From Segatella copri (lineage in GTDB: Bacteria > Bacteroidota > Bacteroidia > Bacteroidales > Bacteroidaceae), in assembly GCF_019249795.2 (NCBI RefSeq), contig NZ_CP156891.1, positions 1,568,001 to 1,632,000 of the forward strand: 64,000 nucleotides of DNA, given 5' to 3'. The translations under genes were made by a program, and so were the position numbers. Below, piece by piece: positions 1 through 64,000 of the stretch; the first letter of the stretch is position 1; each line of letters opens with the position of its first letter. Below the pieces are notes generated by a model. The model was not told the origin of the DNA. It searched no databases and saw nothing but the letters and a program-made list of their open reading frames with translations.

Positions 1-1643
1 AATGAGTTTTTGAGGATAATTGTATCACCTTCTATTTCTTTACTAACAGACTTGTTGTTGAAATCTATTCTATTTGTTTTGCGCAAAAACAACATAAATT
101 TAGGGTTATTGATAATTTCGTCAATCGCTAGACGATAGCCATCGTAACCTTCAATGTTATTCTTACCTAACAAAAGTGCTATAGCTACATTTGCTGACAT
201 GAAAGCATCTCCTAATTCTGCGGGATATGTATCTATCCAAATAGGTTCTAATTGCCATGGAATATCTGAAACACCTCGAAATCTACTACGTTCGCTATTA
301 TATTTTTGTAAGAATAAAGACTTCTGCTCATCGGTTGTCAATCTGTTGACTGAAAAATAAAAAGCATCAAAATCAGTAAATCTTTTATCACTTTTGTCAA
401 ATTTGAATTGATAACCACCAGTCTTTATAAAGACCTTACTAGAGTCTGTAAAAACAGATTTAAAGCCAATTCCCTTATATCCTGTTTTATTTTCATTTGC
501 TTTTTTTGTTCCATTAGCTGCGGATGTTATTGCATCAAAATCATCTTTATCAAAACTATAGCCATTATGAGAAACTATTAAATAATCACCATTTGTCTTG
601 ACTTTGATGCAAACGCCTTTTTGGGACGCTGCGTCATCTGCATTTTGCACTAATTCAAAAAACATTCTATCCTTTGAAGAGTACATGTTTTTTCCTACTT
701 CTTCCAACAAATGTGCCGTAGCAACATTACCAGCCGGAGAAGTAAATTTTTCAAAAGTCAAATTGACTCCTTCTTTATATGGATTTGGAGTTTCTTCAAA
801 TTCAGTCGCAAAGAATTGAAATAATTGATTCCGTTCTATTCGCTTAATTTGAGGAGTTAAACTTAGCGCAATTTTATAGAAATGTCCTTCTTCTATATTA
901 AAGTTTGCATTTGGTACTATAGCACGAAGATTATACCCATATATAGGATCTATCAAAAGCTTTCCTCTTTGATTTTCACTGCATGAGTATAAATTTACTA
1001 TGAACGTATATTTCCCATATTGCTTCGCTTCACCAATAAAGGTATTAGTATCATGTCCTGCGAACTTTAGAAGTTCATTCAAAGAAAGTTTGTAAAGAGA
1101 TTCTTCGTAAGGCTTTTCATTTAACAGCTTAGTACTGAAGAATAACTGATGATTTTCGTGTTTTATAAATACAGCTTTAAGCACTTCCCCTTCAAAAACA
1201 GAATCTTCTAATCTATCAATTTCATTCCAATTAGTATCCTCTTTGTTGATAATTCCTTTCAGCTCACCAAGTCTTATAATTACTTTATTCTTTTTCACTT
1301 GGATTACTTCTACTTCAAAGAAGGTGCCTGCTTCAAATTTATGCACAAAATCATCAATTAGAGCATCTTGGTATTCTTTTTCTTTAATCTTTTCTTGTTC
1401 TTTTTCAAACGTAAGAATGTCTGACAAAATAATCCCACGAGCTGTAATTTTACTAATTATAACTTCTATATCATCTCCAACATTAATAGTAATGTTTCCA
1501 TTTTCATCAAAGCAACTTGGCATTAAATAGTTGGGCATAAAACCAAATTGTTTTTGCCACAATGGGAAAAATGAGCAGAAACAACCATTGTCTTGAATCT
1601 TATTGATTCGTGTTTTTATTTTTTCTCCAACAGAATATTGCAT
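1..1643 (-). CDS. S1-S1-GHKL ATPase, C-terminus cut by window edge
   Basis: The frame opens at ATG 1643 and stays open to base 1, giving about 547 residues of a longer protein. Residues 1-75 and about 103-173 each look like S1/OB-type RNA-binding domains (VGEKIKTRINKIQDNGCFC, then GTFFEVEVIQVKKNKVIIRL). A GHKL (Hsp90/MutL/sacsin-type) ATPase follows: N-box FELVQNADDA at 329-338, a Gly motif SHNGYSF near 359, and the lid GYKGIGFKSVF at 388-398. The start lies 10 bp after the reverse transcriptase stop, so the two genes are almost certainly co-transcribed. GHKL ATPases of the sacsin/NOV sort are frequent in defence islands; an effector or sensor role here is inference. What lies C-terminal is outside the window. 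Confidence 0.85.
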   Translation of the reverse strand, partial: MQYSVGEKIKTRINKIQDNGCFCSFFPLWQKQFGFMPNYLMPSCFDENGNITINVGDDIEVIISKITARGIILSDILTFEKEQEKIKEKEYQDALIDDFVHKFEAGTFFEVEVIQVKKNKVIIRLGELKGIINKEDTNWNEIDRLEDSVFEGEVLKAVFIKHENHQLFFSTKLLNEKPYEESLYKLSLNELLKFAGHDTNTFIGEAKQYGKYTFIVNLYSCSENQRGKLLIDPIYGYNLRAIVPNANFNIEEGHFYKIALSLTPQIKRIERNQLFQFFATEFEETPNPYKEGVNLTFEKFTSPAGNVATAHLLEEVGKNMYSSKDRMFFELVQNADDAASQKGVCIKVKTNGDYLIVSHNGYSFDKDDFDAITSAANGTKKANENKTGYKGIGFKSVFTDSSKVFIKTGGYQFKFDKSDKRFTDFDAFYFSVNRLTTDEQKSLFLQKYNSERSRFRGVSDIPWQLEPIWIDTYPAELGDAFMSANVAIALLLGKNNIEGYDGYRLAIDEIINNPKFMLFLRKTNRIDFNNKSVSKEIEGDTIILKNS

Positions 1644-1653
1644 AATGAATATT

Positions 1654-3276
1654 TTAAATTGAATAATTTTCTAAATACATTCTTGTCTCCCTAAACGTAA
1701 TCACAGGCGTTACCTTCTTCAAAGTCTCAGGATTGACAATTTCTTCTATATGCAAGCCAGCCAATAGGTTAGGCTTCACCCACTCGTTGTTCCAGAGTTC
1801 CACGTTTTTATCCCCTGCAACGACACGGCACAATCTCATCTTATATGGTGATGTGCCATTTTCCTTGTCTTGCTGATATGTTATATTCTGAAGCCAAAGC
1901 TGGTTATAGTCGGAATTGGGTTGATTGCAGAGCTTGGAATAAACGAGATTGATGATAGTACTTTTCTCCTTTTCATCTTTTAAGGAATCTACCATTCTAC
2001 TAAGCACACGTAAGGCATAATGGCAACAACCTATATTTTCTAAAGCTATTTGGGCACATACTGCCGACATAGCTCGGATGCTGCCTCCTACAAGACGGCG
2101 TTGCTTCATGACTTTTTCGGTCTTCTGTTCTTCACCTTCAAGAAGAGGTATAGTTATTATTGTCTCTTCATAAGGTTTAAGCCAATCTATTATACGCTTA
2201 TCTATATCCGAAAGCATCATCTTAATGGAACCACTATCTTGATATTGGCGAGCGAACATCAAAATGTAGAGCAGATACTTTTCGAAACTATCAAAATCAC
2301 AACCCTTCTTATTAATTACAGGTGTATTGTAGATATATGCAAGTTTATCGGATTTGATAGCATCAGTAACAATACTCTCGCTAATCTTAGTCTTCTTGCT
2401 ATTCATGCGGAAGTTCAAACCCTCCAATACGTGTTGAAGTATGTAAGAAATCTTTTCGAGTTCATCCTTGTCGTTGCAGAATATGCGGTAGTCATCACGA
2501 TAGCGTATTATTTCGTACGAAGAAATGATGCCTTTCCTTTGTATTGCTTCATGTAGCAATAAATCAGAATAGCCAAGAATAATTTCACTTATAAAATCAA
2601 ATATTGCACATCCCTGAGGGATACCGATGTTGCGCCCTTGCTGAAAAGCGCGAAGATACTTTTGAATATTCTTAGCAATCGGATTTTCTGTTTTCTGCTC
2701 ATGCTCTGTATCTTTGAATGAGAATGCCCAATCAAATGCTTGCGGATTTACCGAGCCGTAGCAGTTTGTTATGTCTGTAACAAACATATAACGGTATTCG
2801 AGAGATAGTTCAATACTCCGTTGTTCCATAGAACTCCACCAATTAAGAATGGTGGTAGATTTATGAAATGATTCCCTATCCTTTGGAATAACAGGTAAAG
2901 CACATGATGTAATATGCGGAACCAGGAATCTCTCAAAAAGTTTCGTTATCAATGTCCAAGACTTCTCATTGCATATTTCTCTTACAAGGAAACAGTATAA
3001 GAATGGATTCGCCAGAATAATAGGACGAACTGCATATCTACCATCCTTATTGAGTAAGATGTCCAAATTCACTCCAGAAAGATTCTCTGGTGATAACCCC
3101 TCCTGTAAACATTCCTCGTATGTTTTATCTCCAACAGCTTCTTTTACATTCTGTAGAAGTTCATCAAACACAAAATACTCAGGGAGTTCAAATCCATGAT
3201 ATTGTTCTGATTTCAAAAAGAAATCCATTGCCTCCTTATGATTAAGGCTAAGTATATTTTTCGTTTTTTCATCCAT
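1654..3276 (-). CDS. stand-alone reverse transcriptase, Abi/UG (DRT-like) type
   Basis: A 540-residue protein with RT palm motifs: VTDITNCYGSV (first catalytic Asp 168), IPQGCAIFDFISE (PQG at 220-222), and IIRYRDDYRIF, where Y259-R260-D261-D262 is the catalytic YxDD box. It is followed by a thumb-like NSKKTKIS. There is no maturase/HNH domain and no retron msr/msd was recognised, so it is not an obvious group II intron or retron RT. The roughly 240-residue C-terminal part looks helical, as in Abi/DRT proteins. It is the middle gene of NusG-like, RT and GHKL, with 15-bp and 10-bp gaps. RTs of this kind are mostly phage-defence proteins. The exact UG/DRT class cannot be fixed by eye. Confidence 0.85.
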   Translation of the reverse strand: MDEKTKNILSLNHKEAMDFFLKSEQYHGFELPEYFVFDELLQNVKEAVGDKTYEECLQEGLSPENLSGVNLDILLNKDGRYAVRPIILANPFLYCFLVREICNEKSWTLITKLFERFLVPHITSCALPVIPKDRESFHKSTTILNWWSSMEQRSIELSLEYRYMFVTDITNCYGSVNPQAFDWAFSFKDTEHEQKTENPIAKNIQKYLRAFQQGRNIGIPQGCAIFDFISEIILGYSDLLLHEAIQRKGIISSYEIIRYRDDYRIFCNDKDELEKISYILQHVLEGLNFRMNSKKTKISESIVTDAIKSDKLAYIYNTPVINKKGCDFDSFEKYLLYILMFARQYQDSGSIKMMLSDIDKRIIDWLKPYEETIITIPLLEGEEQKTEKVMKQRRLVGGSIRAMSAVCAQIALENIGCCHYALRVLSRMVDSLKDEKEKSTIINLVYSKLCNQPNSDYNQLWLQNITYQQDKENGTSPYKMRLCRVVAGDKNVELWNNEWVKPNLLAGLHIEEIVNPETLKKVTPVITFRETRMYLENYSI

Positions 3277-3291
3277 TGATATTGTAATGAA

Positions 3292-4020
3292 TTAATATTC
3301 AACATACAATTTTACGGCATTCTTCGGTATGTAAGCTGTTGCCACAAAGCATTCGTCAAATATTTCAACAACCACCCTCTGTTGTCCTGCAATCCTTGCC
3401 ACTCTGCCATGAATATCTTTGAATTCACCTTCTGTCACTACGACCTCATCACCCAATTTAAACTTGATAATACCAGTTGTTACAGGAATTATATGCGAAT
3501 TCTTAATGGATGTGAGTTTGATGAAGTTGCTCATCGCATTATCTCGGATGGTGAGTGGAGGATTGTAATCAGGATTGTCTGGACAATGAATTGTGTGATC
3601 AAAGTAATAGCTGAGCAAGGCTCTGCTTTCATTTGCAACAACCCTATTGTCGTGAAGCAAGGTTTCTACTTGTTCTGCTGTAGCATAAACAAAGAGGAAT
3701 GAGGAGAGTAGAGGCTCTGTAATGATTCTCTTCTTCCCATGCTTCCTTACCTCTTTATATCGCAAAGGAACATAGCATTCCAATCCTTTAGCTTCAATAA
3801 ATGCTTTTGCCTTGATGATTCGCCCATACGAAACTCGTAGCACGAACCATTGCTTGTTTGCATCAAGCACGTTCTCTACCGACACCCCATCCTTGTTATT
3901 TTGGATGGAGGGCGTACAAGAGGTAAGTCTTGCACTTGGACACGATGAACCTGTGTCAGTAGGTTGCCCATTATACAATGAAGCATCAGCCATAAGAGGC
4001 TGATTGGCAGAATCTTCCAT
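3292..4020 (-). CDS. NusG-family (UpxY-like) specialised transcription antiterminator
   Basis: 242 residues. After a 55-residue low-complexity N-terminus comes an NGN domain (WFVLRVSYGRIIKAKAFIEA at 58-77, then CYVPLRYKEV), and a KOW domain at about 189-215 (LGDEVVVTEGEFKDIHGRV). This is the layout of UpxY proteins, the NusG paralogues that lead Bacteroides capsule operons and prevent premature termination along their own operon. Here the neighbours are not polysaccharide genes: the next two genes are a reverse transcriptase and a GHKL ATPase. It is the first gene behind a good promoter (4085-4113). By analogy it should let RNA polymerase read through the long downstream operon; that is inference. 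Confidence 0.85.
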   Translation of the reverse strand: MEDSANQPLMADASLYNGQPTDTGSSCPSARLTSCTPSIQNNKDGVSVENVLDANKQWFVLRVSYGRIIKAKAFIEAKGLECYVPLRYKEVRKHGKKRIITEPLLSSFLFVYATAEQVETLLHDNRVVANESRALLSYYFDHTIHCPDNPDYNPPLTIRDNAMSNFIKLTSIKNSHIIPVTTGIIKFKLGDEVVVTEGEFKDIHGRVARIAGQQRVVVEIFDECFVATAYIPKNAVKLYVEY

Positions 4021-4084
4021 TTTCGTTAAAGAATTAGATAAAACCAGTTGGTCTTTACTTTATAGAATTGCCGTTATTTAACTA

Positions 4085-4113
4085 CAAAAATAATAAAATT
4101 AAATTAGACCAAA
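4085..4113 (-). promoter_or_regulatory. promoter of the NusG-RT-GHKL operon
   Basis: On the minus strand TTTG (4113-4110) and TATTTTTG (4092-4085) are separated by 17 bp, matching the Bacteroidota TTTG/TAnnTTTG consensus with a slightly short spacer. The predicted start near 4078 leaves a 5' leader of about 58 nt before ATG 4020. Confidence 0.6.
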
Positions 4114-4304
4114 GAAGAAAATAAGAAAAAAGTAGAGATAACCAAATAATTTAACGTTTGTTTATGGTTCAAATAATTACATCTAATAAAACCCTGCTGG
4201 GGCAAAGCAGAAACAGATACTGCAATCGCCCTAGTCGTTATTCTTTCGATTTTTACCGATTTGTTGTTGGGAACACAACTTATAAAACAACGAAACTGGT
4301 TCAT
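4104..4304 (-). other. possible 66-codon ORF or conserved intergenic element
   Basis: The 319-bp gap between the antiterminator and the gene above it holds a 66-codon frame (MNQFRCFISCVPNNKS... IERITTRAIAVSVSALPQQ). From memory, very similar short hypothetical proteins recur across Bacteroidota, which would suggest a repeated DNA/RNA element rather than a protein gene. The stretch can also form small hairpins (CTGC/GCAG arms near 4193-4225). No promoter or ribosome-binding site of its own was found. Unproven either way. Confidence 0.3.
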
Positions 4305-4339
4305 TTCATTTTACAAGATAACACCAGCTACAACGGCAT

Positions 4340-4894
4340 TTATATCTGTGCCCCCTCTTTGCCTATGTCATCAAGAACCTGGGAGTAACATTGCTTGGTT
4401 CTGAAAAAGTCATTAAGAATCGCAGCAAGATAGGCTTTTGTATTTGGAATGTTGTGCATTAGCAAACATTGCAACTTAGACAGAATATAATAAGACTTTT
4501 CTTCCTCATACGACATATACAAGACCGTATTATGCCCTAATTGATTAGTACGATTAACTGCCTTTTTCATATTCTCTACATCTTGGATATTCTCCGAATC
4601 CACCATATCCCAATGAAGATCCCAAATTGTAATAAAGGCTGATTCGTTTGATGCCTCTATCATAAACTTCTCATTTTGATACGTGAAGTAAATGTCATCA
4701 TGCTCTATACGAACTTCACAATTAAGCTGCCGGAGCAACTCAAGACACAAGTCTCTAGTACCAATATTCTCATTGCTATCATTAGATGGCGAGATAGAAT
4801 TAACGATCTCATCCATCTCTTTTTCTGCTCTTTTCTGGCGGATGTAATACATTAAACTTATGCCAATCAATACTGAAATAATTGGTAACACCAT
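4340..4894 (-). CDS. membrane-anchored protein, unknown function
   Basis: 184 residues. One N-terminal membrane anchor (MVLPIISVLIGISLMYYI) is followed by a basic stop-transfer segment and an acidic soluble domain of about 150 residues. The soluble part has an alternating strand/helix pattern (CEVRIEHDDIYFTYQNEKFMI) reminiscent of YbjN/secretion-chaperone-like folds; that is only a resemblance. Its promoter is separate: TAACTTTG on the minus strand at 4939-4932. It is not tightly linked to the RT operon (319-bp gap), so a role in that system is uncertain. Confidence 0.6.
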   Translation of the reverse strand: MVLPIISVLIGISLMYYIRQKRAEKEMDEIVNSISPSNDSNENIGTRDLCLELLRQLNCEVRIEHDDIYFTYQNEKFMIEASNESAFITIWDLHWDMVDSENIQDVENMKKAVNRTNQLGHNTVLYMSYEEEKSYYILSKLQCLLMHNIPNTKAYLAAILNDFFRTKQCYSQVLDDIGKEGAQI

Positions 4895-5010
4895 AATTAT
4901 AATCTTTTTAAATTAATACTTTATGAGATGGCAAAGTTAGTTCTTTTTTTGCAAATAGATGTACAAACTCGGGAAAAACTTATCTCCACAAGCCTTGTGG
5001 AGCCTAAACA

Positions 5011-5042
5011 TTTGTAACATCTACCACCATTTATTATTTTTG
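5011..5042 (+). promoter_or_regulatory. promoter of the small membrane protein pair
   Basis: TTTG at 5011-5014 and TATTTTTG at 5035-5042 with a 20-bp spacer, an excellent match to the Bacteroidota consensus, about 25 bp upstream of a probable transcript start for the gene at 5074. Confidence 0.65.
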
Positions 5043-5073
5043 CAGCCAAAATAACAATAAAAATAATAGGAAT

Positions 5074-5259
5074 ATGGAAAGACTCTTTTTTTTCGTGATT
5101 GCCGTTGCGTTAGCATTCGGCGTTGGTTGCCTGGGAAGAAACAGAAAGATTGGTTTCGGATGGGCTTTTGGTATCTCACTCATCAATGTGGTGATTGGTC
5201 TCATTGTCGTATTATGCTCCAAGAAGAAAACGCCAAATGAGCTTGAAAAGAAGAACTAA
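5074..5259 (+). CDS. small two-helix membrane protein
   Basis: 61 residues: a first hydrophobic helix with a Gly-rich turn (FFFVIAVALAFGVGCLG), the polar link RNRKIGFG, a second helix (WAFGISLINVVIGLIVVLC) and a lysine-rich tail. It follows a strong promoter directly. The stop overlaps the start of the next gene by 23 bp, which suggests translational coupling. No family recognised; toxin-like, immunity-like or stress peptides are all possible. Confidence 0.55.
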   Translation: MERLFFFVIAVALAFGVGCLGRNRKIGFGWAFGISLINVVIGLIVVLCSKKKTPNELEKKN

Positions 5260-5398
5260 GTTGAAGATTTGGGGATGGGCATGTATTCTGATTGGAGTAA
5301 TTGGCTTTATCAGTATCATTATGCGTGGCAACCCAAACCTCGGACCGAGCGTTTGGGTTGCCATAGGAGTTTATTTGTTATCCAAGAAGAATACCTAA
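5237..5398 (+). CDS. small membrane protein, overlapping partner
   Basis: The chosen start is ATG 5237, giving 53 residues (MSLKRRTKLKIWGW...). It has a basic N-terminus, then a helix (WACILIGVIGFISIIM) and a second hydrophobic stretch (SVWVAIGVYLL). The frame is open upstream to 5195, but the internal ATG gives a classical positively charged membrane-protein N-terminus and a 23-bp overlap with the previous gene. Function unknown. Confidence 0.5.
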   Translation: MSLKRRTKLKIWGWACILIGVIGFISIIMRGNPNLGPSVWVAIGVYLLSKKNT

Positions 5399-5404
5399 GA
5401 AAAT

Positions 5405-6454
5405 TCACTTCCACTCCACAAGTTTTCTATCCAATGGTATCTTCTTGGGTTCGCCACGATTGCCATCAATGAAATAACTCCCGGCTAGACTTTCATCAAA
5501 CTGGAGAGTGAAGGCTTGGCGGATACGGGCACATTTCTCATTGATAGAATTAGACAATGGATTCGTCAGGGCTTCGATGCTCTGGCGAATCTTCTCTTCT
5601 GAAAGATGTGCCCCGTTGTTGTTCGATTTCTTGCGAATATCCACATAGATATCATATAGCTCTTCCCTATAATCCGACAGACATTTGAAAAGGATTCCCT
5701 CCTCATGACGCAAAAAGAGAATATACACCGCCTTTACCAATGGCTCCATCTTAATAGTCATATCATGATAGTCGGGCAGTATGATATCGTAATTCTCCAT
5801 GATGACCATTCTACTCAGATTCTTGGGTGGAAAGAGATACTGCTTCAGCACCCAATCGCTTACCCCACCAAGGCGTAAGTCCTGTACCTGTCGGTACACC
5901 TCCTTCATCTTCTGCCTGATATCATAGCTGAATGTTTCATCTGCCGGAATCGGTGTCGGATCAAATATACTGTATGGAAAATCATCGACAGAGCTGAACA
6001 TCACTTTGCAATCCGGCAACTTATCATACGCAGCCTGCATCAATGGCATAAAATCCTCATCTTCCTCTATAGACAAAGAATAGGAATTGACATAATATAT
6101 GCCATCCTCCTCATGGTCTAGCTGTAAGATGCTAGGATGTAATTTCTCCTTATTCTTTTCTTCTACCAATTGCGACAACAGCAAATCGGAAGGAACAGAG
6201 ATGTTCAAATCCTCTTTATTCATCGCAGGATAGCTGTAGAGAGCTGTCTTCCTGATATGAGGACCCAGAAATGGAAAATAATTAAAATGAATTGACTTGC
6301 TGATAAACAAGTTGTTGATATCCAGGAGATGGTTGATGATGGAAAGGTTCAACTTTTCATCATACCCATTCTCTACAAAGAATATCTCGCCATGTAGGCG
6401 TGTTGGGAAGTCGCGAAACTTCAATACCTTTTTTCTTCCAATCTTTCCGGTCAT
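5405..6454 (-). CDS. hypothetical cytosolic protein, 349 residues
   Basis: No signal peptide, membrane helix or motif that I recognise. The protein is rich in charged and aromatic residues (LHGEIFFVENGYDEK, EEDGIYYVNSYSLSIEEDEDF), with a helical C-terminal third. Its stop lies 6 bp from the stop of the convergent small gene. About 110 bp upstream is a promoter followed at once by a terminator-like hairpin, so expression may depend on readthrough. Codon use is AT-rich like the accessory genes around it. Confidence 0.6.
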   Translation of the reverse strand: MTGKIGRKKVLKFRDFPTRLHGEIFFVENGYDEKLNLSIINHLLDINNLFISKSIHFNYFPFLGPHIRKTALYSYPAMNKEDLNISVPSDLLLSQLVEEKNKEKLHPSILQLDHEEDGIYYVNSYSLSIEEDEDFMPLMQAAYDKLPDCKVMFSSVDDFPYSIFDPTPIPADETFSYDIRQKMKEVYRQVQDLRLGGVSDWVLKQYLFPPKNLSRMVIMENYDIILPDYHDMTIKMEPLVKAVYILFLRHEEGILFKCLSDYREELYDIYVDIRKKSNNNGAHLSEEKIRQSIEALTNPLSNSINEKCARIRQAFTLQFDESLAGSYFIDGNRGEPKKIPLDRKLVEWK

Positions 6455-6555
6455 TGCTTATCACTTGTTATATGGTTGATTACAGTATTGTACATGTCAG
6501 AGCTATCTTCTTCTGCATTTATCGAATAGCTAAATACTGAACATGGCAAAAAGAC

Positions 6556-6646
6556 AAAAAAAAGACTCACCCTGAGCGCGCTGTTCTAAAGGGAAGCGGG
6601 GTGAGTATGTTGCTACAAAGGTACAAATGTTATTCGAAACAACAAA
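6556..6646 (-). promoter_or_regulatory. promoter plus immediate terminator hairpin (attenuator or tiny sRNA)
   Basis: On the minus strand TTTG (6646-6643), a 19-bp spacer and TACCTTTG (6623-6616) form a near-ideal promoter. Its predicted start (about 6610) is followed at once by a hairpin with perfect 8-bp arms, ACTCACCC at 6606-6599 and GGGTGAGT at 6572-6565, and then eight T residues (6563-6556 after CT). The product would be an RNA of about 55 nt, or a leader that must be read through to reach the gene starting at 6454. Confidence 0.5.
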
Positions 6647-6828
6647 ACTTTTAGCTAAAAAGTTTCGAAAAAAGTTATGTGAGGGGACACTATCGTAAAA
6701 AGGAAGGTATCTGCGGAACATGATTCTTCCAACAAAAGGGATGAGGCTATAATGATATTTAGAAAGAAGTACGCAAGCGATAAAGAACCAATAAATATAC
6801 GCACGTATAAATCTTTTTTCTTCGAAAA

Positions 6829-6964
6829 AAGTATCAAAGTCTCATTTTTGGGTATAAAATAAGACTTATATCTTTAATACACAACACCTTAACATAAATG
6901 AGACTTCTCTGAAAATGCAGATAGAAGTATCATCGAAGTATCATAAATTAGGGAGAAGTATCAT
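6829..6964. repeat. upstream iteron cluster of the VapE module
   Basis: Three copies of (A/C)GAAGTATCAT lie at 6923-6933, 6934-6944 and 6954-6964 (spacings 11 and 20 bp), in reverse orientation to the downstream cluster. A forward copy ATGAGACTTCT is at 6898-6908, and AAGTATCAAAGTCTCATTTT at 6829-6848 mirrors a motif at 9783-9799. The rest of the 634-bp gap 6455-7088 shows no convincing gene. Confidence 0.7.
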
Positions 6965-7088
6965 GATTTCTTGCTTGCATCGAAAAAAAATGCTTTATGA
7001 AGTGATAATAATACCGTTTGCAAGGCAATAAACAGGATGTATTTGCGTTTAGTAAAACAGAATGTTTTATTCTTAATACTTAAGAAAC

Positions 7089-7544
7089 ATGGATGAAAAG
7101 GAATTACTGAAAAAGGCTTTTGAGTACGGAAACGTACCTAGCAACATCACCTACTGTTTCACCGAACCATGTCCGATGAAAAACAAATGTATCCACTATC
7201 TATCCGGTCTCTACAAAAACGAGAAGACAGATAGAGGGGATGCCATTTTCCCAAATGCCCTGAAAAACGGAGAATGCAAGTACTTCGCACCGCTGCGTGT
7301 CGTGAAAATGGCATGGGGATTCGACCATCTCTTTACCGAAATGAAAGTGAAAGACGCTCCTGCACTGCGCGCCGAAATGAGAGACTACCTCGGTAGCAAA
7401 GGACAATACTACCGTTACAAACTGGGACAACTGAAACTCCTGCCGGAACAACAGGCATATATCAAACAGCTCTTCGCCAGATACGGATATAAAGATGTTG
7501 AATTCGACCATTTCTCAGAAGAGATTGATTTCACTAAAAGCTAA
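7089..7544 (+). CDS. small Cys-containing protein, DUF6078-like
   Basis: 151 residues with an early cysteine cluster (YCFTEPCPMKNKCIHYLSG, then NGECKYFAPLR) that could bind a metal, and a helical C-terminal half with a conserved-looking GSKGQYYRYKLGQLKLLP. I associate such proteins with the DUF6078 family of Bacteroidales, from memory. It sits between the upstream iterons and the VapE-type gene, same strand, so it is probably part of that module. Function unknown. Confidence 0.6.
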   Translation: MDEKELLKKAFEYGNVPSNITYCFTEPCPMKNKCIHYLSGLYKNEKTDRGDAIFPNALKNGECKYFAPLRVVKMAWGFDHLFTEMKVKDAPALRAEMRDYLGSKGQYYRYKLGQLKLLPEQQAYIKQLFARYGYKDVEFDHFSEEIDFTKS

Positions 7545-7596
7545 TCTTTTTCTCTGCCCTCCAGATGTTCCAGCCATGCCATTTAAACGGTCCCAC

Positions 7597-7640
7597 AGAG
7601 AACACGTGACGGGCTACCAGAGAACAAGTGACGGGCAGCC
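7597..7640. repeat. 22-bp tandem repeat, two copies
   Basis: Two adjacent 22-bp units (7597-7618 and 7619-7640) share AGAGAACA and GTGACGGGC and differ at three positions. Flanking DNA continues with weaker 22-bp periodicity (7641-7662 contains the inverted arms CCATTG/CAATGG). The 229-bp gap between the two genes holds nothing else that I recognise. Confidence 0.55.
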
Positions 7641-7773
7641 ATTGCCCGTACAATGGGAAACGAGTGCCCAATTTACCAACCAAACTTTGGGCAACACTGA
7701 TAAGATTTTATAGTTTATAGTTGACAGTTTATGGTTAACAGTTAACAAACAAACATTCTAATCAATATATTCA

Positions 7774-9660
7774 ATGAAGGTAACAATCGTTCATACAAAC
7801 AACAAGAAGCAGCTCCTCGTCAGCACCAAGACGATGGAGAAGTTGCTGGAGCGCATCGCTAAGGATGACAGCAAGAATACTGTTACCCATTTCCGTGAAT
7901 ATGTGCCCCATATGGAAAACAACTACGAGTATTACAAGGATATGCCAACATGGATGCACATCTACCCCGCTGCTGAATTCGCCAAAGACGAAAACAACAA
8001 CCTGAAGATGAAGGCGTGCAATGGTATCCTGCTGCTGAAATTCGGAAACATCACAGATGCAGACGGCGTGGAGGGCGTGAAGCGCTCGGTTGCCATGCTG
8101 CCTTCTACCTTTGCTGCGTTGGAAGGTGCTGATGGTAAGTCGGTTATCGTATTGGTGAAATTCAGCAATGAAGATGACTTGCTGCCTGCTGAGGAGGCGG
8201 ATGCCGAACGACTGTACCGCATCGCTTACCAGCAGATTCTGCCTGTATATCAGGCGATTGCCAAGGCTTCGGTGCTCACAGACGGACCGAAACCTTCTAT
8301 AGAAGCGGGCGCAAACCTGTCTTTTGAGCCTTCGATGCACAACAGTTTTATGATGACGCTCGATGCGAAACCTTATTTCAACAGTAAGGCGGTGGCGATG
8401 AAAATTGACAGCAACATGCACCCTCAGAACCAAGCTTTCAACACGGAAGATAATCAGCAGATGAATCTTGGCTCCGATACTTCGGAAGAAGAAAAGAAAG
8501 TTGACAAGAATAGCGTTCGCGAGAATATCATGAGCATGATGCAGCTGCTGAAAAGCAAATATAACTTCAGATACAACACGGTGATGAAATTCGTGGAATA
8601 CATGCCGAAAGAGAAAGGCTGGTATGGTTTCCAGCCCGTAGATCCGAGAGTGCAGAAGCGCATGACGCTGGAGGTGCAGCTCGCTGATATCCGGGTGAGC
8701 ATCAAGGATGTCAGGAATTTTCTAGAGTCTGATTACATCAAGAATTATAATCCGATAGATGAATATCTCTTCCAATGCTACGACAAATGGGACGGGAAGG
8801 ACCATATACGTGCCTTGGCTCGTACGGTTCCTACCAACAATCCTTACTGGGCAGACTGGTTCTACACCTGGTTTCTGGGCATGGTTGACCAGTGGCGCGG
8901 CTTTACCCATCGCCAGTATGGCAACTCGGTGGCTCCGCTTCTGATTTCCAAGCAGGGTTACAACAAGAGTACTTTCTGTCGCCGGCTGTTACCGCCGGAA
9001 CTGCAGTGGGGATATAACGATAATCTGATTCTGTCAGAAAAACGTCAGGTTTATCAGGCGATGGCGCAGTTTATGGTTATCAATCTCGATGAGTTCAACC
9101 AGATTTCTCCACAGATGCAGCAGGGATTCCTGAAGAACCTCATCCAGTTGCCTACGCTGAAATACAAGCCTCCGTATGGTAGTCATGTCATGGAATTTCC
9201 TCGTCTCGCCTCGTTCATCGCCACGAGCAACATCACGGATATTCTCACCGATCCATCCGGCAACCGAAGATTCATCGGTGTGGAACTGACGGGACCGATC
9301 GATGTGAGTGTGCGTCCGAACTATCAGCAACTTTTCGCCCAGGCGCTGACTGCTTTGCACAATGGCGAGAAGAGTTATTTTGATGCAGAACAGGTGAAGT
9401 TGATCATGAAGAACAACTGCCAGTTTGAGGTGGCTGAGCCGATAGACCAGTATTTCCAGCTCTATTTTGATTTGATTGAGAATGAGAAAGAGGGTGAATA
9501 TCTGACTGCCGCCGAGATTTTCGACTATCTGAAAAAGCAGATAGGTTCATCGCTCAAGGTGAACAGTTTGATGGGATTCGGCAGAAAACTGGCGAATATG
9601 AGTGAGTTAAAACATAAGAGATTTGCAGATGGGATGAAGTATCTTGTAAAGAAAAAGTGA
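7774..9660 (+). CDS. VapE/VirE-type primase-helicase-like protein
   Basis: 628 residues. The N-terminal half resembles BT4734/VirE N-terminal domains (TMEKLLERIAKDDSKNTVTHFRE...), a primase-like fold. The C-terminal half is a virulence-associated E ATPase: LLISKQGYNKSTFCRRLLPP is a degenerate P-loop (Asn where the last Gly is usual), MVINLDEFNQISPQMQQGFLK is a Walker B-like segment, and LASFIATSNITDILTDPSGNRRF is a sensor/arginine region. Such proteins are typical replication proteins of phage satellites, plasmids and integrative elements in Bacteroidota. Iteron clusters flank the gene pair on both sides, which fits a replication module. No integrase, capsid or relaxase gene is nearby. Confidence 0.8.
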   Translation: MKVTIVHTNNKKQLLVSTKTMEKLLERIAKDDSKNTVTHFREYVPHMENNYEYYKDMPTWMHIYPAAEFAKDENNNLKMKACNGILLLKFGNITDADGVEGVKRSVAMLPSTFAALEGADGKSVIVLVKFSNEDDLLPAEEADAERLYRIAYQQILPVYQAIAKASVLTDGPKPSIEAGANLSFEPSMHNSFMMTLDAKPYFNSKAVAMKIDSNMHPQNQAFNTEDNQQMNLGSDTSEEEKKVDKNSVRENIMSMMQLLKSKYNFRYNTVMKFVEYMPKEKGWYGFQPVDPRVQKRMTLEVQLADIRVSIKDVRNFLESDYIKNYNPIDEYLFQCYDKWDGKDHIRALARTVPTNNPYWADWFYTWFLGMVDQWRGFTHRQYGNSVAPLLISKQGYNKSTFCRRLLPPELQWGYNDNLILSEKRQVYQAMAQFMVINLDEFNQISPQMQQGFLKNLIQLPTLKYKPPYGSHVMEFPRLASFIATSNITDILTDPSGNRRFIGVELTGPIDVSVRPNYQQLFAQALTALHNGEKSYFDAEQVKLIMKNNCQFEVAEPIDQYFQLYFDLIENEKEGEYLTAAEIFDYLKKQIGSSLKVNSLMGFGRKLANMSELKHKRFADGMKYLVKKK

Positions 9661-9664
9661 AATA

Positions 9665-9736
9665 ATGATACTTCTATGATACTTTAATGATACTTTAATG
9701 AGACTTCTCGGCACCAAAACCGAGAAGCCTCATTCT
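9665..9736. repeat. downstream iteron array and 15-bp hairpin
   Basis: Four head-to-tail 11-bp iterons, ATGATACTTCT or close variants, lie at 9665-9675, 9676-9686, 9687-9697 and 9698-9708, in exact helical phase. The last copy flows into AATGAGACTTCTCGG (9697-9711), which pairs with CCGAGAAGCCTCATT (9720-9734; one mismatch) to make a hairpin. A further ATGAGACTTTGAGACTT lies at 9785-9801. Confidence 0.75.
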
Positions 9737-9847
9737 CTTTATCTTATTATCTATCAAGTCTTTAAGTCAATATTTTCAATAGAAAATGAGACTTTGAGAC
9801 TTTTTTCTCAAAAAAAACTTTTCCACGTAAGAGAAAACTATTATCCT

Positions 9848-11218
9848 TTAGATAGCATAAAGGAAGGTGCGGATGAACCAGTAGCAAACGATACCTGCAA
9901 TGTAACCTACGAAAGCAATCCAGGAGATGTGCTTCATATACCAGCCGAAGGTAATCTTCTCCAAGCCCATTACTACCACACCAGCGGCACTACCGATAAT
10001 CAGCATAGAACCACCGACACCGGCACAGTAGGCGAGCAACTGCCAGAAGACGCCATCCACAGCCATATCACCAGCGGCTGCCACAGGATACATTCCCATA
10101 CATCCGGCTACCAGAGGCACATTATCAACAATACTTGAAAGCACACCGATGATACCAGTTACGAGGTAGTGGTTGCCATCGAATACGACGTTCAAGCCCT
10201 GACCCAAAGCAGTCAATACGCCAATCTCAGCCAGGCAGGATACTGCCATCAGGATACCGAGGAAGAAGAGGATAGTACTCATATCAACACGAGAAAGCAA
10301 CTTGGTTACTCGCTTCTGAGTGCCCTCGGCATCAGCTCCACGATGCAAACCGCGATAGAAAACTTCGGTAGCAGTCCAGAGAACGCCCAATACCAGAAGG
10401 ATTCCTACGAATGGAGGCAAGTGGGTGATACTCTTGAAGATAGGAACGAAGATCAAACCGCCTACTCCCAACCAGAACACTGCCTTGCGCTGACCTTCGG
10501 TGAAATCGCTGACCGATGCATTCTGCTGGGCAGAAACCTCAGGCATCACGAGTTCGCCCTTCAACATGGTCTGAAGGATGAGGGCTGGAATCACCATGGA
10601 AACCACAGACGGGATGAAGATTTCGGCGATAACGCCGGCAGCAGTAATTAATCCCTTGTTCCAGAGCATGATGGTGGTAACATCGCCGATTGGTGAGAAA
10701 GCACCACCCGAATTGGCTGCGATGATGACGAGGGATGCATAAACCATGCGGTCCTTGTGGTCGGTAACGAGCTTTCGGAGAATCATGATCATCACGATAC
10801 TGGTGGTCAGATTGTCGAGGATGGCAGAGAGGAAGAAGGTAAGGATAGCGATACGCCAGAGGAGCGCACGCTTCGACTTGGTTTTCATCACCTTGCGAAC
10901 CCAGTTGAATCCGCCGTTCTGGTCAACGATTTCCACGATGGTCATCGCACCCATCAGGAAGAAGAGTGTTGTGGCAGTATCGCCCAGATGTTCCTGGATG
11001 ATTCCGGTCACCTTCTCCACCATTCCAGCAGCGCCGCCTGTATAATCAGGGTGCATCAACTGGAGATACTGCATTGGATCCATCATGTAGAGGGTCCAAC
11101 AACCTACCAACATCAACAGGGCTATCGCAGCCTTGTTTACCTTAGTCAAGCTTTCGGTAGCTATGAGTGCATAGCCGAGCACGAAAACGACAATAATAGA
11201 AATTGTAAGTGTAGTCAT
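9848..11218 (-). CDS. nhaD: Na+/H+ antiporter NhaD
   Basis: 456 residues, a polytopic inner-membrane protein with about 11-13 helices. Family hallmarks include FFLMGAMTIVEIVDQNGGF, ILDNLTTSIVMIMILRKL and IIAANSGGAFSPIGDVTT, the conserved Asp/Thr-rich transport core of the NhaD/ArsB superfamily. It exports sodium in exchange for protons and supports pH and salt homeostasis. Its promoter TATCTTTG lies at 11299-11292 on the minus strand. It is transcribed alone, away from the VapE module. Confidence 0.9.
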   Translation of the reverse strand: MTTLTISIIVVFVLGYALIATESLTKVNKAAIALLMLVGCWTLYMMDPMQYLQLMHPDYTGGAAGMVEKVTGIIQEHLGDTATTLFFLMGAMTIVEIVDQNGGFNWVRKVMKTKSKRALLWRIAILTFFLSAILDNLTTSIVMIMILRKLVTDHKDRMVYASLVIIAANSGGAFSPIGDVTTIMLWNKGLITAAGVIAEIFIPSVVSMVIPALILQTMLKGELVMPEVSAQQNASVSDFTEGQRKAVFWLGVGGLIFVPIFKSITHLPPFVGILLVLGVLWTATEVFYRGLHRGADAEGTQKRVTKLLSRVDMSTILFFLGILMAVSCLAEIGVLTALGQGLNVVFDGNHYLVTGIIGVLSSIVDNVPLVAGCMGMYPVAAAGDMAVDGVFWQLLAYCAGVGGSMLIIGSAAGVVVMGLEKITFGWYMKHISWIAFVGYIAGIVCYWFIRTFLYAI

Positions 11219-11392
11219 TACTTTTTATTTATTATTAGATATTCTTTTTTCCTTTATGTATGATTTGGTACTCACAATTGCCAAACGGCTGCAAAGATAC
11301 AAAAAGAAAAGCAATAACCACACGATTCCTTATTATAATTGTATGTAATCGTTTACTTACTTACGGTTTTAACCTAATAATAACAGATTTTC

Positions 11393-11424
11393 TTTGCGCA
11401 TCTAACTGATTATTCTTACTTTTG
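11393..11424 (+). promoter_or_regulatory. promoter of the secreted protein gene
   Basis: TTTG at 11393-11396 and TACTTTTG at 11417-11424 with a 20-bp spacer, matching the Bacteroidota consensus. Confidence 0.55.
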
Positions 11425-11460
11425 CACATCATTAAGTATTCTTTTTAAAGCATCATCAAT

Positions 11461-12378
11461 ATGAAACATCATCATTATATGAAATATCTGTTTGTGCTTC
11501 TCCTCTTCCTTCCTACCAGTCTTATGGCACAGAACAAGGAAGAGAAGATGCCTGGACATATCACAAAAATACTGAAACTGGAGGATGTGAACGTAACCGG
11601 GAACCGTCCTCACTTCATCAGACTTAAGGGATATTATCGCAGTTACCAGACCAACGACTCTGTAATGAAATACTTCAACGACGGCATCGTGGAGTATTAC
11701 ATCAACCTGAAGAATGGAAAGACGGATCTCAATGCCTATTCCAAAAGAAATCTTCACAACAGCCGACTCGTTTCCGAAGACAAAAAGCGAGCATTCATGG
11801 TCAGCGACAAAGGAACCTTCCGACCTTGGCCGGAAGAGAAGACACTTATTGAGCAATATCGAAAGAAATATCAGCTGAAAGATTCACTGGGCTCCCAACT
11901 CGTCCTGCTCAATCAGCAGACGATAGGCAGTATTCAAACGGACAGCAGCCGGAACATCTGTCAGATAGAAATCAACCACCTTCCTACCTACAAGAATCTG
12001 ACACACCAGCTTTTCGGTTATACCCAGACAGATATCTACGACCATGTGGTAGAAACCTACCAGATAAGTCCTGAAGATTACTATTCCTTCAAGGACCTGC
12101 TCTTCCAAAAAACTGACAACAGCTATCTTTTCTCTCATAAGAAAGACAAGCAGCAGCAACTCATCCATGTGATTACCGAATTATATATCACGGAAAAGGA
12201 GTATGTAGAAAAGAAGCAATCCATCAAACCGGATTCTTCTACTCCCAAAGAATCAGCTGCCGCCATTACCGATTTCTGCATCAGAAACAAGATACCTTCC
12301 TTGCCTGAAGCAACAGAGCAGGAGATGCAGCAGTTGACTCCCTATAATCCTGCAAACATGAAAGAGATAAAGGAGTAA
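11461..12378 (+). CDS. secreted protein of unknown function
   Basis: 305 residues with a signal peptide (MKYLFVLLLFLPTSLMAQ) best read from the second in-frame ATG at 11479. The mature part is rich in Tyr, Asn and charged residues, with beta-strand-like stretches (IEINHLPTYKNLTHQLFGYTQTDIYD within about residues 160-190). No lipobox and no catalytic motif that I know. It is flanked by its own promoter and a bidirectional terminator, so it is monocistronic. Confidence 0.65.
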   Translation: MKHHHYMKYLFVLLLFLPTSLMAQNKEEKMPGHITKILKLEDVNVTGNRPHFIRLKGYYRSYQTNDSVMKYFNDGIVEYYINLKNGKTDLNAYSKRNLHNSRLVSEDKKRAFMVSDKGTFRPWPEEKTLIEQYRKKYQLKDSLGSQLVLLNQQTIGSIQTDSSRNICQIEINHLPTYKNLTHQLFGYTQTDIYDHVVETYQISPEDYYSFKDLLFQKTDNSYLFSHKKDKQQQLIHVITELYITEKEYVEKKQSIKPDSSTPKESAAAITDFCIRNKIPSLPEATEQEMQQLTPYNPANMKEIKE

Positions 12379-12395
12379 GGAAACTATACAAAAAA

Positions 12396-12433
12396 ATCCG
12401 AAACAGATAGCTGACAACGCTTCTGTTTCGGAT
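12396..12433. terminator. bidirectional terminator
   Basis: Perfect 11-bp arms ATCCGAAACAG (12396-12406) and CTGTTTCGGAT (12423-12433), flanked by A6 on the left and TTATCTTTT on the right, between convergent genes. Confidence 0.75.
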
Positions 12434-12519
12434 TATCTTTTCGTATTCTTTCTTATTCTTCCTTAAAATCCATGCGGATTCTGATATTTAATAAAGCTAG
12501 CAATAATCATGTTCACAGG

Positions 12520-14256
12520 TTACTTAGCCACCTTGAATACGGCGGCACTAATGCCTGAAGCCTTGATAGCATCGGTCTTCTTGCCTGATTTATATACAAC
12601 CTTGCCTGTAGAAAGAACAGAAACTGCCTTGCCACCTACAGAGCTGATGTTGAGAGAGGCAGCCTTGGCACCAGGATTCACGACAACAACATACTTCTCA
12701 TCACCCAAAGTGCGCTCATATACCATCGGATATTCCTGACCCTTCTGGTTCAGGAGCTTCCAATCTCCCTCATTGTCAAGAGCCTTGGCTGAATGACGCA
12801 AAGCGGTCAGCTTACGGGTATATGACAACAGAGAATTCTGATCTCCCTGCTGAGCCTCAACGGTCAACTTTCCGTTTTCCGTATCTACAGGGAAGTAAAG
12901 CTTATCAGGCGCACTCGTTGAGAAGCCGGCATTCTTGCCCTTGGTCCACTGCATCGGAGTACGGGTACCAGAGCGCTCATTGCTACCCTCCTTGTTAGGG
13001 AGATTCATCTGATACTTCATACCAATCTCATCACCATAATAGATAAATGGAACACCTGGCATGGTGAGGAAGAAGGTCATCGCCACCTTCAGCTGGTCTG
13101 GCGTGTTGCGGGTACCGATATTAGGACGCTGGTAATCGTGGTTGGCAGATGGAACAGCGATGTAGCCGAGATTCTTGGTGGCATTATATGCCTTGGTATA
13201 GTTCTCGCTAAATTCCTTAAGCGAACCCTTGCCCTGCTTGTCGAAATAGCAGTTCTTATAGCTCTGCTCCCACTTGCCCCATGGAGTCTTGCGGTCGAAG
13301 AACAGAGAGGCATAGCCCTTAAGACCGAAATGGATGTAGAAATCGATGTTGAAACCGGCAGGAATGGCTTGCTGCGGATTAGCCCACTCTGAAATCAGGA
13401 CGGTCTCAGGATAGTACTTGTCCTTCCATGCACGCATCTCATTCCAGAGTTTGGAAACCTCCTTCTTGTCAGGGTCGTTCTTGATGAGCGATGACGCCAT
13501 ATCAACACGGAATCCATCCACACCCTTATCAAACCAGAAAGCCATGATGTTACGTATCTCCCTGCGAACAGCCTGTGGTCCAGGCGCATCTACGCTCTGC
13601 TCCCAAGGATGATTTGGGTCTGGATGAGCAAAGCCATAATTCAAGGCTGGCTGGCACTCGAAGAAATTCTTCTCATAATACTTGGCACGAGGAGCATTCG
13701 CCTCCACATATCTGCCTCGGGTACTAGACTCCGGACTTGCCTCCTGATGACGGGCTTCTATTTCTTTCTTCTCGCTCTCAGGAATATCGTTCATCCAGAT
13801 ATAATAGTCGCTGTAACGCTGGTTAGGATCTTTCTCGGAAGACTCCTTAAACCAAACACACTTGGTACTGGAATGTCCTGCCACCAGGTCGAGACAAACT
13901 TTCATGCCACGCTTATGGGCCTCATTGACCAATGTAACCAAATCAGTATTGGTACCGAATCGAGGATCCACCTTGTAGAAATCGATGACATCATAGCCAC
14001 CATCAAACCATCCCGACTCAAAGATCGGATTGAGCCAGAGGGCGTTCACACCCAGCGACTTGATGTAATCCAACTTGGAAGTGATACCCGGCAGGTCACC
14101 AATACCATTGCCATCAGTATCCATATAGGAAGATGGATAAATCTGATAGAAAAGTGCATCACTCAACCAAGCCGGTCCCTTCTTCTGTTCTGCCTGAGCA
14201 GAAAGTGTGGTTGCCGCCAAGGCAGCAACCAACAACATTTTATTCATTCTTTTCAT
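12520..14256 (-). CDS. GH13 alpha-amylase-family enzyme, exported
   Basis: The start chosen at 14256 gives 578 residues with a signal peptide (MKRMNKMLLVAALAATTLSAQA); the frame is open further upstream. The (beta/alpha)8 catalytic regions are present: LFYQIYPSSYMDTDGNGIGD near the N-terminus, GFRVDMASS (nucleophile Asp), VLISEWANP (acid/base Glu) and ANHDYQRP (third Asp), then a C-terminal beta domain. The family hydrolyses alpha-glucosidic bonds; its periplasmic location and pairing with GH97 suggest it trims malto-oligosaccharides. The exact GH13 subfamily (neopullulanase or oligo-1,6-glucosidase-like) is not certain. It lies 57 bp after the GH97 gene, so probably in one operon. Confidence 0.9.
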   Translation of the reverse strand: MKRMNKMLLVAALAATTLSAQAEQKKGPAWLSDALFYQIYPSSYMDTDGNGIGDLPGITSKLDYIKSLGVNALWLNPIFESGWFDGGYDVIDFYKVDPRFGTNTDLVTLVNEAHKRGMKVCLDLVAGHSSTKCVWFKESSEKDPNQRYSDYYIWMNDIPESEKKEIEARHQEASPESSTRGRYVEANAPRAKYYEKNFFECQPALNYGFAHPDPNHPWEQSVDAPGPQAVRREIRNIMAFWFDKGVDGFRVDMASSLIKNDPDKKEVSKLWNEMRAWKDKYYPETVLISEWANPQQAIPAGFNIDFYIHFGLKGYASLFFDRKTPWGKWEQSYKNCYFDKQGKGSLKEFSENYTKAYNATKNLGYIAVPSANHDYQRPNIGTRNTPDQLKVAMTFFLTMPGVPFIYYGDEIGMKYQMNLPNKEGSNERSGTRTPMQWTKGKNAGFSTSAPDKLYFPVDTENGKLTVEAQQGDQNSLLSYTRKLTALRHSAKALDNEGDWKLLNQKGQEYPMVYERTLGDEKYVVVVNPGAKAASLNISSVGGKAVSVLSTGKVVYKSGKKTDAIKASGISAAVFKVAK

Positions 14257-14313
14257 GAGCATCATTATTAATTCAAGAATAATTTCTTTCATAACAACTT
14301 AAAATCCTGCATT

Positions 14314-16416
<2,103 letters not shown>

Positions 16417-16435
16417 TTAAAATTGTTTGTTGCTG

Positions 16436-16443
16436 CAAAAGTA
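16436..16443 (-). promoter_or_regulatory. -7 element of the GH97-GH13 operon
   Basis: TACTTTTG on the minus strand at 16443-16436, without a clear -33 TTTG. This fits a promoter that needs an activator. Confidence 0.5.
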
Positions 16444-16480
16444 CGGCAAAAATCGATAAGTTGGTACGAATAGTAGGTTC

Positions 16481-16505
16481 TTGGTAGATTACCGCTATCT
16501 ACCAA
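16481..16505. promoter_or_regulatory. operator of the alpha-glucan regulator
   Basis: A perfect inverted repeat: TTGGTAGAT (16481-16489), 7-bp spacer, ATCTACCAA (16497-16505). A partial half-site TTGGTACGA is at 16461. The centre lies about 60 bp upstream of the predicted GH97 start, an activator-like position. Confidence 0.55.
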
Positions 16506-16588
16506 CCTCCTCACCTCTCTGAATATCAACATTTTGCAAATTCTCAAAAAAAACGGCTAGTAGATGCGAGATCCTCAATGTTTTTTAT

Positions 16589-16596
16589 TATTTTTG
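16589..16596 (+). promoter_or_regulatory. -7 element of the SusR-like regulator
   Basis: TATTTTTG at 16589-16596, followed by GCAGC and the start codon 27 bp later. Confidence 0.5.
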
Positions 16597-16622
16597 CAGC
16601 AGAATCTAAAAACATAGGAAAA

Positions 16623-18266
16623 ATGAGACATCTTTTCGTTATAATCATCACACTGCTGATGCTACAGCCGATTTACGTAAAAGCAGACAACAGCCAGCTC
16701 TACAAACAGCTGGATGCTGCCATAGAAAAACGTGCGCATTATGTAGAAGTAAAAGAGAAAAGTCTGAACGACATCAAGCAGGGTGCCAAGTATGTAACCA
16801 GCAACGAGGACAAGCTCAAGCTTTACGAGCAACTCGCCAATGGATACAAAGCCTACGAGTATGATTCGGCGATGACTTACGTAAAAAAAGGCCTTGTTCT
16901 TGCCCAAAAGAGCAACAACATCTTATATCATAAAAGATTCCAACTTAGCCAAACCAGCCTGCTTATCACACGTGGATTCTATGCTGAAGCAAAAAACATC
17001 ATGCAGAAGATAGAACCCAAGAAAGAAGATCCACTTGACTATCAGTTTCAATACTATTATACACTTTACGGACTATACAACAACTGGTCAACCTATTGTG
17101 AGAACAATGAATTCAGCAAGATTTACGACCAGCAGAAAGTGGAATACCTGAAGAAAACATTAGAACTGTCGTCAAAGAAAGATGCATTCTATTACTACCT
17201 GCTGGGAGAGTTTTACTATTACAGCAATCATTCCAACAATAACAAGACCATCCAATACTACAAAAAAGCACTGAGTATGGAAAAGCCGGACAGCCGTCTC
17301 CATGCCATGACCGCCTTTGCGCTATCCGAAGTATACAAGAAATCCAACAACCAAAAACTGACGGAACATTACCTGCTGGTTGCAGCCATCTCAGACATCA
17401 CTTCTGCCACAAAAGAAAACGTAGCCCTGCAAGACATCGCACTCTTCATCTGCAAACATAAGACCAGAAGTCTGAATAAAGCCCAGGAATACATCAACCT
17501 ATCCCTGGAAGATACTTATGCATACAACAACCGATTGCGCCGCATTGAGATTTCATCCAAATTGCAGATGATTACCAATGCCTATACAGATGACATCAGA
17601 GCCACCAACAGCATGCTCTACATTGCGCTGTCGGTCATTTTCCTGCTCTTGCTCGGAGTGGGACTTAGCAGTCTGTTCATCCGCAAGAAGAACAAACTTC
17701 TGAAACAGAAGAAAGACGAAATCACGGCTACATCGGCAAAAATGGAAGTTCTCAACAGCCAGTTGCACCTCATCAACGACGAACTGAAGGACACCAACCA
17801 GAAGCGCGAGAGACTGATAAAGGTGTATATTGACCTGTGCTATAAGAACATAGAGAGAAACAGCAAACTGCGCACCTTGGCAGTTAGAAAGATCAAGGCC
17901 AACCAGAGTAAGGAGCTGCTGAGCCTCCTTTCTTCCTCAACCAATACAGAGAAAGAGAACAAGGAGTTTCTGACGGAATTTGACAAGGCATTCCTGTCTC
18001 TGTACCCAACTTTTATAACCGAGCTGAACAAGCAGCTTACAGAATCGGCACACATCCAGCTGAAAGAGAACGGAGAAATGCCCCCTATCCTCCGTGTGTG
18101 CGCCCTGTTAAGATTAGGCATCACAGAAAGTTCAAAGATAGCCGGCATCCTGTCTTATTCGCCACAAACCGTATACAACTACCGTTCCCTGCTCAAGAAC
18201 AATGCCATCGACAAGGAGCACTTCGAAGAAAATGTGCTCAGACTCTGCATGGTTATCGCAGACTGA
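16623..18266 (+). CDS. SusR-like membrane regulator (TPR-TM-coiled coil-HTH)
   Basis: The start chosen at 16623 gives 547 residues with a signal peptide (MRHLFVIIITLLMLQPIYVKA). Residues of about 20-320 are TPR-like helices predicted to lie in the periplasm. One transmembrane helix follows (LYIALSVIFLLLLGVGLSSLF), then a coiled coil, and a C-terminal DUF6377-like helix-turn-helix region ending LGITESSKIAGILSYSPQTVYNYRS. This is the architecture of SusR, which senses maltose in the periplasm and activates starch genes. The divergent GH97-GH13 operon is the likely target. A paralogue of the same length stands beside the beta-glucan locus at 61443. Confidence 0.85.
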   Translation: MRHLFVIIITLLMLQPIYVKADNSQLYKQLDAAIEKRAHYVEVKEKSLNDIKQGAKYVTSNEDKLKLYEQLANGYKAYEYDSAMTYVKKGLVLAQKSNNILYHKRFQLSQTSLLITRGFYAEAKNIMQKIEPKKEDPLDYQFQYYYTLYGLYNNWSTYCENNEFSKIYDQQKVEYLKKTLELSSKKDAFYYYLLGEFYYYSNHSNNNKTIQYYKKALSMEKPDSRLHAMTAFALSEVYKKSNNQKLTEHYLLVAAISDITSATKENVALQDIALFICKHKTRSLNKAQEYINLSLEDTYAYNNRLRRIEISSKLQMITNAYTDDIRATNSMLYIALSVIFLLLLGVGLSSLFIRKKNKLLKQKKDEITATSAKMEVLNSQLHLINDELKDTNQKRERLIKVYIDLCYKNIERNSKLRTLAVRKIKANQSKELLSLLSSSTNTEKENKEFLTEFDKAFLSLYPTFITELNKQLTESAHIQLKENGEMPPILRVCALLRLGITESSKIAGILSYSPQTVYNYRSLLKNNAIDKEHFEENVLRLCMVIAD

Positions 18267-18453
18267 TGGGAGATTAAGAATACGGCACAAATATCCGAAA
18301 CAGATAGCTGCCAATGCTTTCTTCCGAAAAAATGGAGCTGATTTGCCAAAGTAACATCTTTGTCGCAGCTTCGTCAATGCCTTTCAACCTCATTGCAACC
18401 CCAGTGTAATATAACCACCGTACCTTTGCAACCGAAATCAAACGATATAGGTT

Positions 18454-21270
18454 ATGAATGCTAAAAGGGGAATTATTGTATTAGGATTGCTCTCAGCGGC
18501 TAGCATGCCAACGTGGGCGCAGCAGATTAAGGGTGTGGTTATCGACCAGAAATCGAAAGAGACACTCATCGGTGCAGTCGTCACTGTGGATGGAACCAAC
18601 GTGAAGGCTATCACCAACATCGACGGAAACTTCCTGATCGATGGAATGAAGAAAGATAAGACATATACACTATATATAAATTATGTAGGATATAAGACTC
18701 AAAAAATTGACGGGGTTCAGGCGAAGGACACAGACCAGGTGATTGCGCTGCAACCTGATGAACAGCAGCTGAAGGAGGTGACCGTTACCGCAGTGGAAAG
18801 GCGTAATACGGATGCGGCAATGATACAGGTGGCCAAAAACAGTCCCGTCATCGTGAGCAATGTTTCGGCACAGGAAATATCCAGAACGCAGGATACGAAT
18901 GCGGGTGAGGTGATACGCCGAGTGCCAGGCGTGAGCCTCATCGACGATAAATTCGTGATGGTTCGTGGCTTGTCGCAGCGTTATAACAATGTGTGGGTGA
19001 ACGGAGGAGCAGTGCCTAGTTCTGAGGCTGATTCCAGAGCATTCTCCTTCGACATCATCCCAAGTTCGCAGATTGACAACCTCACCATCGTGAAGTCGCC
19101 AACGGCTGAATATCCCGCAGACTACTCGGGCGGTTTCATCATCGTCAACACCAAGGAGATTCCGGCAGAAAACAGTTTCAACATCGCCGTGGGCGGAAAC
19201 TGGAATACATCTTCTGCCTTTCAGAATTTTTCTTACTCGAAAGGTTCCGGAACAGATTTCCTGGGTTTCGACAATGGACTGAGAAGCCTGAATGGAGGCA
19301 TCCATGCTGACTTGAATCCACAGCTCGATGCCAACGGAAAACCGGTGAGCGATTATGCTACTTCGCTCCTGGGCAACGGATTCAATAATGATTGGCTCAC
19401 CAAGAACAAGAAGCCTTTGGGCGATTTGAAACTGGCAGCCAGCCTAAACCAGCGCTGGATGCTCGGCGGAAGAACACTCGGCATGCTCGCTGCTTTGAAC
19501 TATACCAACGAATACCGCACCTACGAGAACATGGAGAACAACCTCTATGGCATCTATGATGCGGCAAATGACAAGCCGAACTATCTCCGTCACTCTGTTG
19601 ACGACCAGTATAATAATAATGTGAGACTCGGAGCGATGCTCAACTTCACCTTCCTTTCCAAGGACGGCAATCACAAGTATCAGCTCAAAAACATCTTCAA
19701 CCAGTTGGCTACCAGCCGATATACCTGGCGTGATGGCGTGAGCGCCCAGTCGAACCTGGAGCGAAGCGCAGAGTATTACTACCGCAGTCGAACTACATAT
19801 AACGGTCAGCTTACCGGCAAGCACACCTTCACTAGCGATGCCCTTGACTGGAGCATCGGGTATGCGTATGCCAACCGTCATTTGCCTGACCGTCGTAGAT
19901 ACCTCATCGACGATGCTCTTGAATCGGGCGTTTATGCCCTGAGCACCGGCAACGACATATCCCGCGAGTGGACTCAGCTCGACGAACACATTCTCTCTCT
20001 TGGTGTAAATGACAAGCACCACTTCAAGTTTGGCAACTTTGAGCCAGACTTGCAAGTGGGTGCCTATGGGGAGTATCGGACCCGAGAATACCAGACCCGC
20101 AACTTCATCTACAACTGGAATGTTTCAGATAACAACATGCCATCCGACTTCCGCCACAGCGACATCCCAACCCTGCTCTCCAGCGAGGCAAACATGGGTT
20201 ACGACAAGCTGTATCTTCTGGAGGAAAAGCAGATGCGCAATAACTACCGCGGACACAACACCTTAGGCGCCGGATACCTGGCGTTGTCTCTCCCCTTTGG
20301 CAAACTCGGCATCCACGCCGGTGTCCGCTTCGAGCATAATGATATGGAACTCATCTCCAATTCCCGTGACTACGAGAAGAGTGAATCGAGCCGTCATTAC
20401 AAGACCGATGATGTTTTTCCATCTCTCAATACAACATATAAGATCAACGACCAGCACCAGGTGCGACTTTCGTATGGCCGCAGTATTAACCGCCCAGAAT
20501 TCCGTGAAGTATCGTCGTCGGTGTATTACGACTTCGACCTTGCCAGCAATGTGCAGGGAAACACTGAGTTGAAGAACTGTTATGTCGATAACCTCGACCT
20601 GCGATATGAGTGGTATCCATCCCGTGGAGAGCTCATTTCGCTGGCAGTCTTCTACAAGCACTTCGATTCTCCTATCGAGTGGACCTATACGGTGGCTGGT
20701 GGCACTGACTTGATTTACTCTTACAAGAATGCAAAGAGTGCCAACAACTATGGTGTGGAGCTGGATATCAGAAAGAATCTCGGATTCATAGGATTGAAGG
20801 ATTTCAGTTGGTCGTTTAACGGTGCCCTCATCAAGAGCAAGGTTCAGTTTGAGAAGGGAGCGAAGGAAGAAGACAGACCGATGCAGGGTCAGTCGCCATA
20901 CCTTATCAACACCGGCATCTTCTATAAGAATGCGCCATTAAAGATGGATATCGCCCTGCTCTACAACCGCATAGGCAAGCGAATCATCGGTGTGGGCAGA
21001 AGCGAGGGGAGCACAGGCGATGACTCCAATTCCCGAGTGCCTCACAGCTACGAGATGCCTCGCAACACCATCGATTTCTCGCTGGCTAAGAAATTCGGCG
21101 AACATCTGGAACTGAAGCTCAACGTAAGAGATCTTCTTGCTGAAAAGATATATTACAAGCAGTTTGCTGATGTAACGTATAGCGACGGAAGCAAGAAGGA
21201 AGTAGAAGAAATAGCAAGATGCTACAAGCCGGGTAGAAACATCGGTTTGCAGGCAATCTATAAATTTTAG
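18454..21270 (+). CDS. TonB-dependent outer-membrane receptor (non-SusC)
   Basis: 938 residues. A signal peptide (MNAKRGIIVLGLLSAASMPTWA) is followed by a carboxypeptidase-like N-terminal domain (IKGVVIDQKSKETLIGAVV), a plug domain (ISRTQDTNAGEVIRRVPGVS... MVRGLSQRYNNVWVNG) and a 22-strand-type barrel rich in aromatic/Asn strands. It lacks the SusC signature. The next gene is a beta-helix lipoprotein 62 bp downstream, so the two are likely co-transcribed and may act together on an unknown ligand. A -7 element TACCTTTG lies at 18421-18428. Confidence 0.9.
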   Translation: MNAKRGIIVLGLLSAASMPTWAQQIKGVVIDQKSKETLIGAVVTVDGTNVKAITNIDGNFLIDGMKKDKTYTLYINYVGYKTQKIDGVQAKDTDQVIALQPDEQQLKEVTVTAVERRNTDAAMIQVAKNSPVIVSNVSAQEISRTQDTNAGEVIRRVPGVSLIDDKFVMVRGLSQRYNNVWVNGGAVPSSEADSRAFSFDIIPSSQIDNLTIVKSPTAEYPADYSGGFIIVNTKEIPAENSFNIAVGGNWNTSSAFQNFSYSKGSGTDFLGFDNGLRSLNGGIHADLNPQLDANGKPVSDYATSLLGNGFNNDWLTKNKKPLGDLKLAASLNQRWMLGGRTLGMLAALNYTNEYRTYENMENNLYGIYDAANDKPNYLRHSVDDQYNNNVRLGAMLNFTFLSKDGNHKYQLKNIFNQLATSRYTWRDGVSAQSNLERSAEYYYRSRTTYNGQLTGKHTFTSDALDWSIGYAYANRHLPDRRRYLIDDALESGVYALSTGNDISREWTQLDEHILSLGVNDKHHFKFGNFEPDLQVGAYGEYRTREYQTRNFIYNWNVSDNNMPSDFRHSDIPTLLSSEANMGYDKLYLLEEKQMRNNYRGHNTLGAGYLALSLPFGKLGIHAGVRFEHNDMELISNSRDYEKSESSRHYKTDDVFPSLNTTYKINDQHQVRLSYGRSINRPEFREVSSSVYYDFDLASNVQGNTELKNCYVDNLDLRYEWYPSRGELISLAVFYKHFDSPIEWTYTVAGGTDLIYSYKNAKSANNYGVELDIRKNLGFIGLKDFSWSFNGALIKSKVQFEKGAKEEDRPMQGQSPYLINTGIFYKNAPLKMDIALLYNRIGKRIIGVGRSEGSTGDDSNSRVPHSYEMPRNTIDFSLAKKFGEHLELKLNVRDLLAEKIYYKQFADVTYSDGSKKEVEEIARCYKPGRNIGLQAIYKF

Positions 21271-21332
21271 AGACTATCCGTAGAATTTCAAGAAAGATAA
21301 TAATAGATGTTTGTTTAATAAAACAGGAAACA

Positions 21333-22862
21333 ATGATGAACAAGATGTATTTTTTAGGATGCATGGGCATCCTCGCAGCATCTGCCATGTTGAGCAGCTG
21401 CAGCAGTGACAATGACGATCCAACTCCTTCTCCAAATCCTGGATCAGAAGTAGTTTACAAGTGGACAACCAATGGCGGCTTGAAGGCTTGCGACCACATC
21501 CTCTTCGGAACAGATGACAAGGAAAACGCCAACGGAACACAGATTGGCAACGGCGACCAGGAATTCGTTTTCACAGGCAAGCAGACTTTGAAGAAAGGCA
21601 CTTATCTCCTCAAGGGATGGGTATATATTGCAGATGGTGCTGAGCTTACCATCGAACCGGGAACGATTATCAAGGGCGACAAGCAAACCAAGGCGGCACT
21701 CATCGCAGAGCGTGGCGGCAAGCTCATCGCCAAGGGTACAGCCACAGAGCCTATCGTCTTTACATCTGAAGAGGCTGCCGGTAGCAGAAAGCCTGGCGAC
21801 TGGGGCGGCATCATTCTCTGCGGTAAGGCAAAGAACAACCAGACTGAACAGCAGATAGAAGGTGGGCCTCGTACCAAGCATGGTGGCGCAGATGATGCAG
21901 ATAATTCTGGTACTTTAAGCTATGTACGCATCGAGTTTGCCGGTTATCCATTCCAGAAGGATAAGGAGATTAATGGTTTGACTCTCGGTTCTGTAGGTTC
22001 AGGCACAGAGATTGACCACGTTCAGGTATCTTATTCCAATGATGATTCCTTCGAGTGGTTTGGCGGTACAGTAAACTGCAAGTATCTCGTAGCCTACAAG
22101 GGCTGGGATGATGATTTCGATACAGATAACGGTTTCTCAGGAAAGGTGCAGTATGGTCTTTCTCTGCGCGACAGCAAGATAGCCGACACCTCTCAGAGCA
22201 ACGGTTTCGAGAGCGACAACTGCGCCGATGGTGCTACCGTAGATCCTCGTACCAAGGCAACCTTCTCTAACATCACCTTTGTAGGTCCTAAGGTATTGGA
22301 TGATAAGTTCCAGAACACCACAGATTATATTACTGCCGGAGCATACAATCCAAACAACGGTTCAGCTCTCGGCAAGTTCCAGTCAGCCATGCAGATTCGC
22401 CGTTCTTCTAACCTAAACTGCATCAACTCAGTGGCCTTAGGCTGGCCTATCGGTTTGATTGTTGATGGTGAGAAGGGTGAAACCGTGAAGAATGCCAAGG
22501 AAGGCAAATTCAAGCTTCAGAATGTATATTTCGCAGGTATGGATGCCGTTGGTACTGATGCCAACAAGAAGTATGAGGATTACCTCTATGATGCAGCCAA
22601 CAAGAAGGATCTCGACAAGAATCAGAAGTCATACAGCAATACCTTCTTCTTCTCAGAGCCAAGCAACAAGTATTTTGACAGTTGGGTTTCATTGGTTGGC
22701 GCAGACGGTTATACTCCTATCGCCGGCAGTCCGTTGCTTGGAGCCGCAAGTTTCGCCGGCTGGACAGGTTTCGACACCGTAACCTACATCGGAGCCTTCG
22801 ATGGCAGCAACAACTGGATGAGCGGTTGGACCAACTTTGACCCTCAGAATGCAAAGTACTAG
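21333..22862 (+). CDS. outer-surface beta-helix lipoprotein
   Basis: 509 residues. The lipoprotein signal has lipobox LSSC (Cys about 23) and a flexible acidic/Pro linker (SDNDDPTPSPNPG), which favours surface export in Bacteroidota. The body has repeated strands of a right-handed parallel beta-helix (GWVYIADGAELTIEPGTIIKG, IDHVQVSYSNDDSFEWFGGT). Asp/Asn-rich turns might bind calcium or ligand. It is directly downstream of a TonB receptor, so a substrate-capture partner is plausible. No enzymatic residues can be assigned. Confidence 0.8.
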   Translation: MMNKMYFLGCMGILAASAMLSSCSSDNDDPTPSPNPGSEVVYKWTTNGGLKACDHILFGTDDKENANGTQIGNGDQEFVFTGKQTLKKGTYLLKGWVYIADGAELTIEPGTIIKGDKQTKAALIAERGGKLIAKGTATEPIVFTSEEAAGSRKPGDWGGIILCGKAKNNQTEQQIEGGPRTKHGGADDADNSGTLSYVRIEFAGYPFQKDKEINGLTLGSVGSGTEIDHVQVSYSNDDSFEWFGGTVNCKYLVAYKGWDDDFDTDNGFSGKVQYGLSLRDSKIADTSQSNGFESDNCADGATVDPRTKATFSNITFVGPKVLDDKFQNTTDYITAGAYNPNNGSALGKFQSAMQIRRSSNLNCINSVALGWPIGLIVDGEKGETVKNAKEGKFKLQNVYFAGMDAVGTDANKKYEDYLYDAANKKDLDKNQKSYSNTFFFSEPSNKYFDSWVSLVGADGYTPIAGSPLLGAASFAGWTGFDTVTYIGAFDGSNNWMSGWTNFDPQNAKY

Positions 22863-22935
22863 AAAAAGATTAGTACCGGAATAAGAATTAGAATCGCTAA
22901 TTTCTATTTTGACTATAAGGCTTTCTTTTATTGGA

Positions 22936-22968
22936 GCATGGCGCAGTGATTTGCGCCATGCTTTTTTT
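22936..22968 (+). terminator. intrinsic terminator of the receptor-lipoprotein operon
   Basis: Perfect arms GCATGGCGCA (22936-22945) and TGCGCCATGC (22952-22961) followed by T7. Confidence 0.85.
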
Positions 22969-23026
22969 GTTGGGTTATGGAGGGAAACGTTGATTTCCTG
23001 AAACAGGACATCAACCTTCATTTATC

Positions 23027-23659
23027 TTAATCCATGAACTTTATCATGTCCTGGCGTCTTGGCTTTGCCTCCGGCGATTCGTCAGGATAACCCAGGGCGA
23101 TGCAGTAGAGCAGCTTATAATTCTTAGAGAATGCCATGCGGTCGAGGTAAGGCTTGGCCGACGGAGAATCCAGTATCCAACGGGCAGAACTGCCCAGGCA
23201 GCAGGAACCGATGCCCCTTGACCATGCTGCAAGAATGATGTTCTCGCCAAGCAAACCGCAATCAATCTGCGCCATATCATAAGTAGTATCGTAGGCGATG
23301 CAAACCACGCATGGAGCATTCACAAAGATGTTCTTGAAGCCCTTGCGCTCTGCTATCTTAGGATTATCCTTTACCACGGCTTGGGTGATTGAATCGATGA
23401 GAGCAGGAGAATCTATCACTCTGATTTCGTACGACTGCAGGTTCTGCCCGTTTGGCGCATGGATGCCGCATTTCAGAATCTCGTTCAGGGTATCGCGGCT
23501 GATGACGGAATCCTTGTAAGCACGGATGCTTCTGCGACTCATCATCAAATCGGTTACCACACTTGCAGAGTCAACGCTGGTCATTGCCTCCGGCTGTCTG
23601 TTCTCATTGCAGGCAGTCAACATCAGTGCAGCTGCCAATCCTAAAAATATCTTCTTCAT
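23027..23659 (-). CDS. nitroreductase-family lipoprotein
   Basis: From ATG 23659 the protein is 210 residues with a lipoprotein signal (MKKIFLGLAAALMLTAC). The body is an FMN-dependent nitroreductase fold: SRRSIRAYKDSVISRD near the start (Arg pair for FMN phosphate), APNGQNLQSYEIRVI, and a C-terminal GIGSCCLGSS segment. Membrane-tethered nitroreductases are known in Bacteroidota; the substrate is unknown. The frame is open upstream to 23719 because a 27-bp unit carrying start-like ATGs is duplicated in frame (MKFNHTVNN repeated), so the true start is ambiguous. The -7 element TATCTTTG is at 23790-23783 on the minus strand. Confidence 0.82.
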   Translation of the reverse strand: MKKIFLGLAAALMLTACNENRQPEAMTSVDSASVVTDLMMSRRSIRAYKDSVISRDTLNEILKCGIHAPNGQNLQSYEIRVIDSPALIDSITQAVVKDNPKIAERKGFKNIFVNAPCVVCIAYDTTYDMAQIDCGLLGENIILAAWSRGIGSCCLGSSARWILDSPSAKPYLDRMAFSKNYKLLYCIALGYPDESPEAKPRRQDMIKFMD

Positions 23660-23707
23660 ATTATTCACTGTATGATTAAACTTCATATTATTCATTGTAT
23701 GATTAAA
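23654..23707. repeat. 27-bp tandem duplication at a gene start
   Basis: Units 23654-23680 and 23681-23707 differ at one base. Each carries an in-frame ATG for the nitroreductase gene. Farther up, CCATGTAGC occurs twice, 24 bp apart (23731-23769 area). The remaining gap to 23986 holds promoters only. Confidence 0.75.
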
Positions 23708-23927
23708 CCTATATTTCAATTAGTATATACCCATGTAGCACTAGTAGTATTTATCCATGTAGCGTTATTAGTACATACCGTGCAAAGATAGCAACAAACA
23801 TTGATATCCAAGAAGATACGTTATGATTTTTAAGAGTTTTTATCGGTCTCTCTGCCATTCTTTTAACAAGTATATATCATAGCCAAACATTTTCCACCTA
23901 TTTTGCTAGAATTTCCCAAAAACTTCG

Positions 23928-23935
23928 TATCTTTG
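23928..23935 (+). promoter_or_regulatory. -7 element of the membrane protein gene
   Basis: TATCTTTG at 23928-23935 with TTTG 22 bp upstream at 23902-23905. Confidence 0.45.
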
Positions 23936-23986
23936 CAATGGCTTTATACAAGATAAGCTGTTTATAAAATCATCATACGTAGAATT

Positions 23987-24649
23987 ATGGAAAGAAAAAG
24001 TTATTCTATAGATATAAATCGCATTGCACAATATGCCATGTATGCATATTGCATTTTCGCATTGTTTTCGCTGGCATTTTCTGTTTGCAGACAAGCGGGC
24101 TTATCCTTCAGAACAAGTCCCATCCTGATTCCAATAAGTCCCATCCTGGTTACCATCAAGCAACTGGTCTTGCAGCTCGCCCCTATAGCTTTATGGGGAA
24201 TATTCCGCTACACGCTACCGGCAGGCGTAAAATTGCTACGACGCTGCAGCGAGTTGATGGTACTTTACTATGTGCTCTCATTCATCCTGGGCCAATGCTT
24301 CAATCTTCATCTCGTAACGATGATGCAGAACGGACAGATAACACTCACGGCAACTATTCTTACCTGGATACAAAGCTCTATGGGATTGATTTCCGTCATC
24401 GCCTCCCTGATAGCCGGCTGCCATCTGTACAGCAAGCACAGAGGTAACATGCGCAAACTGGGCTTAGCCCTTATCCTGGTTTTCATCGCATGGCTGCTAT
24501 GCTCGAATCTCCTCCCGACGGCAGTGTTTTACCTGGCAGACAACACCCAGCAGACAGCCTTCACCAGCGTGAATATCATCAGTATGATAACAACGACATC
24601 GGCATATATATACGCTTACTACATGATGTATCGGGCGATAAACGACTGA
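23987..24649 (+). CDS. polytopic membrane protein, unknown
   Basis: 220 residues with about six hydrophobic helices (for example YAMYAYCIFALFSLAFSV, QLVLQLAPIALWGIF, LMVLYYVLSFILG, GLALILVFIAWLLC) and short polar loops. It somewhat resembles DUF2975-type four-helix proteins but is longer; no family assigned. It is monocistronic, closed by a bidirectional terminator shared with the convergent AAA-ATPase pair. Confidence 0.6.
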   Translation: MERKSYSIDINRIAQYAMYAYCIFALFSLAFSVCRQAGLSFRTSPILIPISPILVTIKQLVLQLAPIALWGIFRYTLPAGVKLLRRCSELMVLYYVLSFILGQCFNLHLVTMMQNGQITLTATILTWIQSSMGLISVIASLIAGCHLYSKHRGNMRKLGLALILVFIAWLLCSNLLPTAVFYLADNTQQTAFTSVNIISMITTTSAYIYAYYMMYRAIND

Positions 24650-24662
24650 AAAAAGTTATAAA

Positions 24663-24702
24663 AAACTCCGTTTCTGAGTTTTCAAGACATCAGGAACGGA
24701 GT
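24663..24702. terminator. bidirectional terminator
   Basis: AACTCCGTTTCTGA (24663-24676) pairs with TCAGGAACGGAGTT (24689-24702), one mismatch, between convergent genes. Confidence 0.65.
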
Positions 24703-24709
24703 TCAAACA

Positions 24710-25095
24710 TTAATCCTCGAACAATTTATGAAATTCAACGGCATCCATAAATTGATAATTTGGATTATTTCCTACATTTCTTCTAAGCCTATTTAAATTG
24801 GAAGGAGTTGCAGCTTTCTTTGTCAGCAAAACATAGAAACTGTTATCAAAAGAATAGTTAGAAGTAACCATTGCCTTTGATTCACTAACCTTTTTTGCTA
24901 TCTCCTTTGAATCCAAATTTCTGGTATTGCTTAGTCGGAATTTTGCATCGGCCAAAAGTAATCTCTTATCATTCACATGCAATAGCATATCTGCAGAAGA
25001 TTTCTTATCAGCATGATGTTTTTGAGAAATAAATCTTTTGCTGTCCAACAATCAATCTTGATTCCCTGATAATTGCCAATCTTAAATTTCGCCAT
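24710..25095 (-). pseudogene. frameshifted small partner of the AAA ATPase
   Basis: An ATG at 25095, inside the end of the ATPase gene (14-bp overlap, typical coupling), begins MAKFKIGNYQGIKID and then runs into a different frame. The adjacent frame from about 25051 continues without a stop for 112 codons (LDSKRFISQKHHADKKSSAD... to 24710). A single -1 shift near 25050-25056 joins them into one protein of about 128 residues. The segment LLLADAKFRLSN carries a D-x-K pattern that could be part of a nuclease site; this is weak. It is either a decayed gene, a sequencing indel or a programmed shift. Confidence 0.5.
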
Positions 25096-26389
25096 AGTTC
25101 TCTACGTATTTCTGAAGAGTATCAAAAGACTTGTTGAATGATTCAAATACAGGTTCAATATCACAGCCCAAATTCTTATAGTAGAACGAATCTGTACCTT
25201 CACTTTGCTCTGCCAGATAAAAGCGAGTAGTATTCAACAAGCCCTCTTTTTCAGAGATATACCTGATAGCCGATACCATATCGGGATTGTGACTCGTGAT
25301 GAGTATCTTGGTTCCAAATGTTTTGTTGATGCGAACAAGAAGATGCGCCAACTCAACCACCCATTGTGGATGAAGATTTGTTTCAGGCTCATCAATCTCC
25401 AACAAAGTGTTTTCTGTCAGCCACCCGTTTTCTATCAGACGAAGCATATAAACCAGCGGTTTGAATCCCGATGCTATATCTTCAATTCTAATATCCTTAC
25501 CATTGTTGCTGTGATAAACTAAATCAACAGCATCGAAATTTTCCTTTTCTACAATAGAACCATCTATCATTTTATTAATAGAATGAAGTAATTCCTGTTT
25601 GCCGGTAATCTCACTTCCTTTTTCATTTACGTGAACCACTTTATGTGCCAAGGAAGTCATCAGAACCCTATCTGATTGACGAAGAGAAATAGCTGCTGGT
25701 GTTCCTATATATATGGCATTATTTAAACTATATATCTTTCCAAGTCTATCAACAAGCAATTCCACTTCATCTTCCTTAAAGCTTATGCTGGCAGGAAAGC
25801 CATCCTTTTCCCGATATACAGAAGCGATTTTCTCTTTCAAGTAACTGATGGGACGATTTTTTTTGTTGTTTTCATATTTCTGAAGATATTCAGAAAACAG
25901 CTGAATGGAATTTCGTTCTATATCCTCATGAACATGATTTTGTTCAGTAATCCCAAAAAGATTAAGCACTCGACGCACCTGCTGAGGATTCTGCTCTTTC
26001 TGAAGGAAGTTAACCAGCATGTCATCAAGTGAACCAATCGCTCTTTTATAATAAAAATCGAGCTTCTCCACACCACCATTACTCAATGTTACCATTGTCA
26101 TTAATGATAAGGTATGGTCAAAAAATCGTTTTTTATCATCATCCAGATAATTTGAGATATCATCCAGCGCAGTAGAATATTTCTCTAATGATTTGATAAT
26201 CACATCTCTGAAATCAGAGAAAAAGAAACTGTCTAACACAGACAATGTATTGACGATATAATACAACCAACGGGACATAGTGCTTTTTCCACAGCCATTG
26301 CTACCCACGATAACTGTGATACCCTCTATTTCGATATCAGCATGCCCTATAGCATGATAATTGTCTATATTAAAATTATACTTGCTCAT
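25082..26389 (-). CDS. AAA ATPase of the OLD/RecF-like (AAA_15/21) type
   Basis: 435 residues, with Walker A VGSNGCGKST close to the N-terminus, the ABC-type signature region GKDIRIEDIASGFKPLVY, Walker B LLEIDEPETNLHP and the switch His in ITSHNPDMVSAIRY. There is no obvious fused TOPRIM nuclease. The small frameshifted gene overlaps its 3' end. Such ATPase/small-partner pairs are often nuclease-type defence or toxin-like modules. The pair is bounded by a terminator and the MutS-like gene's promoter region. Its own promoter is not evident beyond AT-rich DNA. Confidence 0.82.
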   Translation of the reverse strand: MSKYNFNIDNYHAIGHADIEIEGITVIVGSNGCGKSTMSRWLYYIVNTLSVLDSFFFSDFRDVIIKSLEKYSTALDDISNYLDDDKKRFFDHTLSLMTMVTLSNGGVEKLDFYYKRAIGSLDDMLVNFLQKEQNPQQVRRVLNLFGITEQNHVHEDIERNSIQLFSEYLQKYENNKKNRPISYLKEKIASVYREKDGFPASISFKEDEVELLVDRLGKIYSLNNAIYIGTPAAISLRQSDRVLMTSLAHKVVHVNEKGSEITGKQELLHSINKMIDGSIVEKENFDAVDLVYHSNNGKDIRIEDIASGFKPLVYMLRLIENGWLTENTLLEIDEPETNLHPQWVVELAHLLVRINKTFGTKILITSHNPDMVSAIRYISEKEGLLNTTRFYLAEQSEGTDSFYYKNLGCDIEPVFESFNKSFDTLQKYVENYGEI

Positions 26390-26531
26390 TATTCAAACTA
26401 TTTTAATGCAAAAATACGATGTTTTTGTGTATCCTCCAAATTTTCATAGCACTTTTTACTGCCAAGGGTTCATAAAAGCCAGATTCCTATCACGAATATA
26501 AGTATAAAAGACTTAAAATGAGAGAATTTAT

Positions 26532-26562
26532 TTTGGAAATCTAGATTTTATACCTATTTTTG
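26532..26562 (+). promoter_or_regulatory. promoter of the MutS-like gene
   Basis: TTTG at 26532-26535 and TATTTTTG at 26555-26562 with a 19-bp spacer. Confidence 0.6.
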
Positions 26563-26592
26563 CACATCAAAAAAGAAAAATAAAGAAAAAGT

Positions 26593-28536
26593 ATGAATAT
26601 CAAGGAGAATTATCAACAATATGTAAGCCGATACGCTTCTGAGGTGGCTGCCCTGAAGCGTAAGAATACGGGATTTATAACGGGCGAGCTGCTGGCTTTT
26701 GGCGGCATCCTCGCCTTCCTGATCTGCTATTTCGCATTGGATGGAGATACGCAGAACTATCTGATGGGGGCAGTGCTGTGCCTGATTGCCTATCTGGGAA
26801 TCAGACGAATTGACGACAAGAACAAGGAGAAGATAGAGCATCTTTCGGCTTTGCTCAAGGTTTATCAGGACGAAATCAAGGCTTTGGAGGGCGATTTCTC
26901 GCCTTTCGAGACGGGCGATTCCTATCAGAATCCGCAGCATCCTTATTCCTTCGACCTCGATGTTTTCGGCAAGAGTTCGCTGTTCAACCGCATCTGCCGA
27001 ACCATCACATCGGGCGGTTCGGAGGCACTCGCCAGGAATCTTACCCGGGAAACGCCTTTGGGCATGGAGGATATCAAAAGAAGAAGGGATTTGCAGAAGG
27101 AATTGGCTGGAGAAGGCGAAAACTGGCGGATGGAATTCCTGGCACTTGGCGAAAAGAACAGAAGCCAAACTGCGGATGGCAAAATGGTGAATGGCAAGAT
27201 GAAAAAGATTGATTCTGCTGCGGTGATGGATGCGATGCAGAAGGTTTCGAAGATGGAGGTGCCGGCATGGTTTGGGTCTCCGGTATCGCTCGTTATCGGA
27301 TGGCTGCTGATTATCGGAGTCGTTGGTTCCGTGATTTTGTCGATATGCAATATGTTTTCGGTGGATTTCGCCTTGTGGTGGGTGTTGGTTCAATACATGG
27401 TGGTATTCTTCGTCTGCAAGCAGACACTTGATAAGATAGATAGCAATGGCGGCAAGCTTCGCCATCAGCTCATCGCCTATGCCCAGATACTTCAGCTTAT
27501 CAACAGGCGCAATTTCCATAGCGAATCAGGCAAGGAGATGCAGAATTCCCTAGCAGATGCCCTGCCTTCCTTTGCCCAACTGGAAAAGATATTGAAGGGG
27601 TATGACAGAAGAGGCAATTTCCTCGGTCTTTTCTTCACCGATGCCTTCATGCTGAGCGATTTCTTCCTGGTTCGCAGTTTCCTGAAATGGAAGAATACCT
27701 ATATGGTGAAGATGGAGGAATGGATGCATATCATCAGCGAGATGGATGCAATGGTTTCGATGGCGGATTTCAGATATAATCATCCGGAGGCAGAAGAGGC
27801 GGAATTTGTTTCGGGAAGTCCGGAAGCAGATACCGAAAGCGATGTTTCTGAAAATGCAGGAATCGGAAGTCCGGAAATCGTGTTCGAGGGTAAGAATCTC
27901 TATCATCCTTTCCTGGGTGCCAAGGCGGTGAAGAACGATTTCACCATCAAGGACGACAACTATTATATCATCACCGGAGCCAACATGGCGGGAAAGAGTA
28001 CCTTCCTGCGTTCGCTGGGCGTGAACTATATCCTGGCAATGGCGGGTATGCCGGTGTTTGCGGATCAGCTGAAGATTTCCCGTTTCAGATTGTTCTCGAG
28101 CATGAGAACCACCGACGATTTGACGCATGGCATCTCTTACTTTAATGCTGAGCTGATAAGACTGGAGGAGCTGCTGAAGTTCTGCAGGGAAAGTGCTGAG
28201 GGAAAGTGCTGCAAGGAAAGTGGAGAAGACAATAAGGAGCCACTCCGAACGCTGATTATTCTGGATGAGATTCTGAAGGGAACGAATTCATTGGATAAGC
28301 TGAATGGTTCGAGAAAGTTCCTCGAAGCCATTGCCAAGCAGCCGGTGAGCGGCATCATCGCTACCCACGATCTGGAGCTCTCCAAGATGGAGAATGATGC
28401 ATCAGGAAAATTCCATAACTATTGTTTCGAGATAGATTTAGGCACAGATGTTACCTATACTTATAAGATACAGAAGGGCGTGGCAAGAAACCAGAATGCC
28501 ACCTTCTTACTGAATAAGATTTTGGAGAAATATTAG
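26593..28536 (+). CDS. membrane-anchored MutS-like ATPase
   Basis: 647 residues. Two N-terminal hydrophobic helices (LLAFGGILAFLICYFAL, YLMGAVLCLIAYLGI) and two more in the middle (VIGWLLIIGVVGSVILSI, LWWVLVQYMVVFFV) surround MutS core-like helices. The C-terminal MutS family V ATPase has Walker A ITGANMAGKSTFLRSLG, signature STFLR.../DDLTHGISYFNAE, Walker B TLIILDEILKGTNS and the switch THDLELSKME. No mismatch-recognition or Smr domain is present. MutS-like proteins with membrane helices exist in Bacteroidota, but their job is not established. Monocistronic. Confidence 0.85.
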   Translation: MNIKENYQQYVSRYASEVAALKRKNTGFITGELLAFGGILAFLICYFALDGDTQNYLMGAVLCLIAYLGIRRIDDKNKEKIEHLSALLKVYQDEIKALEGDFSPFETGDSYQNPQHPYSFDLDVFGKSSLFNRICRTITSGGSEALARNLTRETPLGMEDIKRRRDLQKELAGEGENWRMEFLALGEKNRSQTADGKMVNGKMKKIDSAAVMDAMQKVSKMEVPAWFGSPVSLVIGWLLIIGVVGSVILSICNMFSVDFALWWVLVQYMVVFFVCKQTLDKIDSNGGKLRHQLIAYAQILQLINRRNFHSESGKEMQNSLADALPSFAQLEKILKGYDRRGNFLGLFFTDAFMLSDFFLVRSFLKWKNTYMVKMEEWMHIISEMDAMVSMADFRYNHPEAEEAEFVSGSPEADTESDVSENAGIGSPEIVFEGKNLYHPFLGAKAVKNDFTIKDDNYYIITGANMAGKSTFLRSLGVNYILAMAGMPVFADQLKISRFRLFSSMRTTDDLTHGISYFNAELIRLEELLKFCRESAEGKCCKESGEDNKEPLRTLIILDEILKGTNSLDKLNGSRKFLEAIAKQPVSGIIATHDLELSKMENDASGKFHNYCFEIDLGTDVTYTYKIQKGVARNQNATFLLNKILEKY

Positions 28537-28547
28537 AATAAAAAGAG

Positions 28548-28589
28548 AAACTCCCGATAATTTGATCAGTTTCAAATTATCGGGAGTTT
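28548..28589. terminator. bidirectional terminator
   Basis: Perfect 18-bp arms (28548-28565 and 28572-28589; core ACTCCCGATAATTTGA) between convergent genes. Confidence 0.85.
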
Positions 28590-28606
28590 TCCTTTTAAAT
28601 TAAACA

Positions 28607-29071
28607 TTATAACTCCACGCTATCCAGGCGGAATTTGAGCAAGCCGGCTGGTACCTTTACCATTACCTCTTCACCTGCCTTCTTACCCAGAAGGGCCTTG
28701 GCGATAGGCGACTTGATGGAAATCTTGCCACTATGGAGATCTGCCTCGTGAGGATTTACTATGGTATAATTCATGCTGCACTTGTTGGCGAGATTGGTAA
28801 TCTTAATCTTGCTCAACAAGCCAACGGTATCGCTTTTCAGGCGAGACTTGTCGATGACACGGGCATTCTCCAAGACCTTCTGTTTGAAGCTGATGCGGCT
28901 CAACAGCTTGCCCTGCTCACGCTTGGCTGCATGATACTCGAAATTCTCACTGAGGTCGCCCTTATCGCGGGCCTCAGCTATCGCATCGCGAACGGCTGGC
29001 AACTCTACGTTAACCATGTGTTGAAGTTCGGCCACGAGCTCATCGTAACCTTCCTGAGACATATATTCCAT
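28607..29071 (-). CDS. greA: transcription elongation factor GreA
   Basis: 154 residues, the usual length. The N-terminal coiled coil begins MEYMSQEGYDELVAELQHM and carries the tip acidic residues in DKGDLSENFEYHAAKREQG. The C-terminal FKBP-like domain ends ISIKSPIAKALLGKKAGEEV. GreA stimulates transcript cleavage by backtracked RNA polymerase in the secondary channel. It stands alone between two terminator-bounded units. Confidence 0.95.
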   Translation of the reverse strand: MEYMSQEGYDELVAELQHMVNVELPAVRDAIAEARDKGDLSENFEYHAAKREQGKLLSRISFKQKVLENARVIDKSRLKSDTVGLLSKIKITNLANKCSMNYTIVNPHEADLHSGKISIKSPIAKALLGKKAGEEVMVKVPAGLLKFRLDSVEL

Positions 29072-29174
29072 TTTCTGATAATCTTAATGAATGATGTTTT
29101 TAATTTTCGGGGTGCAAAGTTACTAGTAATTCATGAAAACACCAAACATTTTTGATAAAAAGTAAATAAAAAAA

Positions 29175-29212
29175 GAGAAGATGTGCAGCCATGACAGACA
29201 ACACATCTTCTC
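29175..29212 (-). terminator. terminator of the methyltransferase gene
   Basis: On the minus strand GAGAAGATGTG (29212-29202) pairs with CACATCTTCTC (29185-29175), followed by T7. Confidence 0.75.
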
Positions 29213-29225
29213 CTTGAATATATCA

Positions 29226-30356
29226 TTATCCCCAAACTTCTTCTGAAATCTCTCTCACCAGATCTATCTTTGCCCACTGCTCAGCATCTGTCAGTTTATT
29301 ACCAATCTCGCAAGAAGCGAAACCGCATTGAGGACTGAGACTGAGCCGATCGAGGGGGATATATCTGGCTGCTTCTCGGATGCGGGCGATGACCGTAGCC
29401 TTATCTTCCAATACCGGAGATTTGGAGGTTACCAGACCCAGCACCACCTTCTTGCCATCAGCCACATACTTCAACGGCTCGAAACCACCCGAACGCTCAT
29501 CGTCATACTCCAGATAGAAGGTATCTACATCTTCATGAGCGAAGAGATAAGGAGCCACGGCATCGTAGGCACCCTTGGTGGCATAGCAGGAATGATAATT
29601 GCCACGGCATACGTGGGTGTTGATGGTCAACCCCTCAGGTTTGCCCTCGATGGCAAGATTGTTCACCTTCAGATATTGCAGGGCTTCCTGCTCAAGGGTG
29701 AAACCTGTGCCCACCTTAGCCGTCCAGTAATCGCTATCCACAATCATTCCCCAGGTGCAGTCATCCAGCTGGACGGTACGGCAACCGGCTGCATAAATCT
29801 CCTGGAAGAAGGTGCGGTAAGCCTGGGCAATATCCTCAATCAGTTGGGTGGTGTTAGGATAGAACTTGCGGGTATTCTCGGCATTCTTGCCACGGAACAG
29901 TTCGGCAAGGAACTGAGCCGGAGCAGGAACCGTCTGCTTTGCCTCGAAGATATATTCGCCATTGGCATCCAACTCCTCAAACTGCTTCACAAACAGGAAA
30001 TCCTTAATAAAAGGATGATTCTCGCCGGTAATCTTGCCGGTCAGTTGGATAGAACCCTTGGTTGTCTCCTCGCCATGAAACTGGTAGCCGTGCTCCAATT
30101 CGATATGCTCCACGCCATTGAATCCCCACATAAAGTCGAGATGCCAATAGCTGCGGCGGAACTCGCCATCGGTGATATAAGGCAGGCGATGCGCCTTCTG
30201 TTGACTGATGACCTCAGTAATCAGCCGGTCTTCTACGGCGCGAAGGTCGATGGCAGAAATCTTGCCATCGGCAAACTTAGCTCTCGCTTCCTTCAACTCT
30301 GCAGGGCGCAAATAGCTGCCCACTGCCTCAAAATGTATATTTCTTACGTTGCTCAT
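29226..30356 (-). CDS. MetE-like cobalamin-independent methionine synthase domain protein
   Basis: 376 residues, matching only the C-terminal catalytic half of MetE (YxjG/YxjH type). Features include VGSYLRPAEL, ITDGEFRRSYWHLDF, VQLDDCTWGMI, NTHVCRGNY (zinc-ligand-like His/Cys) and LSPQCGFAS. These stand-alone domains transfer a methyl group to homocysteine or related thiols. The promoter TACCTTTG lies at 30453-30446 on the minus strand. The gene is divergent from an Lrp/AsnC regulator 223 bp away, which may control it. Confidence 0.88.
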   Translation of the reverse strand: MSNVRNIHFEAVGSYLRPAELKEARAKFADGKISAIDLRAVEDRLITEVISQQKAHRLPYITDGEFRRSYWHLDFMWGFNGVEHIELEHGYQFHGEETTKGSIQLTGKITGENHPFIKDFLFVKQFEELDANGEYIFEAKQTVPAPAQFLAELFRGKNAENTRKFYPNTTQLIEDIAQAYRTFFQEIYAAGCRTVQLDDCTWGMIVDSDYWTAKVGTGFTLEQEALQYLKVNNLAIEGKPEGLTINTHVCRGNYHSCYATKGAYDAVAPYLFAHEDVDTFYLEYDDERSGGFEPLKYVADGKKVVLGLVTSKSPVLEDKATVIARIREAARYIPLDRLSLSPQCGFASCEIGNKLTDAEQWAKIDLVREISEEVWG

Positions 30357-30445
30357 ATTTTTATCTCCTTATTATTATTTGATGTGAATGACTCTTTATC
30401 CTGTCATTACCGATGAATGACGCTTTGCATCCGGAATTGCGGGTG

Positions 30446-30512
30446 CAAAGGTAAGAAGAAGAATTTTATTTGCCAAATATTCTCCGTAATTCAGAAAAAT
30501 ATACTATCTTTG
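30446..30512. promoter_or_regulatory. divergent promoters: MetE-like gene and Lrp regulator
   Basis: The minus-strand -7 element TACCTTTG (30453-30446) and the plus-strand -7 element TATCTTTG (30505-30512) leave about 50 bp in which a regulator could bind both. Confidence 0.5.
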
Positions 30513-30579
30513 CAGCGAATTAAGCAAATCAGCAGAATATTATTCTGTAAGAATCAGTAAAAACAGAAATAAAGAAACA

Positions 30580-31056
30580 ATGACAACAGAAGAAAAGCTT
30601 GATGAAACAGACATCAGAATACTGAAGTTACTGCAGCAGAACTCCCGACTCACCGTGAAGGAACTTGCTGCAAGAGTACACCTCTCCCCTTCTCCCACCT
30701 TCGAGCGGCAGAAGCGGCTGGAACGCGAGGGATACATCCAGCGATATGGAGCCATCGTAGACCATTACAAGTTGGGGCACAACGTAATCGTGCTCTGCAA
30801 TATCCGGCTCAAGCAGCATACTCACGATTTGATTCAGCAATTCATGGATACCGTGCAGACCATCGACCAGATAACGGAATGCTACAACACCACCGGTGAT
30901 TACGACTTCCAGATCAAGGTATATGCCCGCGACATGAAAGCCTATCAGGACTTTATGCTCAACACGCTGGGAAACATCGACTGCATAGGAAGTCTGCACA
31001 GCATCATCGTGATAGGTGAAATCAAGGATTCGCATTATATACCCGTAGCTAAATAA
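30580..31056 (+). CDS. Lrp/AsnC-family regulator
   Basis: 158 residues. The N-terminal HTH is LDETDIRILKLLQQNSRLTVKELAARVHLSPSPTFERQKRLEREG (about residues 6-50, quoted in parts from the AsnC signature). The C-terminal RAM/ligand-binding domain includes ECYNTTGDYDFQIKVYARD. Family members are amino-acid-responsive dimers or octamers. Divergence from the MetE-like gene suggests control by methionine or another amino acid. The M15 peptidase starts 12 bp downstream. Confidence 0.92.
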   Translation: MTTEEKLDETDIRILKLLQQNSRLTVKELAARVHLSPSPTFERQKRLEREGYIQRYGAIVDHYKLGHNVIVLCNIRLKQHTHDLIQQFMDTVQTIDQITECYNTTGDYDFQIKVYARDMKAYQDFMLNTLGNIDCIGSLHSIIVIGEIKDSHYIPVAK

Positions 31057-31067
31057 GGAGAAACGTG

Positions 31068-31766
31068 ATGAAAGCAAAAAATATATTGATGATATGCCTT
31101 TTTATTTCCGGACTTTTCTGCCTTCCATCTAAGGCACAGCAGCCTGGAGAAAACGTCAGTTCTCAAACCATCAGAAAACTGGGCGAGAAGCATTTCTTCT
31201 CCATCTCCACTATTCCTGATGATATCTTCCGCCTGATGCAGGGCAAGACATACAAGAAGAACTGTACCGTGGCAAGAAGCGAACTGAGATACATAAGATG
31301 CCTGCACGTAGACAAGGACGGCAGAAACATCGTGGGAGAAATGGTGGTGAACAAGGCGATAGCCACAGATGTGCTCGATATTCTGAAAAAGCTCTACGAG
31401 GCGAAATATCCGATAGAGCGGATGAGACTCATTGACTACTGGGATGCCGACGACGAAAGGGCGATGAGAGCCAACAACTCCTCCAGCTTCAACTTCCGCT
31501 TCATCTCACATACCCATACGGTATCGAAGCACGGAAGGGGACTGGCCGTAGACATCAACACCCTCTACAATCCTTACCACAAACGGCTGAAGAACGGCAA
31601 GGAAGTGGTGGAACCTGCCACCGCCCGCCCCTATCTGGACCGCAGCAAGAACCACGCTTATATGATAAAAAAAGGCGATCTCTGCTACCGGCTCTTCAAG
31701 GCAAAAGGATTCCGATGGGGAGGTGACTGGAAACACAGCAAGGATTACCAGCACTTCGAAAAATAG
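31068..31766 (+). CDS. M15-family peptidase, exported (D-Ala-D-Ala carboxypeptidase-like)
   Basis: ATG 31068 gives 232 residues; AAGGAG lies upstream. A signal peptide (MKAKNILMICLFISGLFCLP...) is present. Zinc-site motifs are SKHGRGLAVDIN (SxHxxGxAxD) and a C-terminal DYQHFE. This is the M15C/VanY-like pattern for enzymes that cut peptidoglycan stem peptides in the periplasm. It lies 11 bp after the Lrp gene, probably in one transcript, ended by the hairpin at 31812. Confidence 0.88.
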   Translation: MKAKNILMICLFISGLFCLPSKAQQPGENVSSQTIRKLGEKHFFSISTIPDDIFRLMQGKTYKKNCTVARSELRYIRCLHVDKDGRNIVGEMVVNKAIATDVLDILKKLYEAKYPIERMRLIDYWDADDERAMRANNSSSFNFRFISHTHTVSKHGRGLAVDINTLYNPYHKRLKNGKEVVEPATARPYLDRSKNHAYMIKKGDLCYRLFKAKGFRWGGDWKHSKDYQHFEK

Positions 31767-31811
31767 AAATGCAGGAAAGAACAGCCAGCAAGGAAAGGAC
31801 ATAAAAAAAGA

Positions 31812-31853
31812 CTATGCCTATGTTACATCATTTCTTTAGTAACTATGGCATAG
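31812..31853. terminator. bidirectional terminator with internal loop
   Basis: CTATGCC...GTTAC (31812-31826) pairs with GTAAC...GGCATAG (31839-31853), with A7 on the left and TTTTATT on the right. It serves the M15 gene and the small minus-strand gene. Confidence 0.7.
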
Positions 31854-31934
31854 CCTTTTATTATCCTAACGATCTTTTTTATATGTAATACAAATTTAAT
31901 TCACCTACTACAGCCTTTTTATAATACATTGTAA

Positions 31935-32039
31935 CTAGCTGTACCAGACAGAATTATATTCTCTACGTTCATCGTCCTCATTATAGAGGTTCTCATATTC
32001 AAGGTTCATAGCCTCGAATGATTCCAGTGTCTGTTTCAT
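31935..32039 (-). CDS. 34-residue acidic small protein
   Basis: Start ATG 32039, stop 31935. The protein begins MKQTLESFEAMNLEYENLYN and ends EYNSVWYS. A strong Shine-Dalgarno AGGAGGAG lies just upstream, rare in this phylum, and a -7 element TAATTTTG at 32089-32082 gives a leader of about 36 nt. A terminator follows downstream. Promoter, SD, short frame and terminator together argue for a real gene. No family recognised. Confidence 0.55.
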   Translation of the reverse strand: MKQTLESFEAMNLEYENLYNEDDERREYNSVWYS

Positions 32040-32223
32040 GATAACTCCTCCTCTATTTATTAAGTTCAACTTTTAATATGGCAAAATTACTAAAAAAACA
32101 GATTTCTGATGTCAATATTTCAGAAAACTTTTGTATTTTTGCACCATCTCTGCACATCAGGGGCAAAAAGTGCAAAAAACAGCTCTGTTCAAGAGCCATG
32201 CAAGATAAAAAACAAGAAACAAG

Positions 32224-33390
32224 ATGAAGATATTACATACTTTACGACTCGACAGAATGAAGTGGCGCCACTGGGTACTGCTGCTGTTGCTCATCCTCGT
32301 CACCCTTACCAAGATGATTCCGCTCTGGGGAGTTATCTACACCTACCATGTTTATCCCGTTATCGGCAGCCTTCTTTCGCCCATCTCAGGCATCTTTCCC
32401 TTTGCCGTGGGCGATATTTTCATTGCTCTCAGCATCGCCTGGGTCATCCTCTATCCTATCTACGAGATGGGATTACGGAAGAAACTCGCCCGTCGTTTTA
32501 TCTTTCTTGCTGCAAAGAGCGGCGGCTATCCGAAGAAAAAGGCGGTTTTCGGGAGGGTAATTGAATATCTGCTGTGGATATATGTATGGTTTTATGCAGC
32601 TTGGGGACTGAACTATTCGCAGCCTGTTATCTATTATAGAGTTAGCATGCAGCCTGCTGAGGTTTCGGAAGAGAAGTTCCGGAAATTTGCCTACCAGTAT
32701 GCCGACAGCCTCAACCTTTTGAGTGAAGAACAGAGAGGGAAGAGTGAAAAATTCAATTGTATTGTGGATGATAAACTGAAGAATCGGGTGCGGGATGCGG
32801 TTCTGAAGGAATATAACAAGATAGGCTATCGGGAGGGCATCAATCCGCCTTTCAACCAGCATCCGCATGCCAAGACGATGGTGTTTACGCCCATCAGTTC
32901 GATGTCGGGTGTAACCGGCAGCATGGGACCATTCTTCTGCGAATTTACGCTGAACGGCGATATTCTTGCACACGATTATCCTGCTACCTATGCCCATGAG
33001 TTTGCTCATTTTCTGGGCATTGCTAACGAAGGAGAGGCGAATTTCTACAGTTATCTCGTCTGTACGGCATCACAGGATAAGGCGGTGAAATTCAGCGGAT
33101 ATTACCACATTCTGCCCCATGTATTATATAATGTATTCGACATCCTCGGCGAAAAGGAAGGTGAGAAATATCTGAAACATATCCGTCCTGAGATAATCAG
33201 GCTGCTGAAAAGCGACCGCCAATACTGGCAGGGCAAAAGATGCAAGGCACTGGATGCTGCCCAGGATTTCTTCTTCGAACTCTATCTGAGAGGCAACCAT
33301 GTAGAAGGCGGCAGAAAGAGCTATGCCGGTGTCATCGGTCTGATTCTGGCTTGGAAGGACAAGCAGGAAAAATCTCTTATGAAAAGATGA
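32224..33390 (+). CDS. DUF3810-type membrane zinc metallopeptidase
   Basis: 388 residues. Two or three N-terminal helices (WVLLLLLILVTLTKMIPLW, AVGDIFIALSIAWVILYPIYEM, VIEYLLWIYVWFYAAWGL) precede a soluble domain with the zinc motif YAHEFAHFLGIANEGEAN (HExxH...E). The DUF3810 family has this layout; substrates are unknown. The promoter TATTTTTG lies at 32134-32141. Monocistronic. Confidence 0.82.
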   Translation: MKILHTLRLDRMKWRHWVLLLLLILVTLTKMIPLWGVIYTYHVYPVIGSLLSPISGIFPFAVGDIFIALSIAWVILYPIYEMGLRKKLARRFIFLAAKSGGYPKKKAVFGRVIEYLLWIYVWFYAAWGLNYSQPVIYYRVSMQPAEVSEEKFRKFAYQYADSLNLLSEEQRGKSEKFNCIVDDKLKNRVRDAVLKEYNKIGYREGINPPFNQHPHAKTMVFTPISSMSGVTGSMGPFFCEFTLNGDILAHDYPATYAHEFAHFLGIANEGEANFYSYLVCTASQDKAVKFSGYYHILPHVLYNVFDILGEKEGEKYLKHIRPEIIRLLKSDRQYWQGKRCKALDAAQDFFFELYLRGNHVEGGRKSYAGVIGLILAWKDKQEKSLMKR

Positions 33391-33416
33391 TAGAAATAAC
33401 TACATGAGAAAGAAAA

Positions 33417-33448
33417 GACGATTGGCGCGCGCTCTTGCACCAATCGTC
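33417..33448. other. hairpin downstream of the DUF3810 gene
   Basis: GACGATTGG (33417-33425) pairs with CCAATCGTC (33440-33448). No T-run follows, so terminator function is uncertain. Confidence 0.35.
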
Positions 33449-33534
33449 GTTCGCATATATTTGAATATAGAAAGTAATCTTTTTTCCTTGTATAAGAGGA
33501 CTAATATATTATTACGCTAAACCTATTCTGTTTT

Positions 33535-34029
33535 TTACTTCTGCTGTGCAGGTCTCCACATTCTTGGTCCTGGTCTTCCATTCTTACCCATTCCCTTGCG
33601 AAAACCTCTCTGGGCAAAGCGCTTCATCATCTGTCGCTCCAGTTCGTAAACACGCTGAATCTGCTGCTGGCTCAGGAACTGCGAATACTTCTTGTAGTAT
33701 TTCTGACGGATGTTGAGAATCTTCTCGCTCATCTCAAAACGCTGCTTGATTTCCTGTTCGGTTTGAGCATCCGTTTTCATTTCGCCCTTCTTGTGATGAG
33801 GGCGAGGACCTAAAGCCCATACCTCTTTCTGATAATCAGTATAGGTCTCGATAAACTTAGCGTTGGTCTTTTCATCAAGCCCCAAATTTCGAGAGATGTA
33901 CTGAGCCTGCTTTTCTGCCAACTGTTCACGACTGAGGCGCTGCTTCTGGTTAGGCGCCTGTGCACATACATTTGTAGCAACCGTCATCATGGCGATGACC
34001 ATCATTAAAATACCAAAAAATCGTTTCAT
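33535..34029 (-). CDS. Spy/CpxP-like periplasmic protein
   Basis: 164 residues with a signal peptide (MKRFFGILMMVIAMMTVATNVCA). It is then all-helical and basic, with repeated Lys/Gln/Arg-rich helices (LSREQLAEKQAQYISRNLGL, YYKKYSQFLSQQQIQRVYEL) and a Gly/Pro/Arg-rich tail. This resembles periplasmic heavy-metal-sensor/Spy-type chaperones. It is the third gene of a sigma, anti-sigma and Spy-like operon, so probably an envelope-stress output or feedback sensor. Confidence 0.7.
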   Translation of the reverse strand: MKRFFGILMMVIAMMTVATNVCAQAPNQKQRLSREQLAEKQAQYISRNLGLDEKTNAKFIETYTDYQKEVWALGPRPHHKKGEMKTDAQTEQEIKQRFEMSEKILNIRQKYYKKYSQFLSQQQIQRVYELERQMMKRFAQRGFRKGMGKNGRPGPRMWRPAQQK

Positions 34030-34062
34030 AACTCTATCATTTTAAAATATTATTGAATCGGT

Positions 34063-34461
34063 TTAATTGTTGAGGAACACATCCTCCTGATATACAGAGA
34101 GAAGATAAGCCTGATCGGCAGAAGACAGCTGAGCGAAAGCCTTATCTACCTCCTGTATTCCGTTATTCACCTGTGAAGGCTGGGAAGAAGAGGCTGAGAA
34201 ATCGATGTTGAGTACCAGAAGTACTGCCACCGATGCAGCCACAGCTATTGCAGCCGTCCAAATCACCTTCCTCAGAGATCGTTTCTTCGGCTGTATCCTG
34301 ACAGGCTGCGTTTTGTCATTCTTCACCTGCTCCAGGATATTGGCTTCCATCTCCTTGAAGAATCCTTCTGGCGTAGAATAAGGCATCCGCTTACCCACCT
34401 TACCGAAGTCAAACTTCCCGGTTTTGTTGAAATCAAAATTTGTATCCATATTCTTTTCCAT
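34063..34461 (-). CDS. anti-sigma-factor-like membrane protein
   Basis: 132 residues: a cytosolic N-terminus of about 75 residues, one transmembrane helix (VIWTAAIAVAASVAVLLVLNI) and a short periplasmic tail. The PYSTPEGFFKEMEANIL stretch is typical of small Bacteroidota anti-sigma proteins. It lies 36 bp downstream of the ECF sigma gene and 33 bp upstream of the Spy-like gene, so one operon. It is inferred to hold the sigma factor at the membrane. Confidence 0.7.
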   Translation of the reverse strand: MEKNMDTNFDFNKTGKFDFGKVGKRMPYSTPEGFFKEMEANILEQVKNDKTQPVRIQPKKRSLRKVIWTAAIAVAASVAVLLVLNIDFSASSSQPSQVNNGIQEVDKAFAQLSSADQAYLLSVYQEDVFLNN

Positions 34462-34497
34462 TTTGAATAACCATTTAAAAACTCACAGAACTCTCAC

Positions 34498-35037
34498 TTA
34501 ATCGTTCGAATTCATGTACTTGATAATTTTCTCCTTGGCAACATGATAGCTTGCCTTGATACTGGCTGGCGTGGAATCAGCGACCTTCGCTATTTCGTCG
34601 AACCCAAGTTCATCGTAATATCTCATATTGAATGCCAGCTGCTGCTTAGGCGGAAGCGAGAGAATCGCTTTCTGCAGTTTTACTGCCACCTTATCATCGA
34701 AGTCGATATAATTATCTGCTGGGATGAGACTGACGCCCGTTGAATCTGATTCTAGAGAAACTTCTTCCTGTTTCCGTTTACTGATGAGCCGCAGGGCCTC
34801 GTTGGTAGCGATGCGGTAAATCCAACTTCTCAGTGAGCAGTCGCCCCGATATTGATTGAACGAGCGATAGATTCTCACAAAAGTTTCCTGCGAAGCATCC
34901 TGTGCATCATCATGCGAAACCACCAATCGGCGTATATGCCAGTAAACCGGTTCCTGATACTTCATCATCAGCATTCTGAATCCGTTCTCCGGACACTCCT
35001 TCAGCGTATCCACTATGCCTTTGTCATTTACACTCAT
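34498..35037 (-). CDS. ECF RNA polymerase sigma factor
   Basis: 179 residues. Sigma-2 region: FRMLMMKYQEPVYWHIRRLVVSHDDAQD followed by ETFVRIYRSFNQYRGDCSLRSWIYRIATNEALR (quoted in part); sigma-4: LPPKQQLAFNMRYYDELGFDEIAKVADSTPASIKASYHVA. It heads the operon with its anti-sigma and a Spy-like output protein. A periplasmic stress signal is the likely trigger. Confidence 0.92.
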   Translation of the reverse strand: MSVNDKGIVDTLKECPENGFRMLMMKYQEPVYWHIRRLVVSHDDAQDASQETFVRIYRSFNQYRGDCSLRSWIYRIATNEALRLISKRKQEEVSLESDSTGVSLIPADNYIDFDDKVAVKLQKAILSLPPKQQLAFNMRYYDELGFDEIAKVADSTPASIKASYHVAKEKIIKYMNSND

Positions 35038-35251
35038 ATTCGTTTATTTTCATGAACGTTACGATTATATGACCTTAAGAAAAGGGAAAAGTAAAAAGCG
35101 GGATGCATTTTTTTCGATACCTGCTTAATTTTTCCTCCTTTTTTCTCTTTTAATATCATAGAGAAGAGAAAAAAGGAGCTATTTCTCCGCTTTCTCAAAG
35201 AAAAAGTATATATTTGCAAACGGATTGCGGATATCAAAAAGATATATCGAT

Positions 35252-36068
35252 ATGAAGAAAGAAAAGAATTTTTCAGAAACTGATTTTCACCGACAACCAG
35301 TTTGAGCACGATCTTTACCAGACGATAGAAGACATCGGCAATTTCTATTATGGCAGAGACAGCAAGAACAGCATCATTCTGAAGATGCTCTATATAGAGG
35401 GATTCCGGGGCAAGGACGTAGCCGCCCAGTTGAGCATATCCCATTCTGCCGTTACCCAGCGTTGCCAGAAGATGATGCACGATGCAGTGATTCCTTATTT
35501 CAAGAGATACTTCGATGCATCGGAATACGGAAGCTACCTGTCGTTCGCGGAGGAAGACACCTGTATCGAAAGTGCTCCGAAGATGTCGATGCCGAGAATG
35601 ATGTCCGAGTGCATGCGCTGCGAGGAAGCGACTGATAATGGCAATAACATATTTAATAATAAGAAGAATATGGAAGATATGAAGAAGGGAAGAATCACTC
35701 CTAGCTGGATTGATTCATTAAAGGAGAACGAGATTTTTGTGTTTGGCAGCAATCTGGCTGGCATGCATGGTGGTGGAGCTGCCCGCATTGCCCGCCTGCA
35801 TTTCGGTGCCGTCATGGGCAAGGGTGTAGGCTTGCAAGGCCAGAGTTATGCCATCCCTACGATGCAGGGCGGCGTGGAAACCATCCGTCCATACGTGGAT
35901 AGATTCATCGCCTATGCCAAGCGACATCCCGAGAAGCATTTCCTGGTAACCCCAATAGGTTGCGGCATCGCCGGTTTCGAAGCCGAAGACATCGCCCCAT
36001 TGTTCGAGAAGGCAAAGGAGATGAAGAACATCAGCCTGCCGGAGAGTTTCTGGGAGGTGATAGAGTAA
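35252..36068 (+). pseudogene. HTH plus macro-like fusion protein, 5' frameshift
   Basis: From ATG 35385 the frame is open for 227 codons. It begins inside a sigma-like HTH (RGKDVAAQLSISHSAVTQRC), passes a 60-residue linker, and ends in a macro-like/A1S_2505-type domain (ENEIFVFGSNLAGMHGGGAARIA... VTPIGCGIAGFEAEDIAPLF). The same frame is coding-like upstream (FTDNQFEHDLYQTIEDIGNF) back to about 35270 but has no start. ATG 35252 (MKKEKNF) is one base out of frame; removing one T from the T5 run at 35269-35273 joins them. The ADP-ribosylglycohydrolase follows 22 bp downstream, suggesting shared ADP-ribose chemistry. Function of the fusion is not known; the macro-like part might be translated alone from ATG 35670 or 35679. 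Confidence 0.6.
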
Positions 36069-36090
36069 AGTTATAGATTATTAGCAGCTT

Positions 36091-36891
36091 ATGTTAGGAG
36101 CTATGATAGGAGATATTGCTGGCTCAAAATATGAGTTCAACAATACGTTTGATTATGATTTCGAGATGTTCGGCGAGGGATGCGACTTCACCGATGATAC
36201 CATTTGTACGGTGGCGATAGCCGATGCGATACTGAACGGACGAAGCTATCAGGAAAGCCTGCTGGATTGGTGCCGCCGCTATCCTTCCCCGAAAGGAGCG
36301 TATGGCGGAAGATTCGCGGGGTGGATTCGTTCTCTTGATCCGCAGCCATATAATAGTTTTGGCAATGGTTCGGCAATGCGAGTATCGCCGGTGGCTTGGC
36401 TATTCGATGACCTGTCGCAGGTTTTGGAAGAGGCAGAGAAAACGGCTCTTCCTACCCATAACCATCCCGAAGGAATCAAGGGAGCCAAAGCCGTGGCTCA
36501 TGCCATCTGGCATTTTCGCAAGAGCAGATTCTCAGAAGAATCTAAGGAGTGTAAAGATAAGAATTCTAAAGAATCTGATGATAAGGCAATGAAAGCCTTC
36601 AAGGATATCGCCCGCAGCTATTACGAGGATTTCGAAACACGAGATTATCCGAAAGGCAAATTCGATGAAACCTGCATGGATGCCGTGCCATTATCCTTCT
36701 ATCTCCTCTCGCAAGCCTCATCCTTCGAGGATGCCATCCGCCTAGCCATATCTCATGGCGGCGATAGCGATACCATCGGAGCCATCGTTGGCTCCATCGC
36801 CGAAGCACGATTCTGTATTCCGCAAGAAATGAAAGAGAAGACAATCTCTTTTCTTCCGGATGATATGAGAGAAATATCGGCTAGAATATAG
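36091..36891 (+). CDS. ADP-ribosylglycohydrolase (DraG/ARH-like)
   Basis: 266 residues. Family motifs: GAMIGDIAGSKYEF at the N-terminus, DFTDDTICTVAIADA (metal-binding TDDT), GNGSAMRVSPVAW, and C-terminal ISHGGDSDTIGAIVGSIAEA (second metal/Asp cluster). These enzymes remove ADP-ribose from modified proteins or nucleic acids using two Mg ions. The acidic/lysine-rich stretch at about 150-175 looks like an inserted loop. It sits directly behind the HTH-macro-like gene. Confidence 0.9.
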   Translation: MLGAMIGDIAGSKYEFNNTFDYDFEMFGEGCDFTDDTICTVAIADAILNGRSYQESLLDWCRRYPSPKGAYGGRFAGWIRSLDPQPYNSFGNGSAMRVSPVAWLFDDLSQVLEEAEKTALPTHNHPEGIKGAKAVAHAIWHFRKSRFSEESKECKDKNSKESDDKAMKAFKDIARSYYEDFETRDYPKGKFDETCMDAVPLSFYLLSQASSFEDAIRLAISHGGDSDTIGAIVGSIAEARFCIPQEMKEKTISFLPDDMREISARI

Positions 36892-36896
36892 TGTTA

Positions 36897-36984
36897 CCAC
36901 TAGGCTCAGCAAAGCTGCTGACTGCAGTCAGCAGACCTGCCGACTAGGCTCGGCAGACCTGCTGAGCCTAGTGGCAACTGCTGA
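36897..36984. repeat. 22-bp-period array A (4 units), can fold as a three-way junction
   Basis: Units are 36897-36918, 36919-36940, 36941-36962 and 36963-36984. Outer arms CCACTAGGCTCAGC (36897-36910) and GCTGAGCCTAGTGG (36961-36974) are perfect complements. They enclose the 20-bp palindrome CTGCTGACTGCAGTCAGCAG (36915-36934) and the hairpin CTGCCGA/TCGGCAG (36937-36956). Confidence 0.8.
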
Positions 36985-37045
36985 GAAGGTATCTTCTGGA
37001 ACCCGAGGAGTAATGTCTTTCAACTCACGAAGACGCTTGCATCAA

Positions 37046-37111
37046 CCTATTGAGTTGACTCCTTTATCCCATCGAGCCGACTCCGTCATCCAGTAGAACC
37101 AACTCATTCTA
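37046..37111. repeat. 22-bp-period array B (3 units)
   Basis: Units are 37046-37067, 37068-37089 and 37090-37111. Units 1 and 2 match at 16 of 22 positions (common words GAG and GACTCC). The sequence is unrelated to arrays A and C. Confidence 0.6.
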
Positions 37112-37329
37112 CTAAATCAATCCTATCTACAACCTTCTCCAGGCAGTTAATCATTATGATACTGCTTATCAGAAATCGTGGTCACAATAGCACTCAGCTT
37201 CTGCATTTTCTCCCCATTTATTTCTTGCACATAAAATTTTTTTTCGAAAAAACTTTTTTCGTGTGCGTATAAACTCGACGCTAAATCTAAAAAGAATCTG
37301 ATATGATACCTTATAGATACCCCAAAAAT

Positions 37330-37417
37330 TACGTCCCGATGTAGACTTTACTACATGGCGACGTAATCTTTCCTACGTCCCGACGCAGAGATTCCTACAT
37401 CGCCATGTAATTTCAAG
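37330..37417. repeat. 22-bp-period array C (4 units)
   Basis: Units are 37330-37351, 37352-37373, 37374-37395 and 37396-37417. Each starts TAC(G/A)T and contains a second arm (TGTA, ACGTA, ACGCA, ATGTA) about nine bases later, so the first 14 bp of every unit is an imperfect inverted repeat. Between arrays B and C (37236-37273) lies a TTTTTTTCGAAAAAA element like one at 6796-6832. No gene is seen in 36892-37546. Confidence 0.7.
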
Positions 37418-37482
37418 GACAACGGGAAAAGAAAGATGTATTGAAACAATTTGCTGGCAAATGCGAAATAAAGCCCAAATAA

Positions 37483-37514
37483 TTTGGTGTTATCGAAGAA
37501 AAACTATAACTTTG
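37483..37514 (+). promoter_or_regulatory. promoter of the 85-codon fragment
   Basis: TTTG at 37483-37486, 20-bp spacer, TAACTTTG at 37507-37514. The spacer TTATCGAAGAAAAAC resembles the 33-bp repeat unit at 38309-38407. Confidence 0.6.
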
Positions 37515-37546
37515 CCACCAATAGAATTTATCAAACAATATAATTT

Positions 37547-37804
37547 ATGACAAACCATGATTTTTGGATGTCCATCAGTGACATAATCAATGAAGGATTT
37601 ACATCTGAAGGTCTAGCAAAATTAGATGATTATGCAGAACAATTCAGTACTGGAAAGATCTTATATAAACGATTTTCACCGTCAGAGCAGCTTGGCTACG
37701 TTAAAGGGGGAACAATACATGTTATTGCATCCTTACTCGCGGGAGCAGAAGTTGGCACAGATCAACTCTCTGCGCCAGAACAACAGAATCAAAAAGTAAG
37801 CTGA
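37547..37804 (+). pseudogene. short N-terminal gene fragment
   Basis: 85 codons (MTNHDFWMSISDIINEGF... LYKRFSPSEQLGYVKGG). From memory the KRFSP...GG..HVIASLLAGAEVGT segment matches the start of much longer Bacteroidota polyvalent/mobile-element proteins, after which this copy degenerates (QLSAPEQQNQKVS) and stops. It is therefore most likely a truncated remnant still under a good promoter. If complete, it would be a small cytosolic protein of unknown role. Confidence 0.45.
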
Positions 37805-37864
37805 AAAGTAGTATGAAAAACACGCAACATACTGCTTTTCTCTATCCTTAGTTTACTTTAATAT

Positions 37865-38308
37865 TTATCTTTTCGTAAATGTAAGTTCTGTATCACCCTC
37901 ATCCATTAAGCATACAGTACAAATCATCGTATTACCTTTGATAGAAACAATCTTAAAGCGCTTGCAAGTTTGCCAATCTGTTTCATCCCCTGAAGAATAG
38001 GAATCCTTAATAATCAAAATGTTGGCATTCAATTCATATTTAGTAATTCCTGAATAAGATTTCCAAGTCCCTGCATCATAATCATACCAAATGCAACCAC
38101 CATTAGCATTGAGAGAAAATCTAAATTTATCATCACTTTCAGGACTTTTATCTACAATGATATGGCTTTCATCCTCATCATCAGCCCAATACCACCCCTT
38201 AATATGCGTAAGTTCCCATGTACCAACGATGTTGGTCTTAATATCACCAGTAGCCGGAGTGTCGTCATCATCCGAAGATGAACAAGCGGTGACAGTCTTT
38301 TTACTACC
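37865..38308 (-). pseudogene. 5'-truncated lipocalin-like lipoprotein gene
   Basis: A frame of 147 codons ends at TAA 37867-37865. It contains a lipobox-like TVTAC, an acidic linker SSSDDDDTPATG, then beta-strand-rich lipocalin-like sequence (IVGTWELTHIKGWYW... DTELTFTKR). It has no start codon: the frame meets TAA at 38311-38309, and the hydrophobic part of the signal peptide is missing. The break coincides with the first base of the triplicated 33-bp unit at 38309, so insertion or recombination at that repeat removed the gene's 5' end. Confidence 0.6.
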
Positions 38309-38407
38309 TTATCATCGAAAAAATGTATGATTTAACATTCGTTATCATCGAAAAAGTGTGTAATTTACTTGTTTTTATCATCGAAAAAGTGTATCTTTGC
38401 AACAGAA
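38309..38407. repeat. 33-bp unit repeated three times at a promoter
   Basis: TTATCATCGAAAAA(A/G)TGT occurs at 38309-38326, 38342-38359 and 38375-38392, exactly 33 bp apart. The third copy forms the spacer of a promoter TTG (38369-38371)-N20-TATCTTTG (38392-38399). The first two have degenerate -7 sequences (TATGATTT, GTAATTTA). Confidence 0.85.
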
Positions 38408-38428
38408 ATATTTAAATTCCAGTTAGTT

Positions 38429-39724
38429 ATGAAAAGAAAGATATACAAGCAACTTCTGAAATGGAAAGAAAGCAAGGACAGAAAGCCCTTGATGTTACTA
38501 GGTGCCAGACAAGTGGGTAAGACTTGGATCATGCAGCACTTTGGAAAAAAGGAATACAAAAACGTAGCATATATCAACTGTGACGATGAACCAAGAATGA
38601 AACAGCTCTTTGAGCTTGATTACAACATAGACAGAATCCTCATAACCATCCAAGCCATTACTGGCGTAAGGATTACACCTGCTGCTACTCTCATCATCAT
38701 GGATGAAATACAGGAGATTCCGAGAGGACTCCATAGTTTGAAGTACTTTTGCGAAAAAGCTCCCGAATACCATATTATGGTAGCAGGTTCCCTCCTTGGG
38801 GTTACCCTGGGTAAAGGAGAGTCGTTTCCTGTAGGGAAAGTAGATATGCTTACCATGTACCCCATGGATTACGAGGAATATCTTGATGCAACCGGCAATG
38901 AAAATTGGATAGAATTACTCCATTCAAAAGACTGGGAACTTATCGACATCATGAAACCCAAGATGACGGAACTGCTCCGGCAATATTACTTTGTGGGCGG
39001 CATGCCAGGAGTGGTAAGCAAATTCATCGAAAATACAGACTTGCAGCAGGTTCGCACCCTGCAGCGTGATATTCTGGAAGCCTATCGCAGGGATATTTCC
39101 AAACATACTTCAGCTGCGGAATCTACAAGAATCCGGGAGGTGCTGGATTCTCTCCCTTCTCAACTGGCACGTAAAAACAAGAAGTTCATCTATGGAGCTG
39201 TTCGCAAAGGTAGCAGAGCCAAGGATTTTGAACTGGCCATACAATGGTTGGTAGATGCCGGCATTGTATATAAGGTGAGCCGCATCAAGGAACCTAAAAT
39301 ACCGCTTAAATTTTATGAAGATAGGGATGCCTTTAAACTGTTCTTATTAGATTGTGGTCTCCTGGCATGCATGACAGATGCCTCAGCAGGCCAGATGCTG
39401 ATAGGCGACAATGCATTCACTGAGTTCAAAGGTGCATTTACAGAACAGTATGTGCTACAGCAACTGTTGGCCTTGGGATTAAAGCCCTATTACTGGAGCA
39501 ATACCAAGACTCCTTCGGAGATTGATTTCATCATTCAAGATAGCCAAAGGGTTATACCAGTAGAAGTGAAGGCAGAGGAAAACGTACGTGCGCGTTCCCT
39601 GGCACAATTCATCAAAGACAACCCAGGGTTGAAAGGGTTACGTATCTCCATGAAAGGATATGTAGACCAAGAATGGATGGAAAACATCCCTATCATAGCC
39701 ATTGGCACATATTTTGAGAAATGA
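38429..39724 (+). CDS. AAA/DUF4143-family ATPase
   Basis: ATG 38429 gives 431 residues. N-terminal AAA_14 domain: Walker A LLGARQVGKTWIMQ, Walker B TLIIMDEIQEIPRGL and sensor IMVAGSLLGVTLGKGESFPVGK. The C-terminal DUF4143 region carries a PD-(D/E)XK-like core (PSEIDFIIQDSQRVIPVEVKAE). These ATPases occur in many copies in Bacteroidota and behave like mobile or accessory genes of unknown function. Expression starts from the triplicated 33-bp promoter. The remnants on its left suggest recent rearrangement here. Confidence 0.87.
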   Translation: MKRKIYKQLLKWKESKDRKPLMLLGARQVGKTWIMQHFGKKEYKNVAYINCDDEPRMKQLFELDYNIDRILITIQAITGVRITPAATLIIMDEIQEIPRGLHSLKYFCEKAPEYHIMVAGSLLGVTLGKGESFPVGKVDMLTMYPMDYEEYLDATGNENWIELLHSKDWELIDIMKPKMTELLRQYYFVGGMPGVVSKFIENTDLQQVRTLQRDILEAYRRDISKHTSAAESTRIREVLDSLPSQLARKNKKFIYGAVRKGSRAKDFELAIQWLVDAGIVYKVSRIKEPKIPLKFYEDRDAFKLFLLDCGLLACMTDASAGQMLIGDNAFTEFKGAFTEQYVLQQLLALGLKPYYWSNTKTPSEIDFIIQDSQRVIPVEVKAEENVRARSLAQFIKDNPGLKGLRISMKGYVDQEWMENIPIIAIGTYFEK

Positions 39725-39739
39725 TATGTAAAGGATTAT

Positions 39740-39807
39740 ACGGTTTTTCTGTCCGAGAGGAACAAACTTAAGATTGTTCTATCAGTTAGCACGGACTGAA
39801 AAGCCGT
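39740..39807. other. long hairpin upstream of crcB
   Basis: ACGGTTTTTCTGTCCG (39740-39755) pairs with CGGACTGAAAAGCCGT (39792-39807) with two mismatches; inside, GAACAA (39760-39765) pairs with TTGTTC (39774-39779). It may be a terminator remnant or a structured leader. It does not match the fluoride riboswitch as I know it. Confidence 0.45.
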
Positions 39808-39921
39808 TCGAAAGAATTGCAGAACATACTCAAAGAGAATAGCGGCAAGGCTGATAGTATATACAAGGAAATATCATACAAGTTATTATATATTATACAT
39901 TATAAATAAGGAGATAAGAAG

Positions 39922-40302
39922 ATGAAAGAAGTATTGATAGTAAGCATCGGCAGCTTCTTCGGAGGCGGCATGAGATATTGGATTTCAAAGTTGGTGCAAT
40001 CCTGCACGGTGATTGCCTTTCCGTTCGGAACGATGGCGGTGAATGTGGCGGGATGCCTCATCATCGGGTTCCTCTCGGGATTGAACTGGCGGGAAGGGGG
40101 ATGGATGTCGCCATCTGCCAAACTGCTGCTCACCACGGGATTCTGCGGAGGATTCACTACCTTCTCTACCTTTATGAACGAGGGAGCAGGACTGATGAAA
40201 GAAGAGAATTACCTCTATATGATGCTCTATCTCTTCGGAAGTCTGGCGCTGGGACTTATCGCCGTTCTCGCCGGACATTATCTGGCGAAAATTATCGCAT
40301 AA
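39922..40302 (+). CDS. crcB: fluoride efflux channel CrcB (Fluc)
   Basis: 126 residues with four helices and family motifs GSFFGGGMRYWISKLV, FPFGTMAVNVAGCLIIGFLSG and TTGFCGGFTTFSTFMNE. The antiparallel dimer exports fluoride through the inner membrane. An AAGGAG-like sequence precedes the ATG. The gene stands alone, 197 bp after the ATPase gene. Confidence 0.93.
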   Translation: MKEVLIVSIGSFFGGGMRYWISKLVQSCTVIAFPFGTMAVNVAGCLIIGFLSGLNWREGGWMSPSAKLLLTTGFCGGFTTFSTFMNEGAGLMKEENYLYMMLYLFGSLALGLIAVLAGHYLAKIIA

Positions 40303-40526
40303 AAGACTTCGGAGAACAGAAAGAAGAAGAGTCCGGATTATCACATAAAATACTGAAGATAGTATTCCATCAAATGAAGAAATGATGAAAATACTATCTT
40401 TTTTATTATTTTATATTTCCAAAATGCCTTAATTACGAAATTTATTCGTAAATTTGCAGAAATAATCTGCATTCGACAATTTGAAAGCAAGCTTTCATCA
40501 TGCTCGTTTGCTTAATTTTTGCACCA

Positions 40527-41135
40527 ATGAATACATTAGATACAAACAACATAAAATGGAGCGAGAATGTAATTATCGCTGATGCCGACTATATCGACCG
40601 AGTGGCTTTCGACCTGATAGTCAACTTCGAACGAATGATTAACCGTCGCATCCAACCAGCCGATATGGCACAATGGGCAGTCTGCATTGCCCTTGACGGA
40701 GGTCTGAGAGAGGGCGAGCACGAGACACAGGTTGTGCTTATCCACGACAAGCAGTCGATGGCGATGAAGAACTTCCGCCCTGCCAACTATGAGAAGGATC
40801 TGAACGCTCAGGCTTTCAAGGATGATAAGCTCGGAGAATTCATCATCTCTTCTTATCCTACAGAGGAGAAGATGGTAGGCAAGGATGACTTCCTCGTAGA
40901 TGTGGCACGCACCGTATGCAACGCCAAGGAGGTGAAGCGAGTGATGGTAATCCCAAATTCTGAGGATGGAGATGCTTACGACCGACTCCGCGAGATACTC
41001 CGTAAGGTAGATGACGACGACAAACGCATCACCCTCTTTGCCATGCAGCCCATGCCAGGCGGCAACTTCAGACAGGAGATTCTCGGTTATTCACTCATGA
41101 ATGCCCTGGGGATTTCGGCAGATGAAATAAAATAA
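40527..41135 (+). CDS. conserved cytosolic protein, DUF6621-like
   Basis: ATG 40527 (MNTLDTNNIKWSENVIIADA) gives 202 residues; an open extension to 40500 is not needed. The protein is acidic and soluble with conserved-looking ADYIDRVAFDLIVNFERMINRRI and WAVCIALDGGLREGEHETQVV. I associate it with a Bacteroidales-specific DUF (6621), from memory. It is directly upstream of carboxynorspermidine dehydrogenase (37 bp), so perhaps in the same transcript. Function unknown. Confidence 0.7.
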   Translation: MNTLDTNNIKWSENVIIADADYIDRVAFDLIVNFERMINRRIQPADMAQWAVCIALDGGLREGEHETQVVLIHDKQSMAMKNFRPANYEKDLNAQAFKDDKLGEFIISSYPTEEKMVGKDDFLVDVARTVCNAKEVKRVMVIPNSEDGDAYDRLREILRKVDDDDKRITLFAMQPMPGGNFRQEILGYSLMNALGISADEIK

Positions 41136-41172
41136 ACTTTAAATTAATAAACATAAAAAAATAAAATTATAA

Positions 41173-42414
41173 ATGAGTAGAGTACTTATGATTGGCGCAG
41201 GTGGCGTGGCTACCGTGGCTGCCTTCAAGATCGTCCAGAACCAGGACGTTTTCACCGAGTTTATGATTGCTAGCCGTCGCAAGGAAAAATGCGATAAGCT
41301 GGTTAAGGATATCCATGCCAAGGGCTACAAGATGGATATTCAGACAGCTGAGGTGGATGCCGACGACGTTGAGCAGTTGAAGGCTCTCTTCAATAGCTAC
41401 AAGCCTGAGCTTGTCATCAACCTAGCTTTGCCTTATCAGGATCTCACTATCATGGATGCCTGTCTGGCTTGCGGTTGCAACTATATGGATACCGCTAACT
41501 ATGAGCCTAAGGACGAGGCTCACTTCGAGTACTCATGGCAGTGGGCATACAAGGATAAGTTCGAACAGGCTGGTCTCTGCGCTATCCTCGGCTGCGGTTT
41601 CGACCCAGGTGTATCAGGCATCTTCACCGCTTATGCAGCCAAGCATCACTTCGATGAGATTGAGGTGCTCGACATCGTGGATTGCAACGCCGGTAACCAT
41701 CACAAGGCTTTCGCAACCAACTTCAACCCAGAAATCAATATCCGCGAGATTACCCAGAAGGGACTCTGGTATAAGGATGGCGAATGGATTGAAACCGATC
41801 CATTGTCAATCCACAAGCCGCTCACCTACCCTAACATCGGCCCTCGCGAGAGCTATCTGATGCACCACGAGGAGTTGGAGAGCCTGGTGAAGAACTACCC
41901 TACCATCAAGGAGGCACGCTTCTGGATGACCTTCGGTCAGCAGTATCTCACCTACCTCGACTGCATCCAGAACCTCGGCATGAGCCGCATCGACGAAATC
42001 GAATACGAGGCTCCATTGGCAGACGGTTCAGGCAAGACAGCCAAGGTAAAGATTGTTCCTCTGCAGTTCCTCAAGGCCGTATTGCCTAACCCACAGGATC
42101 TCGGCGAGAACTATGACGGCGAAACATCTATCGGTTGCCGCATCCGCGGTAAGAAGGATGGCAAGGAGCGCACCTACTACGTTTATAACAACTGCAAGCA
42201 CCAGGAGGCTTACAACGAAACCGGTATGCAGGGCGTAAGCTACACCACCGGTGTGCCAGCCATGATTGGTGCCATGATGTTCCTCAAGGGCATCTGGAAG
42301 AAACCAGGCGTATGGAACGTAGAGGAGTTCGACCCAGATCCATTCATGGAGCAGTTGAACAAGCAGGGATTGCCATGGCACGAGGTGTTTGATGGCGATT
42401 TGGAAATCGACTAA
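41173..42414 (+). CDS. carboxynorspermidine dehydrogenase (saccharopine dehydrogenase family)
   Basis: 413 residues. The N-terminal Rossmann fold is VLMIGAGGVATVAAFKI; NLALPYQDLTIMDACLACGCNYMD and GCGFDPGVSGIFTAYA are typical of CANSDH. It makes carboxy(nor)spermidine from aspartate semialdehyde and putrescine or diaminopropane with NADPH, the step before decarboxylation to spermidine. recA follows 19 bp downstream, so co-transcription is possible. Confidence 0.88.
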   Translation: MSRVLMIGAGGVATVAAFKIVQNQDVFTEFMIASRRKEKCDKLVKDIHAKGYKMDIQTAEVDADDVEQLKALFNSYKPELVINLALPYQDLTIMDACLACGCNYMDTANYEPKDEAHFEYSWQWAYKDKFEQAGLCAILGCGFDPGVSGIFTAYAAKHHFDEIEVLDIVDCNAGNHHKAFATNFNPEINIREITQKGLWYKDGEWIETDPLSIHKPLTYPNIGPRESYLMHHEELESLVKNYPTIKEARFWMTFGQQYLTYLDCIQNLGMSRIDEIEYEAPLADGSGKTAKVKIVPLQFLKAVLPNPQDLGENYDGETSIGCRIRGKKDGKERTYYVYNNCKHQEAYNETGMQGVSYTTGVPAMIGAMMFLKGIWKKPGVWNVEEFDPDPFMEQLNKQGLPWHEVFDGDLEID

Positions 42415-42433
42415 ACTTTAAATTAAATAAGAT

Positions 42434-43465
42434 ATGGCAAAAGAAATGCAAGAGGGAAAATTGAATCCCAATGAAGGCAAGCTGAAAGCTCTTCAGGCAG
42501 CCATGGCTAAGATAGAAAAAGACTTCGGTAAGGGCTCTATCATGAAACTCGGAGATGAGCACGTTGAGAACATCGAAGTTATCCCTACAGGCAGTATCGC
42601 TCTCGACAATGCACTGGGCGTAGGCGGTTATCCTAAGGGACGTATCATCGAAATTTACGGTCCGGAATCTTCTGGTAAGACAACATTGGCTATCCACGCC
42701 ATCGCAGAGGCGCAGAAGGCTGGCGGTATCGCTGCTTTCATTGATGCAGAGCACGCTTTCGACCGTTTCTATGCGGCTAAATTGGGCGTTGATGTTGATA
42801 ACTTGTGGATTTCACAACCAGATAATGGTGAGCAGGCGTTGCAGATTGCAGACCAGCTGATCAGTTCTGCTGCTGTAGACATCGTAGTTGTTGACTCTGT
42901 TGCCGCCTTGACTCCTAAGAAGGAAATCGAAGGCGATATGGGTGACAATGTGGTAGGTCTTCAGGCTCGATTGATGAGTCAGGCTCTCCGCAAGCTCACT
43001 TCTACCATCAGCAAGACCAACACTACCTGCATCTTCATCAACCAGTTGCGCGAGAAGATTGGTGTAATGTTCGGTAACCCAGAGACAACCACCGGTGGTA
43101 ATGCTTTGAAGTTCTATGCATCAGTGCGTTTGGATATCCGCAAGGCAACAGCCATCAAGGACGGCGATGAGGTAGTAGGTAATCTGGTTCGCGTAAAGGT
43201 AGTAAAGAACAAGGTGGCTCCTCCTTTCCGCAAGGCAGAGTTCGACATCATGTTTGGCGAAGGCATCAGCCGTGCCGGCGAGGTATTCGGTCTGGCTGTA
43301 GCCAACGATATCATCGAAAAGAGCGGCAGCTGGTATAGCTATGGCGGTTCTAAACTCGGACAGGGTGCCGATGCCTGCAAGGCATTGCTCAAGGATAACC
43401 CTGAACTTCTCGATGAACTGGAAGCTAAGGTTCGCGAAGCACTTGCTGCTAAGGAACAGAAATAA
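42434..43465 (+). CDS. recA: recombinase RecA
   Basis: 343 residues, normal length. Walker A is [20 protein letters not shown]; other landmarks are the MAW-like loop FIDAEHAFD, Walker [14 protein letters not shown]1 [20 protein letters not shown] and L2 [20 protein letters not shown]. It drives strand exchange and SOS co-protease activity. No LexA box was identified nearby. A long hairpin lies downstream. Confidence 0.98.
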
Positions 43466-43540
43466 AGCCAGATAAGGTTTCACACCTTATTATATATAGG
43501 AGCTTTATCTGAAAAGAAAGATTTTTCAATCATATTACAG

Positions 43541-43593
43541 GAATCAAGATAGGGAGAATGCGACATTTTATCGCCTCCCATATCTTGATTCCT
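43541..43593. terminator. long hairpin terminator after recA
   Basis: GGAATCAAGATAGGGAG pairs with CTCCCATATCTTGATTCC (imperfect, about 16 bp) and is followed by TTTTATTTT. A second small hairpin (AAGGT/ACCTT inside CAGATAA/TTATCTG) lies at 43474-43513. Confidence 0.65.
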
Positions 43594-43600
43594 TTTATTT

Positions 43601-43666
43601 TGTCAGCATTATCTGACACCTTGTCAGCCACTTTAAATTTTACAATCCCTTGGCACATGCTTTGTT
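43601..43666 (+). promoter_or_regulatory. sigma-54-like dnaK promoter with enhancer sites
   Basis: CTGACA (43613-43618), CCT with one extra T, and TGTCAG (43622-43627) form a palindrome; another TGTCAG half-site is at 43601-43606. TGGCAC (43651-43656)-N5-TTGTT (43662-43666) matches the -24/-12 sigma-54 form except C to T at -12. No CIRCE element is seen. Confidence 0.55.
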
Positions 43667-43796
43667 ATGACGGAAAGCGTGAACGCTGAATAGAGAGGTT
43701 CCCGACAGATGCATATCTTCGGCAGACTTCCATTAGCCAGCAGTTCATGAGATAAATAACATATTAATAACGATAAAAATAAAAAAAGATATAATT

Positions 43797-45701
43797 ATGG
43801 GAAAAGTAATTGGAATTGACTTGGGTACCACAAACAGTTGTGTTGCCGTTTTCGAAGGTAGCGAACCAGTTGTAATCGCTAACAGTGAAGGTAAGCGTAC
43901 TACTCCATCAGTAGTAGGTTTCGTTAAGGATGGTGACCGCAAGGTAGGTGATCCTGCTAAGCGTCAGGCCATCACAAACCCTAAGAACACAGTATATTCT
44001 ATCAAGCGTTTCATGGGTGAGACATACACTCAGAGCCAGAAAGAGGCTGAGGCAATGCCTTACACAGTAGTAAACGAGGGTGGTTATCCACGTGTTGAAA
44101 TCGAGGGTCGCAAGTATACTCCACAGGAGATTTCTGCAATGGTTCTCCAGAAGATGAAGAAGACTGCAGAGGATTATCTCGGACAGGAGGTTACAGATGC
44201 TGTCATCACAGTTCCTGCTTACTTCTCTGACTCACAGCGTCAGGCTACAAAGGAGGCTGGTCAGATTGCAGGTTTGAACGTTCAGCGTATCGTAAATGAG
44301 CCTACAGCCGCAGCTTTGGCTTACGGTGTTGACAAGGCTAACAAGGATATGAAGATTGCCGTATTCGACTTGGGTGGTGGTACATTCGATATCTCTATTC
44401 TGGAGTTCGGTGGCGGCGTATTCGAGGTACTTTCTACCAATGGTGATACTCACCTGGGTGGTGATGACTTCGACCAGGTAATCATCAACTGGTTGGCTGA
44501 TGGCTTCAAGGCTGAAGAAGGCGTAGATCTCCGCAAGGACCCTATGGCTATGCAGCGTTTGAAGGAGGCTGCTGAGAAGGCTAAGATTGAGTTGTCAAGC
44601 TCTACATCTACCGAAATCAACTTGCCATACATCACAGCCGTTGACGGTATGCCAAAGCACTTGGTTAAGACTTTGACCCGTGCACAGTTCGAGCAGTTGG
44701 CTCACAACCTGATTCAGGCTTGCTTGGTACCTTGCCAGAATGCCGTTCGTGACGCTAAGCTCTCTACATCAGATATCGACGAGGTTATCCTGGTTGGTGG
44801 TTCAAGCCGTATCCCAGCCGTTCAGACACTCGTTAAGAACTACTTCGGCAAGGAGCCTTCTAAGGGTGTTAACCCAGATGAGGTTGTTGCAGTAGGTGCA
44901 GCTATCCAGGGTGCCATTCTGAACAAGGAAGAGGGTGTTGGTGACATCGTATTGCTCGACGTTACTCCATTGACTCTCGGTATCGAGACTATGGGTGGTG
45001 TGATGACTAAGCTCATCGATGCCAATACAACTATCCCTTGCAAGAAGAGCGAGGTATTCTCTACAGCAGCTGATAACCAGACAGAGGTTACCATCCACGT
45101 ATTGCAGGGTGAGCGTCCAATGGCAGCTCAGAACAAGAGCATCGGTCAGTTCAACCTGACAGGTATCGCTCCAGCTCGCCGTGGTGTTCCTCAGATTGAG
45201 GTTACCTTCGATATCGATGCCAACGGTATCTTGAACGTATCAGCTAAGGATAAGGCTACCGGTAAGGAGCAGAGCATCCGCATCGAGGCTTCATCTGGCT
45301 TGAGCGAGGACGAGATCAACCGCATGAAGGCTGAGGCAGAGCAGAACGCTGCTGCTGATAAGGCTGAGCGCGAGAAGATTGACAAGATGAACCAGGCTGA
45401 CAGCATGATCTTCACCACCGAGAACTTCCTGAAGGATAACGGTGATAAGATTCCAGCTGACAAAAAGCCAGGTATCGAGCAGGCTTTGCAGCAGTTGAAG
45501 GATGCTCACAAGGCAGGTGATGTTGCAGCTATCGATTCAGCTATGAACAACTTGAACACCGTCATGCAGGCTGCTTCTCAGCAGATGTATCAGGGCGGCC
45601 AGCAGGCAGGTCCTCAGGGTGCTCAGGGTGGTCAGCAGGCACAGGGCGGAAATGATGGCGCTCAGGACGTACAAGACGCTGACTTCGAAGAGGTTAAGTA
45701 A
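43797..45701 (+). CDS. dnaK: chaperone DnaK (Hsp70)
   Basis: 634 residues. N-terminal ATPase: [49 protein letters not shown]; substrate domain from about 390: [21 protein letters not shown]-terminal Gly/Gln-rich tail ending in an acidic [11 protein letters not shown]. It is transcribed alone behind a sigma-54-like promoter with a 5' leader of about 120 nt. Codon use is highly biased, as expected for an abundant protein. A strong terminator follows. Confidence 0.99.
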
Positions 45702-45720
45702 TACAGATTAATATTATAAT

Positions 45721-45765
45721 AAAGGCGTACAATGCTCAGAAATGAGTTTTGTACGCCTTTTTTGT
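45721..45765 (+). terminator. dnaK terminator
   Basis: AAAGGCGTACAA (45721-45732) pairs with TTGTACGCCTTT (45749-45760), then more T residues. Confidence 0.85.
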
Positions 45766-45793
45766 TTCATTATGTTTTTTTATATCCCAATAG

Positions 45794-45825
45794 TTTGCTA
45801 ATTCGCTGAAAATTATGTATATTTG
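45794..45825 (+). promoter_or_regulatory. promoter of the HAD gene
   Basis: TTTG at 45794-45797, 20-bp spacer, TATATTTG at 45818-45825. Confidence 0.6.
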
Positions 45826-45899
45826 CAAATTAAGGGAGAAAAACATTCCCGAAAGAGATAGACAGTTTAGGGTAAATATAAAAGAAAGGAGAACGAGAT

Positions 45900-46754
45900 A
45901 TGGCAAAGAAGAGACCACAGGTAGCGCTGGTTTATGATTTCGACGGCACACTGTCGCCGGGCAATATGCAGGAGTTTGGATTCATACAGGCTACAGGCAA
46001 GACAAAAGACGAGTTCTGGGAGAAAAACAGAAAGTTTGCAGAGGGTAAGGATGCCAACGGCATTTTGACCTATATGTATCTGATGCTCGACGAAGCCAAG
46101 AAGAACAATATCTCGCTCACCCGGGAATCTTTTCAGAAATTCGGCAAGGATGTAGAACTGTTCCGCGGCGTAAAACAATGGTTTTCGCTCGTGAATGAAT
46201 ATGGCAACAGTATCGGACTGGACGTAAAGCACTACATCAACTCCTCGGGACTGAAGGAGATGATAGAGGGCACACCTATCGCCCAGGAATTTGAGAACAT
46301 CTACGCCTGCTCCTTTCTCTACAATAAGGAGGGAATCGCCTATTGGCCAGCCGTAGCCGTAGACTATACTACCAAGACGCAATTCCTCTTCAAAATCAAC
46401 AAGGGTATCAAACAGGTGAGCGACAACAGAAGAGTGAACCAGTATATCCCCGACGAAAAGCGACCTATCCCTTTCCCCCGAATGATATATTTCGGAGATG
46501 GAGAAACCGATGTGCCTTGCATGAAGATGGTAAAGGAACATGGCGGCCACTCGATTGCAGTATATGATAACGAGGATAAACAGAAGACTGCCTGCCAGCT
46601 TGTCAAGGAGGGACGGGTAAACTTCATATGCTCTGCCAACTACAGCAAAGGAAGCGTGATGAATATCATCGTAAAGAGGATATTGGATAAAATCAAAGCC
46701 GACTTTGAATTCGACCGCCTGATAGAACTGAACCAGAAGAAGGCATGGAAGTGA
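45900..46754 (+). CDS. HAD-superfamily phosphatase
   Basis: 284 residues. Motif I is VYDFDGTLSPGNM (nucleophile Asp), motif II NSSGLKE, and motif IV YFGDGETDVPCMKM. The cap region resembles phosphoserine-phosphatase-like HADs. Cytosolic; the substrate cannot be told. GTAAAAAG-type simple repeats follow the gene (46758-46800). Confidence 0.85.
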   Translation: MAKKRPQVALVYDFDGTLSPGNMQEFGFIQATGKTKDEFWEKNRKFAEGKDANGILTYMYLMLDEAKKNNISLTRESFQKFGKDVELFRGVKQWFSLVNEYGNSIGLDVKHYINSSGLKEMIEGTPIAQEFENIYACSFLYNKEGIAYWPAVAVDYTTKTQFLFKINKGIKQVSDNRRVNQYIPDEKRPIPFPRMIYFGDGETDVPCMKMVKEHGGHSIAVYDNEDKQKTACQLVKEGRVNFICSANYSKGSVMNIIVKRILDKIKADFEFDRLIELNQKKAWK

Positions 46755-46847
46755 TTTAAAGGTAAAAAAGTAAAAAGGTAAAAGGGTAAAAAGGGCAAGA
46801 AAGTAAATGGAGAAAGGGGTTCTTTTGTGAATTCCTTGAAACTTTTC

Positions 46848-46878
46848 TTGGTTTTGTCGAGGATTATGCTTAATTTTG
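46848..46878 (+). promoter_or_regulatory. promoter of the 120-residue protein gene
   Basis: TTG at 46848-46850, 20-bp spacer, TAATTTTG at 46871-46878. Confidence 0.5.
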
Positions 46879-46909
46879 CACGCAAAAATAATAATATCAA
46901 ATCATATTA

Positions 46910-47272
46910 ATGGGAAGAAACAAATACTCAGCAGGAGAAATCAAGGAAATCGGCAAGTTGCTGCGACTCAAGAACGCAGGCAACCGTTTACAACAGAAAA
47001 TGATACGCCACGACCTTCGTGTGGATCATGAATTCAATATCTCTGACTTCAATGAGCCTGGTAAGGCTTTCGGAGAAGAGGAGTTGCAGGCAGCCATCAA
47101 GCGTGGCGCCATTCAGATTCTCGACGATGCCACCATCGAAGCAATGAAGGCAAAACGTGCCCGAGATAAGGCTCGCGACGAGGCAGAGAGACAGAAAGAA
47201 GCCGTAGCCAGCGGTGAACAGACCGACTGGCAGGAGGCTATGAAGGAGTGGAATGAGTATTACGAAAAGTAA
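46910..47272 (+). CDS. conserved charged protein, unknown
   Basis: 120 residues, highly charged and helical: MGRNKYSAGEIKEIGKLL, a basic segment GNRLQQKMIRHDLRV, then a long Lys/Arg/Glu helix (AMKAKRARDKARDEAERQKE). It could bind nucleic acid or ribosomes but carries no known motif. It precedes the cyclophilin gene by 100 bp containing a 16-bp tandem array. Confidence 0.65.
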   Translation: MGRNKYSAGEIKEIGKLLRLKNAGNRLQQKMIRHDLRVDHEFNISDFNEPGKAFGEEELQAAIKRGAIQILDDATIEAMKAKRARDKARDEAERQKEAVASGEQTDWQEAMKEWNEYYEK

Positions 47273-47287
47273 AAAGGTAAAAAGAAC

Positions 47288-47369
47288 ATACTGATTACGA
47301 CATATACCGATTACGAAATATACTGATTACGAAATATACCGATAAAAAAAAATATACTGATTATAAATT
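47288..47369. repeat. 16-bp tandem array upstream of the cyclophilin gene
   Basis: Five units of ATAC(T/C)GATTACGAAAT: 47288-47303, 47304-47319, 47320-47335, 47336-47353 (18 bp, A-rich) and 47354-47369. T and C alternate at position 5. The last unit ends 3 bp before the ATG. Confidence 0.85.
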
Positions 47370-47372
47370 ATT

Positions 47373-48119
47373 ATGGCTAAAGTATTGATAAAGACATCAG
47401 AGGGCGACATCAAGGTGCGTCTCTACGACGAGACACCTCAGCATCGTGACAACTTCTTGAAGTTGGCAAAGGAGGGATATTTCGATGGCACTCTCTTCCA
47501 TCGTGTCATCAAGGATTTTATGATTCAAGGCGGCGATCCAGACAGCAAAGGCGCTCCTAAAGGCAAGATGCTGGGCACAGGTGGTCCTGACTATACCATC
47601 CCTGCCGAGTTCGTTTATCCACAACTTTTCCACAAGCGTGGTGCCTTGAGCGCAGCCCGTTTGGGAGATGAGGTAAACCCAGAACGAGAGAGCAGCGGTA
47701 GCCAGTTCTATATTGTATGGGGAAAGACCTACAAGCAGAATGAACTGAAGCAGATGGAAAAGCAGATGGGCATGCAGATGGAGCAGAACATCTTCAACCA
47801 GCTTGCCAAGGAGCATCATGATGAAATTATGAACTTCCGCCGCAACCGCGACCGTGAAGGCCTGATGAAACTCCAGGATGAACTGGTGGATGAAACCAAG
47901 AAGCGCTGCAAGGAGCAGGGCTATCCTAAGTTTACCGAGGAGCAGCAGAAGGCTTATACAGAAATAGGCGGAACACCTTTCCTCGATAACCAATACACCG
48001 TTTTCGGTGAAGTGGAGGAAGGACTTGACATCGTAGAAAAGATTCAGAACTGCGAAACATTGCGTGGCGATCGCCCAAAAGAGGATGTTTCTATGCAGAT
48101 TTCAGTCATCGAAGAATAA
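47373..48119 (+). CDS. cyclophilin-type peptidyl-prolyl isomerase with helical insertion
   Basis: 248 residues without a signal peptide. The cyclophilin core is seen in FHRVIKDFMIQGGDPDSKG, HKRGALSAARLGDEVNPERE and SSGSQFYIV, and resumes at NQYTVFGEVEEGLDIVEKI. Between them about 80 residues form a charged helical insertion (KQMEKQMGMQMEQNIFN..., RRNRDREGLMKLQDELVDE), unlike the usual 165-residue enzyme. It catalyses X-Pro isomerisation; the insertion may bind clients. Confidence 0.92.
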   Translation: MAKVLIKTSEGDIKVRLYDETPQHRDNFLKLAKEGYFDGTLFHRVIKDFMIQGGDPDSKGAPKGKMLGTGGPDYTIPAEFVYPQLFHKRGALSAARLGDEVNPERESSGSQFYIVWGKTYKQNELKQMEKQMGMQMEQNIFNQLAKEHHDEIMNFRRNRDREGLMKLQDELVDETKKRCKEQGYPKFTEEQQKAYTEIGGTPFLDNQYTVFGEVEEGLDIVEKIQNCETLRGDRPKEDVSMQISVIEE

Positions 48120-48135
48120 GAAATCTCCATAACGC

Positions 48136-48235
48136 TCCGCCGGACGGTAAATCCGGCGGAACGCCTAATAAAAACCTAAACAAATATTATATAACTGAAC
48201 TTTCAGGGCGTATGGGATGTGACTTATGACACACC
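48136..48235. terminator. two hairpins after the cyclophilin gene
   Basis: TCCGCCGGA (48136-48144)/TCCGGCGGA (48152-48160) has no T-run. GGGATGTGAC/GACACACCC (about 48214-48235) is followed by CTTTTTATT and is the better terminator. Confidence 0.55.
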
Positions 48236-48262
48236 CTCTTTTTATTCCTCCTTCGTCATTTT

Positions 48263-49159
48263 TTATTCCGACTTCGTCATTCTATCCGCAATATACATAC
48301 CTGCCAGGATGCAGCAGGCACCTGCTAGGAAGTAAGGAGTTATCTTTTCGTCTAATACCAGAGAGGCGAAAATCATTGTGGTGATAGGATTGAAATAAAC
48401 CCAGTTGGTAGCTTTCACGGCACCCAACTTAGAGATACACCAGTTCCAGGTAAGGAAACATATCATGGATGCCAAACAGCCCAGGAACAAGAGATTACCC
48501 ACCACCTGAGGCTTCATAAACACATCCCATGACGGCCACCCAGGAATGATAAGATAATAAGGCAAGATAGTAAGCACACCATAAAAGAATACCTTGCGGG
48601 TAATAAAAGCTGCGCCATAATCGCCCGATACCGATTTCATCAGGAGCGAATAGACAGCCCAGCTCATACATGCCGTAAAAGCCAAGGCATCACCTACAGG
48701 CGACAGATGCAGCACGAATCTGCCATTCAGCACCACGATAATCATACCTACAAAAGCAAGCAGAGAGCCCAACAGCTGTATCATGTTGATACGCGAAGAA
48801 TGGCGATAAACCAGACGTACCAGCAAGGTAGCAAAGAGCGGACAGGAGCATACGATGAGCGAAGTATTGGTTGTTGTGGTATAATTCATCGCCTCGTTCT
48901 CGCTCAGGAAATAGAGTGAACCGCCCGTAATACCCAGCATCGCCATTTTAAACTCATCTTTCCAGCTATCAGCAAACATCCGCTTATGATTCACCATCAG
49001 CATCATAATGTATGCGATACTGAAACGGAGCGTAAAGATCTGTGCTGGCGAAAGTCCGTTCAGCATCAGCACCTTGGTAGAAACAAAGGTGGTTCCCCAG
49101 ATGGCTACGGTGATAAAAGCCACTAGATGATATAATAAATTACTATTATTCTGTTTCAT
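48263..49159 (-). CDS. EamA/DMT-family transporter
   Basis: ATG 49159 (MKQNNSNLLYHLVAFITVAI) gives 298 residues; the open extension upstream is not protein-like for this family. It has ten predicted helices in two EamA repeats (WGTTFVSTKVLMLNGLSPAQ in the first, SWAVYSLLMKSVSGDYG at the start of the second). It exports small metabolites; substrate unknown. Monocistronic. Confidence 0.88.
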   Translation of the reverse strand: MKQNNSNLLYHLVAFITVAIWGTTFVSTKVLMLNGLSPAQIFTLRFSIAYIMMLMVNHKRMFADSWKDEFKMAMLGITGGSLYFLSENEAMNYTTTTNTSLIVCSCPLFATLLVRLVYRHSSRINMIQLLGSLLAFVGMIIVVLNGRFVLHLSPVGDALAFTACMSWAVYSLLMKSVSGDYGAAFITRKVFFYGVLTILPYYLIIPGWPSWDVFMKPQVVGNLLFLGCLASMICFLTWNWCISKLGAVKATNWVYFNPITTMIFASLVLDEKITPYFLAGACCILAGMYIADRMTKSE

Positions 49160-49279
49160 TCTATTTTCCTGATTTTTGAAATTCAACTGCAAAATTATAA
49201 CTTTTATTCGAAATGAGCAAATTGTAAGCAAGAAAAGCAGAAAAAGACAATAAAAAGAGCGAAATTGGAACAAAAGAAA

Positions 49280-49323
49280 AAGGTCTTAGGAGTAAGTGCA
49301 GATACGACTTATCCTAAGACCTT
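49280..49323 (-). terminator. terminator hairpin left of the IS transposase
   Basis: AAGGTCTTAGGA (49280-49291) pairs with TCCTAAGACCTT (49312-49323). Read on the minus strand it is followed by TTTTTCTTTT. Confidence 0.7.
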
Positions 49324-49359
49324 ATTATTTCAATAGTTCGTTAATAATTCAATAATGTG

Positions 49360-50583
49360 CTAAGCAGCTATACGCTGTAAGCACGAGAGATCTTTGAAAA
49401 TCTTGCTAATTAAAGTTCGGTTCGGGGTGTACCCGCTTGCTTTAAAAATTCGTTTCACCAGATAAATGTTGGTCATCAGTGACTTGAATGAAGACATAGA
49501 ATATTTCATTCCCATCTCCTTCATAGTTACCTTGGCAACATTTAGTGATGTGAACGAAGCATTGAAAGCAAAATCGAGTTTCCACTTATCGCGAGCCTGG
49601 CAGTCCATAAGACCAGTATAGCCTTTGGCGTCACGAAAGCAAAATTCGATCTGGAACCTGGTTCTATAATAAAGAAGTACTTCTTCACCCGAAAGTGAGG
49701 TGTCTGTAGAGAAGAATAGTTTCTTCTTGCCATTCGGCATCTGCCAGATGACAAGTCTAACTTTACACCTGAGTGCCTTGGAATAGGCTATCAAAGTATA
49801 AGCTGTTCCTTCTATATCTTTCATCTCCATCTTCTCCATTCGAGTGAGGTCAAGATTCTTCATATCAATCTTGCCATCCTTGGTCTTTGGGCGACCACGT
49901 TTTCCAGTACGTGGACCAGCATAGACATAAAAGAGACAAGCATTGTCACGAAAGCGGCTTATCAAAGAGAACCCTTCTTTCTTTATCCCATTAACAAATG
50001 TACTTGTAGAGAAGTAAGCATCTGCAACTATGAGGGTTGAGAGTTTAAGAAGTTCCTTGCGGTAACGCTTAATGACGCTGATATAGAAATCTACCATAGT
50101 CTTGTTTCTAAGACTCAGTTCTTTATTACTTAGCGACTGGTGTGCTTTTAACATCATGCAGTCTTTGGCATCAATATCAATGAGGCCAATACCCATGATT
50201 TCGAGACCATGTTTAACAGACTGTGCACATCCCGACCAAAAACGACCGATATGTGGAGTCTTCTTGCCAGCTTTGCTGATGTAGCTGGGATCAATGGCAA
50301 TAGCCCATCTTCCCTGTTTACCAAAGAAGCGCTTGGCAAGTGAGACATTAAGTTTGAGCCAGTCAATGCTTTTCGACTTTTTTAAGCCGAATGCGTTGCG
50401 ATAGGTTTGCTCAACATGCGAGCCATACCTCCCCATTTGGGTGAAATTTATCTTTCTTGGTATTACCATGAACAAAATTATCACCTCGATGAGTATTTTC
50501 TCGAAACTTTTTGTTAACTTTGCAGCCGAATCTTCAACTGCATCTTTAAAGATATCCATATATTGGTCAAGTCCTGTATTCAT
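49360..50583 (-). mobile_element. IS4-family transposase (insertion sequence)
   Basis: 407 residues, apparently intact. DDE residues: Asp in AIDPSYISKAGKK, Asp in LIVADAYFSTS, and Glu in YYRTRFQIEFCFRDAKG, which fits the IS4 YREK signature Y-x2-R-x3-E-x6-K exactly. It is inserted between the EamA gene and the GH16 gene of the beta-glucan locus, on the same strand as the latter. Terminal inverted repeats could not be identified by eye, so element ends are uncertain; the coordinates given are those of the transposase gene. Confidence 0.88.
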
Positions 50584-50639
50584 ATAATTTTGCGTTTGTC
50601 GTGATTTGCAAAGTTACTGAAAATCAGCGACTTGACCAA
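50563..50639 (-). promoter_or_regulatory. transposase promoter within an 11-bp inverted repeat
   Basis: Promoter TTG (50639-50637)-N20-TAACTTTG (50616-50609). TTGGTCAAGTC (50563-50573, in codons 4-7) and GACTTGACCAA (50629-50639, over the -33 box) are perfect inverted copies flanking the promoter. Confidence 0.65.
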
Positions 50640-50752
50640 CTTTTTATAGTTAAGTTTTCATAAGAATTTCTTAATATAAGTTATTGATTTACAGACGATT
50701 AAATATTAATTTAACGCAGTATTGTTATTTATATAGTTAAAAAAATCAAGCC

Positions 50753-51907
50753 TTATTTTTTCTGGAATACTCTCACGTAATCCACTTCCATCTGAACAGG
50801 GAGGGCGCTTTCGTCAACACCCTTCATGCCGCCCCAATCACCGCCCCAAGCCAGGTTGAGGATAACATAGAATGGTTTATTGAAAGGCCATGAACCCACA
50901 TCATTTTTACCGTCATTGTTGAAATTGAGCAGTTCCTTACCATCCACGTAGGTCTTGATATAATCAGGAGTCCACTCCAGACGATAAACGTGGAAACCGT
51001 CTTCAGCACCCGCAGTCAGACGTTCCTTGGTAATCTGGGTTCCCATCACGTGATTAAACTTCTCTGTATGGAGCGAAGAAGAAGTATAGTTAGGATTAAC
51101 GCCTACCTCTTCCATAATATCAATCTCGCCACATTTAGGCCAAGGATTTGCTCCGAAATCATTGTTGCAAGGCATCATCCAGAAAGCAGGCCATGTGCCT
51201 TTACCTTTAGGCAATTTGATGCGAGCTTCGAAGATACCGTAAAGCCAGCCCTGGGTTTCGTGAGCATATACGCGACCCGAATAAATCTTGCCGTTGCTGC
51301 CCTTGAAACAGTTGATATAAAGCCGGTTATCTGCAATTTCTGTTACACGCTTACCATCAGCAGAGCCGTTCGCATAATTCTGAAGTTCATTATTCACCCA
51401 GCCCGACTTCTGCACCTCATGACGCCAGTCGGTACTATTCAACTCAGAGCCTTCATTAAACTCATCATTCCAGACCAGTTTGTACCCCTCAGGAATCACC
51501 ATTTCGCCCCCTTCAATAGGAGTGACCTGTTTTCCAGCCTGATGCACTGGCACCGATACCTTCTTATCCTCTAATGAAATCTCGACACTTCCGTCAAGAG
51601 CTACAGACGATTTATTCTCTTCCACATCTACAGTTACCATACCCGTAGCTTTGTTATTACCACTGGCACTCACTTTAAACCAAGGGTATACATTTGCCGT
51701 AGGACCTGCTCCAGGAAAGGATGCTCTCGCCTCCCAGCCACCTTCAGAAGCCACTACCATAAGTTTATAAGTACCGCCTTTGGCAGGAACATCGATGCTC
51801 GTAGGAGAGCAGGATACCGTTACATCCCCCCTATCGCCGTCAGAAGAGCTGCTGCAAGAAAGCAGCATGAGTGAAAGGAGGAAGGAAAATATTTTCAAGA
51901 ATTTCAT
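50753..51907 (-). CDS. GH16 endo-beta-glucanase lipoprotein with BACON domain
   Basis: 384 residues. The lipoprotein signal has lipobox LLSC and a Ser/Asp-rich start (SSSSDGDRGD), a surface-export pattern. Residues of about 28-125 form a BACON-like Ig domain. The GH16 catalytic jelly roll follows, with GEIDIMEEVG (two catalytic Glu and the Asp between) and WPAFWMMP. Family GH16 members of this type cleave beta-1,3 or mixed beta-1,3/1,4-glucans. Last gene of the SusC-SusD-lipoprotein-GH16 operon; the IS lies 170 bp downstream. Confidence 0.93.
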   Translation of the reverse strand: MKFLKIFSFLLSLMLLSCSSSSDGDRGDVTVSCSPTSIDVPAKGGTYKLMVVASEGGWEARASFPGAGPTANVYPWFKVSASGNNKATGMVTVDVEENKSSVALDGSVEISLEDKKVSVPVHQAGKQVTPIEGGEMVIPEGYKLVWNDEFNEGSELNSTDWRHEVQKSGWVNNELQNYANGSADGKRVTEIADNRLYINCFKGSNGKIYSGRVYAHETQGWLYGIFEARIKLPKGKGTWPAFWMMPCNNDFGANPWPKCGEIDIMEEVGVNPNYTSSSLHTEKFNHVMGTQITKERLTAGAEDGFHVYRLEWTPDYIKTYVDGKELLNFNNDGKNDVGSWPFNKPFYVILNLAWGGDWGGMKGVDESALPVQMEVDYVRVFQKK

Positions 51908-51996
51908 ATCATTAAAAATTTAGAAAGGGAGCCACTCCCACTTATTCATAGGAGCAGCTCCTGTGTAATTCTATATAAACCTATAAAACCTAAAGC

Positions 51997-53397
51997 CTAT
52001 TTCACAATCAAAACAATGTCGCTGATTGTTACCTCGGCATCCTTAGGAGCACCAGCAAGGTCGATGACGAGTTTCATCTTGCTCATATCCTGAGGGCCGC
52101 CATCAGCTTCTTTCGTACTGTTTGGTTGGTTCTCATAACGGAAGACGTATTCGCCTTTAACATCAGTAGACTCCTGGAAGAAGAGGTTTCCATCATTAGC
52201 GTCATCACAAAGTTTCAATGTCATCATTGGCAATGGAGCAGAAGTGGTAACCTTGCAAGAGAAATCAATCTTGCTATCAGCTTTGGCAGATACTGGAATA
52301 CCAAGCATTTTCCACTGTGCGTGCCATAGCTCAGCAGGAGTTTCACAAGGCACGATAATGATGTGCTTGCTTCCCTCATGCTTGATAACAGGAGTTACAT
52401 CAATCTGTGCCCAAGAAGCATCACCATACCAAGTTTCCTCGGTAAATGACTTGTTGGCATTAATATCCTTCCAAAGGTTGCCCGCTGTATTGTAGTCGAA
52501 TGGCACCTTCAATTCTACAGGAACCACAGTACCGTCATCGTTGGCATGATCTTTCAATACCAGGCTCTCTATCATGATTTCGTCATCAGCAGCATTACCA
52601 CCAAAGTCGAATACAATCTTCAAGTTATTGATGTCCTTGCCTTCGAGGTCTGAACCATAAATACACTTAGGCTCACCTGCTTCCAATTTTGTATTTGCAT
52701 CCTTGGAATCGAAAAGGATGATGTTGTCACCACCTTCTCCAGAATCACAAAGTTTCACCTTAACGGCATTATGTCCTTTGGCAGATGTCAAGATGACAGA
52801 GAAATCGTAGTGCTTGTCGGCAGAAGTAGAGATACCTAAGTTGGTGAAAGGAACCTGAGCTTGCCAACGTTCGGTAGTTGCCTCAGGGAACTTCAATGTA
52901 TAGCATCCCTTGCTGTAGCTACAAACCGGGTCAGCAATTTGGCTCCATCCTGGAGCATAATAGCCAGCAGAAGGTTTTTCAGGGAAGGCAATTTTCTTGA
53001 AGAGATTAAACTCACTGTCTTCAACAAAGCCCCCAAAGCCGTTCATCTTAGTCTTTTCGATAGAGAACAGTTTCCGAACAGATTCCTTGCTGATACCATT
53101 ACGGTTTTTCACGAAGCACTCTACATCGTATGTTCCCTTCTTGCGATAGTACTTAGAGAGATTGAATTCTGAAGAATAAGCTCCATCTATTACCCAAACC
53201 GGTGTAACACCACTGGCTCCCTCAAAAGAGAACATAGCGGTATTCGTTTCCTGATCAACAGCAATATTAAACTTGTCTGCATAATCTACAATATCAGGCA
53301 ATTCGCCATTGGCACCAGAGAATTCTTCTGCTGAACATGCACCGAGCATCAGTCCGCCGAACAGTGCATAAGCCATATTTCGAAATATCTTTTTCAT
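51997..53397 (-). CDS. surface glycan-binding lipoprotein (SusE/F-position)
   Basis: 466 residues, lipobox LGAC followed by SAEEFSG. An N-terminal PKD-like domain (AMFSFEGASGVTPVWVIDG) precedes two similar beta-sandwich, CBM4-like modules (QAQVPFTNLGISTSADKHYD and HAQWKMLGIPVSAKADSKID share the WQAQ/WHAQW theme). It occupies the position of surface glycan-binding proteins between SusD and the GH16 enzyme and likely holds beta-glucan at the cell surface. No catalytic residues seen. Confidence 0.85.
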   Translation of the reverse strand: MKKIFRNMAYALFGGLMLGACSAEEFSGANGELPDIVDYADKFNIAVDQETNTAMFSFEGASGVTPVWVIDGAYSSEFNLSKYYRKKGTYDVECFVKNRNGISKESVRKLFSIEKTKMNGFGGFVEDSEFNLFKKIAFPEKPSAGYYAPGWSQIADPVCSYSKGCYTLKFPEATTERWQAQVPFTNLGISTSADKHYDFSVILTSAKGHNAVKVKLCDSGEGGDNIILFDSKDANTKLEAGEPKCIYGSDLEGKDINNLKIVFDFGGNAADDEIMIESLVLKDHANDDGTVVPVELKVPFDYNTAGNLWKDINANKSFTEETWYGDASWAQIDVTPVIKHEGSKHIIIVPCETPAELWHAQWKMLGIPVSAKADSKIDFSCKVTTSAPLPMMTLKLCDDANDGNLFFQESTDVKGEYVFRYENQPNSTKEADGGPQDMSKMKLVIDLAGAPKDAEVTISDIVLIVK

Positions 53398-53415
53398 ATT
53401 GTTGGATTCTTAACG

Positions 53416-54942
53416 TTAATAATTATTTTGTACCAAAGCAGGATCAGAGTCAAGCTCAGCCTGTGCGATAGGAATATACTTCTTGGATTCTGTCCAGGAG
53501 TTGGTACGATAGCCATAGCTGTCTGGTACCAATACGGTAGCAGCCTTGCCTGTACGAACGAGGTCGAAGTAACGCTTTCCCTCGCCCACAAACTCCAAGC
53601 GGCGCTCATTGATGATATCATCCTTAGTTACGGCTCCGAGTTCTGCGATTCCTGCGCGACGTCGGATTTTATTCACATATTCCTTTGCCAAACCAGCATC
53701 ACCACCAGTCTCAAGCAACAACTCTGCAGCATTGAGATAAGCTTCAGCTACGCGATAAACACGGAGGTTATTGTTATAATTCAGGTTGTTATCAAAGCCT
53801 GCATCCGCATTATTTTCTGTGAATGGACGATATTTAGCCAGCCAGAGATGAGTATCCTGATAGCGCTCTGTATACTCTACACCACGAACATCCCAGATGG
53901 TTGCATCACGGCGCTTATCGCCTGTACCATACATATCGTAGGTTTCCTGTCTTACCGGCAAGAATCCCCAACCGTCACCACCTTTGTCCCAACCGTCGCC
54001 ACCTGGCCAAGAGTTTGGAGAAATCAAGGTTGGCAATACGGTACCGCCGATAGCAAGAGGAGAATTCCATCCACGCTCGTTGTTACCATCCTCATAGTTT
54101 ACTTCCCAGATGCTCTCCTTGCACCATTCTCCACTCTCCTTCCATATAGAGGCAAAGTCGTCTACGAGGTCATAATTGCCTGTATCGCCGATGATTTCCT
54201 GCATATATTGCAATGCCTTAGGATAGCGTGTCTTGTCATTCTGATACATCACCATCTCGGCATACATCATGTAACACATCGCCTGCGACATGCGACCGCA
54301 GTTCTTGTCATCCCAGCGCATAGGCAAGACCTTAGAATCGATTACGGATTCCAGCTCGACAATAAGCTGGCTGTAAACCTCATCAGCTTTCAACTGAGGA
54401 GCAGTATAAGGGCTTGAAAGGTTCTCAAGATAGAACGGTATATTGCCGAAGTAATGCCACAGGTTGTTGTAGAAGTATACACGCAGTGCTCTGCCCTGCA
54501 TCTCATAAGATGCCTTGTTTCTCTCGGTCAAATTTGCCTCTGCCCAAGGAATATACTTCAAGAGGTCATTACAACGCTTGATACCTGAATAATCCACGGT
54601 CCAGAGTGAACTCAGCGTATTATTAGCATTTGCTTCATAATTGGCCAGCATGTGCCAGTTCTGCATATCGGTCTTGTTGGAACCGCCTACCCAGAAGTTA
54701 TCGCCCATTATCTCGGCATCGATATTAAGAGCATTATACTGTCCCAATCCCCAGTCTGGCCAGTGGATAGGATCGTAAGCCGCATTCAGAGCCTCATTGA
54801 TATGGGCATCTGTGGTATAATATTCTTCGAGGTTTTCACCTGATGGGTTCTCCACCTCCAGGAAACTGTCGCTGCAAGATGTGTTTACCAGTGTCATACT
54901 GGTTGCCAACACTCCTAAAGCTATATATTTTATTGTCTTCAT
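53416..54942 (-). CDS. SusD-family glycan-binding lipoprotein
   Basis: 508 residues. Lipobox NTSC, then SDSFLEVENPSGENLEEYYT typical of RagB/SusD N-termini; TPR-like helices; a C-terminal signature RVYRVAEAYLNAAELLLETGG with INERRLEFVGEGKRYFDLVRTG. It forms the lid on the SusC barrel and captures oligosaccharide. It follows SusC by 28 bp. Confidence 0.95.
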   Translation of the reverse strand: MKTIKYIALGVLATSMTLVNTSCSDSFLEVENPSGENLEEYYTTDAHINEALNAAYDPIHWPDWGLGQYNALNIDAEIMGDNFWVGGSNKTDMQNWHMLANYEANANNTLSSLWTVDYSGIKRCNDLLKYIPWAEANLTERNKASYEMQGRALRVYFYNNLWHYFGNIPFYLENLSSPYTAPQLKADEVYSQLIVELESVIDSKVLPMRWDDKNCGRMSQAMCYMMYAEMVMYQNDKTRYPKALQYMQEIIGDTGNYDLVDDFASIWKESGEWCKESIWEVNYEDGNNERGWNSPLAIGGTVLPTLISPNSWPGGDGWDKGGDGWGFLPVRQETYDMYGTGDKRRDATIWDVRGVEYTERYQDTHLWLAKYRPFTENNADAGFDNNLNYNNNLRVYRVAEAYLNAAELLLETGGDAGLAKEYVNKIRRRAGIAELGAVTKDDIINERRLEFVGEGKRYFDLVRTGKAATVLVPDSYGYRTNSWTESKKYIPIAQAELDSDPALVQNNY

Positions 54943-54970
54943 AATAGTCTTTATTTTAAAGGTTCTTATT

Positions 54971-57900
54971 TTAGAATGAAAGGTTTACGCCGATGGTGTA
55001 GGTGCGAGCCTGTGGATATACACCATAGTCTACACCGAGAGAAGTACCACCTGATGAGATTTCAGGGTCGAAGCCCCAATACTTGGTCCAGGTAATCAGG
55101 TTCTCTGCCATCACGTAGAAACGCAAGTGACTGATAGACAACTTCTGTGTAAGCTGCTTTGGCAAGGTATAACCCAGTGAGAGGTTCTTTACACGGAGGT
55201 AAGAGCCATCGCAGATATAGAGGTCTGAAACCTGCCAGTTGGTAGCATCACCGTTCTTCAGAATAGGATACTTGTTGCTGGTACCCTCGCCCGTCCATCT
55301 GTCGAGCATCCAAGAAGGGAAGTTGCCAGAGAATACGTCTGTACGATAGGTAGCATCAAACACCTTATTGCCTGTTACACCCTGCAGGAAGAGGTTGAGG
55401 TCGAAGCCTTTCCACTCTGCATTGAGGTTGAAACCGAAGGTCCATTTTGGTGTACCGTTACCGATATTGGTGCGGTCGTCCGGACTGATTGCTCCATCTC
55501 CATCTACGTCTACGAAGCGTACATCACCCGGCTTGGCATTTGGCATAATCATCTCGCCGTCCTTGTTGACATAAGCCTGAACCTCTGCCATATTTTGGAA
55601 GACTCCGGCTGTTTTGTAACCATAGAAGTAAGGGAATGGCTGGCCGTTGCTACCGCGTGTACCACCGCCAAAGATGCCCTGGAAGGTGTCCAAATCTATG
55701 AAACCAGTATCATTACCCAAATTGGTCAGTTCGTTGTGCAGATAGGTAACATTTGCCTTTGCATGGAAGCGGGCATCTGATACATTCCACTTATAGCCGA
55801 GTTCGAATTCAAGACCCGAGTTCTTCATATCACCCACATTGCCGATAGGTTTTGTCTCGCCTACATAGCTAGGAATTGGCATCGTAATCAGCATTCCGTT
55901 GGTCTTCTTCACATAGTAATCGGCACTGAAGGTCAATGCACTGCCGAAGAATCCGAAGTCGAAACCGATATCAGTCTGCTCACTCTCCTCCCACTTCAAG
56001 TCTGGATTGGCTGTTGCATTCGCCTTAGAACCATTAAACTTGATGGCATCCTTACCGAAGAGCACGTTGTTGCCCATGGCTGTCAATACGGTATAGCGGA
56101 AGTCTCCGATATTATCATTACCATTCTTACCCCAGCTGGCACGGAACTTGAGGTTGCTCAACCAGTTGCGGGTGCCCTCCATAAACTTCTCGTTCATGAT
56201 GTTCCAACCAACAGAAGCTGATGGGAAGGTACCATATTTATGAGATGGTCCGAAACGGCTTGAGCCATCTCGACGGATTGTAGCCTGGAGCATATATTTC
56301 TCATCGTAATTGTAGCTCAAACGGCCAAAGAGTGAAGAGATGGCATGTACCACGTTGTTACCGCCCGATACGCTATGCTGAATCTGAGGCGCACCTACAG
56401 AGATGATCTTTCCGTCAGCATCCTTCACGATGGTCTGCTCGTAGTTGCCGGTAGCATAGTCGATAGAAGGCTTGTTTACATTCACAAGATTCCAACGGCT
56501 ACCATTCAGATAGTCGCTCTTGTTCTTCATCGCACTCTGGCCCAGCACTACAGCAAAGCTATGTTTGCCGATGGTCTTGTCATAGGTCAGGGTATTCTCC
56601 ACCTGCCAGTTGATGCCCTTGTCCGAACTCTTATAGGCCTCAGTATGCTCTCGTTTATTATTGCCAGAGAGATAGTATTTGGAAGCCACATAACTGTCTG
56701 TTCCCCAGAAGCTGAGGTCGGCACTGTAAGTGAAGTGATACTTCAGATTATCCCACAATTGCAGGTCGATAGAGAACTTAGGCACAAACTTGTGCGACCA
56801 GTTCTTGGCAGCAGGAATGCTCAACATGGCCAGTGGGTTGTTCATCTCCTGATAGGTACCTCCCATACCAGGGATTGTATAATAATTGCCATTGGCATCA
56901 CGCAGCAATTCATAGGCATTGCGCTTGCCGGTAATATTTCCTTCTGCATCGTATGTATTAGGATCCTCATAGGTATCATAATACTTCTTAACCATTGCCG
57001 GGTCTGTCACCGTAGGAGCCAATGTAGGCGCCAGATAGAGCGAACTGCCGAGGATAGAACCATAGATAGAGTTGGCATCGATACCAGTACTCTTGACACG
57101 TGTATAGGCCATATTGACGTTTACATCGAGCTTGTTGAGGAAGTTGCGCTCCTTCGATGCATCCATCACATTATATATATTGTTAGAGCGGAGGGAGAGG
57201 CGCTCATAGTTGCTCTGTCCGTAGTTACCGCCTACGATACCCTCCTGCTTATAATAGCCCATAGAGAGATAGTAGTTGATTTTTTCTGATGCACCACTGA
57301 TAGATACCTCATGATTCTGCACTGGCGCATTGTCATTGAATACCAGGTCCTGCCAATCGGTACCAAAGCCCTTGATAGGTTTTCCGTTGCTGTCGGTCAG
57401 GTTGTAAGGATCGGCATAGATAGGAGCCTGACCGCCGTTTAAGGCACGCTCATTCTGAAGGATTGCATAATCAGTAGCGCTGGTTACATCGCGCTTCTTC
57501 CATGCGCTCTGCCAGCCGTAAGAGAAATTGTAGTTGATCTGTGCCTTGCCCATCTTACCCTTCTTGGTGGTAACAAGTACTACACCATTGGCAGCACGGG
57601 CTCCATAGATAGCACCTGATGCGGCATCCTTCAACACCTCTATACTCTCAATGTCGCTTGGGTTCAAGTAATCCAAACCACCCTCGATAGGCATACCGTC
57701 CACGATATAGAGAGGATCTGAATTGTTGATAGTACCTGTACCGCGAATACGAACTTTAGGAGATGCGCCAGGCTGACCCGATGAAGAGGTTACGTTGACA
57801 CCGGCTGCCAGACCCTTCAATGCGTTATCAACACGCACTGGGCTCTTGCCAGCCAAATCTTCGGTGCTCACTTTGGCGATGGCAGCTGTTACCACGCTCT

Positions 57901-58234
57901 TCTTCTGAACACCGTAACCTACAACAACCACTTCGTCCAAAGCCTTGTCGTCTTGTTTAAGAGTAATCTTCATGTTGGCTGAAGGACGGATCTCTGCATC
58001 CTTGTAGCCAATGTAGGTAATAAGCAAGGTCTGGTTAGCATCTGCATCGATGACGAAGTTACCATCAAGGTCGGTAATTGCACCGGCTCCCTTGACGCCT
58101 TTTACCTGAATGGTGGCTCCGATAACGGGTTCACCCAGGTCATCCAACACGACACCCTTGAAGGTGTTTTTCTGTGCGAACGCTGACGTCGACATCAATA
58201 ATGCGGTCGCCAGCAATAGACTTTTTGTTTTCAT
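54971..58234 (-). CDS. SusC-family TonB-dependent glycan transporter
   Basis: 1087 residues. A signal peptide (MKTKSLLLATALLMSTSAFA) leads to a carboxypeptidase-like N-terminal extension (FKGVVLDDLGEPVIGATIQV), a TonB-box region DEVVVVGYGVQKKS, a plug with the SusC signature (SDPLYIVDGMP, VLKDAASGAIYGARAANGVV) and a large barrel. It imports oligosaccharides together with the SusD lipoprotein. First gene of the four-gene operon. The minus-strand -7 element TATATTTG is at 58355-58348. Confidence 0.97.
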   Translation of the reverse strand: MKTKSLLLATALLMSTSAFAQKNTFKGVVLDDLGEPVIGATIQVKGVKGAGAITDLDGNFVIDADANQTLLITYIGYKDAEIRPSANMKITLKQDDKALDEVVVVGYGVQKKSVVTAAIAKVSTEDLAGKSPVRVDNALKGLAAGVNVTSSSGQPGASPKVRIRGTGTINNSDPLYIVDGMPIEGGLDYLNPSDIESIEVLKDAASGAIYGARAANGVVLVTTKKGKMGKAQINYNFSYGWQSAWKKRDVTSATDYAILQNERALNGGQAPIYADPYNLTDSNGKPIKGFGTDWQDLVFNDNAPVQNHEVSISGASEKINYYLSMGYYKQEGIVGGNYGQSNYERLSLRSNNIYNVMDASKERNFLNKLDVNVNMAYTRVKSTGIDANSIYGSILGSSLYLAPTLAPTVTDPAMVKKYYDTYEDPNTYDAEGNITGKRNAYELLRDANGNYYTIPGMGGTYQEMNNPLAMLSIPAAKNWSHKFVPKFSIDLQLWDNLKYHFTYSADLSFWGTDSYVASKYYLSGNNKREHTEAYKSSDKGINWQVENTLTYDKTIGKHSFAVVLGQSAMKNKSDYLNGSRWNLVNVNKPSIDYATGNYEQTIVKDADGKIISVGAPQIQHSVSGGNNVVHAISSLFGRLSYNYDEKYMLQATIRRDGSSRFGPSHKYGTFPSASVGWNIMNEKFMEGTRNWLSNLKFRASWGKNGNDNIGDFRYTVLTAMGNNVLFGKDAIKFNGSKANATANPDLKWEESEQTDIGFDFGFFGSALTFSADYYVKKTNGMLITMPIPSYVGETKPIGNVGDMKNSGLEFELGYKWNVSDARFHAKANVTYLHNELTNLGNDTGFIDLDTFQGIFGGGTRGSNGQPFPYFYGYKTAGVFQNMAEVQAYVNKDGEMIMPNAKPGDVRFVDVDGDGAISPDDRTNIGNGTPKWTFGFNLNAEWKGFDLNLFLQGVTGNKVFDATYRTDVFSGNFPSWMLDRWTGEGTSNKYPILKNGDATNWQVSDLYICDGSYLRVKNLSLGYTLPKQLTQKLSISHLRFYVMAENLITWTKYWGFDPEISSGGTSLGVDYGVYPQARTYTIGVNLSF

Positions 58235-58788
58235 ATTCGATTATTAGTTTAGAAAAATATCTGTTTGTTAGTTCACTCTATTATAATAATGTTTAAGACT
58301 GTGCGGCTGTGCATTTCCTAAAATGCGTTAAGCCGTGTTTTCGTTTGCAAATATAATATGTTTTTTTGATAAATCCTAGCACCTTCAACAGATAAGTGGA
58401 AAGAAAACTTTTCCAAAACAGTCTATACTATTAATTTTCAGACACTTACCAATTTTTAGCAACTATATGAAAGTGGATGGATTAAAATTAAGAAAATGAG
58501 GCTGGAACACCCTTAAAAAGTTACATCAGTATTTTTCAGTGTTCACACTCTGCCACTTTTCATTCGCACTACAACACATTTAATTCCCTAACTATCAGCT
58601 ATTTACAAAAGTTCTATTTTTACACCCATCCACTTTTCACTTATCACCCGTCATTTTTTCATTATTTATTTAGTAATTTTGCAGATGAATGAGCATATAC
58701 GCTTAAACGCACAAAAAAAAACGTGAGAAGCGTTGTGCATAACAACAACTGCAAGAATAAACAAAAACATAATAAATATTCATTACTT
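58235..58788. promoter_or_regulatory. divergent control region with repeated CCACTTTT motifs
   Basis: This 554-bp gap has the SusC -7 element TATATTTG (58355-58348, minus) and the GH3 -7 element TAATTTTG (58674-58681, plus). CCACTTTT-like sites occur at 58551-58560 and, as CCATCCACTTTTCAC, at 58626-58640. Reverse copies GATAAGTGGAAAG and GAAAGTGGATGG are at 58391-58403 and 58469-58480. No gene seen. Confidence 0.5.
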
Positions 58789-61053
58789 ATGAAACAGTTC
58801 ATTTTATCATGTGTCTTGTCTGTGGCAGCCATCGCTCCATCACAGGCACAGCAGGCAAACAGACAATTGCCTGTCTATCTCGACCAGACCAAGCCGGTAG
58901 AGCAGCGCATCGATGATGCCATCTCCCGCATGACGCTGGCAGAGAAGATACGCATCATCCATGCTCAGAGCAAGTTTTCATCAGCCGGTGTACCACGCTT
59001 GGGATTTCCTGACTTCTGGACGGATGACGGACCTCACGGAGTGCGTCCTGACGTATTGTGGGATGAGTGGGAACAGGCTGGCCAGACCAACGACTCCTGT
59101 GTAGCCTTCCCTGCCCTCACCTGTCTTGCCGCATCATGGAATCCGCAGATGAGCCGCATCTATGGCGAAGCATTGGGCGAAGAAGCCCTGTATCGCGGCA
59201 AGGACATGATTCTGGGTCCTGGCGTCAACATCTACCGCACGCCTCTCAACGGCCGCAACTTCGAGTATATGGGCGAAGATCCGTTCCTGGCAAGCATCAT
59301 GGTAGTGCCGTATATTCAGGGATTGCAGTCTAAGGGCGTATCAGCCTGCGTAAAGCACTATTGCCTGAACAACGACGAGGAATACCGCCATCAGGTCAAC
59401 GTAATTGTCAGCGACCGTGCTCTCCACGAAATCTATCTCCCTGCCTTCAAGGCGGCTGTTGAGAAGGGTAAGACATGGGGTATCATGGGAGCCTACAACC
59501 TATATAAGAATGAGCACAACTGCCACAACCAGTGGACCCTGAACAAGATTCTGAAGGGCGACTGGAAGTATGATGGTGTCGTGGTGAGCGACTGGGGCGG
59601 TGCTCACGACCTGGAGCAGTCTGTAAAGAACGGGCTGGATATGGAGTTCGGCACCTGGACAGACGGTCTTACGATGGGCGCTACCAATGCCTACGACAAC
59701 TATTATCTCTCCATGCCTTACATGAAGGCCATACAGGAAGGAAAGTTCACCCAGAAGGAGCTGGACGACAAGGTGCGCCGCGTATTGCGCCTCTTCTATC
59801 GCACCACGATGAATCCGAACCGCCCTCATGGTTTCCTCTGTTCCGAGAGCCATTATGCAGCAGCCAGACAGATTGCTGAGGAAGGCATCGTATTGCTCCA
59901 GAACAGGAACAATGTGCTCCCTATCAACACCCAGAAGGCTAAGCGCGTGCTGGTAGTGGGCGAGAATGCCATCAAGATGATGACCGTAGGCGGAGGCTCT
60001 TCTTCGCTCAAGGTACAGCGCGAGATTTCGCCTCTCGATGGTCTGAAGACGCGCTTGGGCAAGGACGGCATCGAGGTAGATTATGCCCGCGGATATGTGG
60101 GCGATGTAACGGGCAACTACAATGGCGTTACAACCGGTCAGAACCTGGAAGACAAGCGCAGCGAGGCTGAACTGATAGCCGAAGCCGTAGAGAAAGCCAA
60201 GACTGCCGACTATGTCATCATGTTTGGTGGTCTGAACAAGAGCGATTTCCAGGACTGTGAGGGTCACGACCGCAAGCATTATGAGTTGCCATACCATCAG
60301 GATAAGCTGATCGAGGCTTTGGCTAAGGCAAACAGAAACTTCGTTTATGTCAACATCTCGGGCAATGCGGTAGCGATGCCTTGGAAGGCTAAGGTTGCCG
60401 GCATCGTACAGGGCTGGTTCATCGGTTCGGAGAGCGGCGAAGCCCTGGCAAGCATCCTTACAGGCGATGCCAACCCTAGCGGCAAGTTGCCGTTTACATG
60501 GGTCAACTCGCTGAAGGAAACAGGTGCTCATGCACTCAATACCTATCCGGGAACCTGGCGTCAGGAAGGTGGAGCCAGCACGAAGGGCAACATCATTGAT
60601 GAGGAATATAAGGAAGGCATCTATGTAGGTTACCGCTGGACCGATAAGGAGCGCATCAAGCCTACCTTTGCATTCGGTCACGGCTTGAGCTACGCCCAGT
60701 TTGCCATCTCTAATCTGCGCAGCGACAAGATGCAGATGAAGCAGGACGGCACAATCACCTTTACCGTAAACGTAAAGAATACAGGTAAGCGTGCCGGAGC
60801 CGAGACGGTTCAGCTCTACATCCACGATGTCAAGTCATCAGTAGACCGCCCTCAGAAGGAGCTGAAGGGATTCCAGAAGGTTTATCTCCAGCCAGGTGAG
60901 AGCAAGGATATCAGCATCACCATCAGCAAAGAGGCCCTCAGTTTCTACGATGAGGCATCTTCATCCTGGAAGGCTGAAGCCGGAAAGTTTGAGGCTCTTG
61001 TTGGTAATGCAGCCGATAACCTGAAGCTCAAGAAAGCCTTCGAGCTCTTTTAA
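58789..61053 (+). CDS. GH3 beta-glucosidase, exported
   Basis: ATG 58789 (MKQFILSCVLSVAAIAPSQAQ) gives 754 residues with a signal peptide; the frame extends upstream to 58723 without need. GH3 N-terminal barrel: GFPDFWTDDGPHGVR, KHYCLNNDEEYRHQVNV and the nucleophile region VVVSDWGGAHDLEQ. The C-terminal alpha/beta sandwich has VVGENAIKMMTVGGGSS, and a fibronectin-III-like end (VNVKNTGKRAGAETVQLYI). It hydrolyses beta-gluco-oligosaccharides in the periplasm and is divergent from the SusC operon. Confidence 0.95.
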   Translation: MKQFILSCVLSVAAIAPSQAQQANRQLPVYLDQTKPVEQRIDDAISRMTLAEKIRIIHAQSKFSSAGVPRLGFPDFWTDDGPHGVRPDVLWDEWEQAGQTNDSCVAFPALTCLAASWNPQMSRIYGEALGEEALYRGKDMILGPGVNIYRTPLNGRNFEYMGEDPFLASIMVVPYIQGLQSKGVSACVKHYCLNNDEEYRHQVNVIVSDRALHEIYLPAFKAAVEKGKTWGIMGAYNLYKNEHNCHNQWTLNKILKGDWKYDGVVVSDWGGAHDLEQSVKNGLDMEFGTWTDGLTMGATNAYDNYYLSMPYMKAIQEGKFTQKELDDKVRRVLRLFYRTTMNPNRPHGFLCSESHYAAARQIAEEGIVLLQNRNNVLPINTQKAKRVLVVGENAIKMMTVGGGSSSLKVQREISPLDGLKTRLGKDGIEVDYARGYVGDVTGNYNGVTTGQNLEDKRSEAELIAEAVEKAKTADYVIMFGGLNKSDFQDCEGHDRKHYELPYHQDKLIEALAKANRNFVYVNISGNAVAMPWKAKVAGIVQGWFIGSESGEALASILTGDANPSGKLPFTWVNSLKETGAHALNTYPGTWRQEGGASTKGNIIDEEYKEGIYVGYRWTDKERIKPTFAFGHGLSYAQFAISNLRSDKMQMKQDGTITFTVNVKNTGKRAGAETVQLYIHDVKSSVDRPQKELKGFQKVYLQPGESKDISITISKEALSFYDEASSSWKAEAGKFEALVGNAADNLKLKKAFELF

Positions 61054-61109
61054 AAAGAATGATTCGATTCTGAGAAATTGAACGGAGGGAAGAAATAAAT
61101 ATAACGCAT

Positions 61110-61146
61110 AAAAGTTTGTTACGGTGAAACGCCGTAACAAACTTTT
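61110..61146 (+). terminator. GH3 terminator
   Basis: Perfect 15-bp arms AAAAGTTTGTTACGG (61110-61124) and CCGTAACAAACTTTT (61132-61146), then ATTGTATT. Confidence 0.8.
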
Positions 61147-61182
61147 ATTGTATTCCCATGCTTTTCATCCTATCGACAAACT

Positions 61183-61385
61183 CGTAGAAACGGGGATTTT
61201 CAAAAATATCAATATCTTGATTATCATACGATTAACCCACTTGACGTTTAAAACACAACGTCAAACTATTATGCGATTTCTATCGCCTATCATCCATCAC
61301 AAAGTTCGCAGAAACAGGGATACACAAACATCAATATTTTGATTATCAGATGACTACCCATGCACCCTAAAACAGGGTGCATGGG
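61183..61385. repeat. tandem repeat modules, each ending in a different hairpin
   Basis: Two related segments, 61183-61239 and 61307-61360, share AGAAAC.GGGAT, ATCAATAT.TTGATTATCA and end in CCCA. The first is followed by hairpin TTGACGTT/AACGTCAA (61241-61264), the second by CCCATGCACCCT/AGGGTGCATGGG (61357-61385). The rest of 61054-61442 has only the GH3 terminator. Confidence 0.65.
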
Positions 61386-61442
61386 TATCTGTAGCATTTA
61401 CTCCTGAATTTTCGCAAGTTTTCGCCATACGCCCAGAAAGGC

Positions 61443-64000
<2,558 letters not shown>

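What the first reader, a model, noticed from the sequence alone, without database searches (positions are those of the whole stretch)
1..4113. Antiterminator, reverse transcriptase and S1-GHKL ATPase in one operon: candidate new defence system
Seen: one promoter, then a NusG/UpxY-like protein, an RT with an unusual YRDD catalytic box, and a protein with two S1-like domains plus a GHKL ATPase, with gaps of only 15 and 10 bp. Known: stand-alone Abi/UG RTs are mostly anti-phage, GHKL ATPases recur in defence islands, and UpxY proteins normally lead capsule operons. Inference: a dedicated antiterminator controls a long RT-based defence operon. An RNA-binding GHKL ATPase would read the RT's nucleic-acid product or guide. 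I do not know this trio as a described system.
Basis: partly seen in the sequence, partly recalled or inferred. Interest (0 to 1): 0.85.

Follow-up and report, generated by a model that had tools for sequence, protein, structure and literature searches.

The report
Swappable defence operon led by reverse transcriptase
This is the front end of a probable bacterial anti-virus operon in which a shared promoter, sometimes an antiterminator, and a known type of reverse transcriptase stay put while the weapons behind them are swapped; the three genes seen here are one such combination, not a fixed new system.

Summary
In detail: UpxY antiterminator, reverse transcriptase (RT) with YRDD, and an S1+GHKL ATPase lie in one minus-strand operon with gaps of 15 and 10 bp. 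The reading as a dedicated new trio does not. The RT is Abi-P2-type: it matches that family over its full length, YRDD is that family's normal box, and the mapped priming tyrosine is conserved. Its closest relatives form a UpxY-RT clade of four loci with four different downstream cargos. The window's S1-GHKL is closest (70%) to a locus with no RT. Across the RT tree the ATPase label changes almost as often as if shuffled. The usual partner of the ATPase is an SF1 helicase, fused to a PIN nuclease in the S1-type loci scanned; it is predicted just beyond the window's left end. What is shared lies upstream: a promoter-leader box heads many different defence-like operons in this bacterial family, many ending in a Schlafen-type protein plus an Xre regulator. 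Eight loci (two near-identical pairs among them) keep the leader but only a stump of the RT, with sharp DNA breakpoints. Best reading: an exchangeable defence cassette with a common regulatory head. Defence function, operator binding and antitermination are inferred, not shown.

The parts
4065..4092 (-). promoter and leader box: -7 type box TATTTTTG (4092-4085), then the 24-base shared box (4088-4065) with a degenerate GTCA-N5-TGAC palindrome
   Evidence: shared by 17 of 42 leaders at up to 6 edits, against 0.2 per set of mono-shuffles; leave-one-out PWM score 22.6
3292..4020 (-). UpxY-family (NusG-like) transcription antiterminator, 242 aa
   Evidence: NCBIfam NF033644 3.2e-32, above cut-off; Pfam NusG 9.8e-9
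1654..3276 (-). Abi-P2-type reverse transcriptase, 540 aa; Y259-R-D-D; Tyr34 aligned to the mapped priming Tyr61 of Abi-P2
   Evidence: PADLOC AbiP2 2.3e-162, residues 3-538; next family RT_UG14 5.8e-37; PDB 7r08 8.7e-78
3..1643 (-). first 547 aa of an S1-S1-GHKL (sacsin-like, Tiamat-like) ATPase, cut by the window edge; S1-type relatives are about 1850-2050 aa
   Evidence: Pfam S1 and SACS, NCBIfam P_loop_sacsin 3.5e-22, PADLOC TmtA 5.3e-60 over residues 299-544 only; 69.7% identical over 545 aa to L169
6635..6635 (.). point right of which the window is collinear with the nearest held genome G001; the stretch left of it has no counterpart at that place in G001
   Evidence: blastn 92% from 6635 rightwards, other genes to the left in G001; RT and ATPase without a match in G001

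Best explanation
The window holds the front of an exchangeable defence cassette of Prevotella-like Bacteroidales. A conserved promoter-leader drives it. UpxY, made first, probably rides RNA polymerase and keeps a long transcript going. The Abi-P2-type RT is a first weapon: by analogy with solved Abi-P2 it links DNA to its own tyrosine and makes untemplated single-stranded DNA, leading to abortive infection. Behind it sits a swappable module, here an S1-GHKL ATPase whose usual partner elsewhere is an SF1 helicase, fused to a PIN nuclease in the S1-type loci scanned; together probably an RNA-directed effector pair. Comparable cassettes often end with a Schlafen-type protein and an Xre regulator that may bind the palindrome in the leader. 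Shown by comparison: anatomy, shared leader, RT class, exchange of cargo. Inferred: antitermination, repression, defence, enzyme activities, and everything left of base 1.
For: RT class; priming and untemplated synthesis in Abi-P2: PMC9508834, passages seen. Cargo exchange: the four-member UpxY-RT clade (100/99 support) has four cargos; the GHKL label needs 6 changes for 7 rows, shuffled mean 6.6, 167 of 500 shuffles as low. DNA breakpoints: L040 and L070 are 91.9% identical over 3242 bp up to +240 in the RT, then no further match in the compared 6 kb; L059/L066 91.7% to +445; L066/L073 92.6% to +156. Leader: 24 places in 301 family genomes against 2 for the reversed pattern. Unseeded check: 6 of 14 loci found by the Xre protein alone have the leader upstream (scores 24.8-31.1; best antisense 12.4). 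An SF1 helicase follows in 10 of 12 GHKL loci whose next gene was read; PIN domain in the 4 S1-type loci scanned.
Against: The window ends before the operon does, so its helicase, Schlafen and Xre genes are predictions. L047 and L132 have a GHKL gene without that helicase next to it. 8 of the 14 unseeded Xre loci lack the leader, and 11 of 31 lack the Schlafen protein. Most RTs of the group have no leader: 13 of 34 intact, interrupted or cut loci with upstream sequence have it, and these partly trained the model. The window's own palindrome is degenerate. All cargo labels together are more clustered on the tree than shuffles (19 changes, shuffled mean 24.1), so exchange is not free. Nothing here tests transcription or phage resistance.
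Confidence: 0.72

Rival explanations
1. A dedicated three-part system: the antiterminator, RT and S1-GHKL work only together, the ATPase reading the RT's nucleic acid.
For: Tight gaps, shared promoter; S1-GHKL follows the RT in the window and three other loci; S1/CSD domains in 8 of 24 RT-led cargos against 0 (or 1 weak) of 18 RT-less leader-led ones, one-sided Fisher p 0.006 (0.03), rows not independent and the CSD case found only by a Pfam scan not made on all RT-less cargos; a different RT type (UG19) precedes a GHKL gene in L173.
Against: Same UpxY-RT clade with four cargos; no second trio among the 45 loci; S1-GHKL plus helicase without RT in L168 and L169, the latter the window's nearest relative among 13 loci compared; RTs standing alone.
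Confidence: 0.08
2. Ordinary defence island: independent genes collected at a cargo slot of mobilizable elements, with no functional or regulatory bond.
For: A Mob_Pre relaxase gene lies just upstream of the leader in L012 (1.1e-23); the gene at that place in L040 matches Mob_Pre only below its cut-off (22.5 of 25.5 bits), and genes similar to these precede several other leaders. Cargo mixtures differ widely; neighbouring R-M and TOTE genes.
Against: A shared leader sits at the same place before unlike cargos, in sense orientation, and was found again starting from the Xre end; in leader-bearing RT loci the next gene is co-directional within 150 bp in 12 of 13, against 8 of 18 without leader.
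Confidence: 0.15
3. Capsule-type locus: the UpxY marks a degraded or atypical polysaccharide operon.
Against: The genes next to UpxY and RT in the window, L032 and L033 are an ATPase, TOTE-type proteins and an S1-helicase by Pfam, in L031 a Schlafen piece and Xre gene.
Confidence: 0.02

Closest known systems
Abi-P2 (abortive-infection RT of the DRT/UG group)
   Same: full-length match, YRDD box, priming tyrosine, C-terminal region aligned
   Different: here often first gene of a long operon behind a shared leader; PMC8934634 (passages seen) mentions Abi-P2 beside a phage P2-like setting and a type I-C CRISPR locus, not this one
Tiamat (TmtA) GHKL ATPase
   Same: ATPase region matches TmtA profiles
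   Different: N-terminal S1 domains, relatives of about 1860 aa, and a usual SF1-helicase neighbour; Tiamat as a single-gene system is recalled
Mokosh (MkoA) helicase
   Same: SF1 helicase part of the ATPase's partner matches MkoA profiles
   Different: only the helicase region matches; a PIN domain is fused in the S1-type loci scanned
Schlafen-histidine-kinase-wHTH proteins of BREX and related systems (PMC12839542, passages seen)
   Same: terminal gene of many of these cassettes has SLFN_AlbA_2 plus HATPase_c_4
   Different: here next to an Xre regulator and behind a shared leader; BREX genes were not looked for
UpxY-headed capsule loci of Bacteroides (recalled)
   Same: antiterminator at the head of a long variable operon
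   Different: cargo is defence-like, not polysaccharide synthesis

Membership tests
Abi-P2 RT | best family by profile, over the full length | tested here: met
   PADLOC AbiP2 2.3e-162, next RT_UG14 5.8e-37
Abi-P2 RT | priming Tyr61 (PMC9508834) | tested here: met
   aligned to Tyr34, invariant in the 7 RTs of A1; chain numbering checked by Tyr282 falling on the Y of YRDD
Abi-P2 RT | trimer, protein-primed untemplated DNA synthesis | not testable with these tools
   needs biochemistry
Abi-P2 RT | confers phage resistance | not testable with these tools
   needs phage plating
UpxY antiterminator | family model above its curated cut-off | tested here: met
   NF033644 111.8 bits, cut-off 100
UpxY antiterminator | heads a capsule operon (recalled) | tested here: not met
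   RT and ATPase follow as far as the window reaches
Tiamat | TmtA GHKL ATPase domain | tested here: met
   PDLC03972 5.3e-60 on residues 299-544
Tiamat | full-length TmtA architecture, single gene (recalled) | tested here: not met
   S1 N-terminus; relative L168 matches TmtA in stretches only; SF1 helicase next door in 10 of 12 GHKL loci read
dedicated UpxY-RT-S1-GHKL system | trio conserved across homologues | tested here: not met
   no second trio among the 45 genome-contig loci; cargo varies in the RT's own clade

The most novel reading that the evidence does not exclude
The leader, UpxY and Abi-P2 RT form a constant trigger head: the RT senses infection and its covalent DNA (or an RNA it holds) is read by interchangeable S1/CSD-bearing effectors, so that one sensor serves many weapons, much as retron RTs serve many effectors. 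The higher share of S1/CSD domains in RT-led cargo and an independent RT-GHKL neighbourhood (UG19, L173) are compatible with it.
Probability: 0.15. Interest if true: 0.88.

Novelty: new variant of a known kind. Interest (0 to 1): 0.56.

Why it matters
If right, Prevotella-like bacteria keep defence genes in cassettes with a common regulatory head and swap the weapon behind it. That gives a short DNA handle, the leader box, for finding unknown defence modules without protein homology, and makes testable whether a single regulator switches many unlike systems. It also places the little-understood Abi-P2 RT at the head of long operons rather than only as a lone gene.

Tried and rejected
Own assembly: not held, so the operon could not be extended left. 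Viral contigs gave one locus, with the same gene coordinates as L045. Rfam over window 1-7200: one match at E 0.3 (22.4 bits, gathering 70), in coding sequence. tRNA as insertion site: none in the window. Sigma-70 scan: 23 sites against 25.4 expected. First leader regular expression was too strict and was replaced. AlphaFold of the ATPase C-terminal half (L042 residues 901-1862, 5 sequences): mean pLDDT 64, pTM 0.35, too poor, so no fold search was made. Pfam on that half: nothing at E 0.01. Leader pattern in 384 genomes of the order: 27 places, all with 2 mismatches, against 13 in the control, so twice the control but no better match; the family sample has 24 against 2, of which 7 with 0-1 mismatch. 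Several of the 24 look like chance (inside genes), read by eye. Xre survey: 59 places listed, 48 examined, the 11 weakest left out; one of the 48 (L045) was read on a stretch ending 1.5 kb before its Xre gene. The GHKL label in the tree lumps S1-bearing (window, L034, L042, L049) and S1-less (L038, L040, L047) ATPases. The leader PWM was trained on RT-locus and leaders, so only the six unseeded hits are independent. Other GHKL hits that match the ATPase region alone (the rest; G320 and G434) were not read for neighbours. Paper searches: the listings (the last empty) show no description of a shared leader, Schlafen-Xre cassette or UpxY with defence, and those none of an Abi-P2 RT with these partners; the library lacks most subscription papers, and one recalled UG/Abi survey was not held. 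In PMC11834463 (rumen defence systems, passages seen) the terms AbiP2, Tiamat and Mokosh do not occur.
Full report
What is there. Window 1-4113 holds, on the minus strand, a UpxY-family antiterminator (4020-3292), an RT (3276-1654) and the first 547 aa of an S1-S1-GHKL ATPase (from 1643, cut by the window edge), with gaps of 15 and 10 bp. Three ATPase motif regions (QNADDA, HNGYSF, TGYKGIGFKS) are readable; their roles are recalled.

The RT is Abi-P2-type. It matches PADLOC AbiP2 at 2.3e-162 over residues 3-538; the next family is RT_UG14 at 5.8e-37. A profile of seven relatives matches the solved chain 7r08 at 8.7e-78, in two stretches that include the C-terminal region, and that chain has the same RYRDDYR. 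The paper on AbiK and Abi-P2 (PMC9508834, passages seen) names Tyr61 as needed for priming and Tyr282 as an AbiK counterpart. Counted on the alignment, Tyr282 is the Y of YRDD, and Tyr61 aligns to Tyr34 of the window RT, invariant in the seven. So YRDD is the family norm. More distant relatives lie on 118 plasmid records, all under 60% identity; the ten rows shown are 27-32% identical, from lactobacilli, Pediococcus, Paracoccus, E. coli and Klebsiella.

Where its relatives sit. 9 of 301 genomes of the family carry a homologue, six of them at 46% identity or more. A scan of 84,980 species genomes gave 45 loci, read: 31 with a full-length or nearly full-length RT, 2 interrupted (L059, L063), 2 cut by the contig end (L064, L065) and 10 with only an N-terminal or broken remnant (L066-L075). 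Some of these are the loci again. Downstream of the RT lie unlike modules: S1-GHKL plus SF1 helicase (L034, L042, L049), S1-less GHKL ATPases (L038, L040, L047), four-S1 protein plus SF1 helicase (L045, L046), S1-helicase-Ppx/GppA (L033), TOTE-type helicase and S1CSD protein (L032), NOV_C proteins (L039, L052), DEAD-UvrD helicase (L036), PLD nuclease (L016), or nothing on that strand.

Cargo is exchanged rather than co-inherited. In a 36-row RT tree the window RT groups with L031 (85% identical), L032 and L033 (100/99 support): the UpxY-RT loci. Their cargos differ in all four cases: S1-GHKL, only a Schlafen piece and Xre gene, TOTE-type, and S1-helicase-Ppx. The GHKL label (7 rows) needs 6 changes against a shuffled mean of 6.6, 167 of 500 shuffles being as low; against free exchange, all labels together are more clustered than shuffles (19 changes against 24.1). 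Among 13 loci compared, the window's S1-GHKL is nearest, 69.7% over 545 aa, to L169, which has a helicase-PIN gene and an Xre gene but no RT and no leader in 19.5 kb; L169 carries an in-frame TAG. DNA comparisons show sharp breakpoints inside the RT: L040 and L070 are 91.9% identical from -2999 to +240 of the RT, then match no more in the compared 6 kb, L040 continuing into an intact RT and an ATPase, L070 into a helicase operon. Similar breaks lie near +445 (L059/L066) and +156 (L066/L073). L066 and L067, and L069 and L070, are near-copies. L121 has a leader followed by an RT-like start of a dozen residues, by eye.

What goes with the ATPase. Where the gene after a GHKL gene was read, an SF1 helicase follows in 10 of 12: L034, L038, L040, L042, L049, L168-L172; not L047 or L132; L173 ends at the contig end. 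PIN_4 was found in L012 (the locus of L049), L034, L168 and L169 and not in L170; the other five were not scanned. This predicts the next gene left of the window. The S1-GHKL family is large: 490 proteins at E 1e-10 or better among the 7994 candidates scored, the 120 best listed.

A shared leader. Upstream of the RT, or of UpxY, lies a -7 type box, TAnnTTTG, followed by roughly TCAAAATATGACAATTC. 17 of 42 leaders show it with up to 6 edits; 0.2 expected from mono-shuffles, 8 of 900 in random pieces of the same loci. With a weight matrix it stands before the RT or its UpxY in 13 of 34 loci with upstream sequence (intact, interrupted or cut; L016 included, L055 and L058 left out) and in 8 of 10 remnants (these partly trained the matrix). 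The window's copy scores 22.6 with itself left out. In 301 family genomes a pattern with up to 2 mismatches hits 24 places, reversed control 2; one of them heads an RT directly. Of the others, those that look real head operons with HNH, LRR-kinase, helicase, RNase-T-like, DUF1848 or unknown genes. Many end with a SLFN_AlbA_2 plus HATPase_c_4 protein and a 95-97 aa Xre protein. A Mob_Pre gene precedes the leader in L012; the gene in that place in L040 is a sub-threshold Mob_Pre match, and similar genes precede several more. In the order as a whole the pattern is only twice the control, with no match under 2 mismatches.

Check from the other end. The Xre protein was searched alone: 53 of 301 genomes, 59 places; 48 were examined. 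For those at E 2e-28 or better with at least 5 kb upstream, 15 of 23 have the leader in sense. Of the 14 not found earlier by leader or RT, 6 have it with scores 24.8-31.1, against a best antisense score of 12.4; 8 do not. A Schlafen-type gene lies within 2.6 kb upstream in 20 of 31 with at least 1.6 kb. Among the 10 more distant Xre proteins examined (one with only 426 bp upstream), 0 have the Schlafen gene and 0 a leader above 20.

How it probably works. UpxY needs a leader and a long operon, and has both in the relatives; antitermination is inferred. The palindrome over the start site and the distal Xre gene suggest autoregulation, inferred. The Schlafen-kinase-wHTH type is described as a back-up suicidal RNase in BREX systems (PMC12839542, passages seen), so it may be an effector rather than a regulator. 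The RT and the ATPase-helicase pair look like two separate weapons under one switch. A functional bond is not excluded: S1 or CSD domains occur in 8 of 24 RT-led cargos (6 of 23 by profile, plus L032 and the window by Pfam) and 0, or 1 weak, of 18 RT-less leader-led ones (Fisher 0.006 or 0.03). But related ATPases are counted several times, the S1 profile came from RT-led proteins, and Pfam was not run on all RT-less cargos.

Setting. From base 6635 rightwards the window is largely collinear with the nearest held genome, G001 (92-97%); left of it G001 has other genes, TerD-like by eye, and G001 has no match to the RT or ATPase, so the operon lies in a variable region. No tRNA and no Rfam family at its threshold mark it.

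Noticed in passing
L173:1-7313: A UG19-type RT (PADLOC 9.6e-104), a 214-aa protein and a GHKL ATPase lie in a row: an independent RT-GHKL neighbourhood with another RT family.
   Followed up: partly
L169:6402-11558: The S1-GHKL closest to the window's is interrupted by an in-frame TAG; a helicase-PIN gene, an Xre gene and methyltransferase-like genes (by eye) follow.
   Followed up: no
L119:1571-3187: A TOTE archaeo-eukaryotic primase-helicase gene directly follows the Xre gene.
   Followed up: no
L031:862-1558: The UpxY gene beside this RT is split into three open frames in this MAG.
   Followed up: no
L101 (leader at 2480) / L016: Leader heads five genes, two of them dual-OB-like and one TerB-like (by eye), then the RT, then a PLD nuclease: here the RT is not first.
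   Followed up: partly
window 7774-9660: VapE-like protein with BT4734-like_N and DUF3874, with diverged copies elsewhere in G001.
   Followed up: no
L066-L070, L072-L074: RT stumps behind a leader, followed in most by unrelated large cargo.
   Followed up: yes
L170:1811-6685, L171:12243-15281: GHKL-helicase pairs beside a type IIG restriction-methylation gene (L170, PADLOC) and, by eye, a similar gene in L171.
   Followed up: no
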